64,000 nucleotides of DNA from Nocardioides caldifontis (GTDB taxonomy: Bacteria; Actinomycetota; Actinomycetes; Propionibacteriales; Nocardioidaceae), in assembly GCF_008087345.1 (NCBI RefSeq), contig NZ_ML701737.1, forward strand, positions 248,001 to 312,000. The letters run 5' to 3'. Shown piece by piece: positions 1 to 64,000 of the stretch. Position numbers and translations under genes: made by a program. Positions within the stretch are counted from its first letter, which is position 1. Each line of letters opens with the position of its first letter. The notes under the pieces are model-generated. The model was not told where the DNA came from, searched no databases, and saw only the letters and a program-made list of their open reading frames with translations.

Positions 1-446
1 ACCCCCATCGACATCTGCGTCGAGGTCCGGATCCCGGCCAGGATCACCGGCCATGCCAGCGGCAGCTGGACGCGCAGCAGGGTGGCCACCGCGCCCATCC
101 CCATCCCCCGCGCGGACTCCAGCAGGGTCCGGTCGACACCCTGCAGGGCCACCACGGCGTTGCGCAGGATCGGCAGGACTGCGTAGAAGGTGACCGCCGC
201 GACCGCCGGCCCCGGCCCGATGCCGAGCAGCGGCAGCAGGAACCCGAGCAGCGCGAACGACGGGAGGGTGAGGCCGATCGCGCTCACCGCGTTCGCCAGC
301 CCCTCGAGGGCCGGCACCCGGGTCACCAGGACGGCGAGCAGGAACGCGATGACCGCGGCCAGGGCCACGCACTGCACGACGAGGGAGACGTGCTGGTAGC
401 CGCCGTACACGATGTCGGCGCGCTCCTGCACGATGAAGTCCCACAC
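1..446 (-). CDS. ABC transporter permease, OpuCB/ProW-like, 3' end outside window
   Basis: The protein runs off the left edge, so only about 148 N-terminal residues are visible. It starts at a GTG (446) reading MWDFIVQERADIVYGG, the usual opening of OpuCB-type permeases of osmoprotectant (betaine/choline/carnitine) importers. At least three hydrophobic helices are visible. Near the window edge the segment ESARGMGMGAVATLLRVQLP matches the cytoplasmic EAA loop that contacts the ATPase. The family imports quaternary amines with an OpuCA ATPase and a substrate-binding protein; no partner gene is in the window. Substrate specificity is inferred from family resemblance only. It lies 59 nt after the yigZ-like gene and may be the last visible member of that strand. 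Confidence 0.8.
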   Translation of the reverse strand, partial: MWDFIVQERADIVYGGYQHVSLVVQCVALAAVIAFLLAVLVTRVPALEGLANAVSAIGLTLPSFALLGFLLPLLGIGPGPAVAAVTFYAVLPILRNAVVALQGVDRTLLESARGMGMGAVATLLRVQLPLAWPVILAGIRTSTQMSMG

Positions 447-505
447 GGCTGCGCGTCACCCCCTGGTCGGCGGCTCCTACCCCGTCGTCCCGTCGGGAAA
501 CCCCC

Positions 506-1129
506 TCAGCGGTCGACCCACTCCGTCCCGGCGGGCCGCAGCACGCCGTTCCCGCCGGTCGCCTCGGCCACCACACCGTCGAGCGGCGCGCCCGGAGGAG
601 CGGCCAGCACCATGGTCACCGACGGACCGTAGGCGACGTCGCGCACCACGACGCCGCGGCTGCGCAGGTCGTTCTCGACCCGACCGGCCTCGGCGTGGCC
701 GACCTCGAGCACCACCAGCTCGAGCAGCCGCTGCTCGCGGGTGCCGGCGGCCGCGAGCCCCTCGCGCACCGCCTCGCCGTACGCGCGGACCAGCCCGCCG
801 GCCCCGAGCAGCACCCCGCCGAACCACCGGGTGACCACCACGACCGCGTCGCTCACCCCCGCCCCGCGGAGCACCTCGAGCATCGGCGCCCCGGCGGTGC
901 CGGCGGGCTCGCCGTCGTCGGCGGAGCGGGCGACGGTGCCGGTGGGGCCGAGCACGAACGCCGAGCAGTGGTGGCGGGCGTCCCAGTGCTGCCGGCGGGC
1001 CGCCTCGACCACGGCGCGCGCGGCCTCCTCGGTCGCCACCCGCTCGACGCGGCAGAGGAACCGCGAGCGCTTGACCTCGATCTCCGCCTCGGCCGTCCGC
1101 GCGGGCACGAAGTACGACGTCACGCTCAC
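506..1129 (-). CDS. YigZ/IMPACT family protein
   Basis: A 207-residue protein of the YigZ/IMPACT family, whose members have been linked to translation control but lack a defined bacterial reaction. The N-terminal half carries the family signature: KRSRFLCRV near residue 20, then a DARHHCSAFV-like stretch and the VTRWFGGVLLGAGGL motif around residues 90-105. The C-terminal part fits the DUF1949 fold. The GTG at 1129 is chosen because it overlaps the stop of the upstream permease gene by four bases (GTGA); a longer reading frame upstream has no family similarity. The tight overlap suggests co-transcription with the TSUP gene. Confidence 0.85.
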   Translation of the reverse strand: MSVTSYFVPARTAEAEIEVKRSRFLCRVERVATEEAARAVVEAARRQHWDARHHCSAFVLGPTGTVARSADDGEPAGTAGAPMLEVLRGAGVSDAVVVVTRWFGGVLLGAGGLVRAYGEAVREGLAAAGTREQRLLELVVLEVGHAEAGRVENDLRSRGVVVRDVAYGPSVTMVLAAPPGAPLDGVVAEATGGNGVLRPAGTEWVDR

Positions 1130-1902
1130 CAGACCCCCAGGACCTGACCGCCGAGCCGCACCACGAACCCCGTCACCACGAGCAGGAAGAAGACCCGCAC
1201 GAACCCTCCGCCCCGGGCCACCGCCGTCCGCGCGCCGACGTAGGAGCCGACGAGGTTCGCCGCACCGACCACCAGCCCGGTCCGCCACAGCACGGCGTCC
1301 TGCGGGACGAAGACGACGAGTGCCGCGAGGTTGGTGGCCCAGTTCGCCATCTTGGCCTTCGCCGACGCCTCGAGGAACGAGTAGCCGAGCAGCCCGACCA
1401 GCGCGAACACGAAGAAGGAGCCGGTGCCGGGGCCGATCGCGCCGTCGTAGCCGCCGATCACGAACCCCGCCGCCATCGCCACCGCGGTGTGCCGGTGGCC
1501 GGAGAACCGCAGCGTGGTCACGTCACCGATCGCGGGCCGGAGCAGCACGTAGCCGCCGACGAGCACCAGGACGACCAGCACCAGCGGGTCGAACGCCGAG
1601 CGCGGGATGTGGGAGGCGGCGAAGGCGCCCAGCAGCGACCCGGCGAAGGCGAGCACCATCAGCGGCAGGAACGTCCGGGCGTCGGGCTTCACCCGCCGGT
1701 AGTAGGTGATCGAGCTGGTCGTCGTGCCGCACACCGAGGCGAGCTTGTTCGTCGCCAGCACCTGCACCGGTTCCGCCCCGGGCAGCCCGAGCACCAGCGC
1801 CGGGAGGAGCACCAGCCCGCCGCCCCCGACCACGGCGTCGACGAAGCCCGCGAACAGCGCCGCCAGGACGAGCAGCGCGAGGACCTCGAGCGAGGGGTCC
1901 AA
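1126..1902 (-). CDS. TSUP (TauE/SafE) family permease
   Basis: A 258-residue integral membrane protein with about eight hydrophobic helices. The N-terminal segment ends in FAGFVDAVVGGGGLVLLPAL, the glycine-rich signature of the TauE/SafE family, and a second related repeat (GFVIGGYDGAIGPGTGSFF) follows in the C-terminal half. Family members export sulfite, sulfoacetate or related anions across the cytoplasmic membrane. It starts 3 nt after the cystathionine beta-synthase stop codon, so a sulfur-metabolism role in the same transcript is plausible but not shown. Substrate unknown. Confidence 0.88.
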   Translation of the reverse strand: MDPSLEVLALLVLAALFAGFVDAVVGGGGLVLLPALVLGLPGAEPVQVLATNKLASVCGTTTSSITYYRRVKPDARTFLPLMVLAFAGSLLGAFAASHIPRSAFDPLVLVVLVLVGGYVLLRPAIGDVTTLRFSGHRHTAVAMAAGFVIGGYDGAIGPGTGSFFVFALVGLLGYSFLEASAKAKMANWATNLAALVVFVPQDAVLWRTGLVVGAANLVGSYVGARTAVARGGGFVRVFFLLVVTGFVVRLGGQVLGVW

Positions 1903-1905
1903 CCG

Positions 1906-3285
1906 CTAGTCGCGGGCGAGGAACGCGAGCAGGTCCTGCCGGGTGAGCACGCCGACCGGCTTGCCGTCCTCCTGCACCAGCAGGGCGTCGGCGCCCTCGA
2001 GCGCCTCGACCGCCCGCTCGACCGGCTCGGTGGAGCCGATCGTCGGGAACGGCTCGCCCATGTGCGCCTCGACGAGATCGCTCAGCCGCGCCTCGCTGCG
2101 GAACAGCAGGTCGAGGAGGACCTTGTCCGACACCGAGCCGGCGACCTCGGCGGCCACGACGGGCGGCTCGGCGCGGACCACGGGCATCTGCGAGACGCCG
2201 TACTCCTTGAGGATCTGCACCGCCTCCGCGACCGTCTCGTGGGGGTGCGTGTGCACCAGGTCGGGCAGCCGGCCGTCCTTGCCGCGCAGCACCTCGCCGA
2301 CCGTCCGCCCCGGGCTCGCCGGCAGGAAGCCGAAGCGGGCCAGCCACTCGTCGTTGAAGACCTTCGTCAGGTAGCCGCGGCCGGAGTCCGGGAGCAGCAC
2401 GACGACGACCGCGTCCTTGCCCTCCGGGGTCCCGGCGAGCTCGCCGGCCAGCTGGGCCGCGGCGAACGCCGCCATCCCGCTCGACCCGCCGACCAGCAGC
2501 CCCTCCTCCCGGGCGAGGCGGCGGGTCATCGTGAACGAGTCGCCGTCGGAGACCTCGATCACCCGGTCGACCACGGAGCCGTCGTAGGTCGTCGGCCAGA
2601 AGTCCTCGCCCACCCCTTCGACGAGGTACGGGCGGCCCGTGCCGCCGCTGTAGACCGAGCCGGCCGGGTCCGCCCCGACCACCTGGACCCCGGTGCCCTG
2701 CTCCTTGAGGAACCTGCCGACGCCGCTGATCGTGCCGCCGGTGCCCATGCCGGTGACGAAGTGGGTGATCCGGCCCTCGGTCTGCCGCCAGATCTCCGGT
2801 CCGGTGTCCTCGTAGTGCGAGCGGGGGTTGTGCTCGTTGGAGTACTGATCGGGCTTCCAGGCGCCGTCGATCTCCTGCACCAGCCGGTCGGAGACCGAGT
2901 AGTAGCTGTCCGGGTGCTCGGGGGCGACCGCCGTGGGGCAGACGACCACCTCGGCGCCGTACGCCTTGAGGACGTTGCGCTTGTCCTCGCTGACCTTGTC
3001 CGGGCAGACGAAGACGCAGCGGTACCCCTTCGCCTGCGCGACCAGGGCGAGGCCGACGCCGGTGTTGCCGGAGGTCGGCTCCACGATCGTGCCGCCCGGC
3101 TTCAGCGCCCCCGACTCCTCGGCGGCCTCGACCATCCGGACGGCGATGCGGTCCTTCACCGAACCGCCGGGGTTGAGGTACTCCACCTTCGCCAGCACCA
3201 GGGGGCCGTCAGGGTGCACCACCCGGCCGAGCCGTACCAACGGGGTGTTGCCGACAAGGTCCAGCATCGACTCGACGTAGTCCAC
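1906..3285 (-). CDS. cbs: Cystathionine beta-synthase
   Basis: Predicted PLP enzyme condensing serine and homocysteine to cystathionine in the transsulfuration pathway. The catalytic core occupies residues 1-330: VGNTPLVRL at 11-19, the PLP lysine K44 in NPGGSVKDRIA, the EPTSGNTG phosphate/substrate loop near 68-75 and a glycine-rich GTGGTISG loop. A pair of CBS domains fills the C-terminal 110 residues (about 345-459), which separates it from plain cysteine synthase. Length (459 aa) matches actinobacterial Cbs. The start is a GTG nine bases after the map stop codon. It continues the secY-adk-map transcript where infA would often be found. Confidence 0.92.
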   Translation of the reverse strand: MDYVESMLDLVGNTPLVRLGRVVHPDGPLVLAKVEYLNPGGSVKDRIAVRMVEAAEESGALKPGGTIVEPTSGNTGVGLALVAQAKGYRCVFVCPDKVSEDKRNVLKAYGAEVVVCPTAVAPEHPDSYYSVSDRLVQEIDGAWKPDQYSNEHNPRSHYEDTGPEIWRQTEGRITHFVTGMGTGGTISGVGRFLKEQGTGVQVVGADPAGSVYSGGTGRPYLVEGVGEDFWPTTYDGSVVDRVIEVSDGDSFTMTRRLAREEGLLVGGSSGMAAFAAAQLAGELAGTPEGKDAVVVVLLPDSGRGYLTKVFNDEWLARFGFLPASPGRTVGEVLRGKDGRLPDLVHTHPHETVAEAVQILKEYGVSQMPVVRAEPPVVAAEVAGSVSDKVLLDLLFRSEARLSDLVEAHMGEPFPTIGSTEPVERAVEALEGADALLVQEDGKPVGVLTRQDLLAFLARD

Positions 3286-3294
3286 GCCGCGAGT

Positions 3295-4125
3295 CTAGAC
3301 AGCGTCGGGTCGCGGAGGTCCGCCCCAGCCCGGCCCGAGCAGCGCCTCGCCGCCGTCCAGGGCGGTGAGCACCCACGGGCCGCGCTCGGTCACGGCCACC
3401 GTGTGCTCGAAGTGCGCGGCGAGCCGGCCGTCGTCGGTGGCGACCGTCCACTCGTCGTCGAGGAGGTGGTTGCGTGGCGACCCTGCGGTCACCATGGGCT
3501 CGACGGCGATCACCAGCCCCGGGGTGATCCGGAGCCCGCGGCCCCGGCGCCCGAGGTTGGGCACGTCGGGAGGCTGGTGCATCGCGGTGCCGATGCCGTG
3601 GCCGGTGTACTCCTCGACCAGCCCGAACGGCCCCTGGCCGCGGACGTGTTCCTCCACGGAGGCCGAGACGTCACCGAGCCGCCCGCCGGGGCGGGCGGCA
3701 GCCAGCCCCTTCCAGAGCGCCTCCTCGGTCACGCGGAGCAGCTTGCTGGCCTCCGGGGTGACTTCGCCGACCGGGACGGTCACCGCCGCGTCGCCGTGCC
3801 ACCCCTCGACGATCGCCCCGCAGTCGATCGAGACCAGGTCGCCCTCGGCGAGGACGCGGCTCCCGGGGATGCCGTGGACGATCTCGTCGTTGACCGAGAC
3901 GCAGATCGTCGCCGGGAAGGGCGGCTCGCCGTAGCCGAGGAACGACGGGGTCGCGCCGCTGGAGCGGATGTGGTCCTCAGCGACCCGGTCGAGCTCCGCG
4001 GTGGTGAGCCCTGGGCGCACGGTGGCGCGCAGCAGCTCCAGGGTGCGGCCGACGACGAGCCCGGCGGCCCGCATCAGCTCGATCTGCTCAGGCGTCTTGT
4101 ACTCGACGCCCCGGTCGCGGAACAC
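3295..4125 (-). CDS. map: Type I methionine aminopeptidase
   Basis: Removes the initiator methionine from nascent proteins. The five metal ligands of the pita-bread fold are all visible: D101 (SIDCGA), D112 (HGDAAVT), H176 (EYTGHGIGT), E209 (AVEPMV) and E240 (HFEHT). At 276 residues it has the usual length for an actinobacterial enzyme with a short N-terminal extension. It starts at GTG and lies 28 nt downstream of adk, the standard secY-adk-map order of the spc operon. Confidence 0.95.
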   Translation of the reverse strand: MFRDRGVEYKTPEQIELMRAAGLVVGRTLELLRATVRPGLTTAELDRVAEDHIRSSGATPSFLGYGEPPFPATICVSVNDEIVHGIPGSRVLAEGDLVSIDCGAIVEGWHGDAAVTVPVGEVTPEASKLLRVTEEALWKGLAAARPGGRLGDVSASVEEHVRGQGPFGLVEEYTGHGIGTAMHQPPDVPNLGRRGRGLRITPGLVIAVEPMVTAGSPRNHLLDDEWTVATDDGRLAAHFEHTVAVTERGPWVLTALDGGEALLGPGWGGPPRPDAV

Positions 4126-4153
4126 GGTCGTGGCAGGGCGCGGTGGGGCCGGC

Positions 4154-4723
4154 TCAGCCGGCCTTGCCCAGCCCCTCGAGGATCCGGCCGGTGACCGCCT
4201 CGACGTCGCCGATCCCGTCGACGTCGACGAGGAGGCCGCGCTCCCGGTAGACGTCGAGCAGCGGCGCGGTCTGCTCGGTGTAGAGCTGCTGGCGGCGCCG
4301 GACGACCTCCTCGGTGTCGTCGCTGCGCCCCTCGATCTGCGCCCGCTTGAGCAGCCGGGCGACGAGCTCGTCCTCGTCGGCGGTCAACGCGACCACCGCG
4401 TCGAGCTCGTAGCCGTACTCGCGGAGGATCGTGTCGAGCTCCTCGACCTGGGCGAGGGTGCGCGGGTAGCCGTCGAGCAGGAACCCCGCCTTGGCGTCCT
4501 CCTCGCCGAGCCGGTCGCGGACCATCGCGTTGGTCACCGAGTCGGGGACGTACTCACCGGCGTCCATGTAGCGCTGTGCCTCGACGCCGAGCTCGGTCTT
4601 GTTCGCGACGTTCATGCGGAAGATGTCCCCGGTCGAGATCGCGGGGATCCCGAACTTCTGCGAGACGACCTTCGCCTGGGTGCCCTTGCCCGCGCCCGGC
4701 GGACCCATCAGCAGGAGGCGCAT
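4154..4723 (-). CDS. adk: Adenylate kinase
   Basis: Phosphotransferase interconverting ATP+AMP and 2 ADP. The P-loop GPPGAGKGT sits at residues 7-15; STGDIFR and LDGYPRT are the AMP-binding and lid-hinge motifs. At 189 residues it is the short-lid, zinc-free form typical of actinobacteria. The ATG at 4723 shares its A with the secY stop (TAATG), indicating translational coupling. A much longer open frame continues upstream antiparallel to secY codons, but it is only a frame shadow. Confidence 0.95.
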   Translation of the reverse strand: MRLLLMGPPGAGKGTQAKVVSQKFGIPAISTGDIFRMNVANKTELGVEAQRYMDAGEYVPDSVTNAMVRDRLGEEDAKAGFLLDGYPRTLAQVEELDTILREYGYELDAVVALTADEDELVARLLKRAQIEGRSDDTEEVVRRRQQLYTEQTAPLLDVYRERGLLVDVDGIGDVEAVTGRILEGLGKAG

Positions 4724-6021
4724 TAGCGGAGGAACCCTTCGTAGTTGCGCTGCTGGAGCTGGCTCTCGATCTGCTTCACCGTGTCGAGGGCGACGCCCAC
4801 CATGATCAGGATCGAGGTGCCGCCGAACGGGAAGTTCTGGTTGGCATTGACCAGCGCGAGCGCGATCAGCGGGATCAGCGCGATCAGGCCGAGGTACGTC
4901 GCTCCCGGGGCGGTGATGCGGGAGAGGACGTAGCTGAGGTACTCCTCGGTCGGCTTCCCGGCCCGGATCCCAGGGATGAAGCCGCCGTACTTCTTCATGT
5001 TGTCCGCGACCTCCTGGGGGTTGAAGGTGATCGCGACGTAGAAGTAGGTGAAGAAGATGATCATGGCGAAGTAGACCGCCATGTAGATCGGGTGGTCCCC
5101 GGAGACCAGGTGGGCCTGGATCCACTGGGCGACCGAGCTGCTCTGGTCCTGGTCGAACTGGGTCGCCAGCGCCGGGAGGTAGAGCAGGCTCGAGGCGAAG
5201 ATGACCGGGATGATGCCGGCCTGGTTCACCTTCAGCGGGATGTACGTCGAGCTCCCGCCGTACATCCGCCGGCCGACCATCCGCCGGGCGTACTGCACGG
5301 GGATCCGCCGCTGCCCCTGCTCCATGAAGATGACCACGGCGATGATCACCATGCCGATGACCAGCACCATGCCGAAGACGTCCCAGCCGCGCTCCTCCTT
5401 CAGCTGCCACAGCGCCGAGGGGAAGGTCGCGACGACCTGGGTGAAGATCAGGATCGACATGCCGTTGCCGATGCCGCGGTCGGTGATGAGCTCGCCGAAC
5501 CACATGATGATCGCGGTGCCGGCGGTCATCGTGATGACCATCGTCAGCATCGTCTGGACGCCGTCGTCGTAGAGCAGCGGGAGCGTGCACCCCTGGAGCA
5601 GCTGGCCGCCGCGGGCGAGCGCGACGATGCCGGTCGCCTGGAGGATCGCGAGGGCGAGCGTCAGGTAGCGGGTGTACTGCGTGATCTTCGCCTGGCCGGC
5701 CTGGCCCTCCTTCTTGAGGGCCTCGAGCCGAGGGATCACCACGACCAGCAGCTGCAGGATGATGCTGGCGGTGATGTAGGGCATGATCCCGAGCGCGAAC
5801 ACGGTCAGCTGGAGCAGCGCTCCGCCGGAGAACAGGTTGATCAGCCCGTAGACGCCGCTGTTGCTCTCGAGCTGCGCCACGCACTCGCGGACGTTCGAGA
5901 CGTTGACGCCGGGCGACGGCAGCTGCGAGCCCAGCCGGAAGATCACGATGATCGCGAGCACGAACAGCAGCTTGCGACGCAGGTCCGGCGTACGGAACGC
6001 GTTGACGAATGCGCCTAGCAA
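4723..6021 (-). CDS. secY: Protein translocase subunit SecY
   Basis: Central pore subunit of the SecYEG translocon: 432 residues with ten predicted membrane helices and a plug region after helix 1. The N-terminus MLGAFVNAFRTPDLRRKLLF and the later GIRAGKPTEEYL loop are typical of actinobacterial SecY. The start is a TTG (6021) with GAGGG a few bases upstream. A 149-nt gap with two inverted repeats separates it from rplO, so it may have its own promoter or be governed by read-through. Confidence 0.96.
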   Translation of the reverse strand: MLGAFVNAFRTPDLRRKLLFVLAIIVIFRLGSQLPSPGVNVSNVRECVAQLESNSGVYGLINLFSGGALLQLTVFALGIMPYITASIILQLLVVVIPRLEALKKEGQAGQAKITQYTRYLTLALAILQATGIVALARGGQLLQGCTLPLLYDDGVQTMLTMVITMTAGTAIIMWFGELITDRGIGNGMSILIFTQVVATFPSALWQLKEERGWDVFGMVLVIGMVIIAVVIFMEQGQRRIPVQYARRMVGRRMYGGSSTYIPLKVNQAGIIPVIFASSLLYLPALATQFDQDQSSSVAQWIQAHLVSGDHPIYMAVYFAMIIFFTYFYVAITFNPQEVADNMKKYGGFIPGIRAGKPTEEYLSYVLSRITAPGATYLGLIALIPLIALALVNANQNFPFGGTSILIMVGVALDTVKQIESQLQQRNYEGFLR

Positions 6022-6080
6022 GGGTCCCTCTTTCTGCTCCGACGGCGCCGTGGCGCCGCCTCGTGACCGGGGCCGGCCTC

Positions 6081-6163
6081 GGGGCCCTCAGGCCCCCGGA
6101 AGCCTAACAGGGGCCCGCCCGCCCACCGCCGCAGCGTGCGACGTGGAACGGTCGGGCCCCTGT
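6081..6163 (-). terminator. Hairpins between rplO and secY
   Basis: Two inverted repeats lie in the rplO-secY gap. One is a 6-bp GGGGCC/GGCCCC stem with a 4-nt loop (6081-6086/6091-6096). The other is an 11-bp perfect stem (6107-6117/6153-6163) with a 35-nt loop. There is no T-run, so this could be an attenuator, processing site or weak terminator rather than a full stop. Confidence 0.45.
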
Positions 6164-6170
6164 GAGGTGG

Positions 6171-6611
6171 TCAGATCTCGGTGGTCGAGCCGCCGGCGGC
6201 GGCGATCTTCTCCTTGGCCGAGCCGGAGAACGCGTGCGCGCTCACCTGGACGGCCGCGGAGATCTCGCCGTTGCCGAGCACCTTGACCGGGCGACCGGCG
6301 CGCACGGCGCCCTTCGCGGCCAGGTCGACCGGGGCGACCGTGCCGCCCTCGGGGAACAGCTCGTTGATCCGGTCGAGGTTGACGACCTGGTACTCCACCT
6401 TGAACGGGTTCTTGAACCCCTTCAGCTTGGGCAGCCGCATGTGCAGCGGCATCTGACCGCCCTCGAACGCCGGGGAGACGTTCTTGCGGGCGCCGGTGCC
6501 CTTGGTACCGCGACCGGCGGTCTTGCCCTTGGAGCCCTCACCGCGACCCACACGGGTCTTGGCGGTCTTCGCGCCCGGAGCCGGCCGCAGGTGGTGCAGC
6601 TTCAGCGACAT
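6171..6611 (-). CDS. rplO: 50S ribosomal protein L15
   Basis: A 146-residue L15 with the classic glycine/arginine-rich N-terminus ([19 protein letters not shown]) that threads into 23S rRNA, and the [18 protein letters not shown] signature. The ATG at 6611 is preferred over an in-frame GTG three codons upstream because GGAGG lies eight bases before it and the conserved sequence begins MSLKLHHL. It lies one base after the rpmD stop. Confidence 0.95.
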
Positions 6612-6612
6612 G

Positions 6613-6801
6613 TCAGGCACCTCCCTCTACCTCTTCGACCGTCACGAGGTGACGGACGGTGTGGACCATGCCCCGGATCTCGGGACGGTCCTCCTTGACG
6701 ACCACGTCGCCGATCCGCTTCAGCCCGAGCGAGCGCAGGGTGTCGCGCTGGTTCTGCTTGCAGCCGATCGTCGACCTGTGCTGGGTGACCTTGATCGCCA
6801 T
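6613..6801 (-). CDS. rpmD: 50S ribosomal protein L30
   Basis: A 62-residue L30. Recognised by [19 protein letters not shown] followed by RSLGLKRI and a C-terminal [13 protein letters not shown] strand. Its ATG overlaps the rpsE stop by one base (TGATG), so it is translationally coupled. Present in most actinobacteria although missing from some bacterial phyla. Confidence 0.95.
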
Positions 6802-7391
6802 CAGGACGACACCTCCGCCCGCGCCTTCAGCAGCGCCGCCGGGGCGACGTCCTCGACGGAGAGGCCACGGCGCGCGGCCACGGCCTCCGGCTCCTCGAGC
6901 CCCTTCAGGGCCTCGACGGTGGCGTGCACGATGTTGATCTGGTTCGACGAGCCGAGCGACTTGCTCAGCACGTCGTGGATGCCGGCGCACTCGAGCACGG
7001 CGCGCACCGGGCCACCGGCGATCACACCGGTACCGGGAGCGGCCGGGCGCAGGAGCACCACGCCGGCAGCCTTCTCGCCCTGGACGGGGTGCGGGATCGT
7101 GCCCTGGACGCGGGGGACGCGGAAGAAGTGCTTCTTGGCCTCCTCGACGCCCTTGGCGATCGCGGCCGGCACCTCCTTGGCCTTCCCGTAGCCGACGCCG
7201 ACCATGCCGTCACCGTCGCCGACGATCACGAGGGCGGTGAAGCTGAAGCGACGACCACCCTTGACGACCTTGGCGACACGGTTGATCGCGACGACCCGCT
7301 CGATGTAGGCGGTCTTGTCCGCTGCCTGGCCGCGACGGTCGTCGCGACCGCGACGGTCGCCCCCACCGGTACGGCGCTGGGGTCCGCTCAT
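6801..7391 (-). CDS. rpsE: 30S ribosomal protein S5
   Basis: A 196-residue S5. A basic, glycine-rich N-terminal arm of about 28 residues precedes the double-stranded-RNA-binding-like domain ([20 protein letters not shown]) and the C-terminal domain ([18 protein letters not shown]). S5 takes part in decoding fidelity at the tRNA entry side. The N-terminal arm is longer than in E. coli, as is usual in actinobacteria. Confidence 0.96.
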
Positions 7392-7440
7392 GTCGAACTA
7401 CCTTCTCTCTCTGGTCTGCTCTGCTGCGATCGTCGGGCGA

Positions 7441-7824
7441 TCAGAACGCGAGCCCGCCCTCGCGGGCACCGTCGGCGAGGGCCGCGACGCGGCCGTGGTA
7501 CTTGTTCCCGGCGCGGTCGAAGACCACGCCCTCGACGCCCGCCGCCTTCGCACGCTCGGCGACCAGCTCGCCGACGCGCTTGGCCTTGGCCGACTTGTCG
7601 CCCTCGACCGAGCGGAGCTCGGCCTCCATCGTCGACGCGTAGGCCAGCGTGCGGCCCGCGTCGTCGTCGACGACCTGCGCGGTGATGTGCTTCGCCGAGC
7701 GGGTGACCACCAGCCGCGGACGCTCCGGGGTGCCCGCGATGCGCTTGCGGCCCCGGACCTGGCGACGCAGGCGGGACGCGGCGCGCCCGGTGGTGTGCTT
7801 GCGCTGCTTGAGTGCGATCGCCAT
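7441..7824 (-). CDS. rplR: 50S ribosomal protein L18
   Basis: 5S rRNA-binding protein of 127 residues; [21 protein letters not shown] and the C-terminal [23 protein letters not shown] are the family signatures. The ATG at 7824 ([14 protein letters not shown]) fits homologues best. An in-frame GTG two codons upstream overlaps the rplF stop by four bases and remains an alternative. Confidence 0.94.
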
Positions 7825-7826
7825 GG

Positions 7827-8369
7827 TCACTTACCAGCCTTTCCGACCTTGCGGCGCACGACCTCGCCCGCGTAGCGCACACCCTTGCCCTTGTAGGGCT
7901 CGGGCTTGCGCAGCTTGCGGATCTTGGCCGCGACCTCGCCGACCAGCTGCTTGTCGATGCCGGCGACGCCGAACTTCGTCGGGCCCTCCACCGTGAACGT
8001 GATGCCCTCGGGGGCGTCGAACACGATCGGGTGGGAGTAACCGAGCTGGAACTCCAGCTGGGTGGGCCCCTTGGACAGGACGCGGTAACCCACGCCCACG
8101 ATCTCGAGCTTCTTCTCGTACCCCTGCGTCACGCCGGTCACCATGTTGGCGATGAGCGTGCGGGTCAGCCCGTGCAGCGAGCGCGACTCGCGCTCGTCGT
8201 CGGGCCGGGTCACCGTGACGGCGCCGTCCTCGTCGCGGGCCACCGTGATGGGGGCCGCGACCGTGTGGCTGAGGGTCCCCTTGGGGCCCTTCACCGTCAC
8301 GTGGCGGTCGTCGAGCGTGACCTCGACACCGGACGGGACCGGGACGGGGAGCTTGCCGATGCGCGACAT
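7827..8369 (-). CDS. rplF: 50S ribosomal protein L6
   Basis: A 180-residue L6 made of two repeated alpha/beta domains. [15 protein letters not shown] opens the first, and the C-terminal domain ends in the 23S-contacting segment [16 protein letters not shown]. It sits close to the sarcin-ricin loop in the ribosome. Length and ends match the family. It lies 25 nt after rpsH. Confidence 0.96.
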
Positions 8370-8394
8370 GCCTAGTTCTTCCTCTCGGTCCTGG

Positions 8395-8802
8395 TCACCA
8401 GACGTAGGCGAGGACTTCGCCGCCCACGCCCTTCTGGTTCGCCTGTCGGTCGGTCAGCAGCCCCTGGCTCGTCGAGATGATCGCGATGCCGAGGCCACCG
8501 AGGACCTTGGGCAGGGACGTGTGCTTGGCGTACACGCGCAGACCGGGCTTGCTGATGCGGCGGATGCCGGCGATCGAGCGCTCCCGGTTCTGGCCGTACT
8601 TGAGGGTGATGGTCAGCACCTTGCCGACCTGCCCCTCGGGGGCGTCGTCCACGTCGTAGCCGGTGATGTAGCCCTCCTGCTGGAGGATGTCGGCGACGCC
8701 GGCCTTCAGCTTGCTGTGCGGCATCGTCACCGAGTCGTGGTACGCCTGGTTGGCGTTGCGCAGACGCGTGAGCATGTCTGCGATCGGGTCGGTCATCGTC
8801 AT
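8395..8802 (-). CDS. rpsH: 30S ribosomal protein S8
   Basis: A 135-residue S8, a central-domain 16S rRNA-binding protein; in E. coli it is also the translational repressor of the spc operon. [17 protein letters not shown] at the start and the C-terminal [21 protein letters not shown] signature are visible. The ATG at 8802 has AAGGA 11-12 bases upstream; a second ATG two codons later is less well placed. Confidence 0.95.
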
Positions 8803-8867
8803 GACAGTGTCAGTTCCTTCTCGCCGTGGTTTCCCGTGAGGGACCTGCGGCGTCCGTGCGGTCTGAC

Positions 8868-8900
8868 GGGCGCTCGGAGCGCCCGGGACCACCAGTGGTC
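8868..8900 (-). other. Paired hairpins between rpsZ and rpsH
   Basis: The 108-nt gap between rpsZ and rpsH holds two perfect stems directly after the rpsZ stop: a 7-bp GGGCGCT/AGCGCCC stem with a 3-nt loop (8868-8884) and a 6-bp GACCAC/GTGGTC stem with a 2-nt loop (8887-8900). There is no T-tract. It may be an mRNA processing, attenuation or S8-binding region. Confidence 0.45.
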
Positions 8901-8910
8901 GGGGTGGAGG

Positions 8911-9096
8911 TCACCAGGAGGACTTGGTCACGCCGGGCAGCTCGCCCCGGTGCGCCATGTCCCGCAGGCAGATCCGGCAGAGGCCGAACTTGCGGTAGAC
9001 GGCCTTGGGCCGGCCGCAACGCTGGCACCGGGTGTAAGCCCGGACAGCGAACTTCGGCTTGCGGGCGGCCTTGACCTTCAGCGCGGTCTTCGCCAT
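8911..9096 (-). CDS. rpsZ: 30S ribosomal protein S14, zinc-binding type
   Basis: A 61-residue C+ form of S14. The zinc ribbon is complete: C24-x2-C27 and C40-x2-C43. It is therefore the zinc-dependent paralogue, unlike the longer cysteine-free S14 that actinobacteria often induce under zinc starvation from another locus. It starts 1 nt after rplE. Confidence 0.96.
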
Positions 9097-9097
9097 C

Positions 9098-9673
9098 TCA
9101 GTTGCCCTCCTTGAACGGGAAGCCGAGCTGCTTGAGCAGCGCGCGGCCCTCGTCGTCGTTGGTCGCGGTGGTCACCACGGTGATGTCCATGCCCCGCGAC
9201 CGGTCGATCTTGTCCTGGTCGATCTCGTGGAACATGACCTGCTCGGTGAGACCGAAGGTGTAGTTGCCACGACCGTCGAACTGCCGGTCGGAGAGGCCGC
9301 GGAAGTCGCGGATCCGGGGCAGCGCCAGGGTCAGCAGCCGGTCGAGGAACTCCCACATCCGGTCGCCGCGCAGCGTGACGTGCGCGCCGATCGGCATCCC
9401 CTCGCGGAGCTTGAACTGCGCGATGGACTTGCGGGCCCGGGTGACCTGCGGCTTCTGGCCGGTGATGACCGTGAGGTCACGCACGGCACCCTCGATCAGC
9501 TTCGAGTCGCGGGCGGCCTCACCGACGCCCATGTTGACCACGATCTTGGTCAGGCCGGGCACCTGCATGACGTTGGCGTAGCCGAACTGCTGGTGCAGCG
9601 CCGGGAGGATCTCCTCGCGGTAACGCTGCTTCAGCCGCGGCAGCTGCCGGGTCTCGGTGGCGGTGTCAGTCAT
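9098..9673 (-). CDS. rplE: 50S ribosomal protein L5
   Basis: 5S rRNA-binding protein of 191 residues located in the central protuberance. [32 protein letters not shown] and the C-terminal [18 protein letters not shown] segment are diagnostic. It lies 2 nt after rplX in an unbroken ribosomal transcript. Confidence 0.96.
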
Positions 9674-9675
9674 TC

Positions 9676-10050
9676 TCAGATCTCCTCACCGGACGCGCGC
9701 GAGACGCGGACGCTGCGCTGTGCGGTGTACGACGAGCCGTCGGCCCGGCGCTTCTCGACCTCGACACGCTTGAACCCGACGCGGGTGGTCTTGCCACCCT
9801 CGACGAGCATCACGTTCGAGACGTGCACGGGGGCCTCCGAGGTGATGATCCCGCCGGTGTTCCCGGCGCGACCGCCCTGCTGGAGGACCTTGGTGTGGCG
9901 CTTGACGAGGTTGACGCCCTCGACGATCACGCGGTCCTCCTCGCGGAGCACCTGGATGACCTTGCCCTCAACGCCCTTGTCCTTGCCGGCGATCACCTTG
10001 ACGGTGTCGCCCTTCTTGATGTTCACGCTGTTGCGCTTCTTCTCAGCCAT
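9676..10050 (-). CDS. rplX: 50S ribosomal protein L24
   Basis: A 124-residue L24, an early 23S assembly initiator. The KOW motif [20 protein letters not shown] lies at about residues 12-31, followed by [11 protein letters not shown] short C-terminal basic tail is present. Separated from rplN by 3 nt. Confidence 0.95.
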
Positions 10051-10053
10051 GGT

Positions 10054-10422
10054 TCAGAGCACCTCCGGCGCGAGCGAGATGATCCGCATGAACTTCTTCT
10101 CGCGCAGCTCCCGGCCGACGGGCCCGAAGATGCGGGTGCCACGGGGCTCGCCGTCGTTCTTGAGGATCACCGCGGCGTTCTCGTCGAAGCGGATGTACGA
10201 GCCGTCCGGACGACGCCGCTCCTTCACGGTGCGGACGACGACCGCCTTGACGACGTCACCCTTCTTGACGTTGCCGCCGGGGATCGCGTCCTTGACGGTC
10301 GCGACGATCGTGTCCCCGATGCCGGCGTAGCGGCGACCCGAGCCACCGAGCACCCGGATGCAGAGGATCTCCTTCGCACCGGTGTTGTCGGCGACCTTGA
10401 GTCGCGACTCCTGCTGGATCAC
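10054..10422 (-). CDS. rplN: 50S ribosomal protein L14
   Basis: A 122-residue L14 beginning [20 protein letters not shown], with the conserved [20 protein letters not shown] and C-terminal [13 protein letters not shown]. It contacts S12 and 16S h14 at the subunit interface. An 86-nt gap with two strong hairpins precedes it, which is unusual inside an operon otherwise spaced by 0-35 nt. Confidence 0.96.
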
Positions 10423-10446
10423 TGTCTTCTCCTGGTCTCACCGGTT

Positions 10447-10506
10447 CTCCGCCCGGGGGCGGAGCCTGGTGGAACTCGTCGTTTGCGGCCTTCCCGGTGG
10501 GAAGGC
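10447..10506 (-). other. Two hairpins between rpsQ and rplN
   Basis: Just after the rpsQ stop is a perfect 8-bp stem GCCTTCCC/GGGAAGGC with a 3-nt loop (10488-10506). It is followed by a 7-bp CTCCGCC/GGCGGAG stem (10447-10464). No T-run follows either. They mark a possible internal attenuation or RNA-processing point separating the S10-type and spc-type parts of the transcript. Confidence 0.5.
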
Positions 10507-10508
10507 GG

Positions 10509-10805
10509 TTACTTGGCCTTCTCGAGGATCTCGACGACGCGCCAGCGCTTGGTGGCCGACAGCGGACGGGTCTCCATGATCTGGACCCGGTCGCCGACGC
10601 CGCACTGGTTCTGCTCGTCGTGCGCCTTGAGCTTGCTGGTGCGCCGCATGACCTTGCCGTAGAGCGCGTGCTTCACGCGGTCCTCGACGAGGACGACCAC
10701 GGTCTTGTCCATCTTGTCGCTGACCACGAGCCCCTCGCGGACCTTGCGGCTCGCGCGGGTCCCGGTCGTCTCGGTGCTGCTCACGTCGGTGCTTCCCTCG
10801 CTCAT
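10509..10805 (-). CDS. rpsQ: 30S ribosomal protein S17
   Basis: A 98-residue S17, a primary 16S-binding protein. The OB-fold core begins at [19 protein letters not shown] and ends [12 protein letters not shown]; a serine/threonine-rich N-terminal extension of about 20 residues precedes it. Its ATG overlaps the rpmC stop by four bases. Confidence 0.95.
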
Positions 10806-11041
10806 GCGTCACTGCCCTCCGTGCCGGGGGCCTGGCGGATCCCCAGCTCGCGTTCCCGGACCACGGTGTAGATCCGGGCGATGTCGCGCTTGACCGTCCG
10901 CAGACGGCCGTGGTTCTCGAGCTGGCCGGTGGCGGACTGGAACCGGAGGTTGAACAGCTCCTCCTTCGCCTCCCGCAGCCGGGTCTCGAGGTCGGCGTTG
11001 GTCATCTCGTCGAGCTCGTGGGCCTTGGTCGTCGCGGCCAT
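10802..11041 (-). CDS. rpmC: 50S ribosomal protein L29
   Basis: A 79-residue two-helix L29: [17 protein letters not shown] followed by [20 protein letters not shown] is diagnostic. It sits at the peptide exit tunnel near L23. It shares one base with the rplP stop (TGATG). The C-terminal tail is longer than in E. coli. Confidence 0.94.
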
Positions 11042-11460
11042 CAGATCTCACCAGCCTCTCGCACGACGAAGCGGCACTTCATCGGCAGCTTGTGCATCGC
11101 CCGACGCATCGCCTCGCGGGCGACGTCCTCGGGGACACCGGACAGCTCGAACATCACCCGACCGGGCTTGACGTTCGCGACCCACCACTCGGGCGAGCCC
11201 TTGCCGGAACCCATGCGGGTCTCGGCCGGCTTCTTGGTCAACGGGCGGTCGGGGTAGATGTTGATCCACACCTTGCCGCCACGCTTGATGTGACGGGTCA
11301 TCGCGATACGCGCCGACTCGATCTGGCGGTTGGTCACGTAGTGACCCTCGACCGCCTGGATGCCGAAGTCGCCGAAAGCGAGGCTGGTCCCGCCCTTGGC
11401 GGCACCGGTCCGCTTCGGGTGGTGCTGCTTGCGGTGCTTGACCCTGCGGGGCATCAACAC
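11041..11460 (-). CDS. rplP: 50S ribosomal protein L16
   Basis: A 139-residue L16 located near the A-site tRNA elbow. Homologues begin [16 protein letters not shown], so the GTG at 11460 (GTG-TTG-ATG-CCG) is taken as the start rather than the ATG two codons later; GGAGG lies about ten bases upstream inside the rpsC end. [24 protein letters not shown] is the family core, written here only in part. Three nt follow the rpsC stop. Confidence 0.95.
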
Positions 11461-11463
11461 GGC

Positions 11464-12303
11464 TCAGCCCTCCGTCGGGGTGGTCGTCGGGGCCGCGGCC
11501 TCCGCCGGAGCGGTGGCCGGGGCCTCGGTGGTGGTCTCGGCAGCACCCTCGGCGCGGGCCGAACGGGTCGGCCGGTCGCCACGGGAGCCACGGGTGGGAC
11601 GGTCGCCGCCGCGGGACGGACGCCCGCGACCCGGGGCACCGGCGCGCGCGGCGGCCTGCGCCTCGCGCTCGGCGCGGGTGCCGGCGACCTCGCCCTTGTA
11701 GATCCAGACCTTCACGCCGATGCGGCCGAAGGTGGTCCGGGCCTCGTAGAAGCCGTAGTCGATGTCCGCACGGAGCGTGTGCAGGGGCACGCGGCCCTCG
11801 CGGTAGAACTCCGAGCGCGACATCTCGGCGCCACCGAGGCGGCCCGAGCACTGGATCCGGACTCCCTTGGCGCCGGAGCGCATCGAGGTCTGGATCGCCT
11901 TGCGCATCGCGCGCCGGAAGGCGACACGGCCGGAGAGCTGCTCGGCGACACCCTGGGCGACCAGCTGCGCGTCGATCTCGGGGTTCTTCACCTCGAGGAT
12001 GTTCAGCTGCACCTGCTTGCCGGTGAGCTTCTCCAGCTCGCCGCGGATGCGGTCGGCCTCGGCGCCACGGCGACCGATGACGATGCCGGGACGCGCCGTG
12101 TGGATGTCCACGCGGACGCGGTCGCGGGTGCGCTCGATCTCGACCTTGGAGATGCCGGCCCGCTCCATGCCCTTGCTGAGCAGGCGGCGGATCGCCACGT
12201 CCTCACCGACGTAGCTCTTGTAGAGCTTGTCGGCGTACCACCGGCTCTTGTGATCGGTGGAGATGCCGAGGCGGAAACCGTTCGGGTGGATCTTCTGACC
12301 CAT
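11464..12303 (-). CDS. rpsC: 30S ribosomal protein S3
   Basis: Component of the mRNA entry channel. [15 protein letters not shown] opens the protein, the KH domain lies at about residues 40-110 ([16 protein letters not shown]), and the C-terminal domain ends near residue 213 (VKVWIYKGE). A further tail of about 65 residues rich in R, G, T, A and E, probably disordered, brings the length to 279. Such tails are common in actinobacterial S3. ATG 12303 shares one base with the rplV stop. Confidence 0.95.
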
Positions 12304-12731
12304 CAGGCCTTCCTGCCCTTCTTCTCGGTGTCGACGGCCGTGCGCGGCTGCACCACGAGGGTGATGTGGCTCGTCCGCTTGTTGATGCGGGAGGCGCGGC
12401 CCTGGGCGCGCGCACGCCACCGCTTCATCGTCGGGCCCTCGTCGACCATCGCCTTGCTGACGACCAGCGTGCCGGCGTCGAGCCCCTCGGTGCCGGTCGC
12501 GTTGGCGACCGCGCTCGCGAGGACCTTGTAGACGGTCTCCGACGCGGCCTGCGGCGCGAACTGCAGCAGGTCGAGGGCGTCCTGGACGTCCTGCCCACGC
12601 ACCATGTCGACGACCCGGCGGGCCTTCTGGGGCGTGATGCGGACGAAGCGGGCGCTGGCGAAAGCGCCGGGCTCGTCGCCCAGCAGGCTCTCGCGGCGGG
12701 CGCTCACCTGCCTACGCTCCATTGTGCTCAT
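12303..12731 (-). CDS. rplV: 50S ribosomal protein L22
   Basis: A 142-residue L22 lining the nascent-peptide tunnel. [20 protein letters not shown], the tunnel beta-hairpin region [20 protein letters not shown] and the closing THITLVV-like strand (here SHITLVV) are visible. It lies 30 nt after rpsS. Residues of this hairpin are known macrolide-resistance sites in other bacteria; no unusual insertion is obvious. Confidence 0.95.
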
Positions 12732-12761
12732 GAATCTCTCGTCTCCGATCGGCCGACCGCG

Positions 12762-13043
12762 TCAGCGGCGGCGGCTCTTCCGGTCGTCCTTGACGTGACC
12801 GCGGTAGGTGCGGGTGGGCGCGAACTCGCCGAGCTTGTGCCCGACCATCGCGTCGGTCACGAACACCGGCACGTGCTTGCGGCCGTCGTGCACGGCGATG
12901 GTGTGGCCGATCATCTCGGGCACGATCATCGAGCGGCGCGACCACGTCTTGATCACGTTGTGGGTGCCCTTGTCGTTCTGGACCTCCACCTTCTTGATGA
13001 GGTGGCCGTCCACGAAGGGGCCCTTCTTCAGGCTGCGAGGCAT
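12762..13043 (-). CDS. rpsS: 30S ribosomal protein S19
   Basis: A 93-residue S19 at the head of the small subunit. [32 protein letters not shown] and [15 protein letters not shown] are fully conserved family stretches. It lies 61 nt downstream of rplB, with no notable structure in the gap. Confidence 0.97.
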
Positions 13044-13104
13044 CTGGGTCAGTCCTTTCGGCAGCGTGGCGGCGAAGCCGACGCTCTCGAATCAAATCGA
13101 ATGG

Positions 13105-13938
13105 TCAGCGACGCTTGCCGGTCTTGCGGCGACGGATGATCTGGGAGTCCGAGGCCTTGCTCCGGCGGGTGCGCCCCTCCGGCTTGCCCCACGGCGACAC
13201 CGGGTGGCGACCACCCGAGGTCTTGCCCTCACCACCACCGTGCGGGTGGTCGACCGGGTTCATGACGACACCGCGGACGGTCGGGCGCTTGCCCTTCCAG
13301 CGCATGCGGCCCGCCTTGCCCCAGTTGATGTTGGACTGCTCGGCGTTGCCGACCTCGCCGATCGTCGCGCGGCACCGGACGTCGACGAACCGCATCTCGC
13401 CCGAGGGCATGCGCAGCGTCGCGCGGCTCCCCTCGCGGGCGACGAGCTGGGCGGAGTTCCCCGCCGAGCGGGCGATCTTCGCGCCGCCCCCGGGGCGGAG
13501 CTCCACGCAGTGGATCGTCGTGCCGACGGGGATGTTGCGCAGCGGCAGGTTGTTGCCCGGCTTGATGTCGGCCCGGACGCCGGCCTCGACCGTCATCCCC
13601 TGCCGCAGGTCCTTCGGCGCGATGATGTAGCGCTTCTCGCCGTCGGCGTAGTGCAGCAGCGCGATGCGCGCGGTGCGGTTCGGGTCGTACTCGATCTCCG
13701 CGACCTTGGCCGGCACGCCGTCCTTGTCGTAGCGACGGAAGTCGATGATCCGGTAGGCGCGCTTGTGGCCACCGCCCTGGTGCCGGGTGGTGATCCGGCC
13801 CTGGTTGTTGCGGCCACCCTTCTTCGGGAGCGGCTTGGTCAGCGACTTCTCCGGCGTGGTCCGGGTGACCTCGACGAAGTCGGCGACCGACGAGCCGCGA
13901 CGGCCCGGCGTGGTCGGCTTGTACTTACGGATTGCCAT
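13105..13938 (-). CDS. rplB: 50S ribosomal protein L2
   Basis: A 277-residue L2, essential for subunit association and peptidyl-transferase centre structure. The conserved [10 protein letters not shown] loop with its functionally important histidine lies near residues 226-235, and the protein ends with the RRRKTGKRR tail. The length is standard for the family. Confidence 0.97.
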
Positions 13939-13973
13939 GTCTTCTCAGTCCTCGATAGCCCTCGTCAGCCCGG

Positions 13974-14279
13974 TCAGGAGACCGGACCCCCGAAGATGTC
14001 GATCCGCTGCCCCTCGGCCAGGCTGACGATCGCCCGCTTGGTGTTGGCGCGCTTGCCGATGCCGAACCGGGTGCGGCGGGTCTTGCCAGGCCGGTTGAGC
14101 GTGTTGACGGAGGTGACCTTGACGTTGAACACCTTCTCGACCGCGATCTTGATCTCGGTCTTGTTGGCGTCCGGGTGCACCAGGAAGGTGTACTTGTTGA
14201 CGTCGAGCAGGCCGTAGCTCTTCTCGCTGACGACCGGCGCGATCAGCACGTCGCGGTGGTCCTTGTGAAAGGTGCTCAC
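13974..14279 (-). CDS. rplW: 50S ribosomal protein L23
   Basis: A 101-residue L23, docking site for SRP and trigger factor at the exit tunnel. [20 protein letters not shown] at the N-terminus and [19 protein letters not shown] in the middle are diagnostic. The GTG at 14279 overlaps the rplD stop by four bases; the longer open frame upstream is a shadow of rplD. Confidence 0.95.
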
Positions 14280-14938
14280 TGGGCAGCCTCCTCGCTGGCA
14301 GCAGCCTCGGACTCGGTGGCGGTCGCCTTGACGGACTTGCCGCTCGGCCGGCCGGCCACGAACGCGTCGTAGGCGGCCTGGGTGAAGACCACGTCGTCGT
14401 TGACCAGCACGTCGTAGGTGTTGAGCTGGTCGACCGCGAGCAGGTGCACGCTCTGTTCGTTGCGCAGCGAGAGCCAGGTCAGCTCGTCGCCCCGCTCGAG
14501 CACCACGAGCGCCCTGCGGCCCTCGACGATGCCGGTGAGCGCCTTGAGCGCGGCCTTCGTCGACGGCGCGTCGCCCTCGACGAGCCCGTCGACCACGTGG
14601 ACGCGGCCGGAGCGGGCCCGGTCGGAGAGGGCGCCACGGAGCGCGGCGGCCTTCATCTTCTTCGGGGTGCGCTGGTCGTAGCTGCGCGGCTGCGGACCGT
14701 GGACGGTGCCACCGCCGGCGAACTGCGGCGCGCGGGTCGAGCCCTGGCGGGCGCGGCCGGTGCCCTTCTGCTTGTAGGGCTTCTTGCCACCGCCGCGGAC
14801 CTCGCCGCGGGTCTTGGTGGCGTGCGTGCCCTGGCGGGCGGCGGCCTGCTGGGCCACGACCACCTGGTGGATCAGGGGGATGTTGACCTGGACGTCGAAG
14901 ATCTCGGCGGGCAGGTCGACGTTCACTCGCGTGCTCAC
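14276..14938 (-). CDS. rplD: 50S ribosomal protein L4
   Basis: A 220-residue L4. The tunnel loop ([20 protein letters not shown], then [15 protein letters not shown]) lies at residues 43-75, followed by the Rossmann-like globular domain. In E. coli L4 represses the S10 operon; no E. coli-type S10 leader is seen here. A C-terminal A/E/S-rich tail is present. It starts at GTG with a GTGA overlap to rplC. Confidence 0.95.
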
Positions 14939-15594
14939 TTGGCCTCACCCTTCTTCGCGGCGCTCCGGATGACCACGAGGCCACCCTTCGGGCCGGGGAC
15001 GGCGCCCTTGAGGAGGACGAGCCCCTTCTCGGCGTCGACGGCGTGGACGGTGACGTTCTGGGTCGTGACGGTCACGCCGCCCATCTGGCCGGCCATCCGC
15101 AGCCCCTTGAACACCCGACCGGGGGTCGAGCAGCCACCGATGGAGCCGGGCTTGCGGTGGTTGCGGTGCGCACCGTGCGACGCGGAGACACCCGCGAAGC
15201 CGTGGCGCTTCATCACACCGGCGAACCCCTTGCCCTTGCTGGTGCCGACGATGTCGACGACCTCGCCCGCCGCGAAGAGCTCCGGGGAGAGCTCCTGGCC
15301 CACGGTGTAGGAGCCGGCGTCGGCGGTGCGGATCTCGGCGAGGTGGCGGCGGGGGGTCACACCCGCGGTGGCGAAGTGGCCCGCCTGCGGCTTGTTGACC
15401 TTGCGGCCCTCGATCTCGCCGAAGCCGATCTGGACGGCGTTGTAGCCGTCCTTCTCCGGGCTCCGCACCTGGGTGACGACGTTGGTGCCGGCCGCGACGA
15501 CGGTGACCGGGATGACGCGGTTGTTCTCGTCCCAGGTCTGGGTCATCCCGACCTTGCGGCCGAGCAACCCCTTGACGTTGCGTTCGATAGTCAT
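14935..15594 (-). CDS. rplC: 50S ribosomal protein L3
   Basis: A 219-residue L3. [20 protein letters not shown] begins the protein. The central extension around [20 protein letters not shown] reaches the peptidyl-transferase centre. The end, [17 protein letters not shown], is conserved. It follows rpsJ by 11 nt. Confidence 0.96.
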
Positions 15595-15605
15595 CTCTTG
15601 GGACC

Positions 15606-15914
15606 TCAGAGCTTGATCTCGATGTCGACGCCGGCAGGGAGGTCGAGCCGCATGAGCGAGTCCACCGTCTTCGGCGTGGGGTCGATGATGTCGATGAGGC
15701 GCTTGTGGGTGCGCATCTCGAAGTGCTCGCGGCTGTCCTTGTACTTGTGCGGCGAGCGGATGACGACGAAGACGTTCTTCTCCGTCGGAAGGGGCACAGG
15801 GCCGGCGACCTTGGCGCCGGTGCGCGTCACGGTGTCGACGATCTTGCGCGCCGAGGTGTCGATCACCTCGTGGTCATAGGCCTTGAGCCTGATGCGGATC
15901 TTCTGTCCCGCCAT
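15606..15914 (-). CDS. rpsJ: 30S ribosomal protein S10
   Basis: First gene of the S10 operon: 102 residues that also form the NusE surface for transcription antitermination. [18 protein letters not shown] and [19 protein letters not shown] are family hallmarks. The ATG at 15914 has AAGGA about nine bases upstream. A long untranslated leader with a two-hairpin motif precedes it. Confidence 0.97.
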
Positions 15915-16262
15915 CAGCCGTCCTTACTCCTCGTCGTTGACTGCTCCCCAAGCTCCGACCCCCGCGGTCGGGCGTGTCGCCCTGACCAGCACGTGCCGCA
16001 GCACACGCCTTCTGCGATGTTGGAGTTGGTACCCGGCACGACGCCGGATCGAGCTGAGCCTCACGGTGCGGTCGCGGCACACAGAACTGCCACGAACTCG
16101 GAACACCGATTCAGCAGTCAATGTGCACGCAAACCCCGGCGGCCCCGCCGAGCAACCTGTACATCTTGGCAGACGCCCGGATGCAGATCAAATCGGGCCG
16201 GAAGCCCCGGGCTCCGACGCCGTGAGATGCTCGGCACCCGACCCAGCCGGCCGAGGAGGGCG
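15915..16262. promoter_or_regulatory. Divergent intergenic region upstream of rpsJ
   Basis: This 348-nt gene-free stretch separates divergent rpsJ and the membrane-protein gene at 16263. On the minus strand it should contain the S10-operon promoter and leader. A tentative promoter is TTGATC (16186-16191) and CAAGAT (16163-16168) with a 17-nt spacer, which would give a leader of about 240 nt. On the plus strand a purine-rich GAGGAGG ribosome-binding site lies just before 16263; no clear plus-strand promoter was found. Confidence 0.5.
15957..15982 (-). promoter_or_regulatory. Two-hairpin leader motif upstream of rpsJ
   Basis: In RNA sense this reads as a GGGCG-ACA-CGCCC hairpin immediately followed by a GACC-5 nt-GGTC hairpin, about 43 nt before the rpsJ start. 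A copy identical over 23 nt occurs in the rpsL leader (31804-31828). The identity across two unlinked ribosomal operons suggests a shared regulatory RNA element. Confidence 0.65.
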
Positions 16263-17450
16263 ATGTCCGAGCACCACCCGGACCAGTCGACGAACCCGCC
16301 GTACCCGCCCCTCACCGCGCCGGGCAGCACGCCGCCGCCGGCCGCCGCTCCTCCGAGCCACCAGTGGGGTGCGCCGCCCGGCCCGCCGCCGGGCCAGTGG
16401 GTCCAGCACCCGGGCCAGCAACCGGCCCACCAACCGGCCCAGCAACCGGGCCAGCCGTGGGGTGGCCCGCCGACGTGGGCGCCGGTGCACAAGCCCGGCA
16501 TCGTCGCGCTGCGGCCGCTGCGGCTCGGCGACCTGTACGACGGGGCGTTCAAGGCGATCCGCCAGAACCCGCGGGTGATGCTCGGGATGGCGATCGTGCT
16601 GGTCACCGGTTTCCTGCTGCTCCCGAGCCTGGTGAGCGTGCTGATGGCGGCCGCCGGCGACCTCTCCGGGCCGTTCGACGCCGACAGCTTCTCGGCCACC
16701 ACCGAGGAGCAGGACCCGACGCAGGGCATCGCCGCGATCGTGATGTCGTACGTCGGCAACCTGCTCGCCCTCGTCGCGGGGCTGATGCTGACCGGGCTCG
16801 TCGTGCACGTCGTCGCCGAGGCGGTGCTCGGCCGGCGCACCTCGTTCGGCCAGGCGTGGACCGCGGTCCGCGGCCGGCTGCTCCGGCTGGTGGGGGTGAT
16901 GCTGCTCTCGCTGCTGGTGGTCCTGCTGGTCGTCGCCGCGGCCGTCGCGGTGATCGTGGCCGCGGGGGTCACCGGGGGCACGGTCGCGGCCGTGGTGGCG
17001 GGGTTCGTCGCCGTCCCCGCGGCCGTGGTCGCGATCGTCTGGCTCCAGGTGCGCTTCTTCCTCCTCGCCCCGCCCGCCCTCGTCCTCGAGCGGCTGGGGG
17101 TGGTGGCCTCGATGCGCCGCTCCTACCGGCTGACCGCGCACCAGTTCTGGCGCACGTTCGGCATCTACCTGCTGACCACGCTGGTGGTGGGGGTCGCCGG
17201 CAGCATGCTCGCGATGCCGTTCAGCATCCTGGCCGTGGTGGGCGGCCTCTTCGTCCCCGAGGCGTGGGCCGGGCTGGTCTACGTGCTGGCGACCTACGTG
17301 GGGCTCGTGCTCACCCAGGCACTGACCACCCCGTTCACCGCGGCCGTCGTCGCCCTGCAGTACGTCGACCAGCGGATCCGCAAGGAGGGGTTCGACATCG
17401 AGCTGATCTCGGCGTCCGGAGCCCTGCCCCCGACCCACCACCTGCGCTGA
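16263..17450 (+). CDS. Multipass membrane protein with proline-rich N-terminus
   Basis: A 395-residue protein. Residues 1-80 are a P/Q/G/A-rich cytoplasmic-type tail, then RPLRLGDLYDGAFKAIRQNPRVMLG leads into about six to eight membrane helices. This layout matches actinobacterial proteins related to the glycerophosphodiester phosphodiesterase membrane domain; no catalytic domain is present and the role is unknown. The ATG at 16263 follows GAGGAGG. It heads a plus-strand run of five genes (to 21528) spaced by -4 to +5 nt. Confidence 0.75.
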   Translation: MSEHHPDQSTNPPYPPLTAPGSTPPPAAAPPSHQWGAPPGPPPGQWVQHPGQQPAHQPAQQPGQPWGGPPTWAPVHKPGIVALRPLRLGDLYDGAFKAIRQNPRVMLGMAIVLVTGFLLLPSLVSVLMAAAGDLSGPFDADSFSATTEEQDPTQGIAAIVMSYVGNLLALVAGLMLTGLVVHVVAEAVLGRRTSFGQAWTAVRGRLLRLVGVMLLSLLVVLLVVAAAVAVIVAAGVTGGTVAAVVAGFVAVPAAVVAIVWLQVRFFLLAPPALVLERLGVVASMRRSYRLTAHQFWRTFGIYLLTTLVVGVAGSMLAMPFSILAVVGGLFVPEAWAGLVYVLATYVGLVLTQALTTPFTAAVVALQYVDQRIRKEGFDIELISASGALPPTHHLR

Positions 17451-17451
17451 C

Positions 17452-18102
17452 GTGCCGCTGTCCACCCTCCGGCCGGAGCCCGACGACGCCCGCGAGCTCC
17501 TGCGCCGCGAGCTCGCGGAGCAGGAGTACCAACGCTCGCCGATCGAGCGGTTCTGGGCCTGGCTCGACGAGCGGTGGGACGAGCTGACCGACCAGGTCGT
17601 CGACATCGGCGCAGCGCCGACGTTCGCGATCGTGCTCCTCGTCGTCGGGCTGCTCGTCGTGCTGGGCTTGACGCTCCCCCGGGTGCGGCGGGACCGCGGG
17701 GCCGGCGCGAACGCCCCCGGCGGCGTGCTCGACGACCGCGGGGCCGGCGCCGACGAGCTGCGTCGGGACGCCGAAGCCGCTGCCGCCGCGGGCGACCACG
17801 AGCGCGCCGTGGCGACCGCGGTGCGCGCGCTGGTACGCCGGGCCGTGGAGCGCGACCTCCTCGACGACGCGCCGGGCCGCACCACGCACGAGGTGCTGGA
17901 GCTGGTGGCCGTCCGCTTCCCCGACCACGGTGACCGGCTGCGCGACCACGCCGACCTGTTCGACGCGGTGGTCTACGGCCGGCGACGGGTCGGGGCGCTG
18001 CAGAGCGCCGCCGCCCTCCAGCTCGAGACCGACGTGCGCAGGACCCGGCCGCTGTCCTTCGCCGAGACCGGCCGCCCGACCGGACCGGCGGTCCCCCGGT
18101 GA
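17452..18102 (+). CDS. DUF4129 domain protein
   Basis: A 216-residue protein. One membrane helix lies near residues 55-75 (FAIVLLVVGLLVVLGLTL), followed by a soluble C-terminal domain matching DUF4129 (ATAVRALVRRAVERDLLDDAPGRT, then HEVLELVA). The family usually accompanies MoxR ATPase/DUF58 clusters; biochemical function is unknown. It starts at GTG one base after the preceding stop with no clear ribosome-binding site, suggesting coupled translation. Confidence 0.8.
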   Translation: MPLSTLRPEPDDARELLRRELAEQEYQRSPIERFWAWLDERWDELTDQVVDIGAAPTFAIVLLVVGLLVVLGLTLPRVRRDRGAGANAPGGVLDDRGAGADELRRDAEAAAAAGDHERAVATAVRALVRRAVERDLLDDAPGRTTHEVLELVAVRFPDHGDRLRDHADLFDAVVYGRRRVGALQSAAALQLETDVRRTRPLSFAETGRPTGPAVPR

Positions 18103-19235
18103 GCGCCCCGGCCGCCCAGGGCTCGCGACGCGGGACCGTCGTGCTGGTCGTCCTGCTCCTCGCGGCGGGCGCGCTCGTCGCCGTGCTGGCACCCGGGCGC
18201 GCCCACCCGACCGACGACCTGCACCCGGAGAACCCGGACCCCAACGGCGCCAGGGCGGTCGCCGAGGTGCTCGACGACCAGGGCGTCGACGTCGAGGTCG
18301 CCGACGACCAGGAGGCCCTGGTCGACGCCGAGGTGGACGGCGCCACGACGCTGGTGGTCACCTCCACCGCCTTGCTCGGCACCTCGACCGTCGAGACGCT
18401 CCGCGAGCAGGCGGCGGACGCAGGCGAGGTGGTGCTGGTGCAGCCGACGCCGTACCTCCTGGCGCAGTGGCCGCTCCCCGCCCGGCTGGTGGTGATCGAC
18501 GCGTCGGGCCGGCACGACGCGGCGTGCGGCGACGACCTCGTCGGCGACCTCACCCTGACCGTCACCGAGGGCTGGGGCTACGGGTCGACCGGCGGGGCCG
18601 AGGGGTGCTTCCCGACCGGCGACGACGCCGCCTTCCTCCTCCCGGACGCCGGCGGGGTCACCGTCCTCGGCGCCGGGGACGTGCTGGCGAACGAGGAGGT
18701 CACGCAGACGGACAACGCGGCGCTGGCCCTGCGGCTGCTCGGCGGCCACGAGCGGCTGGTCTGGTACGTCCCCGACCCCGCCGACCTCTCGGCCGCCGAC
18801 GAGGCACCCGACACCGGCGTGGTCCCCGACGGGTTCGTGCCGGCACTCGTGGTGCTCGCCCTCTCGACCGTCGCGTTGGTGCTCTGGAGGGGCCGGCGGC
18901 TCGGTCCGCTGGTGACGGAGCCGCTGCCGGTCGTGGTGCGCTCGGCGGAGACCGCCGAGAGCCGCGGGCGGCTCTACCGCCGGGTGCGCGACCAGCGGCA
19001 CGCCGCGGAGGCGCTGCGCCGTGGCAGCCGGCGCCGGCTCACCGCCACGCTGGGGCTGACGCGCGGCACGACCCCCGAGACCCTCGTGCGCACCTTGGCC
19101 GACCGGACCGGCCAGCCCGCCGAGCGGCTCCACGACGTGCTCGTCGCCCGGGAGGTCCGGGACGACGCGGCGCTGGTGCGGCTCGCCCGCGACCTCGCCG
19201 ACCTCGAACGGATGCAGGAGACTGACCCGCGATGA
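18099..19235 (+). CDS. DUF4350 domain membrane protein
   Basis: A 378-residue protein with an N-terminal membrane anchor (about residues 12-31), an extracytoplasmic DUF4350 domain beginning at PDPNGARAVAEVLDDQGVDV, a second helix around residues 245-262 and a cytoplasmic C-terminal part. DUF4350 resembles glutamine-amidotransferase-like folds, but no catalytic triad can be confirmed by eye. GTG start, with a four-base overlap to the DUF4129 gene. Confidence 0.8.
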   Translation: MSAPAAQGSRRGTVVLVVLLLAAGALVAVLAPGRAHPTDDLHPENPDPNGARAVAEVLDDQGVDVEVADDQEALVDAEVDGATTLVVTSTALLGTSTVETLREQAADAGEVVLVQPTPYLLAQWPLPARLVVIDASGRHDAACGDDLVGDLTLTVTEGWGYGSTGGAEGCFPTGDDAAFLLPDAGGVTVLGAGDVLANEEVTQTDNAALALRLLGGHERLVWYVPDPADLSAADEAPDTGVVPDGFVPALVVLALSTVALVLWRGRRLGPLVTEPLPVVVRSAETAESRGRLYRRVRDQRHAAEALRRGSRRRLTATLGLTRGTTPETLVRTLADRTGQPAERLHDVLVAREVRDDAALVRLARDLADLERMQETDPR

Positions 19236-20230
19236 CAGCCACCGACGAGAACCACACCACCGTCAGCCCCCAGGAGGCCCAGCAGGCCCTGCAGCAGGTC
19301 CGCGCGGAGGTGGCCAAGGCCGTGGTCGGCCAGGACGCCGCCGTCGCCGGGCTCCTGGTCGCGCTGGTCAGCGAGGGCCACGTGCTGATGGAGGGCGTGC
19401 CGGGCGTCGCCAAGACGCTGCTGGTCCGCACCCTCGCCGCGGCCCTCGACGTCGACTCCAAGCGGGTGCAGTTCACCTCGGACCTGATGCCCGGCGACCT
19501 CACCGGCTCGATGATGTACGACGCCCGGCAGGGCGACCTGCACTTCCGGCAGGGCCCGGTGTTCACCAACCTGCTGCTCGCCGACGAGATCAACCGGACG
19601 CCGCCGAAGACCCAGTCGGCGCTGCTCGAGGCGATGGAGGAGCGGCAGGTCTCGGTCGACGGGGTGACCCACCGGCTCCCCGACCCGTTCCTGGTGGCGG
19701 CGACGCAGAACCCGGTGGAGTACCAGGGCACCTACCCGCTGCCCGAGGCGCAGCTCGACCGGTTCCTGCTCAAGGTGACCCTGCCGGTGCCCGGCCGCGA
19801 CGAGGAGGTCGAGATCGTCCAGCGCCACGCGACCGGCTTCGACCCGCGCTCGCTGGCCGAGACCGGCGTGCGACCGGTCGCGTCGGCCGGCCACCTGCGG
19901 GCCGCCGTGCAGGCGGTGCGCGGCGTCCGGGCGGAGCCGGCGGTGTGCGGCTACGTCGTCGACATCGCCCGCGCCACGCGGGTCTCGCCATCGGTCAACC
20001 TCGGGGTGAGCCCGCGTGGCGCGACGGCCCTGCTCCGCACCAGCCGCGCCTGGGCGTGGCTCAACGGCCGCGACTTCGTCACCCCCGACGACGTCAAGGC
20101 GCTGGCGCAGGCGACGCTGGCCCACCGGATCAGCCTCCAGCCGGCGGCCGAGCTCGAGGGGGTCGAGGTCGCGCGGGTGCTGCACGCCGCGGTCGAGTCC
20201 GTGCCGGTCCCGGTGGCGCAGGCCGGCTGA
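19232..20230 (+). CDS. MoxR-family AAA+ ATPase
   Basis: A 332-residue AAA+ chaperone-like ATPase. Walker A is GVPGVAKT (55-62), Walker B LLLADEINR (114-122), sensor 1 lies in VAATQNPVEYQGTYPLPEAQ, and an arginine finger precedes DRFLLKV. MoxR proteins are thought to assist assembly or metal insertion of partner complexes, often with VWA/DUF58 proteins such as the one encoded next. ATG with a four-base overlap to the upstream gene. Confidence 0.92.
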   Translation: MTATDENHTTVSPQEAQQALQQVRAEVAKAVVGQDAAVAGLLVALVSEGHVLMEGVPGVAKTLLVRTLAAALDVDSKRVQFTSDLMPGDLTGSMMYDARQGDLHFRQGPVFTNLLLADEINRTPPKTQSALLEAMEERQVSVDGVTHRLPDPFLVAATQNPVEYQGTYPLPEAQLDRFLLKVTLPVPGRDEEVEIVQRHATGFDPRSLAETGVRPVASAGHLRAAVQAVRGVRAEPAVCGYVVDIARATRVSPSVNLGVSPRGATALLRTSRAWAWLNGRDFVTPDDVKALAQATLAHRISLQPAAELEGVEVARVLHAAVESVPVPVAQAG

Positions 20231-20235
20231 CCGCG

Positions 20236-21528
20236 GTGAGCATCACCGGCCGCGTCCCGCTGCTGCTCCTCGCCGGGCTCGCAGCCGTCGCGGTGCGCCC
20301 GGTGACGTCGACCGCCTGGCTGTGGGCCGGCGCGGTCGTGCTGGTGACCCTCCTCGACCTCGTGCTGGCGCCGTCCCCACGACGGCTCGAGGTCGAGCGT
20401 CGCGGTCCCGAGCCCACCCGCCAGGGCGTCACCACCGCCACCGAGCTGCTGGTGCGCAACGGCGGGGCGCGGACCGTCCGCGGCGTCGTCCGCGACGCCT
20501 GGCAGCCGACCGCCGGCGCCACCGCGAACCGGCACCGGGTGCGGCTGCCCGGCGGCGAGCACGCCCGGCTGCGCACCGCGCTCACCCCGGTGCGCCGCGG
20601 CGCTCTCCGCGCCCACCTGGTGACGGTGCGGGTGCGGGGGCCGCTCGGGCTGGCGCACCGGCAGCGCTCGGTGGCCGTGCCGGGCACCCTCCAGGTCCTC
20701 CCCCGGTTCGACTCCCGCAAGCACCTCCCCGGCCGGCTGGCGGTGCTGCGCGACCTCGACGGCCGCTCGGCGGTGCTGACGCGGGGCCAGGGCACCGAGT
20801 TCGACTCGCTGCGGGAGTACGTCCCCGGCGACGACGTGCGGAGCATCGACTGGCGCGCGACCGCGCGCAGCCGCTCCCCCGTCGTGCGTACCTGGCAGCC
20901 GGAGCGCGACCGGCGCGTGGTGATCGTGCTGGACACCTCGCGCACCTCCGCGGCCCGGGTCGGCGACGAGCCCCGCCTGGACGCCGCGATCGAGGCGGTG
21001 CTGCTGCTCTCGGCGCTGGCCGGCCGCGCCGGCGACATGGTCGACGTCGTCGCGGGCGACGCCCGGGTCCGTGCCCAGGTCCGCGCCGGCGGCCGGCCCG
21101 GTGCCCTCCCCGAGCTGATGGGCACCCTGGCCACCGTGCACCCGGCGCTCGTGGAGGCCGACTGGGGGCGGCTCGCCGGGGCGGTGACCACGCTGACCCG
21201 GCGGCGGTCGCTCGTGGTCCTGCTCACCGCCCTCGAGCGCGCCCCGGTCGAGCAGGGGCTGCTCCCGGTGCTGCCGGCCCTCGTGCAGCGCCACCAGGTG
21301 GTCGTGGCGGCGGTGCGCGACCCGTCGCTGGCCACGCTCGCCTCGACGCGCGGCACCGCCTCCGAGGTGTACGCCGCCGCGGCCGCCGAGCGGGCGGAGG
21401 GCGACCGGGCCTACGCCGCCGACCTGCTGAGGGTGGTCGGGGCGGACGTCGTCGACGCCGACCCGGAGGAGCTGCCCGTCGCGCTGAGCGACCACTACCT
21501 GGCGCTCAAGGCCCGCGGGCTGCTCTGA
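20236..21528 (+). CDS. DUF58 domain protein
   Basis: A 430-residue protein. Two N-terminal membrane helices (about residues 5-40) are followed by a beta-rich segment and then the DUF58 signature EYVPGDDVRSIDWRATARS with a VWA-like domain (VIVLDTSRTSA, a partial MIDAS motif). GTG 20236 is chosen because it lies five nt after the MoxR stop and opens the hydrophobic N-terminus. It probably works with the MoxR ATPase; the target is unknown. It ends seven nt from the convergent SpoIIM-like gene. Confidence 0.88.
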   Translation: MSITGRVPLLLLAGLAAVAVRPVTSTAWLWAGAVVLVTLLDLVLAPSPRRLEVERRGPEPTRQGVTTATELLVRNGGARTVRGVVRDAWQPTAGATANRHRVRLPGGEHARLRTALTPVRRGALRAHLVTVRVRGPLGLAHRQRSVAVPGTLQVLPRFDSRKHLPGRLAVLRDLDGRSAVLTRGQGTEFDSLREYVPGDDVRSIDWRATARSRSPVVRTWQPERDRRVVIVLDTSRTSAARVGDEPRLDAAIEAVLLLSALAGRAGDMVDVVAGDARVRAQVRAGGRPGALPELMGTLATVHPALVEADWGRLAGAVTTLTRRRSLVVLLTALERAPVEQGLLPVLPALVQRHQVVVAAVRDPSLATLASTRGTASEVYAAAAAERAEGDRAYAADLLRVVGADVVDADPEELPVALSDHYLALKARGLL

Positions 21529-21535
21529 ACCCGTT

Positions 21536-22531
21536 TCAGTCGGCCGCGGCCACCTGCGCCTCGCGCGCGGAGGCGGCGACGTCGCCGCTCTCGCCCCGCC
21601 GGTGGGCCAGCCGGCCGGGGCCGAACACGTAGGCGAGGAACGCGAGCTCGGCCAGCGCGCCGATCGAGATCCGGGCCCAGGTCGGGAGCCCGCTCGGCGT
21701 CACGAACGCCTCGATCACGCCGCTGACCAGCAGCACGACGACGAGCCCCATCGCCACCGCCACCGCGGCCCGCCCCTCCCGGGCCAGCGAGCTCCCGCGG
21801 CTCATGGGCCCGGGAGCCACCCACGACCAGAACACCCGCAGGCCGACGCCGGCGGCCACGAAGACCGCCGTCAGCTCGAGCATCCCGTGCGGCAGTATCA
21901 GGCCGAAGAACAGGTCGCCGCGGTCGTGGCGGACCATGATCGAGCCGGTCACGGCGATGTTGAGCACGTTGGTCCACAGCAGGTAGACCACCGGCAGCCC
22001 GAAGACCCCGAGGGCGATGCAGAGCGCCGCGACCCACGCGTTGTTGGTCCACACCTGGGCGGCGAAGTGGGACGCCTCGTAGCTGCTGTAGTAGGCCTCG
22101 AAGTCCACGTTGACCAGCTGGTCGACCTCCTCGGGGCTGACCAGCGTCTGCTCGACCCGGGGGTGCTCGAGGAACCACCAGCCGATCGCCACGCCGACCA
22201 CGACGTTGGCCACCAGGGTCGCCAGCCACCACCGGCTGGTGCGGTAGAGCGCAGCCGGGAACGTGGTGGTGAAGAACCGGCCGGCCTCGCGCCAGGACAC
22301 CCCGCCGCCGACCCCGGCACGGGTGCGGGCCCGGGCGAGGATGCCGGACAGGTACGCGATCACCGTGGGGTCGGGCGCCTCCGACCGGATCACCGACAGG
22401 TGGGTCGCCACCGCCTGGTAGAGGTCGACGAGCTCGTCGGCCTCGGCGCCGGTCAGCCGCCGCCGCTTGCCCAGCTCCTCGAGCCGCCGCCACGAGTCCT
22501 GGTGCACCGAGACGAAGGCATCGAGGTCCAC
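21536..22531 (-). CDS. Stage II sporulation protein M (SpoIIM)-family membrane protein
   Basis: A 331-residue membrane protein. Residues 1-100 are soluble (MDLDAFVSVHQDSWRRLEEL), and about six helices follow. FGLILPHGMLELTAVFVAAGVGL is the signature of the SpoIIM/DUF95 family. In Bacillus SpoIIM belongs to the engulfment machinery; in non-sporulating actinobacteria the homologue co-occurs with RDD, MoxR and DUF58 genes and its role is unknown. It is divergent from the RDD gene with 59 nt between them. Confidence 0.85.
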   Translation of the reverse strand: MDLDAFVSVHQDSWRRLEELGKRRRLTGAEADELVDLYQAVATHLSVIRSEAPDPTVIAYLSGILARARTRAGVGGGVSWREAGRFFTTTFPAALYRTSRWWLATLVANVVVGVAIGWWFLEHPRVEQTLVSPEEVDQLVNVDFEAYYSSYEASHFAAQVWTNNAWVAALCIALGVFGLPVVYLLWTNVLNIAVTGSIMVRHDRGDLFFGLILPHGMLELTAVFVAAGVGLRVFWSWVAPGPMSRGSSLAREGRAAVAVAMGLVVVLLVSGVIEAFVTPSGLPTWARISIGALAELAFLAYVFGPGRLAHRRGESGDVAASAREAQVAAAD

Positions 22532-22590
22532 CGGGTCAGGGTAGGCGGTCCCGCGGTGCCCCGGCCCGGGACCGCGTAGGGTCAGCGGCC

Positions 22591-23445
22591 ATGACGGCTC
22601 AGCAGTGGGTGGGCGAGGACGACCTCGTCACCGGTGAGGCCGTCGCGCTCGACCTGCCGCCGGCCACGATCGGCGTCCGCACGGTGTCGGGGCTGATCGA
22701 CGTCGCGCTGACCGCAGCCCTCCTCCTCGTCGTCACCCTGCTCTTCTCGCTCGCCGCGCTCGAGACCGACGCCGCGCTCAGCGGGGCCGCGCAGATCGTC
22801 TCCACCGTGCTGGTGCTCGTGGGCGTGCCCGCCGTCACCGAGACGCTCACCCGCGGCAAGACCGTCGGCAAGCTCGTGACGGGGCTGCGCACGGTCCGGG
22901 ACGACGCCGGCCGGATCTCCTTCCGCCACGCGCTGGTCCGGTCGCTGGTGGGGGTCGTCGAGATCTGGCTGCTCAGCGGGGTCCCGGCGATCGTCACGGC
23001 GATGGCCAACGGCAAGGGCAAGCGGGTCGGCGACCTGGTGGCCGGCACCTACGTGGTCCGCGACCGGTTCCGGCTCACCCTGCCGCCACCGGTGGTGATG
23101 CCGCCGTACCTCACCGGGTGGGCGGCCACCGCCGACCTCACCACGCTGCCGACGCAGCTCGCGGTCGCGGTCCGCCAGTTCCTCGGCCGGGCCGCCGAGC
23201 TGCAGCCGCAGGCGCGGGCCGCCACCGCGGACCGCCTGGCGTCGCTCGTGCAGCAGCACGCCGCGCCGGCGCCGCCGCCCGGCACCCACCCCGAGGACTT
23301 CCTGGCCGCCGTGCTGTGCGAGCGGCGGAACCGGGACCTGCACCGGCTCGCCCAGGAGCGGGCGCTGCGCGAGCGGCTCCGCGAACGGTTGGACGACCGG
23401 GCACCACACCAGACGACGGGGAGCTACGGAGGAGGGACATCGTGA
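22591..23445 (+). CDS. RDD family membrane protein
   Basis: A 284-residue protein. The RDD domain occupies the first 155 residues: IGVRTVSGLIDVALTAALL, the TRGKTVGKLVTGLRTV motif, and GKGKRVGDLVAGTYVVRDR. The C-terminal 120 residues are soluble, arginine-rich and likely helical. The RDD family has proposed ion-antiport or transport roles, unproven here. It overlaps the next aminotransferase gene by four bases. Confidence 0.85.
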   Translation: MTAQQWVGEDDLVTGEAVALDLPPATIGVRTVSGLIDVALTAALLLVVTLLFSLAALETDAALSGAAQIVSTVLVLVGVPAVTETLTRGKTVGKLVTGLRTVRDDAGRISFRHALVRSLVGVVEIWLLSGVPAIVTAMANGKGKRVGDLVAGTYVVRDRFRLTLPPPVVMPPYLTGWAATADLTTLPTQLAVAVRQFLGRAAELQPQARAATADRLASLVQQHAAPAPPPGTHPEDFLAAVLCERRNRDLHRLAQERALRERLRERLDDRAPHQTTGSYGGGTS

Positions 23446-24788
23446 CGATCGACCGGGACCGGCTGGCCGGGCTGCGACGCGAGGAGGAGGAGAGGTTCGT
23501 CGAGAGCCACCCGCGGTCGCGAGAGCTCGCGGGCGCCGCGGCCGAGCACCTGCTGGCCGGGGTGCCGATGCCGTGGATGACCAGGTGGCCGGGGGCGTTC
23601 CCGGTCTTCGTCGACCACGCACAGGGTGCGCGGTTCACCGACGTCGACGGCCAGGAGTACGTCGACCTCTGCCTCGGCGACACCGGGGCGATGACCGGCC
23701 ACGCCCTGCCGTCGGTGGCCGAGGCACTGGCCGAGCGGGCGCAGCACGGCTTCACCACGATGCTGCCGAGCTCCGACGCCGCCTGGGTCGGCGCCGAGCT
23801 GGCGCGCCGCTTCGGGCTGCCCCGCTGGCAGCTGGCGATGTCGGCCACCGACGCCAACCGGTTCGTGCTCCGCTTCGCGCGGTTCCTCACCGGGCGGCCG
23901 CGGATCGCGGTGATGGACTGGTGCTACCACGGCACGGTCGACGAGACCCTCGCCGTGCTCGACGGCGACCAGGTCGTGCCGCGTCCCGGCGCGATGGGGC
24001 CGCAGGTCGACGTCGCCGAGACCACCCGCGTGGTCCCGTTCAACGACGTCGACGCCCTGGACAAGGCACTGGCGCACGGCGACGTCGCCTGCCTGCTGAT
24101 GGAGCCCGCGCTCACCAACATCGGGATCGTGCTCCCCGACGACGGTTACCTCGAGGCGGTCCGGGAGGTCACCCGCCGCCACGACGTGCTGCTGGCCATC
24201 GACGAGACCCACACCCTCTGTGCCGGTCCCGGTGGGGCCACCCGCGCCTGGGGGCTCGAGCCCGACCTGCTGGTGGTCGGCAAGCCGATCGGCGGGGGCG
24301 TGCCGGTGGCGGCGTACGGCATGAGCCAGGCGGTCGCCGACCGGATCGAGCCGGCGATGAAGGGCCACGAGATCGACGTCGCCGGCGTCGGCGGGACGCT
24401 GACCGGCAGTGCCCTGGCGCTCGCCGCGACCCGGGCCGCGCTCTCCACGTCGCTGCGGCAGGAGGACTTCGACGTCGCGGTGCCGCTCGCCGAGCGGTGG
24501 GCCGCCGGCGTGGCCTCGGTGATCTCCGACTTCGAGCTGCCGTGGCACGTGCAGCGGCTGGGGTGCCGGGCGGAGTACTGGTTCTGCCCGCCGCCGCGCA
24601 ACGGCGCGGACGCGGCCGCCGCGGTCGACGACGAGCTGGAGGGGTTCATGCACCTGTGGGCGCTGAACCGCGGCATCCTGCTGACGCCGTTCCACAACAT
24701 GGCGCTGTTCTCCCCGCACCACACCGGGGCCGACGTCGACCGGCACACGGAGGTGTTCCGCTCGGCGGTCGAGGCGCTGGTGGGGTGA
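23442..24788 (+). CDS. Class III PLP aminotransferase, glutamate-1-semialdehyde aminomutase-like
   Basis: A 448-residue fold-type I PLP enzyme. The PLP-binding DET motif is IDETHTLCAG near residue 247, and the Schiff-base lysine lies in VVGKPIGGG at about 281. The sequence around GDTGAMTGHALPSV and the C-terminal NRGILLTPFHNMALFSPHHT resemble glutamate-1-semialdehyde aminomutase and related transaminases. It is unlikely to be HemL itself, as it sits away from haem genes and parts of the core differ. The GTG at 23442 has GGAGGAGGG upstream. Substrate unknown. Confidence 0.8.
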   Translation: MTIDRDRLAGLRREEEERFVESHPRSRELAGAAAEHLLAGVPMPWMTRWPGAFPVFVDHAQGARFTDVDGQEYVDLCLGDTGAMTGHALPSVAEALAERAQHGFTTMLPSSDAAWVGAELARRFGLPRWQLAMSATDANRFVLRFARFLTGRPRIAVMDWCYHGTVDETLAVLDGDQVVPRPGAMGPQVDVAETTRVVPFNDVDALDKALAHGDVACLLMEPALTNIGIVLPDDGYLEAVREVTRRHDVLLAIDETHTLCAGPGGATRAWGLEPDLLVVGKPIGGGVPVAAYGMSQAVADRIEPAMKGHEIDVAGVGGTLTGSALALAATRAALSTSLRQEDFDVAVPLAERWAAGVASVISDFELPWHVQRLGCRAEYWFCPPPRNGADAAAAVDDELEGFMHLWALNRGILLTPFHNMALFSPHHTGADVDRHTEVFRSAVEALVG

Positions 24789-24794
24789 CGCGGG

Positions 24795-25517
24795 TCAGCG
24801 CCGGGTGTAGCAGAAGTCGGTGACCGCCCGCCCCTCGCGGAGCCCCCGGCGCTCGAACTTCGTCAGCGGCCGCTCGTCCCACCGCGCGGTCGGACCGCCC
24901 TCGAGCGCCGGCTCGGCGTCGAGGACCTCGCGCGCCTGCTCGGCGTAGTCGGCCCAGTCGGTGGCCAGCCGCCAGTCGGCGCCGGGGGCCAGCCGGGAGG
25001 CGGCGAGCGCGGCGAACGCCGGCGTGACGAGCCGCCTCTTGTGGTGCCGCTTCTTGTGCCACGGGTCGGGGAAGAACGTCCAGAGCGCCGCGAGCTGCCC
25101 TTCGGCGAACAGGTGCTCGAGGCACCAGACCGCGTCGACCGACACGACCCGGACGTTGGTCGCGCCGCTCTGCTCGAGGTGGAGGAAGGTCTGCGCGACG
25201 CCGGGCCTCCAGACCTCGAAGGCCAGCACGTCGTACGCCGGACGGGCCGCCGCCATCGCGGCCACCGACTCCCCGGTCCCCGAGCCGATCTCGACGACCA
25301 GCGGGGCGACCCGGCCGAACCACCGTTCCTGGTCGAACAGCCCCTCGTCGACGACCGAGTCCGGCACCAGCCAGTCACGGGCCCGCCTGTCCCACGCGGC
25401 CTGCTGACCGGTGGTGAGCCGGCTGCCGCGACGGGTGTAGGTCGTGACGACCTGCATCCGCCGCCCGTCCGGGGTCAGCCCGGCGCCCGGGTGCGCGGGT
25501 CGGACGGGCTCGGACAT
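24795..25517 (-). CDS. trmB: tRNA (guanine-N7)-methyltransferase
   Basis: Methylates G46 in the variable loop of tRNAs using SAM. VVEIGSGTGESV is SAM motif I (about residue 80), FFPDPWHKKRHHKRR is the TrmB signature, and TDWADYAE and LTKFERRG complete the active-site region. The ATG at 25517 has GGAGGAA eight bases upstream. The product is 240 residues. It converges on the aminotransferase gene with six nt between. Confidence 0.93.
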   Translation of the reverse strand: MSEPVRPAHPGAGLTPDGRRMQVVTTYTRRGSRLTTGQQAAWDRRARDWLVPDSVVDEGLFDQERWFGRVAPLVVEIGSGTGESVAAMAAARPAYDVLAFEVWRPGVAQTFLHLEQSGATNVRVVSVDAVWCLEHLFAEGQLAALWTFFPDPWHKKRHHKRRLVTPAFAALAASRLAPGADWRLATDWADYAEQAREVLDAEPALEGGPTARWDERPLTKFERRGLREGRAVTDFCYTRR

Positions 25518-25607
25518 GACGGTTCCTCCGCAAGGACGTGGGGGGACCGCGCCAGGGTACCGACCGGGCGAATCACCCGAACGACCCACGGCTTCCCGGG
25601 CCAAGCA

Positions 25608-26702
25608 CTACGGGAGGCTGACATCCCCGCTCGGGCTCTCCAGCACCTCCGAGCACCGCTCCGCCGTGACCGGGCAGAGGTAGATCGTGGAGCCGTCGGT
25701 CGCGAGGTCCGCTGAGATGACGAGGGCGTTGTCCTCGTCCCACCAGCCGACCTCCTGGACCGCGCCGCGCACCCCGCCGAGCGTCGTCGTCCGGCCGTCC
25801 CGCCACAACCGGACCTCACGGCCGACCCTCGTGACGACACCCCGCCCGTAGGGGGCGAGCCGCCCCGTCCCGGGGAGCTCTTCCACGAGCTCGGCCGTTC
25901 CGCCAGACACGTCGTAGACCTTCGTCGTGTCGTCGCGGTCGGGCACGGATACGAGGTCACCCTGGAGGTCACCCGAGGCGACGAGGCCCTGCTCGTCCGT
26001 CCACGGGACCTCGACCTCGCCCTCGGGGGTGTGCAGCACCAGCCCGTCGGGGCCGCCGACCAGGACGGTGCGCTCCGCCACCCCGCTGACCCGGCCGTCC
26101 TCGGCCACCGGGTAGCTCGCCACCTCGGTGGCTGCCTTGAGGTCGAGGACCCGGACGACGGTGGACTGCTTCCAGGCGAGGTAGCGCCCGTCGCCCGACA
26201 GGACCGCCCAGCCGACGCGCCCCGGGACCGGTGAGGCACCCCGAGTGAAGGTGAACCGCCCGTCGCCCTCCCCGGACGAGGCAACGTCGACCTGGACGAT
26301 CCGCCCGTGGTCGTCCTGCGCCAGCACGAACTCGGAGGTGGCGCCGATGATCGTGTCGGTCGCGACGTCGAGGTCGTGGAGCGTGCCGTCGGGGGTGACC
26401 GCCTTCAGGTTGCTCGGGTCCCGGAAGTACACCGGGCCGGGGAGCCCTGCCAGCCGGTCGTGGGCGTCGCCGGCGACCGGCGGTCCTCCGTCCTCGTGGT
26501 CGCCGGCCAGCCCCACCACGGCGTACGCCGAGGCAGCGGCGAGGGCCACCGACGCTGCGGCCGCGACCGCCAACGTCGAGCGGCGGCTTCGTCGACCGGC
26601 GCGGACCCGGGCCCGGAACGCCACCTCGTCGAACGGTGGCACCGCCACCGCGTCGGCCACCTCGGCGAAGGTGGCACGCACCTCGGTCGTCACGTCGTTC
26701 AT
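25608..26702 (-). CDS. Membrane-anchored putative anti-sigma factor with propeller-like domain
   Basis: A 364-residue protein. Residues 1-42 are cytoplasmic, one membrane helix spans about 43-66, and the remaining 300 extracytoplasmic residues read as repeated beta strands resembling TolB/WD40-like blades (DGRYLAWKQSTVVRVLDLKA). It overlaps the sigma-factor stop by four bases (ATGA), which with the topology suggests it holds the sigma factor at the membrane. No HxxxCxxC zinc anti-sigma motif is visible, so the anti-sigma role is inference from context. Confidence 0.65.
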   Translation of the reverse strand: MNDVTTEVRATFAEVADAVAVPPFDEVAFRARVRAGRRSRRSTLAVAAAASVALAAASAYAVVGLAGDHEDGGPPVAGDAHDRLAGLPGPVYFRDPSNLKAVTPDGTLHDLDVATDTIIGATSEFVLAQDDHGRIVQVDVASSGEGDGRFTFTRGASPVPGRVGWAVLSGDGRYLAWKQSTVVRVLDLKAATEVASYPVAEDGRVSGVAERTVLVGGPDGLVLHTPEGEVEVPWTDEQGLVASGDLQGDLVSVPDRDDTTKVYDVSGGTAELVEELPGTGRLAPYGRGVVTRVGREVRLWRDGRTTTLGGVRGAVQEVGWWDEDNALVISADLATDGSTIYLCPVTAERCSEVLESPSGDVSLP

Positions 26703-27208
26703 CGGGGCTCCTCCACGAGGCTCGTGTGGTCGGCCAGGGCGGCCCGGAGCCGCTTGAGGGCGTGGTGGGTCTGGCTCTTGACCGACCCGGTCGAGCAGCC
26801 GAGCGCGGCAGCCGTCTCGGCCTCGCTGAGCTCCTCGTAGTAGCGGAGCACGAGGGTCGCCCGCATCCGGGGCGGGAGGTCGCACACCGCCTGCCAGAGC
26901 GTGGCCCGGTCGCCGAGCACCCCGAGCCCGCCGTCGTGACCCGGGTCGGGCACCGCGTCGGTGACGACGGTCCGCCCCCGGGCCCGCCAGCCGCGGGAGG
27001 CCGCGTTGACCAGCGCCCGCCGCACGTACCCCTCGAGGGCACCGAGGTCGCGGATCCGCGGCCAGGCGACGTAGGTGTTCGCGAGCGCGGTCTGGAGCAG
27101 GTCCTCGGCCTCGTGGCGGTTCCCCGTCAACAGGTACGCCGACCGGAACAGCGCGGCCCAGCGCGCGGCGACGAAGTCGCTGAACGCCTGGTCGTGGGCG
27201 CGGTTCAC
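26699..27208 (-). CDS. SigE-family RNA polymerase sigma factor (ECF type)
   Basis: A 169-residue ECF sigma factor. Region 2 spans about residues 10-75 (YLLTGNRHEAEDLLQTALAN), and region 4 about 108-160 (LPPRMRATLVLRYYEELSEA, then SVKSQTHHALKRLR). This sequence type matches the actinobacterial SigE family that pairs with membrane regulators. It is followed with overlap by the putative anti-sigma gene. Target promoters cannot be read from the window. Confidence 0.88.
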   Translation of the reverse strand: MNRAHDQAFSDFVAARWAALFRSAYLLTGNRHEAEDLLQTALANTYVAWPRIRDLGALEGYVRRALVNAASRGWRARGRTVVTDAVPDPGHDGGLGVLGDRATLWQAVCDLPPRMRATLVLRYYEELSEAETAAALGCSTGSVKSQTHHALKRLRAALADHTSLVEEPR

Positions 27209-27299
27209 GGCACCTCGAAGAAGTCGGTCATGTCAGGAAGGACTCCCGTGCGACGCCGGAGGTTGAGTGCGCGTCGCAGGGTTTTCGCCGAGCACGGCA

Positions 27300-27331
27300 A
27301 GAGGCCCGGCCCCCGCAGGGACCGGGCCTCT
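27300..27331 (-). terminator. Terminator after tuf
   Basis: A perfect 10-bp stem AGAGGCCCGG/CCGGGCCTCT (27300-27309 and 27322-27331) with a 12-nt loop lies 17 nt past the tuf stop. There is no marked T-tract, as is common in high-G+C actinobacteria. It should end the str operon. Confidence 0.75.
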
Positions 27332-27348
27332 CGGCAGGTGCAGTCAGA

Positions 27349-28542
27349 TCACTTGGTGATCTTGGTGACCCGGCCGGCGCCGACGGTGCGGCCACCCTCA
27401 CGGATCGCGAACTTCAGCCCCTCCTCCATGGCGATCGGCTGGATCAGCTCGACCGACATCTCGGTGTTGTCGCCCGGCATGACCATCTCGGTGCCCTCGG
27501 GGAGGGTCACGACGCCGGTCACGTCGGTGGTGCGGAAGTAGAACTGCGGGCGGTAGTTGTTGAAGAACGGCGTGTGACGGCCGCCCTCCTCCTTCGAGAG
27601 GATGTAGACCGAAGCCTCGAAGTTGGTGTGCGGGGTCGTGGTGCCCGGCTTGATGACCACCATGCCGCGCTCGACGTCCTCGCGCTTCGTGCCGCGGAGC
27701 AGCAGCCCGACGTTCTCGCCCGCCTGGCCCTCGTCGAGGAGCTTGCGGAACATCTCGACGCCGGTGACGGTCGACTTCATCGACTTGTCGCGGATGCCGA
27801 TGATCTCGACCTCCTCGTTCACCTTGATGACGCCACGCTCGATGCGGCCGGTGATCACGGTGCCACGACCGGTGATCGTGAAGACGTCCTCGACGGGCAT
27901 CAGGAACGGCTTGTCGATGTCGCGCTCCGGCTGCGGGATGTAGCTGTCCACCGCGTCCATGAGCTCACCGATGCTGTTGGCCCACTTCTCGTCGCCGTTC
28001 AGCGCCGGGAACGCGGCCACGCGGACGACCGGGATGTCGTCGCCGGGGAACTCGTAGTCCGAGAGCAGCTCCCGGACCTCCATCTCGACGAGCTCGATGA
28101 GCTCCTCGTCGTCGACCATGTCGCACTTGTTGAGCGCGACGACGATCGCGGGGACGCCGACCTGGCGGGCCAGGAGGACGTGCTCCTTGGTCTGCGGCAT
28201 CGGGCCGTCGGTCGCGGCGACCACCAGGATGGCGCCGTCCATCTGCGCCGCACCGGTGATCATGTTCTTGATGTAGTCAGCGTGACCAGGGCAGTCCACG
28301 TGAGCGTAGTGGCGGCTCTCGGTCTGGTACTCGACGTGCGCGATCGAGATGGTGATACCGCGCTGACGCTCCTCCGGGGCCTTGTCGATCTGGTCGAACG
28401 GCGTGAAGGGGTTCAGGTCCGGGTGCTTGTCGTGCAGGACCTTGGTGATAGCGGCCGTCAGCGTCGTCTTACCGTGGTCGATGTGACCGATGGTGCCGAT
28501 GTTGACGTGCGGCTTAGTCCGCTCGAACTTAGCCTTGGCCAC
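27349..28542 (-). CDS. tuf: Elongation factor Tu
   Basis: GTPase delivering aminoacyl-tRNA to the ribosome. G1 is GHIDHGKT (19-26), G3 DCPGHADY and G4 NKCD; the three-domain architecture ends at [12 protein letters not shown]. Length 397 is typical. GTG start with AGGAGGAG seven bases upstream. Last gene of the rpsL-rpsG-fusA-tuf operon, 60 nt after fusA. Confidence 0.97.
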
Positions 28543-28602
28543 GGTGGGCTCCTCCTGTTGTTGTTTCTGGTCTCGTGTTGCTGGGTGACTCGCGGACCGC
28601 GA

Positions 28603-30714
<2,112 letters not shown>

Positions 30715-30750
30715 CTGGGATGTCCCCTAAAGACTCGAAGGAAAGAAGAT

Positions 30751-30768
30751 CAGGGCGCGAGCGCCCTG
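30751..30768 (-). other. Hairpin between rpsG and fusA
   Basis: A perfect 7-bp CAGGGCG/CGCCCTG stem closes a CGAG-type four-base loop in the 147-nt rpsG-fusA gap, followed upstream by a larger imperfect GACGG/CCGTC-type stem. There is no T-run. It may lower read-through or mark an mRNA processing site. Confidence 0.4.
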
Positions 30769-30861
30769 GACGTGCGACGGGCTCCGCCGCACCAGCCTGC
30801 CAGGCGGCCGGTGACGGAGGAGCCGTCGGACGTGATGGTCACGCGAAAGCCATCCGGCAGG

Positions 30862-31332
30862 TCACCAGCGGTAGTGCGCGAAGGCCCGGTTGGACTCGGC
30901 CATCTTGTGGGTGTCCTCGCGACGCTTGACCGCGGCGCCGAGGCCGTTGGAGGCGTCGAGGATCTCGTTCATGAGCCGCTCGGCCATGGTCTTCTCGCGG
31001 CGGGCCTGCGAGTAGGTGACCAGCCAGCGGAGGGCGAGGGTCATCGAGCGGGTGCCGCGGACCTCGACGGGGACCTGGTAGGTCGCGCCACCGACACGGC
31101 GGCTGCGGACCTCGAGGGCCGGCTTGACGTTGTCGAGCGCGCGCTTGAGGGTCACGACGGGGTCGGTGCCGGTCTTCTCGCGGCACCCCTCCATCGCGCG
31201 GTAGACGATGCGCTGAGCGGTCTGCTTCTTGCCGTCGACCAGGATCTTGTTGACCAGCTGGGTGACGACGGGGCTGCCGTAGACCGGGTCGATGTCGATC
31301 GGTCGCTTGGGAGCGGGGCCCTTGCGCGGCAT
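30862..31332 (-). CDS. rpsG: 30S ribosomal protein S7
   Basis: A 156-residue S7, head-assembly initiator and, in E. coli, str-operon repressor. [20 protein letters not shown] and the C-terminal [14 protein letters not shown] are fully conserved. The ATG at 31332 shares one base with the rpsL stop (TGATG). The longer open frame upstream is a shadow of rpsL. Confidence 0.97.
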
Positions 31333-31706
31333 CAGCTCTTCTCCTTCTTCGCGCCGTAGCGGCTGCGAGCCTGCTTGCGGTTCTTCACGCCCTGGGTGTC
31401 GAGCGAACCGCGGATGATCTTGTAGCGCACACCGGGCAGGTCCTTCACACGACCGCCGCGGACGAGCACGATCGAGTGCTCCTGGAGGTTGTGGCCCACG
31501 CCCGGGATGTAGGCGGTGACCTCGACGCCGCTGGAGAGCCGCACGCGGGCGACCTTGCGGAGCGCGGAGTTCGGCTTCTTCGGCGTGGTGGTGTAAACGC
31601 GGGTGCACACGCCCCGCCGCTGGGGCGAGCCCTTCAGTGCGGGCGTCTTGTTCTTCGACACCTTGTCCTGGCGGCCCTTGCGGACCAGCTGCTGGATTGT
31701 GGGCAC
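31332..31706 (-). CDS. rpsL: 30S ribosomal protein S12
   Basis: A 124-residue decoding-centre protein. K43 ([11 protein letters not shown]) and K88 ([10 protein letters not shown]) are the streptomycin-sensitive residues, so no classical resistance substitution is present; D89 is the usual methylthiolation site. The GTG at 31706 gives the conserved [12 protein letters not shown] start; the open frame extends upstream without homology. Confidence 0.97.
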
Positions 31707-31803
31707 CGCGTCGTTCTCTTTCCTCTGGAGGTTCTCGGTCTTTGCTGCTGAGCTTCTCTGTCGTGACCGGAGGCCGGCTGTCCCGCACCAGCCGCCGGAG
31801 ACG

Positions 31804-31828
31804 GACCCCGCGGTCGGGCGTGTCGCCC
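31804..31828 (-). promoter_or_regulatory. Two-hairpin leader motif upstream of rpsL
   Basis: RNA-sense GGGCG-ACA-CGCCC hairpin followed directly by a GACC-4 nt-GGTC hairpin, about 98 nt before the rpsL start codon. It is identical over 23 nt to the rpsJ leader motif at 15957-15982. The stems are conserved, and only the second loop length differs (4 against 5 nt). Confidence 0.65.
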
Positions 31829-31946
31829 GATGCAGGCCGCGGCGGTCGGACCGTCGCGGAGAGCCTCGATCGAACGCTGCGAGTGCAGCCACGCGCCTCA
31901 CGTCCAAGCACGCGTGATGGCCTGGATGTCCCAGGCACGATTACCT

Positions 31947-31975
31947 AGCCTACCGGCACGGTCAGGGAGGGTCAA
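31947..31975 (-). promoter_or_regulatory. Promoter of the rpsL-rpsG-fusA-tuf operon
   Basis: A near-consensus housekeeping promoter: -35 TTGACC (31970-31975), 17-nt spacer, -10 TAGGCT (31947-31952). Transcription would start near 31940, leaving a leader of about 235 nt. The same TAGGCT -10 box occurs before rpoB. Confidence 0.75.
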
Positions 31976-32123
31976 AACGCACAGGGTCGCCCCTCCGGAC
32001 TCCCGGCTCGGAGGGCTGCAAGCGTCCTCCCGGGGCTATCGTGCACTGCGCAACGCGACCGTGACCAGCACCGGCACACCGGACGCCGGTGACGCACCGG
32101 AACCGACCAGACGGGGGACGACG

Positions 32124-32810
32124 ATGGCCACCACCGCGCCGGAGCGCCGGCACCCCGACCCGGCGTACCTCGCGAGCCTCCGTGCCTACCTGGAAGGCTA
32201 CGCGGCCCGCACCCCGGTGCGCCGCGTCGCCGTCGTGGGCAACGCGCCGCTCGGGCCCAGCGAGGAGCGGGCCGCGCTCATCGACTCCGCCGACCTGGTC
32301 TTCCGGTGCAACTCTCTCGTCCTCGACGAGCCCGGCCGCCCCCCCACCCTCGGACGGGCCACCCACGTGGTCACCCTGGCGCGGGCGACCCGGCCGACCC
32401 CCTGGGTCTTCCAGGACTACCGTTCGCGGGCCTACCTCGTGGTCGACGTCGGCGCCACGCGCCGCCCGAACCCGCCCGGCAACCCGCCCAACTGGCCCAC
32501 CGACCTGGGCGCCTGGCCGATCTCCAACCGCGAGCTCGGCATCCCGCTCAAGATCGCGATGCGCCCCCAGCGGATCGGGTACGGCGCGGTCCCGACCACC
32601 GGCACCCTGATGGCGTACGTCGCCCACGAGCTGTTCGGGGGCCCGGAGCTTCACCTGACGGGGTTCTCCTTCCTCAGCGACCGCGGCCAGACCGAGTGGC
32701 AGCACCACTGGGGGTCGACGGTGCCGGTGCACCCCGCGCACAAGCTCGACGCGGAGGGCGCGATCCTGCAGTCCTGGGTCGACGGCGGGACGGCTACGTT
32801 CGTCCCCTGA
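32124..32810 (+). CDS. GT29-like sialyltransferase homologue
   Basis: A 228-residue protein that I read as a compact family-29 glycosyltransferase. All four sialylmotifs can be traced: motif L at 33-64 (VAVVGNAPLG, then ALIDSADLVFRCN), motif S at 155-183 (VPTTGTLMAYVAHEL, then LHLTGFSF), motif III as HHWG at 194-197, and motif VS as H206-x4-E211. GT29 enzymes use CMP-nonulosonic acids as donors. The neighbouring CMP-pseudaminate genes suggest it transfers Pse to a surface glycan. There is no signal or membrane segment, so it would act in the cytoplasm. Function inferred. Confidence 0.6.
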   Translation: MATTAPERRHPDPAYLASLRAYLEGYAARTPVRRVAVVGNAPLGPSEERAALIDSADLVFRCNSLVLDEPGRPPTLGRATHVVTLARATRPTPWVFQDYRSRAYLVVDVGATRRPNPPGNPPNWPTDLGAWPISNRELGIPLKIAMRPQRIGYGAVPTTGTLMAYVAHELFGGPELHLTGFSFLSDRGQTEWQHHWGSTVPVHPAHKLDAEGAILQSWVDGGTATFVP

Positions 32811-32870
32811 GACCTCCGCGCGTCACCGACCAGCCCCACACACACACGATCTCGGACGACAGGGAACCCC

Positions 32871-33515
32871 ATGGGTGTCAAGGACACGGTCAACCGGCTG
32901 AAGGACTCCTCCGACGACCGGCTGGACCAGCTCGAGGCGCGGCTCGACCGCCAGCGCGAGCAGCTGGTCCGCCAGGGCGAGCAGCTCGCGCGCCAGCGGG
33001 CCCGGCTGGACCGGCAGCAGGCGATGGTCGAGCGCCAGGCCGCCCGGCTCGACCGCCAGACCGACCGGCTCCGCGACCACGCCGACCAGGTGGCGAAGGC
33101 CGCCAGCTCGGCCCTCAAGCTCGTGGCGGTCACCGAGATCCTCGGCAGCCAGGTTGCGGCCCTCGAGACCCGTCTCGCGGACCTGTCCGAGAAGGTGGGC
33201 GGGGCGGCGGTCACCGCGGCGCCCGGCGAGGTCGACGAGGCGCGGTCGCTGCTGGAGGAGGTCCGGGCCGAGCACCGCCGGGTCCGGGAGCGCTTCGGCA
33301 TCGTGGCCGCCTACGAGGAGCGGGTCCGTCGGCTCGAGGAGACCCTCAGGGACGACACCCAGCGGGCGCTCGACGACTTCGTGCGCACCGCGCGGTCGCT
33401 GGCCAAGGAGCTCGACGCGCCCTTCGAGGACACCGCCTCCGGCGACGCGGACGAGCAGCACGAGGACGCCCGCGACCAGGACCCCGGTGACCAGGAGACG
33501 GACCGGGAGGAGTGA
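32871..33515 (+). CDS. Coiled-coil protein of unknown function
   Basis: A 214-residue, highly charged, helical protein. Residues 15-75 are heptad-like repeats of R/Q/L (LDRQREQLVRQGEQLARQRA), a second helical segment covers about 85-180, and the tail is acidic (D/E-rich). No signal peptide, membrane helix or recognised domain. It follows the GT29-like gene by 60 nt on the same strand. It could scaffold a glycosylation complex, but nothing in the sequence proves that. Confidence 0.6.
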   Translation: MGVKDTVNRLKDSSDDRLDQLEARLDRQREQLVRQGEQLARQRARLDRQQAMVERQAARLDRQTDRLRDHADQVAKAASSALKLVAVTEILGSQVAALETRLADLSEKVGGAAVTAAPGEVDEARSLLEEVRAEHRRVRERFGIVAAYEERVRRLEETLRDDTQRALDDFVRTARSLAKELDAPFEDTASGDADEQHEDARDQDPGDQETDREE

Positions 33516-33531
33516 CGGCGTCAGCCGTGGG

Positions 33532-34263
33532 TCACTCGCCGACCCGCTTCTGCTCGACGTGCGCGTTGAGCGCGACAAGGTCGGGGTGGGCGTCGAGCAC
33601 CCGCACGATGCCGGCGCAGTCCAGCCGGTCCGCGCCGTGGTCCTCGACGAGCCTCCGCACGAGCTCGAGGTCCTCGGCGGTGTCGACGGTGACCCGGTAG
33701 CCCGAGCGGTCGGGCGCGAAGGTCAGGTTGCGGACGGTCACCCGGCCGCTGACGTTCTCCGCGAGGTACGGCGTCACGTGCTCGCGGTGGCCGGGCAGCC
33801 GTGCCGAGCGGTCGGCCTCCTCGAGCGCCGCCCGGGAGAACACCTCGAAGTCGAACCCACGGGGGAACGTCCGGGGTCGGGTGTTGGTGACGTAGCCGTC
33901 CGGGTCGTCGAGGCGCAGGAACTCCTCCACGCCCGCCGCGACGACCGCGCCGTCGACCAGCGGGCAGTCGGAGGTCACCCGCACCACCACGTCGAGCCGC
34001 TCCTGCTCGGCCGCGCCGCGGAACCGGGCGAGCACGTCGTGCTCGCTCCCCCGGAAGACGGCTGCCCCGACGGTCCGCGCCAGCTCGGCGACGGGGTCGT
34101 CGGTGGCGTTGGTGGTGGTGGCCACGACGACCGGCAGCCCGGCCTCGGCCAGCCGCGCCAGGTGGTGCTCCAGCAACGTGCGGGCTCCGACCCGCTCGAG
34201 CACCTTGCCCGGCAGCCGGGTGCTGGTGGTGCGGGCCTGGGTGACGACCGCGACGCGCCTCAC
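33532..34263 (-). CDS. pseF: PseF/SpsF-like cytidylyltransferase
   Basis: A 243-residue nucleotidyltransferase. The N-terminal QARTTSTRLPGK (9-20) is the CTP-binding loop of the CMP-sugar synthetase/SpsF family, and RVTSDCPLVDGAVV is the metal-binding region. Beside PseB, PseC, PseG/H and PseI genes it is the best candidate to activate pseudaminic acid as CMP-Pse. GTG start with four-base overlap to pseC. The symbol is assigned from context; SpsF-like proteins also occur outside Pse pathways. Confidence 0.75.
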   Translation of the reverse strand: MRRVAVVTQARTTSTRLPGKVLERVGARTLLEHHLARLAEAGLPVVVATTTNATDDPVAELARTVGAAVFRGSEHDVLARFRGAAEQERLDVVVRVTSDCPLVDGAVVAAGVEEFLRLDDPDGYVTNTRPRTFPRGFDFEVFSRAALEEADRSARLPGHREHVTPYLAENVSGRVTVRNLTFAPDRSGYRVTVDTAEDLELVRRLVEDHGADRLDCAGIVRVLDAHPDLVALNAHVEQKRVGE

Positions 34264-35384
34264 CGCAGGAGCTCCGTCAGGGTCTCGACAACCCGGTCGA
34301 CGTCCTCGTCGCGGAGCTCGACGAACAGCGGGAGCGACAGCTGCTCGGCGTAGAACTGCTCGGCGTTCGGGCACAACCCGCGCCGGTAGCCGAGGTCCTC
34401 GTAGACCGGGTGCCAGTAGACCGGGACGTAGTTGACCTGCACCCCGATGCCCGCGGCACGCATCCGCTCGTACACCTCGCGGCGGCGGCCGTCGAGGACC
34501 CGGACCGGGAAGAGGTGCCACAGCGGGTCGGACCCCGGCACCTGCTCGACCAGCCGCAGCCCGTCGACGTCGGCCAGCCCCGCGCGGTAGCGCGCGACGA
34601 TCTCGCTGCGCCGCTTCTTGAAGGTCGCCAGGCGGCGTAGCTGGCTGAGTCCGAGCGCGCAGGCGACGTCGGTGAGGCGGTAGTTGAGCCCCAGCGCGTG
34701 CACCTCCTGGTGCCACCCGCCGGGATCGACCTCGCGGAACCGCGCGGGGTCGCGGACCAGCCCGATGTTGTGGAACTCCCGGGCCCGCTGCCCCAGCGCC
34801 GGGTCCTTGTGAACCACCGCGCCGCCCTCGCCGGTGGTCAGGTTCTTGGTCGGGAAGAACGACAGCGCGGTGAGGTCGGCGAGGTCGCCGACCGGGCGGC
34901 CGTCGAGGGAGCCGCCGAAGGAGTGCGCGGCGTCGGCGAGCACCAGCGCGCCGGCGTCCCGGGCGACCGCCGTGAGCGCGGCGTAGTCGCACGGCTGGCC
35001 GGCGTAGTCGACGGCCGCGACCACCTTGGTGCGCGGGGTGAGCGCCGCCTCGACCGCCGCCGGGTCGACCAGCGCGGTCTCCGGGTCGACGTCGGCGAAG
35101 ACGATCGTGGCGCCGTGCATCGAGGCGGTGCTCGCGGTGGCGACGAAGGTCATCGGCGTCGTCACCACCTCGTCGCCCGCGCCGATGCCGAGGCTGTCGT
35201 ACGCCGTGTGGAGTGCCGCGGTCCCGGAGGTGGTGGTGACCACGGGGTGGCCGCCGACGGCCTCCGACAACGCCGCCTCGAAGGCGTCGACGGCGGGACC
35301 GGTGGTCAGCCAGTCGCCGCGCAGGACCGCGACGACCGCCTCGACGTCCTCCTCCGAGACGGACTGGCGTCCGTAGGGCAGCAC
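34260..35384 (-). CDS. pseC: UDP-4-amino-4,6-dideoxy-N-acetyl-beta-L-altrosamine transaminase
   Basis: DegT/DnrJ/EryC1-type PLP aminotransferase of 374 residues, the predicted second step of pseudaminate synthesis. The PLP aspartate is in DAAHSFG (151) and the Schiff-base lysine is K180 in FFPTKNLTTGEGG. MLPYGRQSVSEEDVEAVVAVL is typical of PseC. GTG start four nt after pseB. The C-terminal YVPVYWHPVYEDLGY is also PseC-like. Confidence 0.88.
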   Translation of the reverse strand: MLPYGRQSVSEEDVEAVVAVLRGDWLTTGPAVDAFEAALSEAVGGHPVVTTTSGTAALHTAYDSLGIGAGDEVVTTPMTFVATASTASMHGATIVFADVDPETALVDPAAVEAALTPRTKVVAAVDYAGQPCDYAALTAVARDAGALVLADAAHSFGGSLDGRPVGDLADLTALSFFPTKNLTTGEGGAVVHKDPALGQRAREFHNIGLVRDPARFREVDPGGWHQEVHALGLNYRLTDVACALGLSQLRRLATFKKRRSEIVARYRAGLADVDGLRLVEQVPGSDPLWHLFPVRVLDGRRREVYERMRAAGIGVQVNYVPVYWHPVYEDLGYRRGLCPNAEQFYAEQLSLPLFVELRDEDVDRVVETLTELLR

Positions 35385-35388
35385 GGTC

Positions 35389-36372
35389 TCAGTCCAGGGT
35401 GTCGAGGAGGTCGCGGATCTGGTCCTGGGAGTACCACTGGTCGTTGAGGTCCGAGCGGTAGACGAAGCCGTCCTCGACCGCCTCGGCGTCCTCCGGCGCC
35501 TGGAAGCCGAACGTCCCGAGCTCGGGCTGGACCAGGTAGCGGTCGGCCAGCCTCAGCACGCGGCGCCCCTCGTCCGGCGAGATCATCTCCTCGTGGAGCT
35601 TCTCCCCCGGGCGGAGCCCCACGTCGTGCATCGGTGCGCCGGGGGCGACCGCCTCGGCCAGGTCGACGATCTTCATGGACGGGATCCGCGGGACGTAGAG
35701 CTCGCCGCCGTTCATCAGGTCGAAGGAGTCGACGACGAACTTCACCGCCTCGGGCAGCGTGATGAAGAAGCGGGTGCAGCGCAGGTCGGTGATCGGCAGC
35801 GACTCCCCCGCGGCCGCGAGCCTGCGGAAGAACGGGATCACCGATCCGCGGCTGCCCATCACGTTGCCGTAGCGGACCACGGAGAAGCGGGTCACGTAGT
35901 TGGCGGCGTAGTGGTTGCCGGACACGAACAGCTTGTCGGCGGTCAGCTTGGTGGCGCCGTAGAGGTTGATCGGGCTGGAGGCCTTGTCGGTCGAGAGGGC
36001 GACGACCTTCTTGATGCCGGAGTCGATCGCCGCCTCGATGACGTTCTGCGACCCCAGCACGTTGGTCTTCACGAACTCGTAGGGGTTGTACTCCGCGGTG
36101 TCGACCTGCTTCAGCGCCGCCGCGTGGACGACGTAGTCGACGCCGTGCATCGCCCGGTGGAGCCGGCGCTCCTCCCGGACGTCGCCGATGAACCACCGCA
36201 GCCGGGGGTCGTCGCCGAACCGCTGGCGGACCTCGTACTGCTTCAGCTCGTCGCGGGAGAAGACGATCAGCCGCTGCGGGTCCAGGTGCTTCAGGGCATG
36301 GTCGATGAACGCCTTGCCGAAGGACCCGGTGCCCCCGGTCACCAGGATGTTCGACCCGCTCAGTACTGACAC
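35389..36372 (-). CDS. pseB: UDP-N-acetylglucosamine 4,6-dehydratase (5-inverting)
   Basis: First enzyme of the predicted pathway: a 327-residue soluble SDR enzyme. The NAD-binding GGTGSFG lies at 13-19. The catalytic set D129-K130 (STDKASSPINLYGATK), Y138 and K142 is the inverting dehydratase signature. It lacks the N-terminal membrane helices of FlaA1/CapD-type enzymes. GTG 36372 is the first start that gives the conserved NILVTGGTG beginning; the open frame continues upstream without homology. First gene of pseB-pseC-pseF. Confidence 0.9.
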   Translation of the reverse strand: MSVLSGSNILVTGGTGSFGKAFIDHALKHLDPQRLIVFSRDELKQYEVRQRFGDDPRLRWFIGDVREERRLHRAMHGVDYVVHAAALKQVDTAEYNPYEFVKTNVLGSQNVIEAAIDSGIKKVVALSTDKASSPINLYGATKLTADKLFVSGNHYAANYVTRFSVVRYGNVMGSRGSVIPFFRRLAAAGESLPITDLRCTRFFITLPEAVKFVVDSFDLMNGGELYVPRIPSMKIVDLAEAVAPGAPMHDVGLRPGEKLHEEMISPDEGRRVLRLADRYLVQPELGTFGFQAPEDAEAVEDGFVYRSDLNDQWYSQDQIRDLLDTLD

Positions 36373-36421
36373 GCGCGCTATCGTAAGCGGCCGGTTTCCC
36401 CGAGCCAGGTGGTGACGCGCG

Positions 36422-37924
36422 GTGCCCGAGCGACGCTTGGAGGTGCTCCTGCACGCCGACGGGGGGCCGTCGATCGGGGCCGGCCACGTGGTCCGGTGCC
36501 TCGCGCTCGCCGAGGAGCTGCACGCGCGCGGCCACGGAGCCACGCTCGTCGGCCACGTCGAGGGGGCGCTGCTGCGCGAGGGGCTCCGGGCGACCGGGAC
36601 CCAGCACGTCCCGCTCTCCCGTGACGAGCCGCCCGGGCCGGCGCTCGCCCGGCTGGCGGAGGAGCGCGGGGCCGACGTCGTCCACGTGGACCGCTACGAC
36701 GTCGGTGAGCTCGTCGAGGCGCTGGAGGGCGGTCCCCTCCTCACCACGACGTACGACGGTCCGCACGGCGTCCGGGCCGCGCACCTGTCCTTCGACCCCA
36801 CCCTGGGGGCCGAGCACGACCCGCCACCACACAAGGGGCCGGCGCTGAGGGGGGTGCGCTTCGCGCCGCTGCGCCGCGGGGTCACCGCCCGCCGTGGCGA
36901 ACCGCGGGACGCCACGGGCGACCGCCTCCGGGTGCTCGTGGTCATGGGCGGCACCGACGCCCGCGGGCTCCTCCCCCGGGTCCTCGAGCTGCTCGGCGCC
37001 TCCGGCCACCCGCTCGACGTCGTCGCCGTCGACCCCACCGCCACCGGTCCCGTGGTGACCGACCACGGGAGCGCGCGGGTGACCCGGGTCCCGCCCGACC
37101 CCGACATCGCCGCGCTGCTGGCCGGTCGTGACCTCGTGGTCAGCGCCGCCGGCACGTCGGTGCTCGAGCTGCTCTGCCTCGGGGTGCCGGCCGCACTGGT
37201 GCAGGTGGTGGAGAACCAGCGCACCGGCTACGACCGAGTGCTCTCCGCGGGGGCCGCCTTCGGGCTCGGCGACCTCGGTGACACCGGGGACCTGGCCGCC
37301 GCCCGGGCGGTGCTGGCCGAGGCCCTGACGGATGAGGGGCTGCGGGACGCGGTGGCCGCGCGGGGGCGCCGGCTCGTCGACGGGCTCGGGGCCTGGCGGG
37401 TCGTCGGGGCCTGGGAGCACCTGGCCGGACGCGCCCAGCGTCCGGCGACCGAGGACGGGCTGGAGGCCCGCGACGCCACCCTCGACGACGCGGCGACGCT
37501 GCTGGGTTGGCGCAACGACCCGTCGACCCGGAGCGCCTCGCGGAGCACCGCCGAGGTCGGCGCCGAGGAGCACCGGCGGTGGCTCGAGGCGTCGCTGGGC
37601 CGGGACGACCGGCACCTGCTCGTCGTGCGCGACGGGGCGGCGGAGCTCGGGACCGTGCGCTGGGACCGCGACGAGGCCGGCGAGTGGGAGGTCTCGATCA
37701 CGGTCGCGCCGGAGCACCGGGGCCGCGGGCTCGCGGCCGGCGTCCTCGCCGCCGGCGAGCGGGCGCTGCTGGAGCGCGAGCCCGGCGCGGTGACGCTGCT
37801 CGCGGCCGTCCACGTCGACAACGCCGCGTCCCGGCGGCTGTTCGCGGCCACCGGGTGGACCCCCGACCTGCCCGCGGACGACGACGGGTTCGTGCGGCTC
37901 CTCAAGCAGCCGCGGACCGCCTAG
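36422..37924 (+). CDS. PseG-PseH fusion: UDP-sugar hydrolase plus N-acetyltransferase
   Basis: A 500-residue two-domain protein. Residues 1-330 are PseG-like: GPSIGAGHVVRCLALA holds the catalytic histidine H22, and the C-terminal lobe has VVSAAGTSVLELLCLGVPAA and the VVENQ nucleotide-binding stretch. Residues 345-495 are a GNAT acetyltransferase (RDATLDDAATLLGWRND; acetyl-CoA loop VAPEHRGRGLAAG near 428; HVDNAASRRLFAATGW) that fits PseH. One polypeptide would therefore N-acetylate the 4-amino group and release the sugar from UDP. GTG start, divergent from pseB by 49 nt. Its stop overlaps the pseI stop in a shared CTAG. Confidence 0.85.
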   Translation: MPERRLEVLLHADGGPSIGAGHVVRCLALAEELHARGHGATLVGHVEGALLREGLRATGTQHVPLSRDEPPGPALARLAEERGADVVHVDRYDVGELVEALEGGPLLTTTYDGPHGVRAAHLSFDPTLGAEHDPPPHKGPALRGVRFAPLRRGVTARRGEPRDATGDRLRVLVVMGGTDARGLLPRVLELLGASGHPLDVVAVDPTATGPVVTDHGSARVTRVPPDPDIAALLAGRDLVVSAAGTSVLELLCLGVPAALVQVVENQRTGYDRVLSAGAAFGLGDLGDTGDLAAARAVLAEALTDEGLRDAVAARGRRLVDGLGAWRVVGAWEHLAGRAQRPATEDGLEARDATLDDAATLLGWRNDPSTRSASRSTAEVGAEEHRRWLEASLGRDDRHLLVVRDGAAELGTVRWDRDEAGEWEVSITVAPEHRGRGLAAGVLAAGERALLEREPGAVTLLAAVHVDNAASRRLFAATGWTPDLPADDDGFVRLLKQPRTA

Positions 37925-38982
37925 AGCAGCTCCCAGGAGAGCGGCGTGCCGCGCTCGGCGTCCCGGGTGAACCGGCGGCCCAGGACGGTCTCCAGCGCCG
38001 CGGGCGGCAGCCCGCCGGCCGGCCGCACGGAGCGCACGTTCCGCGCGGTCACCGGATCACCGGCACGGACGTCCTCGACGACGTAGAGCGAGCGGCGCAA
38101 CCGGAGCACCGCCTGCTCGGACTCGGTGGGGCCGAAGGCGGTCCCGCTCCTCGACGCGCGCCACGCGGTCTCGGTCTCGCGGCGCAGCAGCGCGAGCTCG
38201 GCGGGCTCGAGCGAGAACGCGCTGTCCACCCCGCCGTCGTCGCGCCCGAGCGTCACGTGCTTCTCGATGCAGACCGCGCCCTTCGCCACCGCGGCGACGG
38301 CGGCGCCGATCCCGAGCGTGTGGTCCGAGAGGCCGACCGGCACCCCGAACGCCTCGTGGAGCACGGCGATGTTGCCGAGGCGGGCGTCGTCGGGGTCGGC
38401 CGGGTAGGACGCCGTGCAGGCGAGCAGCACCAGCTCGGTGCAACCGCCGTCGGCTGCGGCGTTCACGGCGGCATCGATCTCGGCGAGCGTCGCCATTCCG
38501 GTCGACATCAGCACCGGCTTGCCGGTGCGGGCGATCTCGCGGATCAGCGGCAGGTCGACGATCTCGGCGGACGCCGTCTTGTACAACGCGACGCCGCACT
38601 CCTCGAGGAGCTCGATCGCGGTGGGGTCGAAGGGGGTCGAGAACGCCACCAGCCCCTGCTCACGGGCGCGGGCGAAGATCGGCTCGTGCCACTCCCACGG
38701 GGTGTGCGCCTCCTCGTAGAGCTGGTGGAGGGTCCGGCCGCCCCAGAGCCCGTGGTCGTCGGTTACCCGGAACTCGGGCCGGTCGACGTCGAGGGTGAGC
38801 GTGTCCGCGGTGTAGGTCTGGATCTTCAGCGCCTGCGCCCCGGACGCCGCGATGGCGTCGACGATCGCCAGCGCGCGGTCGAGGTCGCCGTTGTGGTTGC
38901 CGGACATCTCGGCGACCACGAACGGCGGGTGGTCGGCGCCGATCCGGTGGCCGGCGGCCTGGACAGTCGCTGCGAAACCCAC
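37921..38982 (-). CDS. pseI: Pseudaminic acid synthase
   Basis: A 353-residue NeuB-family enzyme condensing the 6-deoxy sugar with phosphoenolpyruvate. VAEMSGNHNGD (23-33) and ALKIQTYTADTLTLD are the PseI-type rather than NeuB-type signatures; LYKTASAEIVDLPLI and STGMATLAEI continue the barrel. A SAF/antifreeze-like C-terminal domain covers about residues 290-350. GTG start. It lies 23 nt after the FAD/Fe-S dehydrogenase gene on the same strand and so may be transcribed with that group rather than with pseB-C-F. Confidence 0.88.
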   Translation of the reverse strand: MGFAATVQAAGHRIGADHPPFVVAEMSGNHNGDLDRALAIVDAIAASGAQALKIQTYTADTLTLDVDRPEFRVTDDHGLWGGRTLHQLYEEAHTPWEWHEPIFARAREQGLVAFSTPFDPTAIELLEECGVALYKTASAEIVDLPLIREIARTGKPVLMSTGMATLAEIDAAVNAAADGGCTELVLLACTASYPADPDDARLGNIAVLHEAFGVPVGLSDHTLGIGAAVAAVAKGAVCIEKHVTLGRDDGGVDSAFSLEPAELALLRRETETAWRASRSGTAFGPTESEQAVLRLRRSLYVVEDVRAGDPVTARNVRSVRPAGGLPPAALETVLGRRFTRDAERGTPLSWELL

Positions 38983-39005
38983 GGCGCCACCCTACGGCCG
39001 CCGGC

Positions 39006-41741
39006 TCAGAGCCGGTCGGCCAACAGCTCGGCGAGGTGCTTCGAGCCCTGCCCGGCGAGGTCCTCGAGCTGGGTGCGGCAGGAGAAGCCGTCGGCGAGCA
39101 CGACCGCGCCGTCGGGGGCGGAGCGCACCGCCGGGCCGAGGGCGTGCTCGAACACCGCCTTCGACACCTCGTAGTGCCCCTTCTCCATACCGAAGTTCCC
39201 CGCCAGCCCGCAGCAGCCGCCGACCCGGGTCAGCGAGGCGCCCGCGCGGCGCAGCAGCGCCTCGTCGGCCGCCCACCCGAGCACGGAGGCGTGGTGGCAG
39301 TGCGGCTGGGCGACGACGTCGACCCCCTCCAGCGAGGGCGGCTGCCAGCCGAGCGTGCCGAGGTGCTCGGCCAGCGTCACCAGCCGCTGCGCGACCGGCG
39401 GCGACCCGTCCGGGAGCAGCTCGGCGGAGTCCACCCGGAGGACGGCGAGGCACGAGGGCTCGAGGGCGACGATCGGCACGTCGGGGACCGCCGTCGCGGC
39501 GACCCGGTCGAGCAGCCGCGTGAGCCGCTCGCGCCCCTCCTCGAGCTGGCCGGTGCTGATCCAGGTCAGCCCGCAGCACTCGTCGCCGAACGCCACCGCC
39601 TGCACCCGCTGGCCGGCCGCCTCGAGGACCTTGGCCGCCGCGTCGGCGACCTGCGGGCTGAACCGGTTGGTGAAGGTGTCGACCCAGAGCACCACGTCCG
39701 CCTGCTCGGGGCGGTGGGCGGGGCGGGCGGAGTACGGGCGGTCGGCGAACCGCGGGACGCCGCGACGCGGGTCCACCCCCGCGAGCGCCTTGCCCCAGCC
39801 GGGAGCGAACCGGCCACCGGCGTTCGCCAGCCTGGGCGGGACCTTCGCGATGAGGGCGGGGAGCCTGCCGAGGCTGTAGTGGGTGCGCGGCCGCCGCTTC
39901 CCGTCGTACTTCTGGTGCAGCCACTCGGCCTTGTAGGTCGCCATGTCGACGCCGGTCGGGCAGTCGCGGGCGCACCCCTTGCAGGCGAGGCAGAGGTCGA
40001 GCGCGTCCTCGAGCGCCTCGGAGTCCCAGCCGCCCTCGAGCCGTCCCGTGACCGCTTCCTGCAGGACGCGCGCCCTGCCGCGCGTGGAGTCCTTCTCCTG
40101 ACGGGTGGCCTGGAACGACGGGCACATCACCCCGCCGGGGCCGGTGTTGTCAGCCAGACATTTTCCGACGCCGGTGCAGCGGTGGACCGCCTCGACGAGG
40201 TCGCCGCCGTCGGCGTGCAGCCGCAGGAAGGTGCGCGGGCGCTCCTTGGGCACACCGGCCAGCCGGATGTCCGCGTCGAGCGGCGCCGGGTCGACCAGCA
40301 CCCCAGGGTTGAGCAGGTCGTCGGGGTCGAAGAGCCGTTTCGCCTGTGCCATCAGCGCCAGCGACGTCTCGTCGTACATCGTGGGGAGGAGCTCGGAGCG
40401 GGCGCGGCCGTCGCCGTGCTCCCCCGACAGGCTCCCGCCGTACGACGCAGCGAGCCGGGCGGCCTCCTCGACGAACCGGCGGTAGCCGGCCCGTCCCTGG
40501 CCGGACTCCAGGTCGAAGTCGATGCGGACGTGCACGCAGCCGTCGCCGAAGTGGCCGTAGGGCACGCCGCGGTAGCCGTGCTCGACCAGGAGGGCGTCGA
40601 ACGAGCGCAGGTAGTCGCCGAGCCGGTCCGGCGGGACCGCGGCGTCCTCCCACCCCGCCTGGCCGGGCGGACGGGTGGCTCGTGACGCCAGCCCGGCGCC
40701 GTCCTCGCGGATCCGCCAGATCGCCAGCTGCTCGACCACGTCGGTCAAGACCCGCGCGTCGAGGGCACCGGCCACCGCGACCACGCCGGCCGCGCGCGCC
40801 TCGGCCTCCGCGAGGGTGCCCCCGGTGAGCTCGACGAGCAGCCACCCGCTGCCGCGCGGCAGGTCCGGGGTGGTGCCGACGACCGCGGTGATCCGCTCGT
40901 CCATCCCCTCGCAGGCGACCGGCTGCTGCGCGAGGAGCGCCGGCACGGCGTCGGCGGCGTCGGCCATCGACGGGTAGCCGAGCACGGCGAGCACCCGCAC
41001 CGGCGCGTCCTCGACGAGCCGCACGGTCGCCTCGGTGACGACCGCGAGCGTCCCCTCCGAGCCGACCAGGAACCGGTCGAGCGAGCGGCCGTTCTCCGGC
41101 AGCAGGTGCTCGAAGGAGTAGCCGGACACCTGGCGGATGAAGGTGCCGAAGGTGGTCCGGACGTGGCCGAGGTGGGCGTCGACCAGCTCCGCCAGCGCCG
41201 GCGCGACCGAGGCGGCGGGCGCCCCCGAGGCGGTGAGCGCCTCCAGCGACACCACGTTGTCGGCGGTGCGGCCGTAGCCGAGCGCCCGCGAGCCGCAGGC
41301 GTTGTTGCCGATCATCCCGCCGATGCTGCACCGGGTGTGCGTCGACGGGTCGGGGCCGAACCGGAGCCCGTGGACCATCGCCTCCCGCTGGAGCACGGCG
41401 TGCACGGTGCCCGGCTGCACCCTCGCGGTGCGGGCCTCGGGGTCCACGGCGAGGACCCGGTTGAGGTGGCGGTAGGTGTCGACGACGATGCCGGGGCCCA
41501 CGGCGTTGCCGGCGATCGACGTGCCGGCGCCGCGCATCGTCAGCGGCGTGCCGGTCTCGCGGGCGACGGCGAGGACCGCGGCGAGCTCGTCGACGTGCTC
41601 GGGGCGGACCACCACCTGCGGCCGGACGCGGTAGATGGACGCGTCGGTGGAGTACAGCGCGCGGGCCAGCTCGGAGGTGTCGACGTCCCGGATCCCCCGC
41701 GCCTGCAAGGCTGCGACGACGTCGGTGACCTGGACGTTCAT
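39006..41741 (-). CDS. FAD-binding and Fe-S oxidoreductase (D-2-hydroxyacid dehydrogenase type)
   Basis: A 911-residue fusion. An FAD-binding type 4 domain covers about 35-240 (TMRGAGTSIAGNAVGPGIVV), the FAD-oxidase C domain about 240-500, and then a 4Fe-4S region with CTGVGKC and CLACKGCARDCPTG. Two cysteine-rich CCG-type domains follow (DECCGLTW and GGCCGLAG). The layout fits D-lactate or D-2-hydroxyglutarate dehydrogenases that pass electrons to the membrane chain. The neighbouring transhydrogenase-like gene favours D-2-hydroxyglutarate. ATG with GGAGG upstream. Confidence 0.85.
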   Translation of the reverse strand: MNVQVTDVVAALQARGIRDVDTSELARALYSTDASIYRVRPQVVVRPEHVDELAAVLAVARETGTPLTMRGAGTSIAGNAVGPGIVVDTYRHLNRVLAVDPEARTARVQPGTVHAVLQREAMVHGLRFGPDPSTHTRCSIGGMIGNNACGSRALGYGRTADNVVSLEALTASGAPAASVAPALAELVDAHLGHVRTTFGTFIRQVSGYSFEHLLPENGRSLDRFLVGSEGTLAVVTEATVRLVEDAPVRVLAVLGYPSMADAADAVPALLAQQPVACEGMDERITAVVGTTPDLPRGSGWLLVELTGGTLAEAEARAAGVVAVAGALDARVLTDVVEQLAIWRIREDGAGLASRATRPPGQAGWEDAAVPPDRLGDYLRSFDALLVEHGYRGVPYGHFGDGCVHVRIDFDLESGQGRAGYRRFVEEAARLAASYGGSLSGEHGDGRARSELLPTMYDETSLALMAQAKRLFDPDDLLNPGVLVDPAPLDADIRLAGVPKERPRTFLRLHADGGDLVEAVHRCTGVGKCLADNTGPGGVMCPSFQATRQEKDSTRGRARVLQEAVTGRLEGGWDSEALEDALDLCLACKGCARDCPTGVDMATYKAEWLHQKYDGKRRPRTHYSLGRLPALIAKVPPRLANAGGRFAPGWGKALAGVDPRRGVPRFADRPYSARPAHRPEQADVVLWVDTFTNRFSPQVADAAAKVLEAAGQRVQAVAFGDECCGLTWISTGQLEEGRERLTRLLDRVAATAVPDVPIVALEPSCLAVLRVDSAELLPDGSPPVAQRLVTLAEHLGTLGWQPPSLEGVDVVAQPHCHHASVLGWAADEALLRRAGASLTRVGGCCGLAGNFGMEKGHYEVSKAVFEHALGPAVRSAPDGAVVLADGFSCRTQLEDLAGQGSKHLAELLADRL

Positions 41742-41811
41742 GCCGTCGCCTCCGGGTGGTAGCGGCGCCGCGCGCGGATCGCGAAGCCGACGAGCTGGAC
41801 GAACAACCGCC

Positions 41812-43080
41812 TCACCACAGCTCCATCGACCGGGTGAGGATGCCGGCGAGGTCGTCCGCGGTGACCTCCTTGGGCGCGGTCGCGAGCAGCCGCTGCTGCT
41901 TCAGCGCCCCCTCGACGAGGTCGTCGACGTCGCCCTCGGCGTAGCCGACCGCACCGAGCCCGTTGGGGATCCCGATGTCGCGCATCAGCGTGGTCAGGAC
42001 CTGCGGCAGGAAGTCGCGGGCGTCGGTCGGGCGGTCGCAGCCGCCGAGCAGCTCGGCCGCGCGCACGTGCCGGGCCGGGTCGGCGTCGAAGGTGAACCGG
42101 AACGCCTCGGGCGCGGTCAGGGAGACCGCCATGCCGTGCGGCACCAGGGGCGCGTGCTGCGGGTACCCGTCGGGGCGGAAGCTGCGAACCCGGCCGGCGA
42201 CCGGGTAGGCGTTCGCGTGCGGCACGTGCACCCCCGCGTTGCCGAACCCCATGCCGGCGAAGGTCGCGGCGAGCGCCATCTGCTCGCGCGCCTCCTCGTC
42301 GTCGCCGTGGTGGACCGCCCTCCGGAACGACGTGGCGAGCAGGGTCATCGCCTTCTCCGCCCACAGGTCCGCGACCGGGTTCGCGCCGCAGTAGGGCACC
42401 CGCTCCTCGGGAGCCTTGCGGGGGTAGGAGTCGTAGGGCCGCGCGGTCCAGGACTCCAGCGCGTGGCACAGGATGTCCATCCCGGCCGCGGCGGTCACCC
42501 CGGCGGGCTGGGTGGTCGTGAGCCGCGGGTCGACCACGGCGAGCGTCGGCCGCAGCCGCGGGTGGCTGATCCCGGTCTTCACGTGCAGGGACAGCACGTC
42601 GAGCACGCAGATCGTGGTGCTCTCGCTGCCGGTGCCCGTCGTGGTCGGGACCGCCACCAACGGCTTGAGCGGGTGCTGCGGGGCCCGGGCCCGACCGACC
42701 GGCGCGTTGACGTAGTCCATCAGCTCGCCCGGGTTGCTGGTCAGCAGGTTCACCGCCTTCGCGGTGTCGATCGACGACCCTCCACCGACGGCCACGATGG
42801 CGTCCCAGGGCCCCCGGTCGCGCGCGAAGTCGACGGCCTCGACGAGGCTCGCGTCCGTCGGCTCGACGTGCACCCGGTCGAAGACGACCGCCTCGATCCC
42901 TTGCGTCCGCAGCTGCTCGGTGATGCGGCCGGGGTGGCCGGTGGCGGCGACACCGGGGTCGGTCACGACGAGCACCCGCCGCGCGTCGTACGCCTGGAGG
43001 TCGTGGGCGATCTCGTCCGATGCTCCGGGGCCGAACTTCAGGGCGGGCGCTCCGTAGGTGAAGACGGTCTCCTGCGTCAC
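41812..43080 (-). CDS. Hydroxyacid-oxoacid transhydrogenase-like iron alcohol dehydrogenase
   Basis: A 422-residue iron-containing alcohol dehydrogenase resembling ADHFE1. NAD loop VAVGGGSSIDTAKAVNLL, then PLKPLVAVPTTTGTGSE; metal-ligand region GMDILCHALES; and FAGMGFGNAGVHVPHANAYP are strongly ADHFE1-like. That enzyme oxidises 4-hydroxybutyrate to succinic semialdehyde while reducing 2-oxoglutarate to D-2-hydroxyglutarate. The downstream FAD/Fe-S dehydrogenase could recycle the D-2-hydroxyglutarate. GTG start with four-base overlap to the Nudix gene. Confidence 0.8.
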   Translation of the reverse strand: MTQETVFTYGAPALKFGPGASDEIAHDLQAYDARRVLVVTDPGVAATGHPGRITEQLRTQGIEAVVFDRVHVEPTDASLVEAVDFARDRGPWDAIVAVGGGSSIDTAKAVNLLTSNPGELMDYVNAPVGRARAPQHPLKPLVAVPTTTGTGSESTTICVLDVLSLHVKTGISHPRLRPTLAVVDPRLTTTQPAGVTAAAGMDILCHALESWTARPYDSYPRKAPEERVPYCGANPVADLWAEKAMTLLATSFRRAVHHGDDEEAREQMALAATFAGMGFGNAGVHVPHANAYPVAGRVRSFRPDGYPQHAPLVPHGMAVSLTAPEAFRFTFDADPARHVRAAELLGGCDRPTDARDFLPQVLTTLMRDIGIPNGLGAVGYAEGDVDDLVEGALKQQRLLATAPKEVTADDLAGILTRSMELW

Positions 43081-43550
43081 GCCGTGCGCCTCCTGTCCGG
43101 GACCAGCGAGAGGCCGTGGCGGGCGGAGCCGGAGAGCGAGAGCGCCTCCGCCTCGGCGATCGGCACCCACGCGGCCGCGTCCGTCGACCCGCCGACCTCG
43201 ACCACCGAGGGGACGACGTCGACCGAGGCCTCGTCGATCTCGGCCTCGAAGATCAGCCCGATGCCGTGGTAGTCCTCGACGAGCCCGTCCGGCCGGGCCC
43301 CGGTGAAGTGGGTCGACCACACGTCGAGGATCCGTCCGGGCGTCGCGTGCAGCCCGGTCTCCTCGTAGACCTCGCGGCGCAGGGCGTCGCGCGGGTCCTC
43401 GCCGTGGTCGATCCCGCCGCCGGGGAGCGCCCAGCCGTCGAAGCGGATGTGCGGGGCGAGCCGGGTCAGCAGGACCTCGTCGTCGCTCTCGCCGCGGAGG
43501 ATCAGTGCGTACGCCGCCACCCGCTGCCGCTTCGGGGGCTGGTCGACCAT
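43077..43550 (-). CDS. Nudix hydrolase
   Basis: A 157-residue Nudix protein. The Nudix box is complete: GGIDHGEDPRDALRREVYEE followed by TGL, matching Gx5Ex7REUxEExGU. ALPGGG precedes it. The substrate (nucleoside diphosphate derivative) is unknown. The ATG at 43550 gives MVDQPPKRQRVAAYAL and avoids a low-complexity upstream extension. It overlaps the transhydrogenase-like gene by four bases. Confidence 0.88.
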   Translation of the reverse strand: MVDQPPKRQRVAAYALILRGESDDEVLLTRLAPHIRFDGWALPGGGIDHGEDPRDALRREVYEETGLHATPGRILDVWSTHFTGARPDGLVEDYHGIGLIFEAEIDEASVDVVPSVVEVGGSTDAAAWVPIAEAEALSLSGSARHGLSLVPDRRRTA

Positions 43551-43593
43551 GGGGGCGAGTCTAGGTGTCGGCCCCGGGCGCCCCGCCGCCTGC

Positions 43594-44394
43594 TCACCCG
43601 CGGCACAGGACCTCGCCGTGCAGGCTCGAGAACCACGCGTCCGGCGCGGCCGCCCAGCGACGCCAGCCGTCCGCGATCCGGCGCAGCCCGTCACGGTCGG
43701 TGAGGCCGAGCTCGACGGCCCGAGCGCCCACCCGCGTGCCCTGCACCCGGTCCGCCCACAGCCCGCCCCACCACGCCACCTCGTCGGCCGAGGCGAAGCA
43801 CCAGGTGGTCGACGAGCCGGCCACGTCGGTGAAGCCGGCCTCGAGCGCCCAGGACCTCAGCCGGCGACCCGCGGACGGCTCGCCGCCGTCGGAGCGTGCC
43901 ACCCGGAGGTAGAGAGCCAGCCACTCGTCGAGCTCGGGCACCTCCGGGAACCACGCGAACGCCGGGTAGTCGCTGTCCCGCGCCGCCACGACACCTCCGG
44001 GTGCGCAGACCCGGCGCAGCTCGCGGAGGACCCGCACCGGGTCGGCGACGTGCTGCAGCGTCTGGTGCGCGTGGACCACGTCGAACGAGCCGTCCTCGAA
44101 GGGCAGCGCGTGCGCGTCCGCGACCCGCACCTCGCCCTCGACGCCGCGCTCGGCGAGCCCCTGTCGGGTGAGCGCGGCGGCCGCCTCGTCGATCTCGACC
44201 GCCGTGACCGGTCCCGGTGCCACGCGCTCGGCGAGGTCCGCGGTCAGCGTCCCCGGCCCCGAGCCGACGTCGAGGAGCCGCTGGCCGGGACGGAGGTGCG
44301 GGAGGAGGTACGCCGCGGAGTTCTCGGCGGTGCGCCACCGGTGCGAGCGGAGCACCGCCTCGTCGTGGCCGTGGGTGTAGGTCGGTGGTTCCAC
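43594..44394 (-). CDS. Class I SAM-dependent methyltransferase
   Basis: A 266-residue UbiE/methyltransferase-11 type protein. Motif I is LLDVGSGPGTLTADLAE (about residues 40-56), the acidic ribose ligand lies in VTAVEIDE, and FDVVHAHQTLQHVADP is the post-motif region. Substrate unknown. It heads a minus-strand chain running through Nudix, transhydrogenase and FAD/Fe-S genes to pseI, with short gaps throughout. Confidence 0.85.
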   Translation of the reverse strand: MEPPTYTHGHDEAVLRSHRWRTAENSAAYLLPHLRPGQRLLDVGSGPGTLTADLAERVAPGPVTAVEIDEAAAALTRQGLAERGVEGEVRVADAHALPFEDGSFDVVHAHQTLQHVADPVRVLRELRRVCAPGGVVAARDSDYPAFAWFPEVPELDEWLALYLRVARSDGGEPSAGRRLRSWALEAGFTDVAGSSTTWCFASADEVAWWGGLWADRVQGTRVGARAVELGLTDRDGLRRIADGWRRWAAAPDAWFSSLHGEVLCRG

Positions 44395-44434
44395 GGCGTG
44401 AACGTACGCCCGCCCGGTGGTGGCGTGGCCGGAT

Positions 44435-44483
44435 CCCGACGTACGGACGGTCCGCGGGGTGGCGGGACCGTCCGTACGTCGGG
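44435..44483 (-). terminator. Perfect 19-bp inverted repeat after the MMPL gene
   Basis: Arms at 44435-44453 and 44465-44483 are exact reverse complements (beginning CCCGACGTACGG) around an 11-nt loop. It lies 38 nt past the MMPL stop codon and upstream of the methyltransferase start, so a terminator is the simplest reading. There is no T-tract; a protein-binding palindrome is an alternative. Confidence 0.6.
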
Positions 44484-44520
44484 AACGGGTGCGGAGGGGT
44501 CAGTTCCAGGTCAGGCCCGG

Positions 44521-46665
44521 TCAGACGCCCGCGAGGGGCCGCTCCTCGTCGACCTGCTCCTCCTCGAGCCCCGGTGCGGCCGGCTGGTACCCCGCGGCCT
44601 CGACGTCGACCGTCGGCAGCAGCCGGTCCATCCAGGCCGGGAGCCACCAGTTCCAGCGGCCGAGCAGCGACATGGTGGCCGGCACGAGCACCATCCGGAC
44701 CACGGTGGCGTCGAGGAAGACCGCGACGGCCATCCCGAGCCCGAGCATCTTCACGACCGCGTCGACCTCGGTGGCGAACCCGAGGAACACCGCGACCATG
44801 ATCATGGCGGCGGCCGAGATCACCCGCCCGGTGTCGCTCAGCCCGCGGACCACGCTGCCCTGCGCGTCCCCGGTGGCGAGCCAGTGCTCGCGGATCCGGG
44901 ACAGCAGGAACACCTCGTAGTCCATCGAGAGGCCGAACAGGATCGCGAAGATCAGGATCGGGACCCAGCTCGAGACCGGCATCGCGTGGTCGATCCCCAT
45001 CAGCTCGACACCCCAGCCCCACTGGAAGACGGCGGTGAGCACGCCGTACGCGCCGCCGATGGAGAGCAGGTTCATCACCGCCGCCTTGACCGGCACCACG
45101 ACCGAGCGGAACACCATCGCGAGCAGCAGGACCGAGACGCCCACCACGAAGCCGATCACCACCGGGAGCCGGTCGCCCAGCTTCTCCGAGATGTCGTGGA
45201 ACAGCGGCAGGTCACCGGTGAGCAGGGCGCCCTCGGGGAGCTGGTCGCGCACCGACTCGACCATCCCGGCGGTCCGCTCGTGGCTCGACTCGTGCGCCGG
45301 CTGCAGCTCGACCACGCTGATCGCGCCGTCGGGCGAGGTCACGGGCTTCCCCACGGCGACCACGTCGGGGTCGTCGGCCAGCGTGGTGCGGAGCCGGTCG
45401 ACCTCGGCGTCGGTGACGGCCTCGCGGTCCACGACCACCGTCATCGACGAGTTCGCCCCGGCGCCGTACTCCTCCTTGACGAGGTCGAACGCCTTCCGGG
45501 TGGTCAGCTCGGTCGACTGGGTGCCCGGGTCCTGCGGCCAGGTGCGCATGTCGAGCGCGGGCAGCGCCATGAACACCATCAGCGTCGCTGCGGCGATCGC
45601 CCACGGGAGCGGCCGGCGGCCGACACGGAGCGCCCACCGCGCGGTGAGGGGGGTCCGCTCCTCGCGCGCCTGGCGGACCCGACGCGGCAGCAGCCGGGTG
45701 CCGGCGAACCGGCTCAGTGCGGGCACCAGCAGCAGCGCGGCGCCGAGGACGCAGAGGACGGCGATCGCGGTGGCGAAGCCGAAGGAGGAGTACGTCGCCA
45801 GGTCGGCGAGCCGGAGCCCCATCAGCGAGACCAGGACGGTGACCGCGGCGAACACCACCGAGCGTCCTGCGGTGGCGGACGCCTGGCCGGCCGCCTCCTC
45901 GACGGGGAGCCCGGCGCGGAGGAACTCGGCGTGCCGGGTGACCATCAGCAGGGCGTAGTCGATACCCACGCCGAGCCCGACCATCGTGGCGACCGTCGGG
46001 GCGGTCCCGCTGACGTCCATCGCCCCGGCGAGGATCGTGAGCCCGGCCGAGCCGGCGACGAGGCCGGCGACCGCCGTACCGATCGGGAGCCCGGCGGCGA
46101 CCACGGAGCCGAAGGCCCAGACCAGGACGACCAGCGCGACGACGATGCCGATCAGCTCGCCCTGCCCCTTCATCGGGGCCGCGGCGGTGCCCGGCACCCC
46201 GCCGTTCATCTCCACCTGGAGCCCGGCGGCGCGGGTCGGCTCGACCGCCTCGTCGAGGTCGTCCATGTTCCCCATCAGGTCGGGATGGGTGACCTGGACG
46301 TCGTACGCCACCATCAGCAGCGCGGTGTCGCCGTCCTCCGACATCCGCGGCTCGGAGACCGAGCTGGCGTGCGGCATCGCGAGCAGATCGTCGCGGAGCT
46401 CGTCGAGCTGCTGCCGGGGCAGCCGGCCGTCGTCGCTGTGGACGACGACGCGGGCGTCGGCGAAGCCGGCTGTGGGGAAGTGCGCGCCGAGCAGGTCGTA
46501 CCCCTCCTGCGACTCGGTGCCGGGGATGTTCCAGTCGTCCTGCGTCTCGCCGCCGACCGCGGCGGCGAGCCCGAACAGGAGCGCGGTGAACATGAGCCAG
46601 GCCGCGACGGCGCGCCAGGGGTGGAGCGCGGCCCAGCGTCCTGAGCGGTACAGCGTGCGGGTCAT
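44521..46665 (-). CDS. MMPL-family RND transporter
   Basis: A 714-residue membrane protein with twelve predicted helices in two repeats, each a single helix, a large extracytoplasmic domain and five helices. VGLGVGIDYALLMVTRHAEF in the first half and LFGLSMDYEVFLLSRIREH in the second are the MMPL signatures with helix-embedded acidic/tyrosine residues. Actinobacterial MMPL proteins export lipids or drugs; the cargo here is unknown. The ATG at 46665 has AAGGG upstream. Confidence 0.9.
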   Translation of the reverse strand: MTRTLYRSGRWAALHPWRAVAAWLMFTALLFGLAAAVGGETQDDWNIPGTESQEGYDLLGAHFPTAGFADARVVVHSDDGRLPRQQLDELRDDLLAMPHASSVSEPRMSEDGDTALLMVAYDVQVTHPDLMGNMDDLDEAVEPTRAAGLQVEMNGGVPGTAAAPMKGQGELIGIVVALVVLVWAFGSVVAAGLPIGTAVAGLVAGSAGLTILAGAMDVSGTAPTVATMVGLGVGIDYALLMVTRHAEFLRAGLPVEEAAGQASATAGRSVVFAAVTVLVSLMGLRLADLATYSSFGFATAIAVLCVLGAALLLVPALSRFAGTRLLPRRVRQAREERTPLTARWALRVGRRPLPWAIAAATLMVFMALPALDMRTWPQDPGTQSTELTTRKAFDLVKEEYGAGANSSMTVVVDREAVTDAEVDRLRTTLADDPDVVAVGKPVTSPDGAISVVELQPAHESSHERTAGMVESVRDQLPEGALLTGDLPLFHDISEKLGDRLPVVIGFVVGVSVLLLAMVFRSVVVPVKAAVMNLLSIGGAYGVLTAVFQWGWGVELMGIDHAMPVSSWVPILIFAILFGLSMDYEVFLLSRIREHWLATGDAQGSVVRGLSDTGRVISAAAMIMVAVFLGFATEVDAVVKMLGLGMAVAVFLDATVVRMVLVPATMSLLGRWNWWLPAWMDRLLPTVDVEAAGYQPAAPGLEEEQVDEERPLAGV

Positions 46666-46741
46666 GGGTGGTGCCCTTCTCGTGTCTTTCGCCGCTGATC
46701 GCGACTGATTCCGTGTGTCGTCGTGAGAAGGGTCGAGTGAT

Positions 46742-46795
46742 CCCCTTGGAAGGGGCTTGGAGTTGACTTGGATGGGGAGACTGGAACCGTCCAAG
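46742..46795. promoter_or_regulatory. Putative operator in the MMPL/acyltransferase divergent region
   Basis: Three CTTGGA hexamers start at 46745, 46756 and 46767, exactly 11 bp apart, and an inverted TCCAAG lies at 46790-46795. The first hexamer is embedded in CCCCTTGGAAGGGG (46742-46755). Repeats on one helix face in a divergent promoter region suggest an operator for an unidentified regulator. Confidence 0.5.
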
Positions 46796-46875
46796 AGGCT
46801 TGCAGCACCCCTGGACCAGACCGGACGAACTACGCGAGAGCCCCGAAGCGCACCCCTGAAGGAGCCCCCCGCGCC

Positions 46876-47883
46876 GTGAGCACCACGCTGGAGCGGAGCC
46901 ATGCCCAGGCCCCGCCGCGATCCCGCACGCCCCGCGACCCCTGGTTCGACAACGCCAAGATGGCGCTCGTCCTGCTGGTCGTGGTCGGCCACAGCTGGAC
47001 GCTGCTCCCCGACACCGCGCTGAACTCCCGGCTCTACGACTGGCTGTACCTCTGGCACATGCCGGCGTTCGTGATGGTGACCGGCTACCTCTCGAAGCGG
47101 TTCACCTGGAACCGGCGCAACCTGCGGCGGCTGGTGACCACCGTGGTGCTGCCGTACATGATCCTCGAGGGGCTGCTCGCCCTCTTCCGGGTGCACGTGG
47201 GCGGCGAGAAGCTCGAGCGGCTCTGGCTCAACCCGCACTGGCCGATGTGGTTCCTCGCGGCGCTGTTCTTCTGGCGGCTCGCCACGCCGCTCCTCCGTCG
47301 GCTGCCGTACCCGGTCACCACCGCGGTGGTCGTCTCCGTGCTGAGCGGGCTGGTCGCCACCGAGATCCTCGACTTCAACCGGGTCCTCGGGCTGCTCCCC
47401 TTCTACGTCCTCGGCCTGGTCGCCGACAAGCGCCACGTCGACGCGATCCGCACCCAGCACGTGCGGCTGCTGGGGCTGATCGTGCTCGCCGGCGGGGCCT
47501 GGATCGCCACGACGGCGGACCTCACCGCCGAGTGGATGTACTACCGCAGCGGCTACGCCGAGATGGGCGCCGGTTTCCTCGAGGGCGCCGCCACCCGCGT
47601 CGGGCTGCTCGCCGTCGCGGTCGCCATGGCCGTCGCCGCCCTCTCCTGGCTCCCCACCAAGGGCGGCTGGTTCACCCGCATGGGCGCCGCGAGCCTGGTC
47701 GTGTACCTCTTCCACGGGTTCTTCGTGAAGGGCGCCGAGTACACCGCCCTCCCCGACTGGGCCGACGCCCACCCGCTGCTGTCGCTCGTCGTCGTCAGCC
47801 TGGTCAGCGGCGTTCTCGCCCTCGCCCTCGCCTGGCGCCCCGTCGCCAAGCCCCTCGAGAAGATCGTCACCCCCGCCCCCTGA
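46876..47883 (+). CDS. Acyltransferase-3 family membrane protein
   Basis: A 335-residue protein with about ten membrane helices. WFDNAKMALVLLVVVGHSW and YLWHMPAFVMVTGYLSKRF are the acyltransferase-3 (OatA-like) signatures, including the conserved HMPxF. Such proteins O-acylate cell-surface sugars or lipids. The GTG at 46876 is chosen because GAAGGAG lies about 12 bases upstream; an ATG at 46768 would add 36 poorly conserved residues and cover the operator-like repeats. Confidence 0.8.
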   Translation: MSTTLERSHAQAPPRSRTPRDPWFDNAKMALVLLVVVGHSWTLLPDTALNSRLYDWLYLWHMPAFVMVTGYLSKRFTWNRRNLRRLVTTVVLPYMILEGLLALFRVHVGGEKLERLWLNPHWPMWFLAALFFWRLATPLLRRLPYPVTTAVVVSVLSGLVATEILDFNRVLGLLPFYVLGLVADKRHVDAIRTQHVRLLGLIVLAGGAWIATTADLTAEWMYYRSGYAEMGAGFLEGAATRVGLLAVAVAMAVAALSWLPTKGGWFTRMGAASLVVYLFHGFFVKGAEYTALPDWADAHPLLSLVVVSLVSGVLALALAWRPVAKPLEKIVTPAP

Positions 47884-48340
47884 CGGACCCGGGGGTGTGT
47901 AACCGCCCCTCGTGGCGCACCTGATCGTGTTGAGCCGCCCCTCGTGGCGCGCCGGGGGTGTGTTGAGCCGCCCCTCGTGGCGCACCAGGAGCCTGTTGAA
48001 CCGCCCCTCGTGGCGTGGAGCCGCCGCTGGTGGCGGCGGCCGGGAGGGGTGGCGGGGCGGGCGTGGATGGGACTGGCCCCCCGGAGCGACGAAGGAGCGC
48101 AGGGGTGGTTGCCCGCCCCGCGACCCCGGACGGCCGAGGACCGCCGCCAGCGGCGGCTCCCCTCACCACGGAGGGCGGCTCAAGACCAAAGAGACCCGCC
48201 ACGAGGGGCGGCTCAACACCAAAGACGCCCGCCACGAAGGGCGGCTCAACACGAGCAGGAGACGGGCGAAGGGCCGCCCCTCCTGGAGGAGGGACGGCCC
48301 TTCGTGTGCCGGTCGGCAGGTACCCCGAGGGGTACGCCGG
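47884..48340. repeat. 33-bp repeat array, four direct and three inverted copies, between acyltransferase and rpoC
   Basis: A non-coding stretch between convergent genes. The core CCGCCCCTCGTGGCG occurs at 47903, 47935, 47968 and 48001 (32-33-bp steps). Inverted copies start at 48164 (degenerate), 48197 and 48230 (33-bp steps). The middle 150 bp is G/C-rich with a GCCGCC/GGCGGC stem (48020-48037). The two arms can pair into a long cruciform or RNA stem. Open frames read arginine/glycine repeats, but period 33 explains those without selection on protein. Confidence 0.8.
48268..48303 (-). terminator. Terminator after rpoC
   Basis: A long hairpin with GAAGGGCCG (48268-48276) pairing with CGGCCCTTC (48295-48303), continued by a CCCTCC/GGAGGG inner stem. 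It begins about 37 nt after the rpoC stop and should end the rpoBC transcript. Confidence 0.75.
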
Positions 48341-52204
<3,864 letters not shown>

Positions 52205-52310
52205 AGCATTGTTCCTTTGGTTGCGTCTGCGCTGGTGGCTGGTTCAGGTCGGGGGTTGGGAGGAGGAGTACGCCGGGCGCCGGCTCGCCGTGCCGGCGTA
52301 CTCCCCTCTC

Positions 52311-55787
<3,477 letters not shown>

Positions 55788-55902
55788 GAGGCGTCCTTCC
55801 ACGGGCTCGGACTCTTCGTTGCATGCCTGCCCCGACCGGTGCCAGGGGGTCCATGAAGGACGGAAGAAACCGAGACGAGGGTGAGGGCAGGCGCAACGGC
55901 CG

Positions 55903-55931
55903 AGCCTACCAGCGCTGGAACGCGGGCACAA
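55903..55931 (-). promoter_or_regulatory. Promoter P1 of rpoBC
   Basis: TTGTGC (55926-55931), 17-nt spacer, TAGGCT (55903-55908); the same -10 hexamer as the rpsL promoter. The start point would be near 55896, leaving about 108 nt of leader before the TTG start of rpoB. Confidence 0.6.
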
Positions 55932-56020
55932 CCAGAGGGAGCACGCCTTCGTCACTCTCCATCGCACGGCCCTCCATATGACCGGCGAGAGAGCCATCAG
56001 CGGCTCGTCAACGCACGGAA

Positions 56021-56049
56021 AGCATGGACCGATCAGGGGGGTGAGTCAA
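56021..56049 (-). promoter_or_regulatory. Possible second rpoBC promoter P2
   Basis: TTGACT (56044-56049), 17-nt spacer, CATGCT (56021-56026). The -35 is strong and the -10 weaker than P1. It lies between the repeat array and P1. Confidence 0.4.
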
Positions 56050-56124
56050 GCAACTCCACACGATTGCCCAGTCGTTTCGTCCTGGTCTGTCCCGCCTTTC
56101 CCGTGCGCGGCCAGCAGCCCGTCG

Positions 56125-56354
56125 AGCAGGCCGGCAGCATGGCGGCGGAGCCGGCGCGCTCGGCCCGTCCAGCAGGCCGGCAGCATGGCGGCGGAGCCGA
56201 CACGCTCGGCCCGTCCAGCAGGCCGGCAGCATGGCGGCGGAGCCGACACGCTCGGCCCGTCCAGCAGGCCGGCAGCGTGGCGGCGGAGCCGACACGCTCG
56301 GCCCGTCCAGCAGGCCGGCAGCGTGGCGGCGGAGCCGACACGCTCGGCCCGTCC
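56125..56354. repeat. Five tandem 46-bp repeats
   Basis: Five head-to-tail units start at 56125, 56171, 56217, 56263 and 56309, each beginning AGCAGGCCGGCAGC. Units are nearly identical: the first differs at GGCGCG versus ACACG-type bases, and units 4-5 have GCGTGG in place of GCATGG. Period 46 shifts the reading frame each time, so this is not a protein repeat. There are no unique spacers, so it is not a CRISPR. It is likely a variable-number tandem repeat. Confidence 0.9.
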
Positions 56355-56357
56355 AGC

Positions 56358-57128
56358 TCAGTACGACGTGATCTCGTCGACCAGCCAGCTGCCGTCCTGC
56401 CGGACCATGACCATCTCCACCCGGTTCAGCGCCAGCTTCGGGTTCGCGTTCGCCGTGCTCGTGGTGCTCTGGTCCACGAAGAGCAGGACCCGCACCCGGT
56501 CCTCCGCGCCGCGCACCACCGCGGAGCCCTGCACCTCGACGGTCACCTGTGCCTGGGTCTGCTTCGCCGCCGGTGCCACGACGGAGTCGAAGGTCTCGGT
56601 GTACTTCGAGGCCATCTCCTCGGTCATGAACTCCGCGGCCGCGTCCCGGTCCTGCTCGAGGCGCCGGTGGTCGTAGACCAGGATCGCCGCGGCGGCACGC
56701 TCGGCGGCGGCCGCCGCGGAGTCGGAGGCCGCCTCGACCCGCTCGCCGCTGCGGACGTCGTCGACGCCGTCGACGCCGGCCCAGGAGAGCCAGCCGAGCG
56801 CGGCGGCCCCGGAGACCGCCAGCAGGACGACCAGCGCCGCCGCGAGGACGGCCAGCGAGGTGGTCGAGCCCCACCAGCCCGTCCCCGTCGTACGCCGGGA
56901 GGGTGCGGGTGCTCGGCCCTCGGCACGCCGACGCCGCTGCGGAGGCATGGACCGACGGGCGGGCGCCTGGGTCGGAGCGGACGGGCGAGGGACCGTGAGG
57001 GTGCCGGTCGCGGCCTCGTCCTTCGGCGGGGCTGCCGCCGACGCGCTCTCCACGGTGCGCGGACGACGCTCCCCCGCGATCCGGCGCCGTCGCGGCACGG
57101 CCTGCTGGTTGCTCGTCTGGTTGCTCAT
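56358..57128 (-). CDS. Mce-associated membrane protein
   Basis: A 256-residue protein. A basic, proline-rich cytoplasmic N-terminus of about 85 residues precedes one membrane helix (SLAVLAAALVVLLAVSGAAAL, about 90-112 and written in part), and an extracytoplasmic NTF2-like domain follows (RDAAAEFMTEEMASKYTETF). This is the Mas layout that stabilises Mce transporters in actinobacteria. The ATG at 57128 has GAGGTGG upstream; a GTG three codons earlier is possible. Last gene of the mce operon. Confidence 0.78.
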   Translation of the reverse strand: MSNQTSNQQAVPRRRRIAGERRPRTVESASAAAPPKDEAATGTLTVPRPSAPTQAPARRSMPPQRRRRAEGRAPAPSRRTTGTGWWGSTTSLAVLAAALVVLLAVSGAAALGWLSWAGVDGVDDVRSGERVEAASDSAAAAAERAAAAILVYDHRRLEQDRDAAAEFMTEEMASKYTETFDSVVAPAAKQTQAQVTVEVQGSAVVRGAEDRVRVLLFVDQSTTSTANANPKLALNRVEMVMVRQDGSWLVDEITSY

Positions 57129-57138
57129 CGTGGCCACC

Positions 57139-57678
57139 TCACACTTCCTTGAACGAGTCGACGAGCCACTCGCCGTCCACCTGCACCAGCGACACCTGCC
57201 ACCGCCAGTGGCGCGCGACCTGCTGCCCCGAGGAGACCCGGTCGGCGTCGGAGACCACGAGCACCTCGGCGGAGTCCGCGTCGATCGTCGCGATCCCGAC
57301 CAGCGGGATCCCGTCGGCGTCGACGAGCACCTCCCCCTTCGAGGAGAGCTGCTGCTGCTGGATCCCGGCGAGGACGTCCTGCGCGGAGTCGGTGAACTCC
57401 TTGCGGAACTTCGTGCTCAGCAGGGGGGCGACCTCCTCGACGTACTGGTCGGCGGCGTCGGGGGTGAAGGTGTTCCAGGTCTCGACGAACCGTTCGGCGG
57501 CCTGCACCACCTCGAGGCGGTCCTGGCCGGCGGCGTCGGCGTCGCTGGTCTCGCCCCGCAGCCAGACCAGGAGCACGACGGTGCCGACGAGCGCGAGCAC
57601 GGTGAGCACGGCGAGGACGGTGGCGAGGCGCCGCCGTCCGGGCGGACGGCGGTCGGTCTCCTCGGGGCCGGCGGTCAC
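57139..57678 (-). CDS. Mce-associated membrane protein
   Basis: A 179-residue relative of the next gene. Membrane helix at about residues 18-40 (LATVLAVLTVLALVGTVVLL), then an extracytoplasmic domain (FVETWNTFTPDAADQYVEEV) ending in GEWLVDSFKEV. GTG 57678 overlaps the mceF stop by four bases. Probably an accessory subunit of the Mce complex; direct function unknown. Confidence 0.78.
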   Translation of the reverse strand: MTAGPEETDRRPPGRRRLATVLAVLTVLALVGTVVLLVWLRGETSDADAAGQDRLEVVQAAERFVETWNTFTPDAADQYVEEVAPLLSTKFRKEFTDSAQDVLAGIQQQQLSSKGEVLVDADGIPLVGIATIDADSAEVLVVSDADRVSSGQQVARHWRWQVSLVQVDGEWLVDSFKEV

Positions 57679-58967
57679 CGGCTGCTGAGCGGCTGGAGCA
57701 GCAACCACTTCCACGACTCCTTCCCCAGCGCCGCTCCCGCGCCGCCGGTGTAGCTGACAGTCCCCGCGGACTCCTCCGTGCCGTCGAGGTAGGTGACCTC
57801 GCCGGAGTCGCGGTCGTACGACGCGAGGGTGGGCACCTCGCCGGGCGCGACCCGACGCGGGGAGTGCTGCGCCCCGCGGGGGTTGCTCTGCCCGATCGGC
57901 TCGGTGCAGCGTGCGTCCTCGTCCATCGCCTTGTTGCCGCGGTCGGTCTCCGGGTCCCGCCGCTGACCGCGGTCGTAGCCGCCCTTGCAGAGCGGGACGA
58001 ACTCGTCCATGACGAGCCCGAAGTGGGCGTTGTAGACCCCCTGGCTGTTGTCGTCGTCGACCACGGCGTAGCCGCCGGCGACCACGTAGGGGTAGAGGAT
58101 CAGCATCATCTCGACGCCCGGCAGGTGCTCGACGACCAGCTCGTTGGTGGTGACGAGGTTGTCCAGCAGCCGGCCGAGGTCGACCTCGTTCTCCTCCAGG
58201 AAGGTCCGGAGGGTGTTCGCCGTGGCGCTGCCGTTGGCGATGATCCGGCGGATGTCGCGGTCGCTGGCCACGAGGGTGTCGGAGAGCCGGGCCAGGTCGC
58301 GGGAGAAGGTGCGGATCGCGGAGGCCTTGTCGAGCTGGGTCGACAGCACGGTGTTGCTGTCGCGGATCAACCGGGTGGTCAGCGCGAAGTTCTCGTCCGC
58401 GGTCTCGATGAACGAGCTCGAGGAGTCGATGAGCCGCTCGAGGTCGGCCCCGCCGTCCTCGAAGGCCGCGCCGAACTCGCGGACCACCGTGCGCAGGTCC
58501 TGGCGGTCGACGGACTGGACGAGCCGCTGGGTGTCGGTGAGCCACTTGGAGCTGCTGATCGGGATCGCGGTCTTCGACAGCTCGATCTCCGCGCCCTCGT
58601 CGAGGTACGGCTTGCCGTTGCTCTCCGGCTGGAGCTCGACGTACTGCTCCCCGACCGCGGAGCGGTTCCCGACGATCGCCCGGGTGTCGGCGGGGATGGC
58701 GTCCTCGCCGTTGTCGATGTCGAGGTGGACGTCGACCCCCTCGTCGGTCAGCTCCATCGAGCCGACCCGGCCGACCGTGACGCCGCGGTAGGTCACCTCG
58801 GCGCCCTCGAAGATCCCGCCGGAGTCCGCGAAGTGCGCGGTGACCCGGTAGCTGTCGTCGAGGACCAGCCGGTCGAGCTGCGCGTAGCGCGCGCCGACGT
58901 AGGAGACTCCGAGCAGCGTGATGAGCACGAAGACCATCAGCTGCATCTTGGTGCGCTTGGTGATCAC
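57675..58967 (-). CDS. mceF: MCE family protein MceF
   Basis: A 430-residue substrate-channel subunit. N-terminal membrane helix at about 8-26, MlaD/MCE domain about 38-115 (AHFADSGGIFEGAEVTYRGV), then a helical region thought to form the hexameric tunnel. Placed last among six mce genes, as MceF is. GTG start with a four-base overlap to mceE. Lipid import across the envelope is the family role; the substrate is unknown. Confidence 0.88.
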   Translation of the reverse strand: MITKRTKMQLMVFVLITLLGVSYVGARYAQLDRLVLDDSYRVTAHFADSGGIFEGAEVTYRGVTVGRVGSMELTDEGVDVHLDIDNGEDAIPADTRAIVGNRSAVGEQYVELQPESNGKPYLDEGAEIELSKTAIPISSSKWLTDTQRLVQSVDRQDLRTVVREFGAAFEDGGADLERLIDSSSSFIETADENFALTTRLIRDSNTVLSTQLDKASAIRTFSRDLARLSDTLVASDRDIRRIIANGSATANTLRTFLEENEVDLGRLLDNLVTTNELVVEHLPGVEMMLILYPYVVAGGYAVVDDDNSQGVYNAHFGLVMDEFVPLCKGGYDRGQRRDPETDRGNKAMDEDARCTEPIGQSNPRGAQHSPRRVAPGEVPTLASYDRDSGEVTYLDGTEESAGTVSYTGGAGAALGKESWKWLLLQPLSSR

Positions 58968-60400
58968 GACGTCATCCCCCAGACCAGCATCGCGGCGAGG
59001 TCGGAGTCGACGGCGCCCGGACGGACCGCGGGCGCCGCGGCGCCGCGTGCCGGCTGCTCGCCGACCGCCGCCCGGCCGAGGAGCCCACCGAGCAGCCCGC
59101 CGCTGCCGCCCTGGCTGCCCTGGCCGCTCTGGCCCCCGTTGCGACCGCCACCCTGGCCCCCACCCTGGCCGCCCCCGCCGAGGAGGCCGCCGAGGTCGCC
59201 GAGCAGCCCGCCGCCACCGCCCCCGTTCCCGCCGTTGCCGCCCTGGCCACCGCCGGGGCCGCCGGGCAGCGTGCCGCCGCCGAGCCCGAGCAACCCGGTC
59301 AGCCCGCCGGCGATGCCGAAGACCTGCTCGAGCACCCGGTCGAGCTGGGTGGCTCCGAGCAGGTCCCGTAGGTCACCGGCCCCCGCGGTCTCCAGCAGCT
59401 GGCCGAGCTCGAGGTCGAGGGTGAACGACAGGTTCATGTAGTCGCCCATGTGCAGGTCGCGGGCCTGCTGCGGGTTGGTCCCGACGACGCTGTCGACGAA
59501 CGGGTAGGTCAGCACGATCTGCAGCGACTTCGCCAGGCTGTCGCCCGACTCGGCCAGCTTGGTGAGGGTCGGGGCGAGCGACTCGAGGCTGTCGATCGTG
59601 CCGGCCTTCGACGCCTGGATGACCCGGGTGCCGATCCCGCTGAGCCGGGTCAGCGCGCGCAGCATCCTGACCAGGTCGTCGCGCTGCCGGTCGACCGAGG
59701 CGATCGCGCTCGGCAGCTCTTCCAGGGCGAGGTCGAGGTCGTCGGTGTGCTCGTTCAGCGAGACCGACAGCGAGTTGACCCGTTCCAGCGCCTCGACGAT
59801 CTCCTCCTTGCTGCCGTCGAGCTGCCCCATGAGCTCGCTGGTGCGGCGCATCACCGACTTCACCGTGCCCTCGCGCCCCTTGAACGTCTTGTTCAGCTCG
59901 GTGGTGATCGTCTTCAGCTGGGCCACGCCGCCGCCGTTGAGCACCAGCGAGAGGGCGCCGAGCACCTCCTCGACCTCGGGGTTGCGGCCGCTCCGCTCGA
60001 GCCCGATCACGTCGCCGTCGCCGAGCTCCTCGGAGCTCGGGTTCCTCGGCGGCGGGGAGAGCGAGACGAACTTCTCGCCGAGCAGGCTGGTCTGCCGGAT
60101 CTCGGCGACCGCGTTCCCGGGGAGCTCGACGTCGTCGTGGAGGAGCAGGGTGACCTTCGCGTGGTAGTCCTGGACCTCGATCTCCTCGACCCGCCCGACC
60201 GAGACGTCGTCGACCTTCACCGCGGACTGCGGCACGAGGTCGAGCACGTCGCGGAACATGACGGTGACGCGGTAAGGGTCGTCGCCGACGTCCGCCCCAC
60301 CGGGGAGCGGCAGGTCGTAGACGGAGAAGTCGCAGCCGCTGAGGAGCAGCGCCGTGCTGGCGGCGAGCGCGCCGATCCTGGTCGTACGCCGACGGCTCAT
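58964..60400 (-). CDS. mceE: MCE family lipoprotein MceE
   Basis: A 478-residue MCE protein with a lipoprotein signal: LLLSGC with the acylated cysteine at residue 23, as in LprK-type MceE. MCE domain about 40-120 (VDDVSVGRVEEIEV), then the helical channel region. A striking Gly-rich, low-complexity segment covers about residues 370-440. The ATG at 60400 overlaps the mceD stop by four bases; the longer upstream frame is a shadow. Confidence 0.88.
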   Translation of the reverse strand: MSRRRTTRIGALAASTALLLSGCDFSVYDLPLPGGADVGDDPYRVTVMFRDVLDLVPQSAVKVDDVSVGRVEEIEVQDYHAKVTLLLHDDVELPGNAVAEIRQTSLLGEKFVSLSPPPRNPSSEELGDGDVIGLERSGRNPEVEEVLGALSLVLNGGGVAQLKTITTELNKTFKGREGTVKSVMRRTSELMGQLDGSKEEIVEALERVNSLSVSLNEHTDDLDLALEELPSAIASVDRQRDDLVRMLRALTRLSGIGTRVIQASKAGTIDSLESLAPTLTKLAESGDSLAKSLQIVLTYPFVDSVVGTNPQQARDLHMGDYMNLSFTLDLELGQLLETAGAGDLRDLLGATQLDRVLEQVFGIAGGLTGLLGLGGGTLPGGPGGGQGGNGGNGGGGGGLLGDLGGLLGGGGQGGGQGGGRNGGQSGQGSQGGSGGLLGGLLGRAAVGEQPARGAAAPAVRPGAVDSDLAAMLVWGMTS

Positions 60401-61614
60401 CGCGCCTCCTCCAGGATCCCGGCGAGCGTGGTGTCCACGTGCTCGATCTCGACGGCCGGCCGGTCGGACCGCCCGGCGGCCTGACTGTCCCCGGTGCCGG
60501 CCCGGCGGGGCGGGATGTTGCTGAGCCCGGGGAGCTCCCGCAGCGCGTTGCACAGCGGCTCGCCCTTCGGGTCCAGCGGCATGATCAGCGTGCAGACCAG
60601 CTCGACCGGGCGGTCCACGATGCTGGTGAGGTTCGCGCGCGTGTCGAGCGTGCCGGTCTCCGGGTTGTAGGTGTGGAAGAGGTTCGCGAGCGCGGTGGGG
60701 GCGACCTCGAGCACCTCCTCGAGGTGGTCGCGCTGCCGGACCAGCACCTCGCTGACCTGTCGGAGCCCCTTCACGTTGCGCGACAGAGCCTGCTCGTTCT
60801 CCTTCACGAACGACGAGACCTGCTCCATCGCGACGCCGAGGTTCTTCAGCGCCGCGGAGAGCTCCTCGCGCTCCTCCTCGAGGACCGTCGAGGCGCCGGC
60901 CAGGCTGTCGTTGAAGTCGCGGACGGTCTGGTCGTTCTCGGCGAGCGCCTTGACGAACCGCTCCACCTCGCGGGCGGTCCCGAACAGCGCGTCCTTGTTC
61001 GTGTCGAGGGTCCGGGTGAACCGGCTCAGGTTGCGGACCGTCTCGTTGAACTGCGCGCCCTGGCCGCCGAAGTTGCGGGCGGCGGAGTCGAGCAGCCGGG
61101 TCAGCGCGCCCTCCTTGTTGGCGCCGTCGGGGCCGAGCGCGACCGCGAGGTCGTCGATGCTCTGGTAGATCTGGTCGAGCTCGAGCGGGATCGCGGTGCG
61201 CTCCTCCGACAGGGTGGCGCCGTCGGGCAGCTCCGGCCCCTTCTCGTAGACCGGCGTGAGCTGGATGAACCGGTCGCCGACCACCGACGGCGCGACGACG
61301 GCGGCCTTCACGTCGGCCGGGACCTTCACCTCGGGGTCGTACTCCATCGTGACCTTCACCAGCGTGCCGGCGGGCTCGACGGTGACGACCTCGCCGATCG
61401 GGACGCCGAGCACCCGGACGCTGGACCCCTCGTAGATCGAGACCGTGCGCGGGAAGCTCGCGGTCAGCCGCTTCTGGTCGGTGCCGGGCCAGAGCGTCAC
61501 CACGGCCGCGACGACCAGCACGCCGACGACCGCGAGCGCCACCGCGCGGAGCGCGGCGGGGCCCACGCCGGGGCGCGGGAGCGAAGGCAGGGACGGCATC
61601 TCGGGTGGCCTCAC
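60397..61614 (-). CDS. mceD: MCE family protein MceD
   Basis: A 405-residue subunit. Membrane helix about 20-42, MCE domain about 50-125 (FPRTVSIYEGSSVRVLGVPI), then a coiled helical region (VLEEEREELSAALKNLGVAM). The GTG at 61614 overlaps the mceC stop by four bases; an ATG five codons downstream (MPSLPSLPRP) is an alternative. Confidence 0.88.
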   Translation of the reverse strand: MRPPEMPSLPSLPRPGVGPAALRAVALAVVGVLVVAAVVTLWPGTDQKRLTASFPRTVSIYEGSSVRVLGVPIGEVVTVEPAGTLVKVTMEYDPEVKVPADVKAAVVAPSVVGDRFIQLTPVYEKGPELPDGATLSEERTAIPLELDQIYQSIDDLAVALGPDGANKEGALTRLLDSAARNFGGQGAQFNETVRNLSRFTRTLDTNKDALFGTAREVERFVKALAENDQTVRDFNDSLAGASTVLEEEREELSAALKNLGVAMEQVSSFVKENEQALSRNVKGLRQVSEVLVRQRDHLEEVLEVAPTALANLFHTYNPETGTLDTRANLTSIVDRPVELVCTLIMPLDPKGEPLCNALRELPGLSNIPPRRAGTGDSQAAGRSDRPAVEIEHVDTTLAGILEEAR

Positions 61615-62573
61615 AGGTCCGGGTTCGGGGGGATGTTCTGGACGATGGTGTCGAACCAGGGACCGTTGCCCAGGGTGTTGGCGAACACCCGGTAGAACGG
61701 CGCCATCAGCCGGAGGCTGGCGTCGAGGTTCTCCTGGTTGGCGTTGAGCATGTCGACGACGTTGCCGAGGTGGTCGAGCGCCGGCTTGAGGTCGGCGCGG
61801 GTGTCCTTGACCAGCCCGGTGAGCTGCTGGGAGAGCTGGCTCGTCGAGACCAGCAGGTCGTGGACGGCCTCGCGCCGGGCGATCAGCGCCCGGAAGAGCC
61901 GGTCGCCGTCCTCCATCAGCCCGACGATGTCCTGGCGCCGGTCGCCGAGCACCCGGGAGACCTTCTGGAGGTTCTGCAGCAGGGTGTTGAGCTCGGCGTC
62001 GCGGGCGGCGACGTTGGCCGAGAGGGCGCTGACCCCCTTCAGCGCCGCCTGGAACTCCTCGGGGGTGTTCCGGGTCAGGGTCGCGACGGTGTCGAGGGCG
62101 GTGGCGAGCTGGTCGGTGTCGATGCGCTCGGACCGCTCGGCGAGCCCCTCGAACACGTCCACCACGTCGTACGGCGAGGCGGTGCGCTCGACCGGGATCG
62201 TGGCCCCTTCCTCCATCTGCCCGGAGCCGGACGGGACCAGGGCGAGGTACATCGCCCCGAGGATCGTCTTGACCCTGATCTGGGCCTCGCTCTGCGGGCC
62301 GAACTCGGCGTCGCCGTCGACCTGGAACTCGACCCGCACCTGGCCGTCGTGGAGCGAGACGTCGCGGACCTTGCCGACCCGGACGCCGGCGATGCGGACC
62401 TCGTCGTTCGCCTTGAGCCCGCCGGCCTCGGAGAACGACGCGTAGTAGGTGTCGCCGCCGCCGATCAGCGGCAGGTCGCCGGCCTTGAAGGCGGCGGCCA
62501 TCAGCGCGGCGATCACGGCGATGCTGATCGCCCCGATCACCACCGGGTTGCGGTCGCGGAAGTTGGTGCTCAT
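61611..62573 (-). CDS. mceC: MCE family protein MceC
   Basis: A 320-residue MCE subunit. MSTNFRDRNPVVIGAISIAV opens with the membrane helix; the MCE domain is about 38-110 (EVRIAGVRVGKVRDVSLHDG), then a helical region ending NIPPNPDL. The ATG at 62573 is chosen because the frame continues upstream only as an antiparallel shadow of mceB. Confidence 0.88.
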   Translation of the reverse strand: MSTNFRDRNPVVIGAISIAVIAALMAAAFKAGDLPLIGGGDTYYASFSEAGGLKANDEVRIAGVRVGKVRDVSLHDGQVRVEFQVDGDAEFGPQSEAQIRVKTILGAMYLALVPSGSGQMEEGATIPVERTASPYDVVDVFEGLAERSERIDTDQLATALDTVATLTRNTPEEFQAALKGVSALSANVAARDAELNTLLQNLQKVSRVLGDRRQDIVGLMEDGDRLFRALIARREAVHDLLVSTSQLSQQLTGLVKDTRADLKPALDHLGNVVDMLNANQENLDASLRLMAPFYRVFANTLGNGPWFDTIVQNIPPNPDL

Positions 62574-62622
62574 CGGGGCTCCCGCGGAAGCGCGAGCGGA
62601 GCGAGTGGTCTCGTGGGGTGGT

Positions 62623-63675
62623 TCATCCGATGTTGCACCTGTCCTGGGCTCCGGGGCCGTTGGCCACGGAGTAGAGCGGGCGGTCGATGAGCACCTCGTC
62701 GCCGAACCGGACCCGGCCGCCGAACTCGCAGAGGTAGAAGTTGAACCAGGAGCCGTAGATCGCGGTGCGGCCGATCTTCTCGAGCTTGATCGGGAGGACC
62801 TTGATCGCGCGGTCGAGCTCGCCACGGTTCCGGTCGAGGTTGCCGGCCACCCTGCGCAGCTCCTTGACGTCCTTGGTGAGCCCCGGGCGGATGCCGGTGA
62901 CCAGGTCGGAGGTCTGCACGGCCAGGTCGGAGATCGTGTCGAGCGACCCCAGGATCGCTTCGCGGTCCTGGCTGAGCCCGCCGACGAAGCGGCGCAGCTG
63001 GACGATGAGGTCGGAGAGCTGCTGGTCGCGGTCGCCGATGGTGGTCAGCGTCTGGTTGAGGTTCGCGATCAGGTCGCCGATGAGCCGGTCGCGGGCGGCG
63101 AGCGTGCTGGTGACCGAGGCGGTCCGGTCGAGCAGCCCCTCGAGCGTGCCGCCCTCGCCCTGGAACACCTGGATCAGCTCGTAGGCGAGGTCGTTGACGT
63201 CGGCCGGGGACAGGGCGGCGAACAGCGGCTTGAACCCGTTGAACAGCACGGTGAGGTCGAGCGCGGGGGTGGTCCGCTCCATCGGGATGGTCGCGCCGTC
63301 GCGCAGCACCCCGGGGCCGCCGGGGCCCTGGGTGAGGGCGATGTAGCGCTGGCCGACGAGGTTGCGGTAGCGGATCGTCGCCTCGGTGCTCTCGGTGAGC
63401 CGTGAGCTCTCCTGCACCTCGAACTCGACGAGCGCCTTGGTCCGGTCCACGATCTCGACGCCTTGTACGGTGCCGACCTTGACGCCGGCGATGCGGACGT
63501 CGTCGCCCTTCACCACGCCGGTGGCGTCGGAGAACACCGCCTTGTAGGTGTTCGTGGCGCCGAACGAGATGTTGCCGATCGTGATCGCGAGCAGCGCGGT
63601 CGCGACCGTGGTCACGACGACGAAGATGCCGAGCTTGACGGTCGCGCCCGCGGTCTCCTTGTCGAGGAGCTTCAC
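62623..63675 (-). CDS. mceB: MCE family protein MceB
   Basis: A 350-residue MCE subunit with membrane helix about 13-35, MCE domain about 40-118 (DDVRIAGVKVGTVQGVEIVD) and a helical channel region. The C-terminus contains a cysteine pair (FYLCEFGGRV, DRCNIG) likely to be disulfide-bonded outside the membrane. GTG start with a four-base overlap to mceA. Confidence 0.88.
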   Translation of the reverse strand: MKLLDKETAGATVKLGIFVVVTTVATALLAITIGNISFGATNTYKAVFSDATGVVKGDDVRIAGVKVGTVQGVEIVDRTKALVEFEVQESSRLTESTEATIRYRNLVGQRYIALTQGPGGPGVLRDGATIPMERTTPALDLTVLFNGFKPLFAALSPADVNDLAYELIQVFQGEGGTLEGLLDRTASVTSTLAARDRLIGDLIANLNQTLTTIGDRDQQLSDLIVQLRRFVGGLSQDREAILGSLDTISDLAVQTSDLVTGIRPGLTKDVKELRRVAGNLDRNRGELDRAIKVLPIKLEKIGRTAIYGSWFNFYLCEFGGRVRFGDEVLIDRPLYSVANGPGAQDRCNIG

Positions 63676-64000
63676 CGGATCGTCACCCCCTGCCCTCGCG
63701 CGAGCGGCCCCAGCAGCAGGGTCGCGAGGTCGGGCACCTCGGTCGGGGGCACGTCGAGCACGGGGGCCGCGAGCCGGTCGATCACCTGCTGTTCGTCCTC
63801 GGTGCCGACGACGGCGTCCCCGGGGGCCACCCGCTTCCCGACGGGGTACTCCACGCCGTCGTTGATGTCCGGCACGATCGCCCGCGGCGGCAGCCGGTGC
63901 TGGCCGTACTTGCCCTCCATCGCGTCGTACAGCAGCTCGCAGAAGGGGAACGGACCACGGCGGTCGCCGTTCACCGGCCGGTCGTCCGGGTTGTACCCGC
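63672..64000 (-). CDS. mceA: MCE family protein MceA, C-terminal part
   Basis: Only the last 108 or so residues are visible; the gene continues beyond 64000. GYNPDDRPVNGDRRGPFPFC and PPRAIVPDINDGVEYPVGKR fit the C-terminus of MceA/MCE-I proteins. It is the first mce-type gene seen in the transcript; YrbE permeases and an Mkl-type ATPase would be expected upstream, outside the window. Confidence 0.75.
   Translation of the reverse strand, partial: GYNPDDRPVNGDRRGPFPFCELLYDAMEGKYGQHRLPPRAIVPDINDGVEYPVGKRVAPGDAVVGTEDEQQVIDRLAAPVLDVPPTEVPDLATLLLGPLARGQGVTIR

Follow-up and report, generated by a model that had tools for sequence, protein, structure and literature searches.

The locus raises the question of what a sialyltransferase-like protein does beside a set of sugar biosynthesis genes in an actinobacterium of soil type. 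Pseudaminic acid (Pse) is a bacterial relative of sialic acid, and the GT29 family is chiefly familiar for the sialyltransferases of animals. Both are represented in one gene island of the window, which is the 64,000-nucleotide stretch of Nocardioides caldifontis contig NZ_ML701737.1 that was analysed. On balance we lean slightly towards the explanation that GT29 and a partner protein together form a transferase by which Pse is attached to a wall polymer, perhaps galactofuran. All seven reading frames of the island were confirmed at the following coordinates.

32124..32810, + strand: GT29 candidate, 228 aa (PF00777 over cut-off; PDB profile matches; kept motif residues)
32871..33515, + strand: coiled-coil protein, probable GT29 partner, 214 aa (C-terminal block conserved; pairing with GT29)
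33532..34263, - strand: CTP transferase, presumed CMP-Pse synthetase in the PseF role (PF02348, 71.5 bits)
34260..35384, - strand: PseC-type aminotransferase (TIGR03588, 407.5 bits)
35389..36372, - strand: PseB, inverting UDP-GlcNAc 4,6-dehydratase (TIGR03589, 471.0 bits)
36422..37924, + strand: PseG-like hydrolase fused to a GNAT acetyltransferase in the PseH role (TIGR03590, TIGR03585, PF13302)
37921..38982, - strand: PseI, pseudaminic acid synthase (TIGR03586, 434.7 bits)

The GT29 candidate

The product of 32124-32810 is very probably a GT29-type CMP-nonulosonate transferase, as judged from its profile matches and conserved residues. The initial annotation had called it a GT29-like sialyltransferase, and the PF00777 HMM bears this out with 29.9 bits (E 4.6e-7) against a Pfam cut-off of 23. 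The refuting outcome named in that annotation, absence of a GT29 hit, did not occur. The other six island proteins gave no PF00777 match at E<=1, and the GT29 protein is the sole transferase among the seven. At E<=1, PF00777 likewise matched all 14 members of the GT29 family alignment A1 (best 6.5e-8). When this HMM was run over six-frame translations at E<=0.001, neither N. caldifontis nor any of 14 control genomes gave a match; since the search was empty in 14/14 controls too, it says little, and protein-level scans and our own profiles were used instead.

Comparison with the PDB gave weak matches. The best match of the single sequence (E 1.5) was not a GT29 enzyme, and the next was GT29 at E 2. 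With the 14-row profile, eight of the ten matches were GT29 and the other two prephenate dehydrogenase; with the 23-row profile all eight were GT29 sialyltransferases (E 0.0087-0.92). These matches lie mostly over motif L. In the 23-row alignment N40, D54, R61 and G160 are each invariant (23/23), H194 is found in 20 rows and replaced by Y in three, and H206 and E211 are kept in all 22 rows extending that far. These positions were mapped by eye, partly with the help of PMC5811610 and PMC10225777, to the sialylmotifs L, S, III and VS, which the initial annotation had traced in the 228-residue protein. A GGGGGAC stretch lies a few bases 5' of the ATG at 32124.

Predicted pseudaminic acid pathway genes

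The island should make CMP-pseudaminic acid from UDP-GlcNAc, according to its predicted gene products. PseB and PseI exceeded their NCBIfam cut-offs (407.75 and 340.25 bits, respectively). PseI stayed under the cut-off of the NeuB model (261.0 against 399.65 bits). The genome has one NeuB-family match. PseC fell just below its cut-off of 423.5 bits, the next-best model reaching 250.9. The PseG part of the fusion protein scored 86.9 bits with TIGR03590 (cut-off 153.55); the PseH part scored 19.9 bits with TIGR03585, far below the cut-off of 93.1, and fitted generic GNAT models (PF13302, 47.1 bits). The PseG and PseH roles were assigned by best match and position. The CTP transferase matched Kdo-type models below their cut-offs, and gave no match to the PseF model TIGR03584 at E<=0.1. 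The complete pathway read by the initial annotation is upheld in outline, although its PseF, PseG and PseH steps depend on weak or generic matches. The donor of the GT29 enzyme is, with good probability, Pse.

The probable coiled-coil partner

The protein encoded downstream of GT29 gave no Pfam match over cut-off. Its profile matched designed bundles and other coiled coils (some viral) in the PDB, which were read as reflecting composition and set aside. The C-terminal block is charged and holds six residues (H135, R139, R141, E149, R151 and E156) that are invariant in 19 rows, with no invariant Ser or Thr.

The two proteins were surveyed in 341 genomes of the host's family (GT29 at E<=1e-5, coiled coil at E<=1e-8). 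Both matched in the same 26 genomes, with 29 copies each; in each genome these scans scored a handful of top candidates (about 8 for GT29 and 11 for the coiled coil), so that absences are not exhaustive. Every one of the 29 GT29 copies has a coiled coil directly downstream on the same strand, at a gap, measured between profile edges, of -34 to 113 bp, and in 11 of the 19 pairs inspected the two genes overlap by 4 bases. By hand count, 15 of the 29 coiled coils are outside the profile rows, including one (G016) that is nearly identical to a row. The suggestion that the neighbouring coiled-coil protein acts with GT29 is strongly supported by this arrangement, and the protein is quite likely its working partner. 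Gene content, GT29 membership by profile, this near-perfect pairing and the link to nonulosonate pathways are all shown by the sequences themselves.

Of the 29 coiled-coil matches, those in G769 and G761 are interrupted by a stop codon within the alignment, and in G769 the open frame stops just before the end of the match. A weak GT29 relative in G052 (E 2.9e-4, one internal stop) was dropped, which reduced the 98-genome set from 13 genomes with GT29 at E<=0.001 to 12; G052 had no GT29 match at E<=1e-5.

Association with nonulosonate genes

TIGR03589 matches 96 of the 98 genomes by way of related dehydratases, and PseB was counted only when over the curated cut-off of this model (29/98 and 34/341 genomes). 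On this count PseB is present in 25 of the 26 GT29 genomes of the 341-genome survey vs nine of the 315 others; the genomes are related, and Fisher values overstate their independence. The pair also occurs with other nonulosonate genes in other Actinomycetota. For example, it lies together with NeuABC at one locus (L082), and at another (L083) it is accompanied by NeuB and a fused CMP synthetase-phosphatase. These indicate that the pair follows the supply of CMP-nonulosonate. No nonulosonate gene was found in the DNA examined around the pair at L069 and L075. The phage, plasmid and viral-contig collections searched for signs of spread gave no match, one search consisting of six short peptide patterns.

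The proposed acceptor

The following mechanism is proposed. CMP-Pse would be made by the island from UDP-GlcNAc, and the small GT29-type transferase would work with the co-expressed coiled-coil protein. Pse would be moved from CMP-Pse with inversion, H206 serving as the base as in animal GT29. The acceptor would be a lipid-linked wall polymer whose genes lie elsewhere in the genome, with a galactofuran chain (GLF, GlfT2) as the likeliest candidate; an ABC transporter would export this polymer and an LCP ligase would attach it to the wall. We infer the donor, the formation of a complex, the catalytic step and, most of all, the acceptor.

A galactofuran polymer is a tentative choice of acceptor, with somewhat less than even probability. 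The galactofuran synthase GlfT2 was found in all 12 GT29 genomes (the G013 match is a fragment), and it is common anyway, being present in 32 of the 49 GT29-free f1 genomes. Among the 29 PseB genomes of the 98-genome set, GlfT2 occurs in 11/11 with GT29 vs 0/18 without; 16 of these 18 belong to one genus, and the contrast inside f1 comes down to one genome (G018). In Thermomonospora (L069), genes for GLF, GlfT2, an ABC-2 permease and an ABC ATPase lie a few kb upstream of the pair; the last of the ABC genes is separated from GT29 by about 3.2 kb, in which there is an unannotated stretch. A galactan-type permease over cut-off is also located near the pair at L082. The N. caldifontis genome has GLF-GlfT2-ABC-LCP genes, with the galactan operon on another contig, and the permease of this operon reached 47.1 bits against a cut-off of 380 for the galactan exporter model.

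The same two-protein GT29 might instead put Pse on another envelope target, such as another kind of lipid-linked polysaccharide, a polymer of the teichulosonic type or a surface glycoprotein other than flagellin. A family-2 glycosyltransferase adjoins the pair at L143 (by Pfam) and at L142 and L146 (by BLAST grouping), and another lies within the cluster at L025; one cluster of G005 contains RmlD, group-1 glycosyltransferase and pyruvyl-transferase genes. Teichulosonic wall polymers are also recorded in Kribbella (PMC6113628). However, the window island has no further transferase, and GlfT2, the one acceptor gene tested, accompanies GT29 in 12/12 genomes; such a target is rather unlikely.

Flagellin is the classical Pse target, and Pse pathways serve it with Maf or FlmG transferases in other bacteria. 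Two flagellin-N matches are present in the N. caldifontis genome; however, the flagellin genes are on a different contig from the island. Flagellin matches are missing from nine of the 12 GT29 genomes (six of the nine are <90% complete), and flagellin as the general target was rejected. Within f1, flagellin is not associated with GT29 (3/12 vs 13/49, p 1.0). We also rejected a Maf transferase encoded at some other place, as the MptE-like domain PF01973 has no match in the N. caldifontis genome and none in the seven island proteins. Flagellin glycosylation by this island is accordingly improbable. The coiled-coil protein might itself be glycosylated by GT29 in the cytosol, as its near-perfect pairing and adjacency could suggest, but in its conserved block, a charged coiled coil, the invariant residues include H, R and E but neither Ser nor Thr, and inspection by eye showed no export signal, which makes this highly improbable.

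The initial proposal that Pse decorates a wall polymer or glycan thus stands in so far as a wall polymer is favoured over flagellin; which polymer would receive it we still infer. The preferred galactofuran reading might be extended to the whole Actinomycetota GT29 branch, as a speculative possibility of less than even probability. The branch would be an obligate two-protein transferase that caps galactofuran wall galactan with the species' own nonulosonate (Pse in Nocardioidaceae, Neu5Ac in Actinokineospora and a Kdn-like sugar in Microbacteriaceae), with the coiled coil perhaps acting as a tether or chain-length gauge.

Comparison with known systems

Maf transferases of flagellin transfer Pse in the cytosol, as is also proposed here; the N. 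caldifontis genome differs in having no PF01973 domain, and flagellin is not associated with GT29. The present protein shares PF00777 and the sialylmotif positions, among them His and Glu of motif VS, with GT29 sialyltransferases, whereas its occurrence in Actinomycetota, its size of about 228 aa, its linkage to Pse genes and its coiled-coil partner gene are different. PMC5811610 places bacterial GT29 sialyltransferases in Alpha-, Gamma- and Epsilonproteobacteria, and describes them as having no transmembrane segment or disulphide cysteines; both are apparently absent here too (by eye). GT42 enzymes of the Campylobacter Cst type, described as related to GT29 in the same paper, also use CMP-nonulosonate donors; however, no GT42 chain was among the PDB matches and no GT42 Pfam match was found here. 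The wall teichulosonic acids of Kribbella (PMC6113628) are nonulosonate-containing wall polymers; for galactofuran galactans, the present genome has GLF-GlfT2-ABC-LCP genes.

Among the matches listed in the open-licence PMC literature, no paper reported GT29 in Actinomycetota, most wall-polymer chemistry being published elsewhere, and none linked GT29 with teichulosonic or galactofuran wall polymers. What is new here is the GT29/coiled-coil pairing, its association with PseB, its occurrence with other nonulosonate genes, and the co-occurrence with GlfT2 but not with flagellin. If the proposal is true, it would provide bacterial GT29 enzymes of compact size, useful in structural studies and in the synthesis of Pse-glycosides, an extra lineage for the question of animal GT29 origin, and a case of sialic-acid-like decoration of Gram-positive wall polymers. 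The actinobacterial GT29 branch, with its fixed partner gene, is accompanied by genes for Pse, for Neu5Ac-type sugars and probably for Kdn-type sugars.

Composition of the predicted pseudaminic acid island

The island (32124-38982) is located in a genome of 4.8 Mb and adjoins a ribosomal str-type operon, in which rpsL, rpsG, fusA and tuf were identified by eye. Its genes are arranged as follows:

32124-32810, + strand: GT29 candidate P0001 (228 aa)
32871-33515, + strand: coiled-coil protein P0002 (214 aa)
Island middle, - strand: CTP transferase, PseC and PseB
After PseB, + strand: PseG-PseH fusion
Island end, - strand: PseI

PseB (471.0 bits) and PseI (434.7 bits) exceeded their NCBIfam equivalog cut-offs of 407.75 and 340.25, and PseI scored 261.0 against the NeuB model, below the cut-off of 399.65. 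PseC fell 16 bits under its NCBIfam cut-off, yet its PseC match was much better than that to any other model. The PseG and PseH parts of the fusion were below cut-off (86.9 of 153.55 bits and 19.9 of 93.1 bits, respectively), and the CTP transferase matched PF02348 and gave no match to the PseF model; the roles of these three are putative assignments from best match and position. Apart from PseI, the genome gave no NeuB-family match. On the basis of these matches, CMP-Pse is the expected product of the island.

Neither GT29 nor over-cut-off PseB was found in any of four genus mates (one 82% complete), and a similar island at locus L018 is located by panC and a lysS-like gene; the island thus seems to move between sites.

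Sequence analysis of the predicted GT29 transferase

P0001 matched PF00777 with 29.9 bits (cut-off 23), and all 14 proteins of the first GT29 alignment matched this model at E<=1 (best 6.5e-8). Searched alone against PDB sequences, P0001 had no significant match: the top entry was a pseudokinase (E 1.5), followed by two ST3Gal1 sequences of GT29 (E 2). The 14-row profile gave ten matches at E<=1, namely eight GT29 (best E 0.0068) and two prephenate dehydrogenases; the 23-row profile gave eight matches at E<=10, all of them GT29 (E 0.0087 to 0.92). No row of the 23-row alignment departs from N40, D54, R61 or G160, and all 22 rows that extend far enough keep H206 and E211. One study describes the VS histidine as the catalytic base in vertebrate GT29 (PMC10225777). 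The GT29 identity proposed in the initial annotation is well supported at the sequence level.

Bacterial GT29 are described from Alpha-, Gamma- and Epsilonproteobacteria, and are said to have neither the transmembrane segment nor the disulphide cysteines found in animal enzymes (PMC5811610). P0001 resembles them in both respects, as judged by eye. Of 396 genomes sampled from the phylum, two matched GT29 (the N. caldifontis genome and one weak match), so this GT29 branch is rare.

The phylogenetic tree separated L069, L076, L078, L079, L082 and L083 from the other 17 rows (support 100/98). Motif L (ending at P0001 position 63, window 32310-32312) ends in RxN in 17 of the 23 rows and in RxT in these six, which form one clade. 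Since the GT29 PDB sequences have N at this position, the difference marks the clade and does not simply reflect a change of donor.

The probable coiled-coil partner

A coiled-coil profile of 19 neighbours was run on 341 Nocardioidaceae genomes at E<=1e-8 (GT29 at E<=1e-5), with about 11 and about 8 top candidates scored per genome, respectively. Among these best candidates, the coiled coil was found in 26 genomes, identical to the 26 with GT29, with 29 copies of each. Counted by hand, 14 of these coiled coils were themselves profile rows and 15 were not; among the latter, that of G016 is near-identical to a row. The coiled coil lies directly downstream on the same strand for 29/29 GT29 copies, and the case for the partnership guessed initially is now much stronger. 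Of 19 pairs inspected, 11 show a 4-base overlap between the GT29 stop and the chosen coiled-coil start; the N. caldifontis pair has a gap of 60. At the two loci from Microbacteriaceae, too, this profile detected a partner just downstream (E 1.7e-7 and 8.5e-7). The similarity matrices of the two proteins were correlated (r 0.75, n=19, 0/2000 permutations equally high), which common ancestry alone can explain. P0002 passed no Pfam cut-off; at a guess, it might be an enzyme tether or a chain-length gauge.

Three genomes carry two pairs each: G005 (L020, L021), G034 (L025) and G611 (L146). At L025 and L146 the pairs flank a PseG-PseB-PseC block.

Association with nonulosonate genes

Over-cut-off PseB was present in 34/341 genomes: 25 of the 26 GT29 genomes and 9 of the 315 others (Fisher 2e-29, kinship ignored). 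In G059, the one GT29 genome where no such PseB was found, the contig carrying the pair is 4.2 kb long and breaks off within PseC. For 28 of the 29 GT29 copies the nearest PseB was 0.4 to 14.8 kb away.

Loci L149, L150 and L152 are Pse islands without GT29. Their PseI (69-71% identity) and PseC (70-74%) match those of N. caldifontis as closely as those of GT29-bearing islands, or closer, and no glycosyltransferase was found in the flanking frames scanned (four in L149, two in L152). At L020:4609-6231 (G005), a gene of the polysaccharide pyruvyl-transferase family (PF04230, 62.9 bits) adjoins PseB.

Seven GT29 loci outside the family had usable flanks (the six of the separate clade and L075). 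In L082 (Actinokineospora diospyrosa; 9225-16191), NeuC (367.0 bits, above cut-off 235.9), a NeuB-family protein (353.6 bits, below cut-off 399.65) and a CMP synthetase surround GT29, an apparent Neu5Ac pathway judging by these models. L083 (Microbacteriaceae; 8281-10334) has a CMP synthetase-phosphatase domain fusion and a NeuB-family gene beside GT29, and BLAST indicated the same arrangement in L079:10983-13036. The L083 fusion was below cut-off for KdsC (98.3 of 208) and Kdn-9-phosphatase (80.5 of 180); the arrangement suggests a Kdn-type route for both loci. The flanks contained a NeuB-family protein in L078 and a CMP synthetase in L076; no nonulosonate gene was found in the flanking DNA examined of L069 and L075.

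The proposed acceptor

ABC export followed by LCP attachment is modelled on actinobacterial galactan. CMP-Pse would be synthesized in the cytosol, GT29 and the coiled coil would move Pse onto a lipid-linked polymer, the ABC transporter would then export the Pse-bearing polymer, and an LCP protein would fix it. Overall, the initial annotation was right in substance, and its proposal that a wall polymer or glycan is decorated with Pse is a favoured hypothesis.

Flagellin as acceptor was considered among 98 relatives. It was present in 16, including 3 of the 12 with GT29, and no association was found within the f1 group (3/12 vs 13/49, p 1.0). A wall polymer is the favoured candidate for the Pse target. 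Polymer-type genes are located near the pair at three of the seven outside loci. L069 (Thermomonospora echinospora) has UDP-galactopyranose mutase, GlfT2, an ABC-2 permease and an ABC ATPase upstream, ending about 3.2 kb before the pair, and the top models of its ABC genes were teichoic-acid and galactan exporters, below cut-off. L082 has an adjacent galactan-export permease (421.9 bits, above cut-off 380), and L078 has an ABC-2 permease and a family-2 transferase. In N. caldifontis itself, GLF and GlfT2 lie on another contig (C2), grouped with an ABC ATPase, an ABC-2 permease, an LCP protein and two family-2 transferases; the permease scores weakly against the galactan-exporter model (47.1 bits, cut-off 380).

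GlfT2 was found in 44/98 relatives, every one in f1, where it occurred in 12/12 genomes with GT29 (a fragment in G013) and 32/49 without (p 0.014). For the 29 genomes with over-cut-off PseB, GlfT2 was present in 11/11 with GT29 and 0/18 without, a comparison worth nearer three contrasts than eighteen because 16 of the 18 belong to one genus (f3, including G062 and G065), also without GlfT2 matches. This genus is, at a guess, Kribbella, for which teichulosonic acids are on record (PMC6113628).
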